From an uncultured beta proteobacterium (lineage in GTDB: Bacteria > Pseudomonadota > Gammaproteobacteria > Burkholderiales > Burkholderiaceae_C), in NCBI GenBank assembly GCA_903870065.1, contig CAIQBN010000560.1, forward strand, positions 1 through 32,217: DNA of 32,217 bases, written 5' to 3'. The notes beneath the pieces were generated by a model. It worked only from the letters and a program-made list of their open reading frames with translations. It did no database searches and was not told the DNA's origin. Shown here piece by piece: positions 1-32,217 of the stretch. The first letter of the stretch is position 1, and each line of letters begins with the position of its first letter. The position numbers and the translations under genes are program-made.

Positions 1-1704
1 CATCGCCGCATCAACGGTCCGGCGTTCGTCTTCAGACAACAGGTCGCCATCAGCCTTGAGAGCACTGCGGGTCGCTAGCAACATGCGGTCGGCATCTACC
101 CGGGCTTCCACCAAGGCACGGGCAAGGATGTCTTGTTCGGCGGTGTTGAAGCTGTCTTGCAGCATCAGTGCAATTTGGGAGTCAGCCAGACCATAGGAGG
201 GCTTGACGTTGATTTCAGCATGCACGCCACTGACTTGCTCCAGCGCTGTGACATTGAGCAAGCCATCGGCGTCAACGGTAAAAGTGACGCGGATGCGCGC
301 AGCACCCGCTGCCATGGGTGGAATGCCGCGCAATTCAAAACGCGCCAGACTGCGGCAGTCGGCAACCATGTCGCGCTCCCCCTGCACGACATGCAAGGCC
401 AGCGCCGTTTGCCCATCTTGATAGGTAGTGAAGTCCTGAGCCATGGCTGTGGGAATGGTCTGGTTGCGCGGAACGATGCGCTCGACCAGACCACCCATGG
501 TTTCGACGCCTAGCGACAGGGGTATGACGTCCAACAAGAGCAAATCGCCCGCGGTGTTGTTGCCAGCAAGCTGATTGGCCTGAATCGCCGCACCCAGGGC
601 CACGACTTCATCGGGGTTCAGGTTGTTGAGCGGCGGCGTTCCAAACAGTGCCTCAACCGCAGCCTGCACTTGGGTCATGCGAGTAGAGCCACCCACCATG
701 ACAACACCGCGGACCTGGCTGACTGTCAGTCGGGCGTCACGCAGGGCCTTGCGCACTGCAGTGATGGTGCGCGCGGTCAAATTGGCGGTGGCAGCTTCAA
801 ATTGGCTAACAGTTACGTCAAATTGGACGCTAGCCCTCGTCAGATCAGCATAAAATGCTACGATTTCAGTAGCAGATAGTGCTTCTTTGCAGGCTCTGGC
901 GGCACTTTTTAATGCCGCTTTGTCATTTGCCGTGGTGACGGCCACGCCGGTTTGCGCCACAACCCAGTCGGCCAAGGCATGATCATAGTCATCGCCTCCC
1001 AAAGCAGAGTCTCCGCCTGTGGCAACCACTTCAAAAACGCCTTGGCTCAGGCGCAAGATGGAGATGTCAAAGGTGCCACCACCGAGGTCATAAATTGCAT
1101 AGATGCCCTCGCTGGCGTTGTCCAGCCCATAGGCGATGGCAGCAGCGGTGGGCTCGTTGATCAAGCGCAGAACGTTCAGGCCTGCCAGTTGGGCTGCGTC
1201 CTTTGTGGCCTGGCGCTGAGCATCATCAAAATAGGCTGGTACGGTGATTACTGCGCCATACAAATCGGCATTGAAGGTGTCTTCAGCCTGGTAGCGCAAG
1301 GTGGCCAAAATATCGGCACTGACTTCCACTGGCGACTTTTCACCTGCAGCGGTCTGCACACCGAGCATGCCTGGGTGGTCAATGAAGTGATACGGCAGCT
1401 TGTCTGCGCCGTGTACATCGGCCAGACTGCGGCCCATGAAGCGTTTCACCGAGGCAATGGTGTTCTCGGGGTCGGCTGCCAAAGCGGCCTGAGCCACATG
1501 ACCAATTTCGCGCCCTCCCCCCGCCAAATAACGCACCACTGAGGGCAAGATCACTCTGCCCTGGGAGTCGGGTAGGCATTCAGCAACGCCGTGGCGCACG
1601 CTGGCCACCAGTGAGTGGGTGGTGCCCAGGTCAATCCCCACCGCGATACGGCGCTCGTGCGGATTGGGTGCCTGGCCCGGTTCGGAAATTTGTAAAAGCG
1701 CCAT
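1..1704 (-). CDS. hscA: Fe-S assembly Hsp70 chaperone HscA (3' end cut by window edge)
   Basis: HscA is the specialised Hsp70 that, with co-chaperone HscB, uses ATP to release the Fe-S cluster from scaffold IscU. The minus-strand frame is open from an ATG at 1702-1704 to base 1 with no stop, giving 568 residues; the family is about 620, so roughly 50 C-terminal residues lie outside the window. Seen in the translation are the N-terminal phosphate-binding loop GIDLGTTHS (residues 23-31), [12 protein letters not shown], the second phosphate motif DLGGGTFD (206-213), the adenosine motif VMVGGSTRM, and a substrate-binding domain starting after [18 protein letters not shown]. It is 10 nt downstream of hscB in the isc operon. 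Identity as HscA rather than DnaK rests on this context and on the divergent N-terminal extension. A degenerate hairpin repeat lies inside the coding frame at 856-874. Confidence 0.95.
856..874. repeat. 19-bp hairpin repeat, copy 1 (inside hscA)
   Basis: TGCTACGATTTCAGTAGCA: inverted arms TGCTA/TAGCA around a 9-nt centre. Arm sequence and total length match the copies at 10605, 20974 and 25169. It is in frame inside hscA and encodes part of the segment [12 protein letters not shown]. Confidence 0.6.
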
Positions 1705-1714
1705 CTTCAATCAG

Positions 1715-2233
1715 TTAGAAATCAAATTGTTCGCTGCGCTGATCCAAATCCCGCAGCAGCTTTTCGATGAACATCAGCGCCCGCACGGACAGTGCCGCAG
1801 CGGCAGGGTCGTGCCGGGTGTCCAATTGGTCCGCACAGTCACTCAACAGCGCCCGCCGGTACTCCTCGACATTGTCGCGCAGAGCCTCGATGGCTTGCGG
1901 GTTGGTGGCGTCGTCCAAGTCCTCGCGCCACTGCATTTGCTGCATCAAAAAGGCACCTGGCATGGCGGTGTTGCTATGCGCGTTGATGGGCGCACCGGTG
2001 AGTTCACACAGGTAGGCAGCGCGGCGCAGCGGATCCTTGAGGCGCTGGTAGGCTTCGTTGATGCGCACGGACCACTGCATGGCGATGCGCTGCGCGGCCT
2101 CGCCCTGTGCAGAAAATTTGTCGGGATGTGCCTGCCGCTGCAGGTCTTTCCAGCGGGAATCAAGCACCGCGGAGTCCTGCGCAAACTGCTGTTTGACCCT
2201 AAACAGCTCAAAATCGGTGGACTGGAGGTTCAC
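1715..2233 (-). CDS. hscB: Fe-S assembly J-protein co-chaperone HscB
   Basis: HscB is the J-domain co-chaperone that brings IscU to HscA and stimulates its ATPase. The 172-residue product is normal for the family (about 170). It has an N-terminal J domain with the HPD tripeptide at residues 36-38 (QAHPDKF), followed by the helix with [22 protein letters not shown]. The C-terminal half is the helical IscU-binding domain. The ATG overlaps the iscA stop in an ATGA arrangement, and hscA follows after 10 nt, so it is translated within the isc operon. Confidence 0.97.
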
Positions 2234-2553
2234 ACCCGAAATGACTCACCGCAGCCACATTTGTCACGCTCACGCGGGTTGTTGAAGCGAAAACCCTCAT
2301 TGAGCCCTTCGCGGACAAAATCAAGTTCGGTGCCGTCCAGATAGGCCAGACTTTTGGGGTCAACCAGTACTTTGACGCCGTGCCCCTCAAACACCAGGTC
2401 TTCGGGCGAGAGTTCGTCGACATACTCCAGTTGGTAAGCCAACCCGGAGCAACCCGTGGTCTTGACCCCCAAACGGACCCCAACGCCTTTTCCCCGCTTG
2501 GTCAAATAGCGGGAGACGTGCCTCGCGGCAGCTTCAGTCAGTGTTACAGCCAT
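2230..2553 (-). CDS. iscA: A-type Fe-S carrier protein IscA
   Basis: IscA is an A-type carrier that binds iron or an Fe-S cluster and passes it to apo-proteins. From the ATG at 2551-2553 the product is 107 residues, the standard length. The three ligand cysteines fall at C35, C99 and C101 (TTGCSGLAY and DKCGCGESF), the same numbering as the E. coli protein, which is why this start was chosen. There is no clear Shine-Dalgarno before it. An in-frame GTG at 2593-2595 does have AGGA six bases upstream and would add 14 residues, so the longer form cannot be excluded. It lies between iscU and hscB in the isc operon. Confidence 0.95.
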
Positions 2554-2613
2554 ACGAATCGGTTTTGGAAAGTCGTCAACTGCAAGGCAGTTCACGACCG
2601 TTCCTGCAGAGTT

Positions 2614-3000
2614 TCAGGATAGGTGCTTCTTTTTGTAGTCGTCGACTGCAGCCTTGATGGCATCTTCGGCCAGGATGGAGCAGTGAATCTTGACCGGCGG
2701 CAGCGCCAATTCTTCTGCAATTTGGCTATTTTTAAGAGCCGATGCCTCATCTAGCGTTTTGCCCTTTACCCACTCGGTGACCAGTGAGCTTGATGCAATG
2801 GCCGAACCACAGCCATAGGTCTTGAATCGTGCGTCTTCGATCACGCCGGTTTGCGCATTGACTTTGATCTGCAGTTTCATGACATCGCCGCAGGCGGGCG
2901 CACCGACCATTCCAGTGCCTACGCTGTCATCGCCATTTTCAAAGCTGCCAACGTTGCGTGGATTTTCGTAGTGGTCAACGACTTTTTCTGAATAGGCCAT
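2614..3000 (-). CDS. iscU: Fe-S cluster scaffold protein IscU
   Basis: IscU is the scaffold on which IscS-derived sulfur and iron are assembled into [2Fe-2S] clusters. The product is 128 residues, full length. The three cluster cysteines are C37 (GAPACGDV), C64 (TYGCGSA) and C107 (KIHCSIL), and the HscA recognition motif LPPVK lies just before C107. The sequence is almost collinear with enterobacterial IscU. It follows iscS by 12 nt and precedes iscA in the operon. Confidence 0.98.
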   Translation of the reverse strand: MAYSEKVVDHYENPRNVGSFENGDDSVGTGMVGAPACGDVMKLQIKVNAQTGVIEDARFKTYGCGSAIASSSLVTEWVKGKTLDEASALKNSQIAEELALPPVKIHCSILAEDAIKAAVDDYKKKHLS

Positions 3001-3012
3001 ATTTATTTCCTT

Positions 3013-4233
3013 TTAATGTGCTGCCCACTGAATGGCGCTAATGTCCACTCCGTCCTGGTACATCTCCCACAGCGGGCTGAGTTCACGGAGCTTGGCAACG
3101 TTCTTTTTGATGGTATCAACGGCATAGTCGATTTCAGCCTCAGTGGTCCAGCGGCCAATGGTCATGCGCAGGCTGCTGTGGGCCAGTTCATCACTGCGCC
3201 CCAGGGCACGCAATACATAGCTGGGCTCTAAGCTCGCCGATGTGCAAGCAGACCCGGAACTCACGGCAAGGCCCTTGATGCCCATGATGAGTGACTCGCC
3301 CTCGACATAGTTAAAGCTCATGTTGAGGTTGTGCGGCACGCGTTGGGTTTCATGGCCGTTGATAAAGACTTGCTCAACACCTTTGAGGCCGGCCAACATG
3401 CGGTCGTGCAAGGCCTGAATGCGAATATTTTCTGCGGCCATTTCTTCCTTTGCAATGCGGTAGGCCTCGCCCATTCCAACAATTTGGTGGGTCGGCAAGG
3501 TGCCGCTGCGCATGCCGCGCTCATGGCCACCGCCGTGCATTTGGGCTTCCAGGCGCACCCGCGGCTTGCGCCGGACATACAAAGCACCAATGCCTTTGGG
3601 GCCGTAGGTCTTGTGGGCGGTAAGGCTCATCAGATCGACCGGCATCTTCGAGATATCAAACGCAACACGGCCAGTTGCTTGTGCGGCATCAACATGGAAG
3701 ATGATGCCTTTATCGCGCAACAGCTCTCCGATGGAGGCAATGTCCTGAATTACACCGATCTCGTTGTTAACAAACATGACGCTGGCCAAAATGGTGTCCG
3801 GGCGGATGGCGGCCCTGAAGGCATCCAGATTGATCAGGCCGTCGCTCTGCACGTCAAGGTAGGTAACCTCGAAACCCTGGCGCTCTAACTCGCGGCAGGT
3901 GTCAAGCACGGCCTTGTGTTCGGTCTTGACGGTAATCAGGTGTTTTCCGCGCGATTTGTAAAAATGGGCCGCGCCTTTTAAAGCCAGGTTGTTGGATTCG
4001 GTTGCCCCGGAAGTCCACACAATTTCGCGCGGATCGGCACCGATGAGGTCGGCAACTTGCCCGCGTGCGCGCTCGACGGCGGCCTCGGCCTCCCAGCCCC
4101 AGGCATGGCTGCGTGATGCAGGGTTGCCAAAGTGGTTACGCAACCACGGCACCATGACATCCACAACGCGCTCATCGCACGGGTTGGTTGCGCTGTAATC
4201 CATGTAAACGGGAAAATGGGGAGTGGTGTCCAT
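3013..4233 (-). CDS. iscS: Cysteine desulfurase IscS
   Basis: IscS is a PLP-dependent desulfurase that converts L-cysteine to alanine and carries the sulfur as a persulfide to IscU, and in many bacteria to tRNA thiolation proteins. The product is 406 residues, full length. Visible features are the N-terminal [10 protein letters not shown], the TEHKAVLD region that stacks on PLP, the Schiff-base lysine K208 ([12 protein letters not shown]) and the persulfide cysteine C330 in the mobile loop [16 protein letters not shown]. coli has K206 and C328. The C-terminus carries the IscU-docking segment [10 protein letters not shown]. It is the second gene of the operon after iscR. Confidence 0.98.
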
Positions 4234-4290
4234 GAAGGGGCTTTTTCAATCAGCAATTTCGGAGGGGCAATACTTCGTGTGGGCAATCGG

Positions 4291-4827
4291 TCAGGTTTTG
4301 GAAAACGCATTCCCAAGGGCAAACACGGAATTGGGAGCGTTTATGCGAATCGGCTTGCCCATCGGCATCGCCGAAATGGCACGCTTGACGCTGGGCTTGT
4401 CTTCTACCGGGTGCCCCTTGGCCAATTGGTCGTCCACCAGTTTTTGCAGGGAAACGGAGTCCAAAAATTCAACCATACGCACGTTGAGCGAAGTCCACAA
4501 ATCGTGGGTCATGCACCGCTCACCCTCACCCAGGCAGTTTTCTTTTCCGCCGCAATGGGTAGCATCAATGGGCTCGTCCACTGAGACAATAATGTCTGCC
4601 ACTGTGATGTCGCTGGCCTTGCGCGCCAGGGTGTAGCCACCCCCAGGACCGCGGGTGGATTCCACCAACTCATGACGGCGCAACTTGCCAAACAGCTGCT
4701 CCAGATAGGAGAGCGAAATCTGTTGGCGCTGACTGATGGCGGCCAGGGTGACCGGACCGGCACTTTGGCGCAAACCCAGATCGATCATGGCGGTGACCGC
4801 AAAACGGCCTTTTGTGGTGAGACGCAT
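4291..4827 (-). CDS. iscR: Rrf2-family Fe-S sensing regulator IscR
   Basis: IscR is a [2Fe-2S] transcription factor that represses the isc operon when its cluster is present. From the ATG at 4825-4827 it is 178 residues. The start is set by an AAGGAG Shine-Dalgarno six bases upstream and by the canonical N-terminus MRLTTKGRFAVTAM; a start seven codons upstream is possible but lacks this support. An N-terminal winged helix-turn-helix is followed by cluster ligands C92, C98 and C105, with the THDLW histidine at 108. The last two cysteines are separated by six residues, against five in E. coli. It probably regulates itself through the site at 4850-4874. Confidence 0.96.
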   Translation of the reverse strand: MRLTTKGRFAVTAMIDLGLRQSAGPVTLAAISQRQQISLSYLEQLFGKLRRHELVESTRGPGGGYTLARKASDITVADIIVSVDEPIDATHCGGKENCLGEGERCMTHDLWTSLNVRMVEFLDSVSLQKLVDDQLAKGHPVEDKPSVKRAISAMPMGKPIRINAPNSVFALGNAFSKT

Positions 4828-4849
4828 CAGAAGCTCCTTCAGTCGCAAC

Positions 4850-4874
4850 TTGGTTGACTAATGCAGTAGAGTAT
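4850..4874 (-). promoter_or_regulatory. Candidate IscR type-1 operator upstream of iscR
   Basis: Read on the minus strand this 25-base site fits the E. coli type-1 consensus ATASYYGACTRWWWYAGTC followed by RRSTAT at 21 of 25 positions by hand alignment. The core is CTACT-GCATT-AGTCAAC. The TATACT inside it is a plausible -10 for iscR. It starts 22 bases upstream of the iscR start codon, where the autoregulatory site is expected. Confidence 0.6.
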
Positions 4875-4907
4875 ATCCATAAACCCACCGAAATGCTCGG
4901 GTAATTA

Positions 4908-4919
4908 GACTGATCAGTC
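4908..4919. repeat. 12-bp perfect palindrome between uvrB and iscR
   Basis: GACTGATCAGTC is a perfect palindrome just after the uvrB stop and upstream of the iscR promoter. It resembles the GACT/AGTC half-sites of an IscR box, but the spacing is one base short. It has no loop and no T-run, so it is a poor terminator. Its role is unknown. Confidence 0.3.
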
Positions 4920-4925
4920 ACATTT

Positions 4926-7055
4926 TTAGGGGCGACTCTCGCGCAGGGGCAGAACATTGTCGCTACCGGCCGCGCCGAAGGCCTGCTCCTTCAGGAGGTG
5001 AAGTTGGTCGCGTACTGCGGCTGCACGTTCAAACTCCAAATTGCGGGCATGCTCCATCATGAGCTTTTCCAGGCGCTTGATCTCGCGTGAGACATCCTTT
5101 TCACTCATTTCTTCCACTTGGGCACGCGCCAGCGCGTCGCGCTCCAGGCGTTCCGCCTCCTTGCCGGCCTTTTCGCTGTAGACGCCGTCAATCAGGTCAC
5201 GCACCTGTTTGACGATGGAGCGTGGCGTGATGCCATGTGCCAAATTGAAATCAACCTGCTTCTGGCGCCGCCGCTGCGTTTCTCCCATGGCCTTGGCCAT
5301 CGACTGGGTCACTTTGTCCGCATACAGGATGGCGCGGCCGTGCAGGTTACGCGCAGCGCGCCCGATGGTCTGAATCAATGACCGCTCGGAGCGTAAAAAG
5401 CCCTCCTTGTCTGCATCCAGAATTGCAACCAGGGAGACTTCAGGAATATCCAGCCCTTCACGCAACAAATTGATGCCCACCAGTACATCAAACACGCCAA
5501 GGCGCAGGTCACGCAGAATCTCGACCCGCTCCACGGTATCGACATCACTATGTAAATAGCGAACCTTGACGCCGTTGTCGGTGAGGTAGTCGGTCAGCTG
5601 CTCTGCCATGCGCTTGGTCAGTGTGGTAATTAATACGCGCTCACGCTTGTCGACCCGGATGCGGATTTCTTGCAGCACGTCATCGACCTGGTTGGTTGCC
5701 GGGCGCACCTCGACCTCAGGGTCCACCAGCCCGGTGGGGCGCACCAACTGCTCAACAACCTTGCCGGCATGGCCGATCTCCCACTGGGCAGGTGTGGCAG
5801 AAACAAAGATGGCCTGGCGCATCTTGGACTCGAACTCCTCAAACTTGAGCGGCCGGTTGTCCAACGCGCTGGGCAAGCGAAAGCCGTATTCCACCAGCGT
5901 GGTCTTGCGCGAGCGGTCGCCATTGAACATGCCGCCAAACTGGCCGATCAGCACATGCGATTCGTCCAGAAACATCAACGAGTCCTTTGGCAGGTAGTCG
6001 GTCAGGGTGGCGGGCGGCTCGCCCGGCGCGCTACCCGACAGGTGTCGTGAGTAGTTTTCGATGCCCTTGCAGTGGCCTACTTCGCTGAGCATTTCCAGGT
6101 CGAACCGGGTGCGCTGCTCCAGGCGCTGGGCCTCCACCAGCTTGCCTTGGCTTACAAAGTCCGTGAGTCGCTGCGCCAGTTCGACTTTGATGGTTTCAAC
6201 AGCAGCCAGTACCTGTTCGCGCGGTGTCACATAGTGGCTGCTGGGGTAGACCGTAAAGCGCGGAATTTTTTGGCGGATGCGACCGGTCAGGGGGTCAAAC
6301 AACTGCAGCGATTCGATCTCATCGTCAAACAGCTCAATGCGGATGGCCATCTCGCTGTGCTCTGCCGGAAACACGTCAATGGTATCGCCGCGAACGCGAA
6401 AGGTGCCGCGGGAAAAGTCCATATCGTTACGCTGGTACTGCATGCGCACCAGTTGAGCGATGGAGTCGCGCTGGCCCGGTTTGTCCCCCACGCGCAGCGT
6501 CATGACCATTTGGTGGTAGGCCTCAGGGCGGCCAATACCATAAATGGCCGATACGGTGGCCACAATCACCACGTCGCGACGCTCCAGGATGCTTTTGGTG
6601 CAGGAGAGGCGCATCTGCTCAATATGCTCATTGATTGCAGAGTCTTTTTCAATAAACAGATCGCGCTGGGGCACGTAGGCCTCGGGCTGGTAATAGTCGT
6701 AATAGCTGACGAAATATTCGACAGCATTCTTGGGGAAAAACTCACGGAACTCGCTGTACAACTGGGCGGCCAATGTCTTGTTGGGCGCAAATACGATGGC
6801 TGGCCGGCCCAGGCGGGCGATGACATTGGCCATGGTGAATGTTTTGCCAGAGCCGGTTACACCGAGCAGGGTCTGGAATACTTCGCCGTCGTTTACCCCC
6901 TCCACGAGTTCATCAATGGCGGTCGGCTGGTCACCGGCAGGCGGGTACGGTTGGTACAACTCGAAGGGTGAGTTTGCGAAGCGCACGAACGCGCCCGCCG
7001 GAGAAGTTGTGCCGGGAAGGTCGTCAGCAAGATGGACTGGTAAAGACATTGGCAT
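4926..7055 (-). CDS. uvrB: Excinuclease ABC subunit B (UvrB)
   Basis: UvrB is the damage-verifying helicase-like subunit of nucleotide excision repair; it is loaded by UvrA and recruits UvrC. From the ATG at 7053-7055 it is 709 residues. Seen are Walker A GVTGSGKT (residues 65-72), the beta-hairpin region [15 protein letters not shown], the DESHV helicase motif II, motif [11 protein letters not shown], and a C-terminal UVR motif ([26 protein letters not shown], split here only by its length) that binds UvrC. The chosen ATG has GGA about five bases upstream. A TTG at 7083-7085 would add ten residues but has less support. It is transcribed away from the ybgC-type gene. No convincing LexA box was seen in the gap. 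Confidence 0.96.
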
Positions 7056-7195
7056 TGGATTCCGAAAGCAGCGCACTCTGCGCAAAACAACCGGACATAG
7101 TACTCAATGGCACGCCACAGCGCCAGATGCTCAGCCCCTACGCCCGGCCCTGCCGGCAGCAATTCGGCACGGATTGGCGCCCACGGTAGGCCACA

Positions 7196-7669
7196 ATGGT
7201 GGCCATGCAACCGACACCAACAACACCCATAACAACAACAGGCACTGCCAGCAAATTTTTTTGGCCTGTTCGCGTCTACTGGGAGGACACGGACGCCGGT
7301 GGCATCGTGTTCTACGCCAATTATTTGAAATATTTTGAACGCGCCCGCACCGAATGGCTGCGCTCCCTCGGACTTGAGCAATGGCAACTGCAAAGCAGCT
7401 ATGCCGGCATCTTCGTGGTGAGCGAAGCCAACATCAAATACCTGCGCTCAGCGCGTCTGGATGATCAATTATTGGTCAGTGCGCAGCTCAGCAGCCTGGG
7501 TCGGTCCTCTTTGATCATCACGCAAGAGGTGCGACTGAGGGAACAGTCAGCAGCGCGTGATGAAGAGGCGCTGTTGTGTACGGGTTCGGTGCGCGTCGGC
7601 TGGGTCGACCGGGCCAGCCTGAGACCCAGCCGATTCCCTACAACGGTGCAAGACGCACTGCGAAGGTGA
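7196..7669 (+). CDS. ybgC: YbgC-type acyl-CoA thioesterase (hotdog fold)
   Basis: This is a 157-residue hotdog-fold thioesterase of the YbgC/4-hydroxybenzoyl-CoA thioesterase family, which hydrolyses acyl-CoA or acyl-ACP in the cytoplasm. The family signature is clear: VYWEDTDAGGIVFYANYLKYFERAR, split here as residues 28-40 and 41-51, with the catalytic aspartate in the EDTDAG segment. The ATG at 7196 follows GGTAGG; a second ATG at 7205 is an alternative. In many proteobacteria ybgC sits directly before tolQRAB, but here an aminotransferase follows, so a Tol-Pal role is not supported by context and the substrate is unknown. Confidence 0.85.
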   Translation: MVAMQPTPTTPITTTGTASKFFWPVRVYWEDTDAGGIVFYANYLKYFERARTEWLRSLGLEQWQLQSSYAGIFVVSEANIKYLRSARLDDQLLVSAQLSSLGRSSLIITQEVRLREQSAARDEEALLCTGSVRVGWVDRASLRPSRFPTTVQDALRR

Positions 7670-7776
7670 ACCTTCGAACGCCAAACTCTTAGTAGAAACC
7701 CCAATGCCAGTAGAATGGCAAGCGCTGTCCGCTTTGCTGCCAGTACCCCCAGGAACCTCTCTCACAGGACACTGCT

Positions 7777-8973
7777 ATGTCTCTTTTTTCTGCCGTCGAA
7801 ATGGCCCCGCGTGACCCAATTCTGGGTCTGAATGAACAATTTAATGCCGACACGAATCCCAACAAGGTCAACTTGGGCGTGGGCGTGTACTTCGACGACA
7901 ACGGCAAATTGCCTTTGTTGCAGTGTGTACAGGCAGCAGAAAAGGCCATGATGGACAAACCGACGGCGCGTGGATATTTACCCATCGACGGAATTGTGGC
8001 TTATGACAACGCGGTCAAAGCACTGGTTTTTGGAACCGACAGCGAGCCTGTTAGCGCGGGGCGCGTTGCCACCATCCAAGCCATAGGCGGCACGGGCGGA
8101 TTGAAAATTGGCGCAGACTTCCTGAAAAAAGTCAGCCCGAATGCCAAGGTGTTAATTTCCGACCCGAGTTGGGAAAACCACCGCGCACTGTTTGGTAATG
8201 CCGGTTTTGAGGTCGACACCTATGCATATTACGACGCAGTCAAGCGCGGCGTTAACTTTGAAGGCATGTTGGCCAGCCTGAACGCGGCAGCGCCCGGCAC
8301 CATTGTTGTGCTGCACGCCTGCTGCCACAACCCAACTGGTTATGACATCACGCCCGGACAGTGGGACCAGGTTATTGCCGTGTTGAAGGGCAAGGAGCTC
8401 ACACCGTTTCTGGATATGGCCTACCAGGGATTTGGTTATGGTATTGCCGAAGATGGTGCTGTGATCCAGAAATTTGTTGCCGCAGGACTGAATTTCTTTG
8501 TCTCAACCTCCTTTTCCAAGAGCTTCAGTCTCTACGGTGAGCGGGTTGGCGGATTGTCGGTACTGTGCAAAGACAAGGAAGAAGCTGGTCGGGTCTTGAG
8601 TCAGCTCAAGATCGTGATCCGGACCAACTACTCCAACCCGCCGATTCATGGTGGCGCTGTGGTTGCTGCAGTGCTGGGCAACCCTGAATTGCGTGCCCTG
8701 TGGGAAAAAGAGCTCGGCGACATGCGGGTGCGTATCAAGGCGATGCGCCAAAAACTCGTGGATGGCCTGAAGGCTGCCGGCGTGAAGCAGGACATGGGCT
8801 TCATCACCACCCAGATCGGAATGTTCAGCTACTCGGGCCTGACCAAGGACCAGATGGTGCGTTTGCGCAACGAGTTTGGCGTTTACGGCACCGATACGGG
8901 CCGGATGTGCGTGGCTGCTCTCAATAGCAAAAACATTGACTATGTGTGTGCATCGATCGCAAAAGTTATCTAG
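7777..8973 (+). CDS. tyrB: Aromatic amino acid/aspartate aminotransferase (class I)
   Basis: This is a 398-residue class-I PLP aminotransferase that transfers the amino group between glutamate/2-oxoglutarate and aspartate or aromatic amino acids. The N-terminus MSLFSAVEMAPRDPILGL and motif NPNKVNLGVGVY are typical of the AspC/TyrB group. The Schiff-base lysine is K248 (STSFSKSFSLYGERVG). HNPTGYD, DMAYQGFGYG, the side-chain carboxylate arginine region RTNYSNPP and the C-terminal arginine in GRMCVAALN are all present. AspC and TyrB cannot be told apart with certainty by eye; TyrB is the usual name in Burkholderiales. An AGGA ribosome site lies just before the ATG. The gap to the upstream gene is about 107 nt, so it may have its own promoter. 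Confidence 0.9.
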   Translation: MSLFSAVEMAPRDPILGLNEQFNADTNPNKVNLGVGVYFDDNGKLPLLQCVQAAEKAMMDKPTARGYLPIDGIVAYDNAVKALVFGTDSEPVSAGRVATIQAIGGTGGLKIGADFLKKVSPNAKVLISDPSWENHRALFGNAGFEVDTYAYYDAVKRGVNFEGMLASLNAAAPGTIVVLHACCHNPTGYDITPGQWDQVIAVLKGKELTPFLDMAYQGFGYGIAEDGAVIQKFVAAGLNFFVSTSFSKSFSLYGERVGGLSVLCKDKEEAGRVLSQLKIVIRTNYSNPPIHGGAVVAAVLGNPELRALWEKELGDMRVRIKAMRQKLVDGLKAAGVKQDMGFITTQIGMFSYSGLTKDQMVRLRNEFGVYGTDTGRMCVAALNSKNIDYVCASIAKVI

Positions 8974-9276
8974 CTGCAGGCATCGGCGCACAACGCAGGG
9001 CGGGCGTTGGGCTGCAGACTATTTGCCGCCAGCCCGCCAATCACCACAAGCCTGAAAAATGGCTGACAAAAGGCTGACGGGTTACCGCCAGATTCAGCTC
9101 CGCCCAGACCCAAAAGTGGGCGATGCCCCTCCCTGCAGGCGGGTCATTTCCAGAACAAAAGCACATCCTACAAATCCGGTATGCTTTTGACAACAGCCGC
9201 ACACCAAGCGTTCAAAACTGTTATATTGCACTGCAACATTTTTTGCAAAAATTGCGTTTTCTGAAAGCGAGCCAAC
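8974..9276. other. 303-bp intergenic region between tyrB and phaZ
   Basis: No credible gene was found here. Close to the tyrB stop is an inverted repeat, GGCGGGC at 8999-9005 and GCCCGCC at 9032-9038, without a following T-run. A direct repeat of GGCTGAC occurs at 9061-9067 and 9072-9078, 11 bases apart. AAAAGCA and TGCTTTT form a second possible hairpin near 9160-9188. A -35-like TTGACA lies at 9187-9192 but has no good -10 at 17 bases. The palindrome TTGCACTGCAA is at 9226-9236. It is probably the phaZ promoter region. Confidence 0.5.
9226..9236. promoter_or_regulatory. Candidate PHB-responsive operator upstream of phaZ
   Basis: TTGCACTGCAA is a perfect inverted repeat (TTGCA-C-TGCAA) 40 bases before the phaZ start, next to the AT-rich TTATATT. 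PhaR repressors of PHB-making bacteria are known to bind TGC/GCA-type palindromes near phasin and PHB genes. That this is a PhaR site is inference from resemblance and position. Confidence 0.35.
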
Positions 9277-10650
9277 ATGCTGTACCAGTTTTATGAATCT
9301 CAACGCTCATTGATGGAGCCATTTTCAGACTTGGCCCAGACTGCGGCCAAAGTTTTTGCGAATCCGCTGTCGGTGGTTGGCCAAAGCCCGTTCGCCCAGC
9401 GAATTTCTGCCAGCTATGACCTGATGCACCGGTTGGGCAAGGACTATGAGAAGCCGGAATTTGGTATCCGCACGATTGATGTCGATGGTATTGAGGTCGC
9501 CATCCATGAGCGCGTCGAAGTTAATAAGCCGTTTTGCGAATTGCGCCGGTTCAAGCGCTACAGCGATGACCAGGCAACCCTTGAAAAGACAAAAGACCAA
9601 CCGGCAGTGTTGATCGTTGCGCCTCTGTCGGGACATTACGCAACCTTGTTGCGTGACACGGTCAAGACCATGCTGAAGGACCACAAGGTCTACATCACGG
9701 ATTGGAAAAATGCCCGGCTGATTCCGATGTCCGAGGGTGAGTTTCACCTCGATGACTATGTAAACTATGTGCAGGAGTTCATTCGCCACGTGCAGCACAA
9801 ATATGGCAATTGCCACGTGATGAGTGTCTGTCAGCCCACTGTGCCCGTGCTGGCGGCCGTATCGCTGATGGCAAGCCGTGGCGAAACAACGCCACTGACG
9901 ATGACCATGATGGGCGGGCCAATCGATGCGCGCAAGTCACCAACTGCGGTCAACAACCTGGCAATGAACAAGAGCCACAATTGGTTTGAAAACAACGTGA
10001 TTTACCGCGTGCCAGCGAAATTTCCAGGTGCTGGGCGGCGGGTATACCCAGGCTTTTTGCAGCACACCGGTTTTGTTGCCATGAATCCTAGCAACCATGC
10101 CAAGAGCCATTACGATTATTTCAAAGACCTGATCAAAGGGGATGAGGCCAGCACAGAAGCACACCGCAAGTTTTACGATGAGTACAACGCAGTGCTGGAC
10201 ATGGACGCCGATTACTACCTGGAAACCATCAAGGTGGTTTTCCAGGATTTCAGTCTGGTCAATGGGACTTGGGACGTCGTCAGCGTCAAGGGCAAGTTGG
10301 AGCGTGTTCGTCCTGCCGACATCACGACAACTGCCCTCTTCTCTGTAGAAGGCGAGCTTGACGATATTTCTGGATCAGGCCAAACCCAGGCCGTCCATGA
10401 AATTTGCACCGGCGTGCCGAACTCCCGCCAAAATCACTTCGAAGTCAAGGGCGCGGGCCACTACGGGATATTCTCGGGTAAGCGCTGGCGCGAACATGTC
10501 TACCCCCGGGTCAAGAGTTTCATCCTTGCCCACCATACCAATGGCGCTGCGTCAGTCACTACAGCACAAAATTCAGCGGTAGCCCTCGCAGACACTGCGC
10601 AGCCTGCTACTAAAAAAGTAGCATCTAAACGCGCGCCAACGAAAAAGTGA
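9277..10650 (+). CDS. phaZ: Intracellular polyhydroxybutyrate depolymerase PhaZ
   Basis: This 457-residue protein matches intracellular PHB depolymerases of the Cupriavidus PhaZ1 type, which mobilise native PHB granules in the cytoplasm. The N-terminus [16 protein letters not shown] is characteristic. The catalytic nucleophile is a cysteine, C185, in [10 protein letters not shown], with apparent partners D362 ([11 protein letters not shown]) and H395 ([10 protein letters not shown]); the recalled Cupriavidus triad is C183/D355/H388, so spacing is preserved. The last 35 residues are a low-complexity Ala/Thr/Lys-rich tail, part of which is encoded by the hairpin repeat at 10605. Its stop overlaps the start of the RnfB-like gene, so the two are probably cotranscribed. 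Confidence 0.92.
10605..10623. repeat. 19-bp hairpin repeat, copy 2 (3' end of phaZ)
   Basis: TGCTACTAAAAAAGTAGCA, with arms TGCTAC/GTAGCA. It lies in frame inside phaZ and encodes part of the Lys-rich C-terminal tail (PATKKVASK). The flanking TCTAAACGC resembles the right flank of the copy at 25169. Confidence 0.65.
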
Positions 10651-11324
10651 AGTCGGCTTCGAAATCGGACAGCAGTCTTGCGGTCCGGCTTCTGGATGCA
10701 CTTCCACAGACACAGTGCACTCGCTGTGGCTACCCGGACTGCGCCGGCTACGCCAATGCAATTGCCAACGGCGAAGCTGACATCAATCAGTGCCCTCCGG
10801 GCGGTGCTGAAGGTGTTTCTCGCCTGGCGCATCTGACCGGTCATTCCCCAAAATCGCTTGACCCGTCATGTGGGCAAGAGACACCGCGCCATGTTGTTTT
10901 TATCGATGAAAGCTGGTGCATTGGGTGCACCCTGTGCAGGGATGTTTGCCCCACAGATGCAATTTTTGGCATCAACAAACGCATGCATACGGTCATCGAA
11001 TCGTATTGCACTGGCTGCGATTTGTGTTTGCCAGTGTGTCCGGTTGATTGCATCATCCTGGAAAACATTAGCGACACCATGACAGGCTGGGACGCCTGGA
11101 CGTCAGACCAGGCCGACCTTGCGCGGCAGCGCTATGCGCTTCGGAGCGTTCGCCGCAGCCATGAACTAGCTTCGAAAGAACAGGCACAACATGCCTTGGC
11201 ACAACTCAAACTAAAGGATTTGGCCACCCATTCACGAATCACTGACTCCGCAATTCTGGACAAGAAAAAAGCGATCATTGAAGCCGCCATGGCGCGCGCC
11301 AAGGCCAAGCGAGCTCAAGCTTAA
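10647..11324 (+). CDS. RnfB-like soluble ferredoxin (three Fe-S sites)
   Basis: This 225-residue protein has the Fe-S layout of RnfB: a DUF4-type four-cysteine domain (C24, C27, C32, C49) followed by two [4Fe-4S] ferredoxin motifs (C91/94/97/101 and C121/124/127/131). It lacks the N-terminal membrane helix and no other rnf genes are nearby, so it is a soluble, stand-alone member as found in many betaproteobacteria. The GTG start overlaps the phaZ stop (GTGA). The C-terminal 75 residues are charged and helical. A role as electron carrier, possibly for the KorAB-type enzyme encoded convergently just downstream, is inference; in other genomes relatives often neighbour nth. Confidence 0.88.
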
Positions 11325-11346
11325 ACGCCCTCTTACGTGGGAACCC

Positions 11347-11363
11347 CGCGCTATCCCAGCGCG
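11347..11363. terminator. Possible hairpin between convergent rnfB-like and CBS genes
   Basis: CGCGCT-ATCCC-AGCGCG is a perfect 6-bp stem with a 5-nt loop, overlapping the last codons of the CBS gene and 22 bases past the RnfB-like stop. It lacks a T-run, so it may be a weak terminator or only a chance hairpin. Confidence 0.3.
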
Positions 11364-11791
11364 TCGTTGACCTGCTCATGAAACTCGGCAAGGCTGACCG
11401 CGTTGCCAATTTCACGGGGCATTGCATCCCTGACGGAAAAAACGCCGAGTATCTTTGCCCCTGGGCCAACAATTGGTAAGTGGCGGAATCCGCGCTCAAT
11501 CATGATGAGAACTGCGTCGGAAACCAAAACCTCGGGCGCAACACAGTAGGGACTGCGGGTCATGATGTCAGTGACCGTAGTCGTCTGCGGATTCAGCGCC
11601 TTGGCAAGCACCCGGGTCATCAAATCGCGTTCGGTCACGATTCCCAGCAAGGTGCCAGGCGTGTCAACAATTAGCACACTGCCGCAGTTCGCGCGGGTCA
11701 TGACGCAGGCCGCGTCCCACACACTGGCCTGTGGCCCCAAACTGACAACATGACGCTGGGACATCGACTGGAATACGGTGCGCTCGGGCAT
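11351..11791 (-). CDS. Two-CBS-domain protein
   Basis: This 146-residue protein consists of a tandem pair of CBS domains, which usually bind adenine nucleotides and act as energy or redox sensors. CBS1 is around residues 12-68 (GPQASVWDAACVM, GSVLIVD, LLGIVTERDLM) and CBS2 around 75-130 (DIMTRSPYCVAPEVLVSDAV, HLPIVG, ILGVFSVRD). The ATG at 11789-11791 has a GAGGTG ribosome site six bases upstream and is preferred to a GTG three codons earlier. It lies 38 nt downstream of korB on the same strand, so it is probably the last gene of the kor operon and may tune that enzyme; this is inference. Confidence 0.85.
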   Translation of the reverse strand: MPERTVFQSMSQRHVVSLGPQASVWDAACVMTRANCGSVLIVDTPGTLLGIVTERDLMTRVLAKALNPQTTTVTDIMTRSPYCVAPEVLVSDAVLIMIERGFRHLPIVGPGAKILGVFSVRDAMPREIGNAVSLAEFHEQVNDALG

Positions 11792-11829
11792 GATCTTCAC
11801 CTCGTTAAATTTAAATTGAACTCAATGCA

Positions 11830-12885
11830 TCATCGTAACGCAGCATTGATTTTCTCCAGAGCTTTGGAACCTGGGCACAGGGTATCTGAACCCAGCGTAT
11901 TCAACGGTTTGTGGGTTGTATTCAGCGCCATGTGAAGATCCGTGGCAAGTGGGTCCACATACAACAGACCGGTGACGACCTCGCCTCTTGCCTGATGCTC
12001 TTGCATATAACTCGACGCCGCGTACCGATCGGTCGGATCGTATTCGGGATGCAATTTGCGCAAACGCAAAAGGGAGCCATCGTGCTGCTGCACTTCAACC
12101 ACATCACCCGGCGCGTAGTCAGTTGTGATTTCGCTGTGGGTGTTGATAAAGTCAATCCGGCTGACTGCCTCATTGTGCTGACGCACATAGTCATAACTCT
12201 TGGTGCTGCCACCGTGATTATTGAATGTAACGCAGGGACTGATGACATCAATAAAAGCGGCACCACCATGTGCCATGGCGCCTTTTATTAACGGCACCAA
12301 CTGTGCCTTGTCGCCTGAAAAGCTCCGCGCCACATAAGTTGCGCCAAGTTGCAGGGCCAGCGCGACCAGGTCTACCGGGCTATCGCTGTTGACGACACCC
12401 TTTTTGCTTTTAGAACCGCGGTCTGCGGTGGCAGAGAACTGTCCCTTGGTCAGACCATACACGCCATTGTTCTCAACAATGTAGGCCATGCGAACGCCGC
12501 GGCGCATGGCGTTGGCAAATTGTCCCAAACCAATTGAGGCCGAATCACCATCCCCCGAAACCCCCAAATAAAGCAAATCACGGTTGGCCAAATTGGCACC
12601 AGTCAGCACCGACGGCATGCGACCGTGCACGGTATTGAAACCATGCGAGGCGCCCAGGAAGTAGTCGGGTGTTTTGGAACTGCAACCAATGCCCGACAAC
12701 TTGGCCACACGATGGGGCTCAATGTCGAGTTCCCAGCAGGCCTGAATTACTGCAGCAGAAATAGAGTCGTGCCCACATCCAGCGCACAGGGTGGAAATGC
12801 GGCCCTCGTAATCTCGTCGCGTATAGCCGACCTTGTTCTTGGTCAAGGTGGGGTGGTGCAGATGGGGTTTTGCGATGTAGGTCAT
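11830..12885 (-). CDS. korB: 2-oxoacid (2-oxoglutarate):ferredoxin oxidoreductase beta subunit
   Basis: This is the thiamine-diphosphate-binding beta subunit of a 2-oxoacid:ferredoxin oxidoreductase (351 residues). The TPP/Mg motif runs from GDGDS (111-115) to ENNGVYGLTKGQ (138-149). Cysteines C34 and C37 (LCAGCGHD) and C68 (GIGCSSK) fit the [4Fe-4S] site of this subunit. The product oxidatively decarboxylates a 2-oxoacid with CoA and reduces a low-potential acceptor, or runs in reverse. 2-Oxoglutarate as substrate is inferred from resemblance to KorB and the neighbourhood. The start overlaps the korA stop by 4 nt. Confidence 0.9.
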   Translation of the reverse strand: MTYIAKPHLHHPTLTKNKVGYTRRDYEGRISTLCAGCGHDSISAAVIQACWELDIEPHRVAKLSGIGCSSKTPDYFLGASHGFNTVHGRMPSVLTGANLANRDLLYLGVSGDGDSASIGLGQFANAMRRGVRMAYIVENNGVYGLTKGQFSATADRGSKSKKGVVNSDSPVDLVALALQLGATYVARSFSGDKAQLVPLIKGAMAHGGAAFIDVISPCVTFNNHGGSTKSYDYVRQHNEAVSRIDFINTHSEITTDYAPGDVVEVQQHDGSLLRLRKLHPEYDPTDRYAASSYMQEHQARGEVVTGLLYVDPLATDLHMALNTTHKPLNTLGSDTLCPGSKALEKINAALR

Positions 12886-14729
12886 ACAGTTTCCTTGCTG
12901 GCGGACACGGAAGCCGACAGGACAGCAACCTCCACACTTTTGCGTATTGCACTGCCAATAAAACGCGCGGTGATGGGTGTGCCATCGTAGTGCAGCACGC
13001 GAATCATGCGCGCTGGGTCAACGTCGAGCTCATTGATCAACATCGAGCGCATTTGTCCGTCGCGGTTTTGTTCAACCACAAACACCTTGTCATGCTCCGC
13101 AATGAAGCGGTTGACCGATTCGGGGAACGGAAACGCTTGCAGACGCAGAGCGTCAACATGAATGCCATCGACCTCCAGCACATCGAGCGCTTCGCGCATG
13201 GCCGGACTGGTCGAACCAAAATAAATGACACCGAACGGAGTCTTTTGCGCGGCATTTCGCAAAATCGGTTGCGGAACCAGATCGGCAGCGGTTTTGAACT
13301 TGCGAATCAAACGCTCCATGTTGTAGATGTAGTCCGGTCCCCGCTCTGAATACATGGCGTAGGGATTGCGCGTTGTGCCACGGGTAAAAAACGCACCTTT
13401 GCTGGGGTGCGTGCCGGGCAGTGTGCGCCATGGAATACCATCGCCGTCTACGTCTTTGTAACGCCCAAAATCTTTACCGGCCTCGAGTTCTGCCGCGGTC
13501 ATGACCTTGCCGATGTCATACGCTTTGGTGTCATCCCACACAAAGGGCTTGCACAGACGCTGGTTCATGCCAATGTCAAGATCTGTCATCACAAAAACTG
13601 GCGTTTGAAGGCGGTCTGCCAGATCCAATGCTGCGGCCGAATGGGTAAAACATTCATGCGGGTCCTGTGGCAGCAACAGTACATGCTTGGTGTCGCCGTG
13701 CGACGCATAGGCACATGAAACCAAATCAGCTTGCTGGGTTCGGGTTGGCATACCGGTTGAGGGGCCACCGCGCTGCACATTGATGATGGTGACCGGTATT
13801 TCGGCAAAGTAGGCCAAGCCAATGAACTCGGTCATGAGTGACACACCGGGGCCGGAAGTCGCGGTAAAGGACCGTGCACCATTCCACCCGGCGCCGACCA
13901 CCATGCCGATGGACGCCAACTCATCCTCGGCCTGCACGATGGCGTAATTGTGTTGCCCCGTTGCGGCGTCCACACGGTACTTGTCACAGTACTTCTGGAA
14001 CGCCTCTGGAATGGATGATGAGGGTGTGATCGGATACCAGGCAGCCACCGTGGCACCGCCATACAAACAGCCCAGCGCCGCCGCGCTGTTGCCATCGGTA
14101 AAGATCTGATCGCCCACTTTGTCGGACCGCTGCACGCGCAGCCCCAGCGGATATTGCAGGTGCTGTTTAACGTAGTCGCGACCTAAATGCAGCGCCTGAA
14201 TATTGGAGTCAAGCAGCCGCTCCTTACCCTTGTATTGCTCGGCAAACAGGGTCTCAAACACATCAGCGTCAACATCGAGCAGAACCGACAGAGCACCAAC
14301 GTAAATAATGTTTTTGAACAGCTGTCGCTGGCGGGGGTCGGTGTAGGCTGCATTCGCTATTTCCGTTAGCGGCACGGCAATCGTGTGCACATCTTCGCGA
14401 AACTTATTGAGAGGCAATGGGCGTGTGCTGTCATAAAACAAGTAGCCACCCGACTCAATTTCGGCGATATCGGTGTCCCAGGTCTGCGGATTCATGGCAA
14501 CCATCATGTCCACCCCGCCGCGACGCCCGTGGTACCCCTTTTCGCAAACCCGTGCTTCGTACCAGGTAGGCATGCCCTGAATATTGCTGGGAAAAATGTT
14601 GCGCGGGCTGACCGGTACGCCCATGCGCATGACAGCCTTGGCAAACAGCTCATTGGCCGATGCCGACCCAGACCCATTGACGTTGGCAAACTTGATGACG
14701 AAATCGTTAATGGCATCCAGGCGCTTCAT
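12882..14729 (-). CDS. korA: 2-oxoacid (2-oxoglutarate):ferredoxin oxidoreductase alpha subunit, gamma-alpha fusion
   Basis: This 615-residue protein fuses the gamma domain (about residues 1-190, with NVNGSGSASANELFAKA and a YHGRRGGVD loop) to the alpha domain, which begins near residue 205 and contains the substrate-binding YPITPSSS (232-239) and ATSGPGVSLMTEFIGLA. This fused layout is usual for KorA-type enzymes. It overlaps the upstream GltD-like gene and downstream korB by 4 nt each, so the three proteins are made together, consistent with a complex in which TPP chemistry on KorB is linked to Fe-S and flavin centres. Substrate identity is not proven by sequence. Confidence 0.9.
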   Translation of the reverse strand: MKRLDAINDFVIKFANVNGSGSASANELFAKAVMRMGVPVSPRNIFPSNIQGMPTWYEARVCEKGYHGRRGGVDMMVAMNPQTWDTDIAEIESGGYLFYDSTRPLPLNKFREDVHTIAVPLTEIANAAYTDPRQRQLFKNIIYVGALSVLLDVDADVFETLFAEQYKGKERLLDSNIQALHLGRDYVKQHLQYPLGLRVQRSDKVGDQIFTDGNSAAALGCLYGGATVAAWYPITPSSSIPEAFQKYCDKYRVDAATGQHNYAIVQAEDELASIGMVVGAGWNGARSFTATSGPGVSLMTEFIGLAYFAEIPVTIINVQRGGPSTGMPTRTQQADLVSCAYASHGDTKHVLLLPQDPHECFTHSAAALDLADRLQTPVFVMTDLDIGMNQRLCKPFVWDDTKAYDIGKVMTAAELEAGKDFGRYKDVDGDGIPWRTLPGTHPSKGAFFTRGTTRNPYAMYSERGPDYIYNMERLIRKFKTAADLVPQPILRNAAQKTPFGVIYFGSTSPAMREALDVLEVDGIHVDALRLQAFPFPESVNRFIAEHDKVFVVEQNRDGQMRSMLINELDVDPARMIRVLHYDGTPITARFIGSAIRKSVEVAVLSASVSASKETV

Positions 14730-16552
14730 GCGACCTCCTTGTGTGCGACCCGGCTGTCACGGCAAGCGGCACCAGCCTGCGTCGTATTCAGCAAAAATTT
14801 CTGCATGTCCCATGCGCCCGTTGGGCATCGCTCTGCGCATAGTCCGCAGTGCAGGCAGACGTCCTCGTCCTTGACCATGACGTGACCGGTCTTGAGTTCC
14901 GCCGACACATACAAGTCCTGTGTCTTGTTGGTGGCCGGCGCCTTCAATCGCGTTCGCAGGTCATCTTCTTCACCGTTGGCGGTGAAGGTAATGCAGTCCA
15001 TGGGGCAAATATCGACACATGCATCACATTCAATACAAGTGTCGCGATTGAAAACGGTCTGAACGTCGCAGTTCAGGCAGCGGCTGGACTCCTTGAACGC
15101 CGTGGCGGCATCAAAGCCCAATTCCACTTCGACCCGGATATTGGCCAGCGCCATTTCGGCCTCGGCCCATGGCACTTTGAAACGGGTGTCGTTGGAGGGA
15201 TCGTTGCGATAGCTCCACTCGTGAATACCCATCTTTTGCGACATCAGCTTGGTCAATGGCACCGGCCGCACGACAACCGACTCGCCATGCAGAAAACGGT
15301 CGATTGACACCGCCGCCTCATGACCCTGCGCTACCGCCGTGATGATATTCTTGGGACCATAGGCCGCATCGCCACCAAAAAACACATTTGCAACCGTCGA
15401 CTGGAAGGTGTTGGCACCTAACACCGGCAGACCCCACCGGTCAAACTCGATACCGGCGTCTGCCTCGATCCAAGGAAACGCATTTTCTTGACCGACAGCT
15501 ACTAGGACTTCATCGCATTCAAAAAACACGTCGGGCTCGCCCGTTGGGATCAGGCTGCGCCGGCCCTTCGCATCGTACTCGGCACGAACGATTTCGAAGG
15601 TCATCCCCAGCAATTTGCCGTCCTGGTGTTGCACACTCTTGGGAACGTGGTAATTGATGATTGGAATGCTCTCATGGATTGCGTCTTCACGCTCCCAGGG
15701 TGAGGCTTTCATTTCGTCGTAGCCGCTGCGCACGATCACTTTGACGTCTCTGCCACCGAGGCGCCTGGCGGAGCGGCAGCAGTCCATGGCTGTATTGCCA
15801 CCACCCAGCACAATGACGCGGGGAGCAACACTGGTGATATGCCCGAAGGAGACCGAGGCCAGCCAATCAATACCGATGTGAATATGGGCTGCCGCTTCGG
15901 CGCGGCCCGGAACATCGAGTTCCCGACCGCGAGGTGCGCCGCTGCCAACAAAGATAGCGTCATAACCCTGGCACATCAACGCTTTCAGCGAATCGACCCG
16001 CTGGCCGCTCCGGAAGTCGACACCCATATCCAGCACATAGCCCGTCTCTTCATCAATAACGGACTCAGGCAGGCGAAAACGTGGAATTTGCGAGCGCATG
16101 AAGCCACCGGCCTTCGCCTCGCCATCAAACACCGTGATGGAATAGCCAAGCGGCGCCAGGTCGCGCGCGACTGTTAACGCTGCGGGACCAGCACCGACAC
16201 AGGCTATGCGCTTGCCATTGCTCGAAGCAATGGCAGGCATGCGGGACTTGACATCATCCTTGTGATCAGCCGCAACGCGCTTGAGTCGACATATTGCGAC
16301 GGGTTCAGGCTTGTCGCCATTGTTTTCCTCGACCCGGCCGCGCCGGCAGGCCGGCTCGCAGGGTCTGTCACACGTTCGCCCCAGAACGCCGGGGAACACA
16401 TTGGACACCCAGTTGATCAGGTAGGCGTCGCTGTAGCGGCCCTGCCCTATCAGGCGGATATATTCAGGAACGGGGGTGTGGGCCGGACAAGCCCATTGGC
16501 AATCGACGACTTTGTGAAAGTAAGCCGGCTGAGAAATATTGACTGGCTGCAA
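14726..16552 (-). CDS. GltD-like FAD/NAD(P) oxidoreductase with C-terminal ferredoxin domain (KorC-like)
   Basis: This 608-residue protein resembles the small subunit of glutamate synthase. An N-terminal Fe-S domain (C18, C22, C61, C65, C69) is followed by an FAD-binding GAGPAA (120-125), an NAD(P)-binding VLGGGNTAMDCCRSARR and a C-terminal two-cluster ferredoxin domain (CIECDACVDICP and C566/569/572/576). It would pass electrons between the Kor subunits and NAD(P)H. A three-subunit 2-oxoglutarate:NADP+ oxidoreductase is, from memory, described in Azoarcus evansii. The start is TTG at 16550-16552 with a strong AAGGAG seven bases upstream; the next in-frame ATG is about 100 codons later. It is the first large gene of the kor operon. 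Alternatively it serves another partner. Confidence 0.85.
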   Translation of the reverse strand: MQPVNISQPAYFHKVVDCQWACPAHTPVPEYIRLIGQGRYSDAYLINWVSNVFPGVLGRTCDRPCEPACRRGRVEENNGDKPEPVAICRLKRVAADHKDDVKSRMPAIASSNGKRIACVGAGPAALTVARDLAPLGYSITVFDGEAKAGGFMRSQIPRFRLPESVIDEETGYVLDMGVDFRSGQRVDSLKALMCQGYDAIFVGSGAPRGRELDVPGRAEAAAHIHIGIDWLASVSFGHITSVAPRVIVLGGGNTAMDCCRSARRLGGRDVKVIVRSGYDEMKASPWEREDAIHESIPIINYHVPKSVQHQDGKLLGMTFEIVRAEYDAKGRRSLIPTGEPDVFFECDEVLVAVGQENAFPWIEADAGIEFDRWGLPVLGANTFQSTVANVFFGGDAAYGPKNIITAVAQGHEAAVSIDRFLHGESVVVRPVPLTKLMSQKMGIHEWSYRNDPSNDTRFKVPWAEAEMALANIRVEVELGFDAATAFKESSRCLNCDVQTVFNRDTCIECDACVDICPMDCITFTANGEEDDLRTRLKAPATNKTQDLYVSAELKTGHVMVKDEDVCLHCGLCAERCPTGAWDMQKFLLNTTQAGAACRDSRVAHKEVA

Positions 16553-16562
16553 ATCTGTCTCC

Positions 16563-16748
16563 TTAGCCCCTGCCAGCCTTGAAAGGCGGCCGCACAGGTG
16601 GACTGCAGTCTACGGCGATCGCGGGCTCAGTGGGCTCGGGAAATCCCTCAATTTCGAACCAATTGGTGTCTTTATGATCTCGGTCAAGAAAAACTGTGTA
16701 CCCGTTGACGGAGTCCAAACGCACCTCCGTGGGTTTCCCCCGGGGCAT
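16563..16748 (-). CDS. Small hypothetical protein (61 aa) before the kor operon
   Basis: This 61-residue minus-strand ORF lies in the gap between the VOC gene and the GltD-like gene. The product is hydrophilic and proline-rich at its end (CSPPVRPPFKAG) and was not recognised. Its TAA stop overlaps the AAGGAG ribosome site of the next gene, ten bases before that start, which is typical of coupled genes. An in-frame TGA lies two codons before the ATG, so it cannot be longer. AGGATGAG is found nine bases upstream. It could be a leader peptide or a chance ORF. Confidence 0.4.
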   Translation of the reverse strand: MPRGKPTEVRLDSVNGYTVFLDRDHKDTNWFEIEGFPEPTEPAIAVDCSPPVRPPFKAGRG

Positions 16749-16832
16749 GGGTCACGTCTCATCCTTGACGAAACTGGTGCGGCAAGAATTCTGCAAAACG
16801 CCCCCTATGTGCTTGGTTCGATCTGCCGATTG

Positions 16833-17321
16833 CTACCGGCTTTGCCCGGGGTGTGCAAGCTGCGAAAATGCCTTGACGACTTCGGGTGGTGCCTGCACCA
16901 GTTCAATCAGTACGCCTTCGCCGGAGACTGGAAATGCCTCATTACCTTTTGGGTGCAAGAAACAAATGTCGAATCCGGCAGCACCCTTTCGGATCCCGCC
17001 TGGGGCGAATCGCACTCCGTGTGCAGTGAGCCACTCCACCGCCACGGGCAAATCGTCAATCCACAATCCGATATGATTGAGCGGTGTCGCATGGACAGCG
17101 GGTTTCTTTTGCGGATCAATGGGCTGCATCAAGTCCACTTCGACCTTGAAGGCGCCCGCGCCGATGGCGCAAATGTCTTCATCCACGTTCTCGGACTCAC
17201 TGCGAAAGCTACCCGTCATCTCCAGCCCCAGCATGTCCACCCACAGGGTTTGTAGCCGCTTCTTGTCAGGCCCACCAATTGCGATTTGCTGGATGCCCAG
17301 CACATGAAAAGGACGCTGCAT
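16833..17321 (-). CDS. VOC-family protein, probable methylmalonyl-CoA epimerase
   Basis: This 162-residue protein has two vicinal-oxygen-chelate modules ([11 protein letters not shown] at 8-17 and [11 protein letters not shown] at 81-91). It lies directly after pccA (TAA then ATG) and between propionyl-CoA carboxylase and the rest of the block, the position expected for the epimerase that interconverts the two methylmalonyl-CoA epimers before the mutase. Putative metal ligands by rough alignment are Q12, D63, H83 and E140. The first is Gln where the classical enzyme has His, so it is a diverged epimerase or another VOC enzyme. GGAG lies ten bases before the ATG. Confidence 0.7.
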
Positions 17322-19370
17322 TTACACAAACTCCACAATCGGCTGATCTACAGTCAGACTCTCGCCCCGGCCGGCAAGCACTTTACCAACTACGCCGTCT
17401 GCCGCAGCAAACAAGACATTTTCCATCTTCATTGCCTCAATAACAGCCACCCGCTCACCGGCCTGGACTTTTTGACCCGGCACAACAGCTACATCGACCA
17501 GCAATCCCGGCATGGGCGACAACACATACCGGCTCATGTCGGGCGGTGCTTTGTGCGGCATCAATGCATGCAACTCGGCCATTCGCGGTGACACTACCAG
17601 TGCATCGACCCGGGTGCCATTGTGTTGCAGGCGCAATGCCAGCGGATTCCTGGGTGTGCCACGCTCAACTTGGGCAGTGAACGCAATATTGTTGACAGTG
17701 CCGGTAATGGCAACGTCATTGATCCTCGAATTGCTGCGAATTTCATAGCTGGTGGCGCCGACGCGCACGCGCGCGGAACCGGTTTCACCGACAAACTCAT
17801 CCACATGCACAGGGGTGTAGGCATGGTTACCGTCTTGCTGCAGCGCCACTACCACATAGTCCTTTCCGGCCTGCACGCTGTAGCCAGGCAATTGACCACT
17901 GATGCCTGCCGCGCGCTCGCGTGATTTGCGGCGCACAAAAGCCGCCAGTGCAAGCAAAAATTGCGGATCATCATGCGGGACATCTTCTGCCGAAAACCCT
18001 TTGCTGTATTGCTCGGCAATGAATCCGGTGTTGAAGTCACCTGAAACAAAGCGCGGATGCGCAAGCAATGCGGCCTGAAACGGAATATTGCTGCTGATTC
18101 CGCGGATGACAAAGCCGTTGAGGGCCTCACGCATCTTCGCAATCGCATCGTTGCGGTCAATACCATGCACGATGAGCTTGGCGATCATGGAATCGTAGAA
18201 CATCGGAATTTCGCCGCCGTCTTGCACCCCTGTATCCACACGCACGCCAAACCAGTCTTGTGTATTGGACTGGAACATGGTCTGCTCGGGCGGTGCAAAA
18301 CGCACTAGGCGACCGGTGGATGGTAAAAAATTGCGAAACGGGTCTTCTGCATTAATACGGCACTCGATAGCCCAGCCGTTGCGTTTGACCTCTGCCTGAC
18401 TCAACGGCAATTTCTCGCCAGCAGCCACCCGAATCATCAGCTCCACAAGGTCCAGGCCGGTGATGCATTCTGTGACCGGATGCTCCACCTGCAAACGGGT
18501 GTTCATCTCCAGAAAGTAGAAACTCTGGTCCTTGCCAACGACAAATTCGACCGTACCGGCCGATTGGTACTTTACGGCCTTGGCCAGCGCCACGGCCTGT
18601 TCACCCATGGCCTTGCGGGTGGCGTCGGAGATGAACGGCGATGGCGCCTCTTCGATCACTTTTTGGTGGCGGCGCTGGATGGAGCACTCACGCTCGTTCA
18701 GGTACAACACATTGCCATGGGCATCGCCAATGAGTTGAATTTCAATGTGACGCGGCTCTTCGACAAACTTTTCAACAAACACGCGGTCATCACCAAAGCT
18801 GTTGCGCGCCTCATTTGTGCAGCTGGTAAAGCCCTCAAAGGCCTCCTTGTCGTTGTAGGCTACGCGCAGACCCTTGCCACCGCCGCCTGCGCTGGCCTTG
18901 ATCATGACCGGGTAACCTATGCCCTTGGCAATTTCGACGGCCTTTTCAGCCGACTCAATGGCACTATTGACCCCCGGGATGCAGTTCACACCAGCCGCAC
19001 CAGCCAGTTTTTTGGACTCGATCTTGTCGCCCATGGCCGCCATGGAGTAGTGCTTGGGACCAATGAAAACAATGCCTTCTTCTTCGACTCGCTTGGCAAA
19101 CTCTGCGTTCTCACTCAAAAAACCATAGCCGGGGTGCAAGGCCTGGGCTCCGGTTTGTTTACAAGCAGCGATGATTTTTTCGCCCACCAGATAACTCTCC
19201 CGGCTGGGGGGGGCGCCAATGTTGACGGCCTCATCGGCCAGCATCACATGGCGGGCGTCCTTGTCGGCTTCAGAATAAACCGCAACTGTCTTGATGCCCA
19301 TCTTGCGGGCTGTGGCAATAACACGGCAAGCGATCTCGCCGCGGTTGGCTATCAGAATTTTAGTAAACAT
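17322..19370 (-). CDS. pccA: Acetyl/propionyl-CoA carboxylase alpha subunit (biotin carboxylase + biotin carrier)
   Basis: This is the 682-residue biotin-containing subunit of a propionyl/acetyl-CoA carboxylase. It has an N-terminal biotin carboxylase (FTKILIANRGEIACRVI, HPGYGFLSEN, the glycine-rich ATP loop KASAGGGGKG, EMNTRLQVEHPVTE) and a C-terminal biotin carrier domain with biotinylated K648 in AMKMEN, 34 residues from the end. The ATG at 19368-19370 is chosen because the canonical N-terminus begins there and AAGGA precedes it; a start 21 codons upstream would run into the pccB stop. It is 32 nt after pccB. Propionyl-CoA is the likely substrate because mutase genes are adjacent. Confidence 0.94.
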   Translation of the reverse strand: MFTKILIANRGEIACRVIATARKMGIKTVAVYSEADKDARHVMLADEAVNIGAPPSRESYLVGEKIIAACKQTGAQALHPGYGFLSENAEFAKRVEEEGIVFIGPKHYSMAAMGDKIESKKLAGAAGVNCIPGVNSAIESAEKAVEIAKGIGYPVMIKASAGGGGKGLRVAYNDKEAFEGFTSCTNEARNSFGDDRVFVEKFVEEPRHIEIQLIGDAHGNVLYLNERECSIQRRHQKVIEEAPSPFISDATRKAMGEQAVALAKAVKYQSAGTVEFVVGKDQSFYFLEMNTRLQVEHPVTECITGLDLVELMIRVAAGEKLPLSQAEVKRNGWAIECRINAEDPFRNFLPSTGRLVRFAPPEQTMFQSNTQDWFGVRVDTGVQDGGEIPMFYDSMIAKLIVHGIDRNDAIAKMREALNGFVIRGISSNIPFQAALLAHPRFVSGDFNTGFIAEQYSKGFSAEDVPHDDPQFLLALAAFVRRKSRERAAGISGQLPGYSVQAGKDYVVVALQQDGNHAYTPVHVDEFVGETGSARVRVGATSYEIRSNSRINDVAITGTVNNIAFTAQVERGTPRNPLALRLQHNGTRVDALVVSPRMAELHALMPHKAPPDMSRYVLSPMPGLLVDVAVVPGQKVQAGERVAVIEAMKMENVLFAAADGVVGKVLAGRGESLTVDQPIVEFV

Positions 19371-19402
19371 GGTGGTGATCCTTTTCTTGTTTTTAGCAAT
19401 GA

Positions 19403-20935
19403 TCAAAGTGGGATATTCCCGTGCTTGCGCCACGGGTTTTCAAGCTTCTTGTCCTTGAGCATGACCAGTGAGCGGCAAATGCGTTTGCGCGTTTCACTGG
19501 GCAAAATCACATCGTCGATAAAACCGCGTGCCCCCGCCACGAACGGGTTGGCAAAGCGGGCTTTGTATTCGGCTTCCTTGGCGGCCAGTTTGGCGGGGTC
19601 GCCCTTGTCTTCGCGGAAGATGATTTCCACCGCACCTTTGGCACCCATCACAGCAATCTCGGCATTCGGCCATGCCAGGTTCACATCGCCACGCAGATGC
19701 TTGGAGGCCATCACGTCGTAGGCGCCGCCGTAGGCCTTGCGGGTGATCACCGTAATTTTTGGCACGGTGCACTCGGCGTACGCGTACAGCAGCTTCGCGC
19801 CATGCTTGATGATGCCGCCGTACTCCTGACTGGTTCCGGGCATGAAACCCGGAACATCCACAAACGTAATGACCGGGATATTGAAGGCATCGCAAAAACG
19901 CACAAAACGTGCTGCTTTAATGGAACTCTTGATATCCAGGCATCCTGCCAGCACCAGGGGTTGATTGGCAACGATGCCGATGGACTGGCCGTCCATGCGG
20001 GCAAAACCGATCAGGATATTCTTGGCGTATTCCGGTTGCAGCTCAAAGAAGTCACCGTCGTCCACGGTCTTGACAATGAGTTCTTTCATGTCATATGGCT
20101 TATTGGGGTTATCTGGAATCAAGGTGTCCAGACTCTTTTCCATCCGGTCAATGGGGTCGCCGCTCTTTCGCACCGGTGCCTTCTCGCGGTTGCTCAAAGG
20201 CAGGTAGTTGTAAAGCCGGCGCAGCATCAAGAGCGCTTCCACATCGTTCTCAAACGCCAAATCGGCTACGCCGCTCTTGGTCGTGTGGGTGACAGCGCCG
20301 CCCAGTTCCTCAGCGGTCACTTCCTCATGCGTCACGGTCTTGACCACTTCGGGGCCGGTGACAAACATGTAGGAACTGTCCTTGACCATGAAGATAAAGT
20401 CGGTCATGGCTGGGCTGTAAACTGCTCCACCCGCCGACGGGCCCATGATCATGCTGATCTGCGGGATCACGCCGCTGGCCATCACGTTGCGCTGGAACAC
20501 GTCGGCATAACCGCCCAGCGATGCGACGCCTTCCTGAATGCGCGCACCGCCCGAGTCATTCAGGCCGATGACGGGTGCACCAACCTTCATGGCCTGGTCC
20601 ATGATCTTGCAAATTTTTTCTGCATGTGCCTCGCTCAGCGCGCCGCCAAACACCGTGAAGTCCTGGCTGAATACAAAGACCAGACGACCGTTGATCATGC
20701 CGTAGCCGGTGACCACGCCGTCACCAGGAATTTTTTGATCCGCCATGCCGAAATCGACACATCGGTGCTCGACAAACATGTCCCACTCTTCAAACGTCCC
20801 TTCATCTAAAAGCAACTCCAGTCGCTCGCGGGCGGTGAGCTTGCCCTTTTTGTGCTGGGAGTCGATGCGCTTTTGGCCGCCACCCAGGCGTGCAAGTTCG
20901 CGCTTGGCTTCAAGTTGTTCCAGGATGTCGTGCAT
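19403..20935 (-). CDS. pccB: Propionyl-CoA carboxylase beta subunit (carboxyltransferase)
   Basis: This is the 510-residue carboxyltransferase subunit that moves CO2 from biotin to propionyl-CoA to form methylmalonyl-CoA. N-terminal features are [21 protein letters not shown] and [22 protein letters not shown], and the C-terminal half has the second oxyanion-hole region [31 protein letters not shown] (three consecutive segments) and [12 protein letters not shown]. The ATG follows AGAAGGAAAAC. It precedes pccA and follows meaB in one minus-strand operon. Confidence 0.95.
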
Positions 20936-20973
20936 GTTTTCCTTCTTTCGGATGTTCTGGGTTGGACTTCAAT

Positions 20974-20992
20974 TGCTATAAAAAACGTAGCG
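20974..20992. repeat. 19-bp hairpin repeat, copy 3 (between meaB and pccB)
   Basis: TGCTATAAAAAACGTAGCG has the same length and arms as the other copies with one changed terminal base. It fills the short gap between the meaB stop (20995) and the pccB ribosome site, so its RNA hairpin lies inside the operon transcript. Confidence 0.6.
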
Positions 20993-20994
20993 TA

Positions 20995-22050
20995 CTAAAC
21001 AGTATTTTCGAGGGCTGCAAGCAGATTTCTGGCTGCAGTTGAAGCGGCCAGCTGGCCCGCCTCCACGGCACGGGTCATCTCGGGAAGGCTGGCGCGCACC
21101 GCCGGGTTTTGGCGAAAGCTCTGCTTCAGTCCGGCGTCGATACGCTCCCACATCCAGGCCAGTGCCTGGTGGCGCCGACGCTCTGCCAGCTTCCCGTTTG
21201 CCTGTCCCAATGCCTGAAACTCAGTCACCGCCGACCAAAAACTGTCAACGCCCGTGCCATTCAAGGCGCTGATCTGAATTACTTTGGGGTGCCAGAAATT
21301 TCCGGCCTGTGCATGGGCGTGCTGTTCGGGGCTGCCATGCATGCCAAGGAGGCGCAAGCTGGACGTGATCTGAGCGCGCGCACGGGTTGCCGCATCGGGG
21401 TCAATATCGGCCTTGTTGATAACCACCAGATCGGCCAACTCCATGACCCCCTTCTTGATGGCTTGCAGATCGTCACCCGCATTGGGTAGCTGCAGCAACA
21501 CAAACATATCGGTCATGCCGTGCACGGCAGTCTCGGACTGCCCGACTCCAACCGTTTCCACAATCACAATGTCATAACCTGCAGCCTCGCACACCAGCAT
21601 GGCCTCACGGGTTTTCTCGGCCACACCACCCAACGTGCCGCTGCTCGGGCTGGGGCGAATATAGGCCTCATTACGTACTGAGAGCTGCTCCATACGGGTC
21701 TTGTCACCGAGGATAGAGCCGCCCGAGACCGAGCTAGACGGATCAATGGTCAGCACCGCAACCCGATGGCCCTGCCCAATCAGGTACAAACCCAGGGTCT
21801 CAATAAATGTGGATTTGCCCACGCCGGGCACACCGCTGATGCCCAGGCGCAGTGACTTTCCAGTGTGCGGCTGTAAAGCAGTGAGCAGTTCATCGGCCTG
21901 CACGCGGTGGTCGGCACGGGTGGACTCCAGCAAGGTGATGGCTTTGGCAATCGCGCGGCGCTGCACTAATCCGGAACTGTCGGTGATGGAGGTTGCAGAC
22001 ACAGAGGGTCGCTCCTTGGTGCCTGGCGCATGGTGTGTCACCATTGTCAT
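20995..22050 (-). CDS. meaB: Methylmalonyl-CoA mutase-associated GTPase MeaB
   Basis: MeaB (ArgK/MMAA family) is a G3E GTPase that gates B12 loading and protects methylmalonyl-CoA mutase from inactivation. The product is 351 residues with Walker A GVPGVGKST (73-81), LTIDPSSSVSGGSILGDKTRM, the switch segment ETVGVGQSE and the guanine-specificity motif NKAD. The ATG has AGGA five bases upstream; a second ATG two codons later is possible. It lies 32 nt downstream of the mutase and upstream of pccB, in the same operon. Confidence 0.95.
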   Translation of the reverse strand: MTMVTHHAPGTKERPSVSATSITDSSGLVQRRAIAKAITLLESTRADHRVQADELLTALQPHTGKSLRLGISGVPGVGKSTFIETLGLYLIGQGHRVAVLTIDPSSSVSGGSILGDKTRMEQLSVRNEAYIRPSPSSGTLGGVAEKTREAMLVCEAAGYDIVIVETVGVGQSETAVHGMTDMFVLLQLPNAGDDLQAIKKGVMELADLVVINKADIDPDAATRARAQITSSLRLLGMHGSPEQHAHAQAGNFWHPKVIQISALNGTGVDSFWSAVTEFQALGQANGKLAERRRHQALAWMWERIDAGLKQSFRQNPAVRASLPEMTRAVEAGQLAASTAARNLLAALENTV

Positions 22051-22082
22051 GGACGTCCTGAACTCGGAACCGCGACGTTCGC

Positions 22083-24254
22083 TCAGGCCAGGGCCGTTTT
22101 GATTTGTTCAAGCACTTCGCGGGCAGATACAGGAATCGGCGTGCCCGGGCCAAATATGCCCTTGACACCAGCTGCGTACAAGAAGTCGTAGTCCTGGCGC
22201 GGAATGACGCCGCCCACAAATACCACAATATCGTCCGCGCCTTGCTTCTTCAGTTCGGCAATGATGGCAGGCACCAGGGTCTTGTGGCCTGCGGCCAGGG
22301 TCGAGACGCCCACGGCGTGCACATCGTTTTCAATGGCTTGTCGGGCGCATTCCTCGGGCGTCTGGAAAAGTGGGCCCATGTCCACATCAAAGCCAAGATC
22401 GGCAAAGGCCGTGGCCACCACCTTGGCACCGCGGTCATGGCCGTCTTGGCCTAGCTTGCTGATCATCACACGCGGACGGCGGCCTTGCGCTTCAGCGAAG
22501 GCAGCAATGTCTTTCTTGAGCTGGTTCCAGTATTCCATGGTGTCTCCTTGCGCAGAGTCGTAGGCGGCGGCATACACGCCGCTGACCTTTTGCGTGTCCG
22601 CACGGTGGCGGCCAAAGGCTTTTTCCATGGCGTCCGACACTTCACCCACGGTCGCGCGCAGGCGGATCGCTTTGATGGACAGGTCCAGCAGGTTGCCTGA
22701 GTTGCTCTCTGCTGCGGAAGTAATAGCAGCCAACGCAGCATTGACGAGGGCTGAGTCACGTTTTTGCTTAATGCCATTCAGCCGCGCGATTTGCGAATCG
22801 CGCACCGCCACGTTGTCGATGTCGCGTGCCTCAATCACGTCCTCGGTCTTGAGTTTGTATTTGTTGACGCCGACGATGACGTCCTGGCCGCTGTCGATGC
22901 GGGCTTGCTTGTCGGCCGCGGCGGCCTCGATCTTGAGCTTGGCCCAGCCGCTGTCCACGGCCTTGACCATGCCGCCCATGGCTTCCACTTCTTCAATGAT
23001 GGCCCAGGCGGCGTCAGCCATGTCCTGCGTCAGTTTTTCCATCATGTACGAGCCGGCCCAGGGGTCGATCACATTGGTGATGTGGGTCTCTTCCTGGATG
23101 ATGAGCTGGGTATTGCGGGCGATGCGCGAGCTGAATTCGGTTGGAAGTGCAATCGCTTCGTCAAAGCTGTTGGTGTGCAGACTCTGGGTGCCGCCAAACA
23201 CTGCCGCCATGGCCTCAATCGTGGTGCGCACCACATTGTTGTAGGGGTCCTGCTCAGTCAGGCTCCACCCGGAAGTCTGGCAGTGGGTGCGCAGCATCAG
23301 ACTCTTGGGGTTCTTGGCGTCAAAGCCCTTCATTATGCGGCACCAGAGCAGGCGCGCGGCGCGCATCTTGGCTACTTCCAAATAGAAGTTCATGCCGATG
23401 GCCCAGAAGAATGACAAGCGCCCAGCGAATTCATCCACGTCCATGCCCTTGGCAATCGCAGTCTTCACGTACTCCTTGCCGTCCGCCAAGGTGAAGGCGA
23501 GTTCCAGCGCCTGGTTGGCACCGGCTTCCTGCATGTGGTAACCCGAAATTGAGATCGAGTTGAACTTCGGCATGTTCTTGGCCGTGTATTCGATGATGTC
23601 GCCAATGATGCGCATGCTAGGCGCCGGCGGGTAGATATAGGTGTTGCGCACCATGAACTCTTTCAGAATGTCGTTCTGAATCGTCCCCGAGAGTTTGTCT
23701 TGGCTCACACCCTGTTCTTCGGCCGCCACAACGTAGCCAGCCAAGACCGGCAGCACCGCGCCATTCATGGTCATGGAGACTGACACCTTGTCCAGCGGGA
23801 TCTGGTCGAACAGGATCTTCATGTCCTCGACCGAGTCAATCGCCACACCAGCCTTGCCGACGTCGCCCGTCACACGTGGGTGATCGGAGTCATAACCACG
23901 GTGGGTGGCCAGATCAAACGCAACCGACACGCCCTGACCACCGGCGGCCAGCGCCTTGCGGTAGAAGGCGTTGGACTCTTCAGCGGTGGAAAACCCTGCG
24001 TACTGGCGAATGGTCCAGGGGCGCACCGCGTACATCGTCGCCTGTGGCCCGCGCAGATATGGCTCAAAACCCGGCAGCGTGTTGGTATGCGCCAGGTTGG
24101 CCGTGTCTTCAGCGGTGTAGAGGGGTTTGACGGCAATACCGTCGGGCGTGATCCAGTTCAGCGCGTCCACGTTGCCGCCGGGTGCAGACTTGGCGGCGGC
24201 CTTGGCCCAGGCTTCCAGGTTGGCGGCTTTGAATTCAGTGTTCTTGTCTGTCAT
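22083..24254 (-). CDS. scpA: Methylmalonyl-CoA mutase (single-chain, B12-dependent)
   Basis: This 723-residue enzyme rearranges (R)-methylmalonyl-CoA to succinyl-CoA with adenosylcobalamin. The N-terminal TIM-barrel domain has [38 protein letters not shown] and [19 protein letters not shown]. The C-terminal B12 domain has the DxHxxG motif in [10 protein letters not shown] with cobalt ligand H606. It is one chain of full length, unlike heterodimeric mutases. It is the promoter-proximal gene of the propionyl-CoA operon and is divergent from a GntR regulator. The linker near 22710-22728 contains a possible degenerate hairpin repeat. Confidence 0.96.
22710..22728. repeat. Possible degenerate hairpin repeat, copy 5 (inside scpA)
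   Basis: On the minus strand TGCTATTACTTCCGCAGCA has the family's 19-base length and one arm mismatch. It encodes part of the linker between the catalytic and B12 domains. The match may be chance. Confidence 0.3.
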
Positions 24255-24390
24255 GGCAGGGTCCTGTTTGGCCTAAATGGTGACCGTTTTTGTCTCGATC
24301 GTCGAGTCTTAGTGGTCTTTTAGTTTACATTATTCATAATTATTGATTCAAAATATTCTTTGCAGCTTACAGCGCCTCCACGATTTCAAG
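24255..24390. promoter_or_regulatory. Divergent promoter region between scpA and the GntR regulator
   Basis: This 136-bp gap separates divergent genes. It contains two inverted repeats: CTCGA-TCG-TCGAG at 24294-24306 and ATTAT-TC-ATAAT at 24329-24340, the second in an AT-rich stretch (24320-24360) where promoters are likely. TTTACA at 24324-24329 is a possible -35 for the regulator. Either palindrome could be the GntR operator. No B12-riboswitch signature was seen. Confidence 0.4.
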
Positions 24391-25071
24391 ATGAGCCCCA
24401 AGCCCGACCATTCGACTGACCTGCGAGGTGGCAAGTCGCTATCGCACAAAGCCCTGTATGTGGAAGTAGCCGAATTGCTGCGTCAGCGCATTTTCAAGCG
24501 CGAACTCGAGCCTGGAAGCTGGATAGACGAGCTGCGCATTGCCGATGAATACGGCATCAGTCGCACACCCCTGCGCGAAGCCCTCAAGGTACTCGCAGCC
24601 GAAGGCCTGGTGACGATGAAGGTGCGCCGTGGTGCCTATGTGACCGAAGTGTCAGCCAACGACCTGGCCGACGTTTACCACTTGTTAAGCCTGCTCGAAA
24701 GCGATGCCGCCGGCGTCGTAGCCACCAGGGCGACAGACGCCGAACTGGCCGAGCTACAGGCTCTGCACACCGAACTGGAGGCTGCTGCCCTGCCGGGCAC
24801 CACCAATGCCGACGCATTCTTTGCCGTGAACGAGCGCTTTCATATGCGCCTCTTGGAAATTGCCAACAACCGCTGGCGCGACCAGATGGTGGCTGACCTG
24901 CGCAAAGTCATGAAGCTCAACCGCCACAATTCGCTGCTCAAGACGGGACGCATCGCAGAGTCGCTGGTGGAACACCGCTCCATTCTCCATGCACTGCTGG
25001 CACGGGATGCCAGGGCCACGGTGCTGCGTATGCAAGAACACTTTGCCAATGGACTAGAGGCCGCAGCCTGA
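24391..25071 (+). CDS. GntR-family regulator with FCD domain
   Basis: This 226-residue regulator has an N-terminal winged helix-turn-helix (ELRIADEYGISRTPLREALK, then GLVTMKVRRGAYV) and a helical C-terminal FCD effector domain that typically binds a small carboxylate and a metal. The ATG at 24391 is preferred because the N-terminus SPKPDHSTD precedes the DNA-binding domain by a normal distance; a TTG at 24343 would lie in the AT-rich promoter. It is divergent from scpA, so control of the propionyl-CoA operon by a pathway intermediate is a reasonable inference. Confidence 0.88.
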   Translation: MSPKPDHSTDLRGGKSLSHKALYVEVAELLRQRIFKRELEPGSWIDELRIADEYGISRTPLREALKVLAAEGLVTMKVRRGAYVTEVSANDLADVYHLLSLLESDAAGVVATRATDAELAELQALHTELEAAALPGTTNADAFFAVNERFHMRLLEIANNRWRDQMVADLRKVMKLNRHNSLLKTGRIAESLVEHRSILHALLARDARATVLRMQEHFANGLEAAA

Positions 25072-25168
25072 TTTCCATTGCCTGCTGTCTGCAGCTATCA
25101 CAAACATCTATGATCACAGGAATTAGACACGCTAACGCCCAATTCGCACCCGTCATGCGCCAAGAAAA

Positions 25169-25187
25169 TGCTACTACTCCTATAGCA
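25169..25187. repeat. 19-bp hairpin repeat, copy 4 (intergenic)
   Basis: TGCTACTACTCCTATAGCA lies between the convergent GntR and EamA genes. Arms TGCTA/TAGCA and length match the other copies; the right flank TCGAACGC resembles TCTAAACGC after the copy at 10605. Confidence 0.6.
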
Positions 25188-25228
25188 TCGAACGCATATT
25201 CCACGAGGCTTATTGGAACTTTTTCACA

Positions 25229-26164
25229 TCAGGGTTTGGACACAAGATAGACCCCAGGCAAGATTAACGCAGCACCCGCCAGATGGTGCCACCCCAGAGG
25301 CTCGCCGAGCACGCTCCAGGCTGCCAAGGCCGCATAAAGCGGCCCAAGATACAGCGTTACGGCGACGCGGCTGGCACCAAGTATCTTTTGCGCCCATCCG
25401 TAAATCCAATACGCCGCCAACCCCGGCGCCAGAGCCGCTGTAACAACCAAACCCGTTGCTGTCCATGACCAATCTGGGGTTCTGGATTGCAGCATCTCCC
25501 ACGCCGCACAGGGCAGCAGCACCGCCACGCCACCGGCGCAAATGACCGCTAGGCGCGCGGTCGACCCCAGCGGGCTGGGCCAAAGCTTCTGCAGTAACGC
25601 ATACAAAGCCCATGCCACCATGGCAGCCACAATCCACGCGTCGCCGGTTACCCACTGCACCTGGTTCAACGCCATCCATTGACCTTTAACGATGACGTGC
25701 ACCACCCCGGACAGGGCAATCACCACCCCCACAGCCTGCAGCAAGCGAAAACGCTCGCCCAATAACACCACGGCTCCCAAAGCAATCAGCACGGGTGAGG
25801 CGGAGTAAATCAGCGAAATATTCATGGCGGCCGTAGTCTTGGCGCCCACGTACACCCAGGCCCCACAAACCAACATGCCGCAAAAGCCCAGCACCACGTA
25901 CTGGTACCAAACAACTGCAATGGTGCGTCGCTGCGCCCAAAGCTCCTGGCGCGCCGCCACGGCGAGCAGCCCGCCAGCCAAAGCCCATCGCCCCAACGCC
26001 AGAGAGTAGGGCTCCACCACGCCGGGTGCTCGCCTGGCCACGATGTAATTCACAGCCCACAACGCTGGCACGCCCCAAATGGCAAATCGCGCCAGCCGCT
26101 CACGGCGCTCGTGCTGCGCAGAAGCCAACGAAACTTTGTCAAGCTGCTGCAAACGTGCCCCCAT
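25229..26164 (-). CDS. EamA/DMT-family inner-membrane transporter
   Basis: This is a drug/metabolite-transporter-superfamily permease with about ten hydrophobic segments in two EamA repeats; the first begins at FAIWGVPALWAVNYIVARR and the second after the VHVIVKGQW region. The substrate is unknown; relatives export amino acids or other metabolites. The frame is open further upstream into dusA, so the start is uncertain: ATG at 26162-26164 is chosen, giving 311 residues and about 30 before the first helix. ATG at 26183-26185 is an alternative, and neither has a good ribosome site. The 5' end overlaps the 3' end of dusA, suggesting coupling. Confidence 0.8.
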   Translation of the reverse strand: MGARLQQLDKVSLASAQHERRERLARFAIWGVPALWAVNYIVARRAPGVVEPYSLALGRWALAGGLLAVAARQELWAQRRTIAVVWYQYVVLGFCGMLVCGAWVYVGAKTTAAMNISLIYSASPVLIALGAVVLLGERFRLLQAVGVVIALSGVVHVIVKGQWMALNQVQWVTGDAWIVAAMVAWALYALLQKLWPSPLGSTARLAVICAGGVAVLLPCAAWEMLQSRTPDWSWTATGLVVTAALAPGLAAYWIYGWAQKILGASRVAVTLYLGPLYAALAAWSVLGEPLGWHHLAGAALILPGVYLVSKP

Positions 26165-27179
26165 GCGATTGCGCAAGGACCTCATATGCCGACAGGCTCT
26201 TGAGTCGGTGGTCACTCCACACCTGACGCCAACGGCGAGCTCCGGGCAGCCCGTGGCGCAGGCCCAGCATGTGGCGTGCAATGGCACTCCACGGCGTGCC
26301 GTGTAGCGCTGACTCGCGGGACATATAGTCCACCATCTGCAGCTCGACCGATTCGCGGGTCAGAGCGGATGCGCACTCACCATAAAAAGTCGCGTCCCAA
26401 TCACACATCAACCATGGGTTGTGGTATGCCTCGCGCCCCACCATCACGCCATCCACTGACAAAAGTTGTTCAGTAATCTGCTCGTTGGTGGTAATGCCAC
26501 CGTTGATGGCGATGCTAAGTTGCGGAAAATCACGTTTGAGCTGATGCACCAACCCATAACGCAATGGCGGCAGTTCGCGGTTTTCTTTCGGACTCAGGCC
26601 CTTGAGCCAGGCATTGCGTGCATGCACAATAAACACCCTGCAGCCCGCCTCGCTGACTATGCCGACAAAGTCACGGACAAAGGCATAACTCTCCGACTTG
26701 TCGATCCCAATGCGGTGCTTGACCGTTACCGGAATATGCACCACGTCGACCATGGCCTTGACACAATCCGCCACCAGCTTGGGCTCGGCCATCAGACAGG
26801 CACCAAAGGCTCCGCGCTGCACCCTCTCGCTCGGGCAACCGCAGTTGAGGTTGATTTCGTCATAGCCCCAGTCCTGACCAAGGCGGGCGCAATGTGTCAG
26901 GTCTGCTACATCACTGCCACCCAGTTGCAGAGCAACCGGGTGTTCATCTGCGCTGTAGCGTAAGTGGCGCTCTACATCACCATGAATCAGAGCTCCAGTG
27001 GTCACCATTTCGGTGTAAAGCAAGGCTTTTCGACTCAGCAAACGGTGGAAATAGCGGCAATGCCGGTCGGTCCAATCCATCATCGGCGCGACAGATAACC
27101 GCCACGCCGTTGATTCATAACGTTTTTCTTTAAAATCAACAGCTTGCGACTGCTTTTCTATTGTCTCGTTTCCTGTCAT
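26139..27179 (-). CDS. dusA: tRNA-dihydrouridine(20/20a) synthase DusA (5' end remodelled by island)
   Basis: DusA is an FMN enzyme that reduces uridine 20/20a in tRNA D-loops. The product is 346 residues. SVAPMMDWTDRHCRYF (29-44), LLYTEMVTTGA, PVALQLGGSD, the catalytic cysteine C115 in NLNCGCPSERVQRG, VKHRIGID and INGGI are all present. Conservation begins at about W26; residues 1-25 (with TIEKQSQAVDFKEKRYES) are unlike the core and probably come from the inserted element, which would then supply the start codon and promoter. The gene is otherwise intact and overlaps the downstream transporter. Confidence 0.93.
   Translation of the reverse strand: MTGNETIEKQSQAVDFKEKRYESTAWRLSVAPMMDWTDRHCRYFHRLLSRKALLYTEMVTTGALIHGDVERHLRYSADEHPVALQLGGSDVADLTHCARLGQDWGYDEINLNCGCPSERVQRGAFGACLMAEPKLVADCVKAMVDVVHIPVTVKHRIGIDKSESYAFVRDFVGIVSEAGCRVFIVHARNAWLKGLSPKENRELPPLRYGLVHQLKRDFPQLSIAINGGITTNEQITEQLLSVDGVMVGREAYHNPWLMCDWDATFYGECASALTRESVELQMVDYMSRESALHGTPWSAIARHMLGLRHGLPGARRWRQVWSDHRLKSLSAYEVLAQSHGGTFAAA
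27070..27110. other. Presumed attachment site (island end) in the 5' part of dusA
   Basis: Integrases of the dusA-associated family recombine within the conserved 5' end of dusA. Here that segment encodes AWRLSVAPMMDW (residues 25-36, about 27072-27107). One junction must lie in or near it. Exact core borders cannot be set because the other end is outside the window. Confidence 0.5.
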
Positions 27180-27191
27180 TTACGCTTATTT

Positions 27192-27229
27192 GGTGCTATT
27201 TCGTTATGTTGGTGCTACATTCGGTGCTA
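27192..27229 (+). repeat. Three GGTGCTA direct repeats upstream of the integrase
   Basis: GGTGCTA occurs at 27192-27198, 27211-27217 and 27223-27229, with a related inverted TAGCAC at 27244-27249. They lie between the dusA start and the integrase start, where arm-type integrase sites or an autoregulatory site would be expected. The function is inferred. Confidence 0.6.
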
Positions 27230-27273
27230 CTTGACCGACCGCGTAGCACTGAAACGAATGATGGGACCGACCA

Positions 27274-28377
27274 ATGGGAACGATTACAACACGGAAGCGA
27301 AGTGATGGAACGATGGGCCACACGGCCCAGATCCGCCTCAAAAAAGCGGGCCGCATCATCTTCAGTGAGTCCAAGACTTTCGACCGAAAACCGGCCGCAT
27401 CGGCTTGGCTCAAGAAGCGCGAGACTGAATTGGCCGAACCCGGTGCCCTGGAACAGGCGAAGATTGAAGACCCCACCTTGGCCGACGTCATCGATAAGTA
27501 CAACCAGGACACCATTCGCCCCCACGGCAAGACCAAGGACCAGGTTCTGCGCAGTATCAAGGAATCCAGTCTTGGTGAGCTGCTTTGCTCTGAGATCAAG
27601 AGTCACACGCTGGTGGAGTGGCTGCAGGGAATGACGTCGCAGCCGCAAACCCGCTCCAACTACCTGTCACACCTTGGTTCAGTTTTCAGTGTGGCCCGGC
27701 CTGCGTGGGGTTACCCGCTGGACAAGCAGCAAATTGACGATGCACGCATGGCGGCTGATCGGCTTGGGCTGATCAGCCGGTCCAAGCAACGCACCAGGCG
27801 CCCCACTCTGCCCGAGCTGGACAAACTAATGGCGCACTTCACGGTCAGCGAGAAAAAGCGATCCAACGCGATCCCCATGACAAGCCTGATTTTGTTTTCG
27901 ATCTACGCCACCAGGCGCCAGGAGGAATCCTGTCGCATGGTGGCGGAAGACCTTGACGTGGAGCAATCCGAGATCATCGTGCGCGATATGAAAAACCCCG
28001 GCGAGAAAATCGGCAACGATGTGATCACTATGCTTCCGCCCGAGGCCTTGAAGCTGATCCAGGCTCGCAAAGTGACCAAGGGGCGAATTTGGCCGTTCAA
28101 CGCCCAGTCGGTCAGTTCGTCATTCACTCGTGCGTGCCAGATCCTGGGAATTGAGGATTTGCACTTCCATGACCTGCGCCATGAAGGTATCAGCCGCCTG
28201 TTTGAATTGGGCTGGAACATCCCCCGCGTGGCCTCTGTGTCGGGCCACCGCAGCTGGAAGAGTCTGCAGCGCTACACGCATATGAAGCAGACCGGTGACA
28301 AGCTCAAAGACTGGAAGTGGCGGGTGCAATTGCCAGTCGCAAAAAGTACAGACGAAAAAAATCCCCCGAGCCCATAA
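27274..28377 (+). CDS. Tyrosine recombinase, dusA-associated integrase type
   Basis: This 367-residue site-specific recombinase has an N-terminal arm-binding region (about 1-60), a core-binding region (about 65-165) and a C-terminal catalytic domain. The catalytic set is complete: R214 (YATRRQEES), probable K240, H299 and R302 (HDLRHEGISRLFE), H325 (SGHRSW) and the nucleophile Y334 (LQRYTHM). The HDLRHEGISRLFE and ATRRQEE forms are typical of integrases that use dusA, and the gene is 94 nt from the dusA start, divergent from it. GGGA lies seven bases before the ATG. It should integrate and excise the island. Confidence 0.93.
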   Translation: MGTITTRKRSDGTMGHTAQIRLKKAGRIIFSESKTFDRKPAASAWLKKRETELAEPGALEQAKIEDPTLADVIDKYNQDTIRPHGKTKDQVLRSIKESSLGELLCSEIKSHTLVEWLQGMTSQPQTRSNYLSHLGSVFSVARPAWGYPLDKQQIDDARMAADRLGLISRSKQRTRRPTLPELDKLMAHFTVSEKKRSNAIPMTSLILFSIYATRRQEESCRMVAEDLDVEQSEIIVRDMKNPGEKIGNDVITMLPPEALKLIQARKVTKGRIWPFNAQSVSSSFTRACQILGIEDLHFHDLRHEGISRLFELGWNIPRVASVSGHRSWKSLQRYTHMKQTGDKLKDWKWRVQLPVAKSTDEKNPPSP

Positions 28378-28503
28378 GCACCAAAGCTAGCAGTCTTGAT
28401 AAGAGCCCAATTGGCGGGCGAATTTTGCTCTCTATTCACGAGCTGCAGCCCTCAATCCGACTTTCTCGACGCCGTGCCAAACTCGTCGCCGATTAGCTAG
28501 AAA

Positions 28504-29565
28504 TTACTTTTGTTCACGCCAGGAATTACCATCGTCCAGAAGTCTTGAACGCCTAGTTCTCCCCCAATCATCGGGGGGGCTTTCAGACGTAGAAACGATG
28601 GCTCTTTCCCTTGCCTTTTTTCTTAAACTCTCTTCTGCTTGTTTCACGCGTTCATAAAACTGTTGGCGACTTAATTTTTCTTCAGCTGGCGACAATTTCT
28701 TACGCTGGAATTGAGTTGAAACTGGGTTAACTTCAGACTCAGGAATTGTTTGATAAAGCTCTACCCATCTCTGGATTGCAGATCTCTCCTTCTCGTTGAA
28801 TACGAGAGCCCTGTAATAAGCGGCATCATCGATAGTGGCATACCTATTCACTTGCAACTGAAATGCGACAAACGCTGCAAAAAATCTGACATCCTTATCG
28901 AAATCTGAGCAAAAGTTCTTACGGGGGAAAAAGACCTGCTTAGTGCTTCTTCGTACCTGCAGAATGGCGTTTCTCTCATCTGGGTTGAATACACTTTTTG
29001 GGAATAAATCCTCAACTTCATTTCTAGAGACATCCGGAGATGCAATTTTGCTCACCTTGGGCAGAGCAACGTTGCGTGGCGCAGCTGACTTTGGCGTTGA
29101 ATCTTTGCACCTGGCCTTCAGCTCTTTTCGCACTTTGAGACGATATTCGTCAGACTCTGCAAGACATAACCAACCAGCCACTTGCTCGAAACGGTCACGA
29201 AAAATGGCACTAGCCAAGTAACCACACTTCTCGAGAGACTTCATGACGTGGGAATAGACATGCTCGTTGTCAACGTTATAGCTAATCAGATTGAGCCAAT
29301 CTACCAAGTCAACATCGTTTGTCTTAATTTGTTCTCTTTGCTGACCTTCACTTTCAAAAGTGCCATCGAGATACGAATAAAGTGAGATGTAGTTTTGGTG
29401 CCTGGGTTTCAAGACCGCATGGCAATTCTCCACAAAACATGCGATGAATCGCTTTTCGTCTAATGACAAAAATTCCATACCGGGATCTCCATCTAGCAAT
29501 CTTATTTGTCGGTTAATCTGAAAAATTCGATTAGTCGAGTTTCGAGAACCAATTCCGCCAATCAA
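28504..29565 (-). CDS. Hypothetical protein (353 aa), island cargo
   Basis: This protein was not recognised. It is 353 residues and mostly hydrophilic, with no signal peptide or membrane helix. Residues 30-150 look globular and helical (EFLSLDEKRFIACFVENC, VDWLNLISYNVDNEHVYSHV). A linker rich in Ser/Pro/Lys follows around 155-185, then a second globular part with two similar phrases, FNPDERNAILQVRR and FNEKERSAIQRWVE, and a strongly charged coiled-coil-like tail. The TTG at 29563-29565 is supported by GAGGGG five bases upstream and overlaps the stop of the preceding gene (TTGA); an ATG at 29476-29478 with GGAG eight bases upstream is an alternative. It is the last gene of the cargo operon. 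Confidence 0.75.
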   Translation of the reverse strand: MIGGIGSRNSTNRIFQINRQIRLLDGDPGMEFLSLDEKRFIACFVENCHAVLKPRHQNYISLYSYLDGTFESEGQQREQIKTNDVDLVDWLNLISYNVDNEHVYSHVMKSLEKCGYLASAIFRDRFEQVAGWLCLAESDEYRLKVRKELKARCKDSTPKSAAPRNVALPKVSKIASPDVSRNEVEDLFPKSVFNPDERNAILQVRRSTKQVFFPRKNFCSDFDKDVRFFAAFVAFQLQVNRYATIDDAAYYRALVFNEKERSAIQRWVELYQTIPESEVNPVSTQFQRKKLSPAEEKLSRQQFYERVKQAEESLRKKARERAIVSTSESPPDDWGRTRRSRLLDDGNSWREQK

Positions 29566-30500
29566 GCAGGCCCCTCAAAAGGACCACTTTCCCAACATTG
29601 CCCACAGCTTTCTTCCGGCCACATATTCGCGTCGTAGCCACACTTATTGCATTTGTAAAGCTTACCCTTGCCGATCTTCTTACCCTCGATATATCGCCAA
29701 CTTCCCATCTTGGGGGACGGATCCAAGTAACGCCTCAATTCAGCTATGGACTTTGCGTCTTGCCGTGCAACTTCTGCAGCCAGCTTTGCTTCTTTGGCAA
29801 TGTTCTTTGCATTTCTCTCTAAATGCTCAGTTGTCGCGGTTGTGGACAATTGTCCCGTTGGTGTCTCTGATCCTAACGAGGCAACTTGACTGGACATATT
29901 TACTTTTTTCAAGCTCTGCGGGGGGGACGGAACCTCTGTGACTTCAAAAGTCATCTTGCTCAAATATTTTTGAGAAATTTTCCCTAACTGACCATCTGAA
30001 TTCTTAGGAGCCACCTTAGTTAAATGAATTCCATTGCCAATCGGACACTCATACGGCCACTGAGGCGAATCCAGATTTACAGTCAGTGAATCAATTGCAT
30101 CCTGAGCGTCCTTTAGGTCCTTAAAGATTGTTTTTGGCGCTCCATTTGAGCTTATGCATTCCGGACATATCTCCCGCCGGACATAACTCGAAATTGGCTC
30201 ACGTTCGTAACTTACATGAACGTCCAACCTTTCCCTACTGGTTAGGCCAAACCCGTTTATGTCGTAAAGATGAAAATTGCCGCATTTGGAGCAATGTGCC
30301 TCCGAGGAGGAAATTGATGCTACCGACCAGAGATTTTCCCGCGCATCAATAGCATCTTTCTGCAACTGATACCGCAGTAGTAAAAATTTTGTCCACATGT
30401 CAAAGCACGGCAATTTGCCCTGCGCTGAGTCATCAATCTTCACCATGGCGTTGTCTTTTTTTTGGATCGCTAATTGATAATGTTTTGGCTTATCACTCAA
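29562..30500 (-). CDS. Double zinc-ribbon protein (312 aa), island cargo
   Basis: No known family was recognised. Two zinc-binding sites are evident: C70/C73 with C112/C115 (HCSKCGNFHLY and ICPECISS) and a C-terminal ribbon C284/C287/C299/C302 (YKCNKCGYDANMW, ESCGQCWES). Between them is a low-complexity Ser/Thr stretch and an alanine-rich predicted coiled coil (ERNAKNIAKEAKLAAEVARQ). There is no membrane helix. The start is uncertain: a TTG at 30498-30500 overlaps the DUF3553 gene stop (TTGA), while an ATG at 30444-30446 would give 294 residues; neither has a clear ribosome site. The ribbons suggest nucleic-acid or protein binding, which is inference. Confidence 0.75.
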   Translation of the reverse strand: MSDKPKHYQLAIQKKDNAMVKIDDSAQGKLPCFDMWTKFLLLRYQLQKDAIDARENLWSVASISSSEAHCSKCGNFHLYDINGFGLTSRERLDVHVSYEREPISSYVRREICPECISSNGAPKTIFKDLKDAQDAIDSLTVNLDSPQWPYECPIGNGIHLTKVAPKNSDGQLGKISQKYLSKMTFEVTEVPSPPQSLKKVNMSSQVASLGSETPTGQLSTTATTEHLERNAKNIAKEAKLAAEVARQDAKSIAELRRYLDPSPKMGSWRYIEGKKIGKGKLYKCNKCGYDANMWPEESCGQCWESGPFEGPA

Positions 30501-30658
30501 ACCGTCACGGGCCGCATAACACCAAGCACAATGGCTTTTTCACCTGGATGCATGAAAAAGACCTTTACAGACCTACCCGCACTAGCAGTCAGGACTTGTC
30601 CGATGCCCCAATCACCCGTTCTGGGGTGCGTCTCTCGTTCCCCTTTTTTGTATTCCAT
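30497..30658 (-). CDS. DUF3553-like small protein (53 aa)
   Basis: This 53-residue protein matches the DUF3553 pattern: a short basic start, HPRTGDWGIGQVL, then a strand with VKVFFMHPGEKAI. The family is a small beta-barrel found alone or attached to helicases such as UvrD/PcrA-type proteins. The start at 30656-30658 is set by GGGAG five bases upstream; an ORF reaching back to a TTG at 30700 lacks a ribosome site. It lies between the membrane-protein gene and the zinc-ribbon gene in the cargo operon. Confidence 0.75.
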   Translation of the reverse strand: MEYKKGERETHPRTGDWGIGQVLTASAGRSVKVFFMHPGEKAIVLGVMRPVTV

Positions 30659-30696
30659 GGCGTCTCCCAAAAAGTGGAGCTTCGTCGTCAGCTTGC

Positions 30697-31332
30697 TCAA
30701 TCTGCAAGTTTCTTACGCCACGCTAGATTGTTAGCCTTCTCCGCATCAGTTTCTGCTTCTTCATCGACATTTTTCCAAACAGTCTGGAAGTGTGCACCAA
30801 TGATGTCGCCGCGCACAATGACGTAGCCCGCCCGTAATTCTTTGTGACCCCATCTCGTCCAGTTCGCCGAAAAGGACCAGATGGCATCATCTGGTCCCAT
30901 ACCCTCCAGAAACGTCTTCCATGCGGAGTTCAGATGACCAAATGGCAACGCAGGCACCGCACCCAATGGATCTATGACGCGTTCACGAGATTCAATTTCT
31001 TCAACTGACAGTCTCTCTTGAAAATCATCGCGGCCGACTGAAAATTCACGCTGCTCGCCAGCAGATGCGCCTGAGTTGAAATCCATTCCCAGCATATCTT
31101 TGACCTTCATGAAAATGGCAATAGGCCACCCGACCACCACAGCAACAAAGGCAAGCAGCGGCACCACAAAGTTGTGCAGGATTCGATACGAGAGTTTCTC
31201 CCGATCTGGGTCCATGGCATTGAGAATGTCACGAAACGAATCCGACTCCTTCTTTTTCGTCTGCAGATGCGCACCGAGCACGACGACAAAGACAAACGCA
31301 CCGAATCCAAGATACCAATACAAATAGATCAC
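30697..31332 (-). CDS. Two-helix membrane protein of unknown function (211 aa)
   Basis: Two membrane segments are visible, one at the extreme N-terminus (about residues 3-21, YLYWYLGFGAFVFVVVLGA) and one at about 54-77 (FVVPLLAFVAVVVGWPIAIF), followed by a soluble domain of about 130 residues containing WSFSANWTRWGHKELRAGY and VIVRGDIIGAHFQTVWK. No family was recognised. The GTG start overlaps the preceding stop (GTGA) and has a strong GGGGAGGT five bases upstream, which fixes the start. It is expressed with its neighbours; the C-terminal domain is probably cytoplasmic or periplasmic depending on topology, which cannot be decided. Confidence 0.75.
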   Translation of the reverse strand: MIYLYWYLGFGAFVFVVVLGAHLQTKKKESDSFRDILNAMDPDREKLSYRILHNFVVPLLAFVAVVVGWPIAIFMKVKDMLGMDFNSGASAGEQREFSVGRDDFQERLSVEEIESRERVIDPLGAVPALPFGHLNSAWKTFLEGMGPDDAIWSFSANWTRWGHKELRAGYVIVRGDIIGAHFQTVWKNVDEEAETDAEKANNLAWRKKLAD

Positions 31333-31829
31333 TTGACCTCCCCACTACCCTTGAATGGCCGGGGGAACACGGTCATGGCCCCCACTTCATAACCTTCAGG
31401 GGCCGTTTCGGACTCAGACTTTCCGTTGTGGCGTACGCGAGTCGTCTTTACGATTCCGCGCTCAAGATCCAGCAGCACATCGCACTCGTAAGTGCTGCCG
31501 TAGCCCATGTGAACATACTCAAGCTGTTTTCCCTGGGGAATCCTGATCGTGCCGGAGTACCAGTGAGCGAACACTCGATCTGGAAAGTCGGGAAACATAG
31601 TTGTCAATGAAGCCTCGACACCGCCTTCAAGCGTGCCGCTGATACCAATAAGGTACAACCTGCCATCCAAAATTTCCCAGCTGCCGACATAGCCACGCCA
31701 GAGCGCCGTGCAATTAGACTCAAAACCTGGATTGACACCACCCATGCCGAAATAGTCACTCAGCGGGTTGGTGCACATTGGGAGATCTTCTCCGTTGTAA
31801 TGCAACCGCTCTGAAAATTGAGCTGTCAT
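31329..31829 (-). CDS. Conserved hypothetical protein with WRGYVGSWEI motif (166 aa)
   Basis: This soluble 166-residue protein has a distinctive ALWRGYVGSWEILDGRLYLIGISG segment (about residues 42-65 in two halves), FPDFPDRVFAHWYSGTIRIPQG and YVHMGYGSTYECD. I recall similar unannotated proteins in other proteobacteria but know no function. There is no signal peptide or membrane helix. The ATG has GAGGA seven bases upstream, and the gene lies 22 nt after the ClpP-like gene. Its stop overlaps the next start. Confidence 0.75.
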   Translation of the reverse strand: MTAQFSERLHYNGEDLPMCTNPLSDYFGMGGVNPGFESNCTALWRGYVGSWEILDGRLYLIGISGTLEGGVEASLTTMFPDFPDRVFAHWYSGTIRIPQGKQLEYVHMGYGSTYECDVLLDLERGIVKTTRVRHNGKSESETAPEGYEVGAMTVFPRPFKGSGEVK

Positions 31830-31851
31830 GTTATTTCCTCACTTTTGTCAG

Positions 31852-32217
31852 TTATCTGTATTCCGGACCGCGATCGCTCCACCAGGCGGTCGCAAATCCT
31901 GACGCTTTTAACTCAAGGACATCTGGACGCCACAGGTCGTAATACGAAGTGTTCAGGGCTTTGCTGATGAATGGCTCCGGCAAGCCCTTCGCCCGAAAAT
32001 CAATGGACGTCATGTACTCGGTGATGGACCACTCTGTGTCGCGTGGCCTGCCCTTGTAACCAGACTGATGAAAACCGAATCTGGCATCTTGATCAACGTA
32101 CCTACGCTCTCCAGCCAGAAAAATATCGGTACATGCACTGGCACATTTCTCCCGCACAAATGTGTCGAGATGATTGCTTTCAACGATTGCGACCAGTTTG
32201 TTCATCTCGGAGACATA
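31852..32217 (-). CDS. ClpP/COG3904-like protein (5' end cut by window edge)
   Basis: This is the C-terminal 121 residues of a protein whose frame runs off the right edge; an internal ATG at 32203-32205 is probably not the start because the frame continues upstream (YVSE before MNKL). The segment REKCASACTDIFLAGERRYV followed by RFGFHQSG is typical of ClpP-like periplasmic proteins of the COG3904 group, where a serine in CASAC is the presumed nucleophile. The upstream glycine-rich part and any signal peptide are outside the window. It is the first visible gene of the leftward cargo operon. Confidence 0.7.
   Translation of the reverse strand, partial: YVSEMNKLVAIVESNHLDTFVREKCASACTDIFLAGERRYVDQDARFGFHQSGYKGRPRDTEWSITEYMTSIDFRAKGLPEPFISKALNTSYYDLWRPDVLELKASGFATAWWSDRGPEYR

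Follow-up and report, generated by a model that had tools for sequence, protein, structure and literature searches.

In this uncultured beta proteobacterium, a mobile element has very probably inserted into the front of dusA and substituted a front end of its own, leaving the gene whole (probability about 0.92). The window analyzed here is the whole of contig C560 (32,217 nucleotides) of the assembly G000, a metagenome-like assembly of 5.45 Mb in 703 contigs with 88.7% completeness and 4.2% estimated contamination; C18, referred to throughout, is another contig of the same assembly. As judged from sequence, the integrase belongs to the dusA-associated family, dusA is chimeric, an orphan native start survives in the same genome and relatives occur in an attP form. 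The window contains the following features.

26139-27179, minus strand: dusA, chimeric as judged from sequence, frame intact; 346 aa (Pfam Dus, 1.3e-83; NCBIfam DusA model PRK11815.1, 2.2e-161)
27066-27089, minus strand: putative recombination core; 21 of 24 bases equal the orphan-end copy on C18 (22472-22495), longest identical run 27070-27083
27084-27179, minus strand: 5' coding stretch of dusA, codons 1-32, probably element-supplied; unlike the native start on C18, resembling the start in the element of locus L109
27180-27273, no strand assigned: divergent intergenic region of the element, defined by sequence; promoters are presumed to lie here
27193-27249, no strand assigned: presumed arm-type integrase words, GTGCTAT at 27193, GTGCTAC at 27212 and 27224, and GTAGCAC at 27243; their role is presumptive
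27274-28377, plus strand: tyrosine recombinase of the dusA-associated integrase family; 367 aa (Pfam Phage_integrase, 5.1e-17)
28504-29565, 29562-30500, 30697-31332, 31329-31829 and 31852-32205, minus strand: visible cargo, five ORFs

The integrase gene is divergent from dusA and 94 nt away from it (gap 27180-27273), as the initial annotation had stated, and the protein contains the signature string HDLRHEGISRLFE noted there. The claim of full catalytic residues was borne out as well: R214, R215, K240, H299, R302, H325 and Y334, which we take to be the catalytic residues of a tyrosine recombinase, are invariant among ten aligned sequences, the integrase and nine relatives. With its RHRH/Y residues and the matched Phage_integrase domain, the protein has the tyrosine-recombinase character of a dusA-associated integrase (DAI). 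No solved structure with sequence similarity to it was found at E 0.001. A phage collection yielded 138 matching records, the best being Burkholderia phage AH2 with 54.5% identity over the full length; H66 (49.0%), BcepMigl (45.6%), DC1 (45.5%) and BcepIL02 (45.3%) matched too. AH2, BcepMigl, BcepIL02, DC1 and H66 are all among the DAI carriers given in the covered part of Farrugia et al. 2015 (PMC4482086). The integrase is homologous to these published proteins and 78 of 79 scorable GTDB relatives adjoin dusA, in agreement with the earlier remark that integrases of this group use the dusA 5' end. By analogy, this integrase is likely to have carried out the insertion and to be active.

The association with dusA was followed through two sequence collections. 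Among GTDB genomes, 482 integrase relatives were confirmed and 80 kept, 79 of them with at least 260 nt upstream (L290 was excluded). Since a dusA core lies no more than 450 nt away in all 79, and the sequence runs on into the dusA body in 78 (74 called by script, L247, L255, L270 and L312 by eye, with L271 as the exception), the adjacency of integrase and dusA is not due to chance. In IMG/VR, 474 stretches matched the search pattern, 456 encode integrase relatives and 80 were kept; the upstream side was read for 41, the other 39 having at most 37 bases before the match. The core is present in 36 of the 41 and was not found in five, which have at most 200 nt upstream. Twenty-one of the core-bearing loci run on into dusA and 15 do not, and in all 15 of the latter an open frame has the reading of a DusA start as far as the core, the core itself having a changed residue in a few. 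On this basis the 15 core-bearing loci without a dusA body are taken for attP forms, i.e., unintegrated elements. The closest integrase in the genus (68% identical) is that of G060, whose integrase-bearing contig also has genes for tail, lysozyme and excisionase. This phage contig (L065, G060:C114) has the attP form, with integrase side, core (8453), far side and a PrtN/excisionase gene (8551-8823), and it carries in frame a DusA N-terminus ending at the core.

C560 terminates at 32217, within the element; visible are about 5.1 kb at its near side and 0.4 kb at its far side. A search for a second copy 10-60 kb downstream was therefore impossible within the window. A core copy lies outside the window, on C18. 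There, the native DusA start MHRLSVAPMMDWTD is preserved and cut at the same core as window 27066-27089: the orphan end reads ATG CAC CGT TTG TCC GTT GCC CCA ATG ATG GAT TGG ACG GAC, after which dusA is lost and element-like sequence stands in its place. The gene order before the orphan start is a HemN-like gene, a DsbD_2-type membrane gene and a WS/DGAT gene, and the DNA preceding it aligns with that preceding the uninterrupted dusA of G030 and G022. Both borders have the near-direct repeat (27066-27089; C18 22472-22495), and the presumed far one retains the original 5' end of dusA. Allowing up to two mismatches, the G000 assembly contains two true cores and no third. Four extra matches with two mismatches each were rejected, and a backward control pattern itself gave eight matches. 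An ORF beyond the orphan core (L061:9604-10001 of G000:C18; 116 aa, 9637-9987, minus strand) matched nothing in Pfam, NCBIfam, PHROG or PADLOC.

The crossover can be located to within the 24-base core. The longest identical run of the two core copies is ATGATGGATTGGAC (27070-27083), corresponding to DusA residues 33-37; therefore at least residues 1-32 would come from the element, and the comparison supports an element origin for at most 38. The initial annotation had proposed that an element sits in the dusA 5' end and probably supplied the first 25 residues, with the boundary at W26. Its insertion and new start are supported by the orphan native end and the attP-form relatives, but the replaced stretch comprises 32-38 residues rather than 25, and a boundary at W26 is too short given an identical core run at residues 33-37.

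A Dus-family match was obtained in 41 of 41 genus genomes including the own one, and a close match (E below 1e-100) in 37. DusA N-terminal starts differ across the genus, as seen at 29 loci compared from other genomes. Integrase-free relatives with the same N-terminus and the same intergenic sequence, which had been named as the observation that would speak against the insertion, are absent from these 29 loci; G003 (L005) shows a mere faint resemblance in this stretch. Core-proximal parts do mix: in its N-terminal stretch the window is similar to L109, a locus with a 55% identical integrase and a different kind of outer words.

The native neighborhood could be recognized in other members of the genus. 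At 10 of the 29 loci read from other genomes, a DsbD_2-type membrane gene lies at most 600 nt upstream of dusA, with a WS/DGAT gene between the two in G030, G022 and G021. A search for the DsbD_2-type protein found it in 13 of 13 genomes, in G000 on contig C18. The recommended comparison with close relatives lacking the element gave a clear picture, as the nearest relatives G030 and G022 have an uninterrupted dusA beside the same neighbor gene.

Occupied sites were found in the genus as well. At a cutoff of E 1e-15, 14 of 100 genus genomes have an integrase match, which lies within 400 nt of the dusA core in six (G000, G001, G049, G051, G058 and G092) and elsewhere or on another contig in eight. 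More distant integrases, 32-36% identical, also stand beside dusA at L062 and L234-L237 (G001, G049, G058, G051 and G092), and GTGTGCAC-type words occur in the flank of four of these five loci (not G049). G001 carries an integrase next to dusA, and no orphan core turned up in its stretch from dusA to the neighbor gene. In the complete genome G007, orphan and dusA cores are 26.9 kb apart and 27 residues of integrase match lie beside dusA. In G009 (C31, L070:3404-5297), the two cores are separated by 2.27 kb with SLFN_AlbA_2 and DUF2971 genes between them and no integrase match, which looks like a decayed dusA island with the replacement dusA start retained. Orphan cores are also present in G020 and G029. 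Second core matches in G022, G059 and G081 were rejected as orphans, being further dusA-like genes; the two dusA-like genes of G059 lie on different contigs (L231 and L230).

We favor the insertion of an element because the orphan native start on C18 lies by WS/DGAT, DsbD_2-type and HemN-like genes with its upstream DNA aligned to G030 and G022, and because of the two true cores, the attP-form loci, the 78 of 79 GTDB relatives at dusA and the G007 ends at 26.9 kb distance. Mechanistically, the attP of the element would carry an in-frame replacement start of dusA. The integrase would bind core and arms, and attP would recombine site-specifically with the dusA codons for (AP)MMDWTD. The element's own first codons and upstream region would then replace the native ones, with the new start joined in frame. 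This would leave one complete dusA beside the integrase and displace the native start to the far border of the island.

The initial annotation further held that the insertion restores rather than breaks dusA, with a promoter supplied by the element. The first part agrees with the open frame and the one complete dusA beside the integrase, but a consensus scan detected no sigma-70 consensus promoter upstream in the divergent region. An element-supplied promoter has been demonstrated for a published relative, as described in the covered part of PMC8409611, and by analogy the new dusA would be expressed from an element promoter here.

None of the five cargo ORFs matches a Pfam, NCBIfam or PADLOC family. 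PHROG matches were obtained for the last one only (31852-32205), a weak match to phage ClpP-type proteases. No relative of ORF 28504-29565 was found in viral contigs (four pattern matches, none confirmed) or in plasmids, and the G+C content falls to 0.44-0.45 at 28500-30500. No phage structural gene was recognized in the visible cargo, no mobilization genes were found on the cut contig, and a search of the incomplete G000 assembly for a PrtN/RdfN gene gave none, with G060 as positive control giving a match. At the other end of dusA, an EamA-type transporter ORF (25229-26287) overlaps the dusA 3' end by 149 nt when read from its first possible start; its start is likely further in.

GTAGCAC (A-type) and GTTGCAC (T-type) words on both sides of the core presumably represent arm-type integrase sites; similar words adjoin the core in related elements. 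For G000, the word counts are 3 A : 0 T on the window side and 0 A : 2 T on the C18 side. In each of the 21 scored elements (14 A-type, 7 T-type) the two sides share one arm type; owing to kinship these are not 21 independent events. The scored set comprises 13 viral attP places (L209, on the same contig as L076, L213, L077, L079, L080, L083, L085, L086, L087, L089, L091, L092 and L102), L065 of G060, and the border pairs of G007, G009, G104, G109, G110, G111 and G108 (right side of G108 by eye). The types of G104 (left 1 A : 2 T) and G111 (left 2 A : 1 T) were assigned by majority, and the pairing of the G109 borders, which lie on different contigs, is presumed. Thirteen candidates were left unscored: L081, L135, L145, L202 and G105 had a side without a scored word, and for G103, G106, G107, G112, G113, G114, G115 and G116 no far end was found or scored. 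From the 21 viral places compared, L195, L204, L106 and the second of L092 were discarded as not being true cores. The left-arm word TTGATY, present in 2 of 27, is no commoner than in shuffles and was dismissed as a general arm site. The right-flank word RATCAA occurs in 12 of 19; base shuffles gave 1.0 on average and at most 5.

We infer a single island with the C18 and C560 ends as its two borders. Counted against the insertion model as a whole are the unlinked contigs (each contig end matched only itself, with no C18-C560 link via shared ends), the differing arm types, the lack of a PrtN/RdfN gene and of a promoter-like site in the searches described above, and the G001 locus without an orphan core. 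The unlike arm types in G000 would mean either that the C18 end comes from another island, or that the bin is strain-mixed, or that divergence or recombination has altered the arms.

An additional or an older island may be the source of the C18 end. Two islands could have entered dusA successively, in tandem or as an older relic plus the present one, with C18 as the far end of a GTTGCAC-type island, the window as the near end of a GTAGCAC-type island and a third core unassembled, a possibility to which we give limited credence. It would account for a 3 A : 0 T window facing a 0 A : 2 T C18 side when the sides agree in all scored elements, and the integrase-free 2.27-kb relic of G009, T-type at both ends, fits with it; the G000 assembly, however, contains neither a third core nor a third arm pair, and single elements can mix words, as on the left sides of G104 and G111. 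Tentatively, then, the dusA start here might have been overwritten at least twice by elements with different arm words (GTTGCAC and GTAGCAC), and dusA of the genus might be a palimpsest whose N-terminus in some genomes is left over from past islands even without an integrase, as in G009.

That C18 and C560 stem from two related strains with different dusA islands, mixed in one bin, is improbable: the metagenome-like assembly, its estimated contamination and the unlike arm types would permit it, but one dusA body and one integrase are all that was found in G000. A variable native start with an integrase adjacent by chance, and hence no replacement at all, is hardly credible even though DusA starts vary across the genus, as the native start survives on C18, cut at the core, and N-termini of this kind are present on free elements (all 15 viral loci of that form).

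Insertion with replacement of the dusA front places the element among known systems. The strategy of keeping dusA whole by a new front end is already known from many phages and islands. According to the covered parts of PMC4482086, a prtN/rdfN gene is present in 60 of 94 dusA-specific islands, the repeat of these islands is given as a 21-bp logo, and excision has been published for the DAI family. The element resembles these islands in an integrase that is divergent from and adjoins the dusA 5' end, a near-direct repeat in dusA, a probably element-supplied new dusA 5' end and the original 5' end at the outer border; it differs in host and cargo, and in being seen here through some 5.1 kb of near and 0.4 kb of far side. 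With IMEVchUSA3, a dusA-specific mobilizable element (PMC8409611), it shares a new DusA N-terminus. The covered part of that report describes transfer and dusA expression from the element promoter, at a lower level. IMEVchUSA3 has a demonstrated new dusA promoter; as a difference, no mobilization genes and no rdfN were found here, where the contig is cut. AH2, in turn, is a 58-kb phage, whereas the visible cargo here has no recognized phage structural gene. The arm-word mismatch and the relics are not described in the covered parts of PMC4482086 and PMC8409611, by which we do not claim that they are unpublished.

Taken as a sequence-based assignment, the element is a well-supported further case of the known dusA-integration strategy, in a new host. 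The core and arm words offer a means to recognize dusA islands that are split over contigs, and, as the relics suggest, a gene start can survive the decay of the island that left it, which is relevant to the remodeling of host genes by mobile elements.
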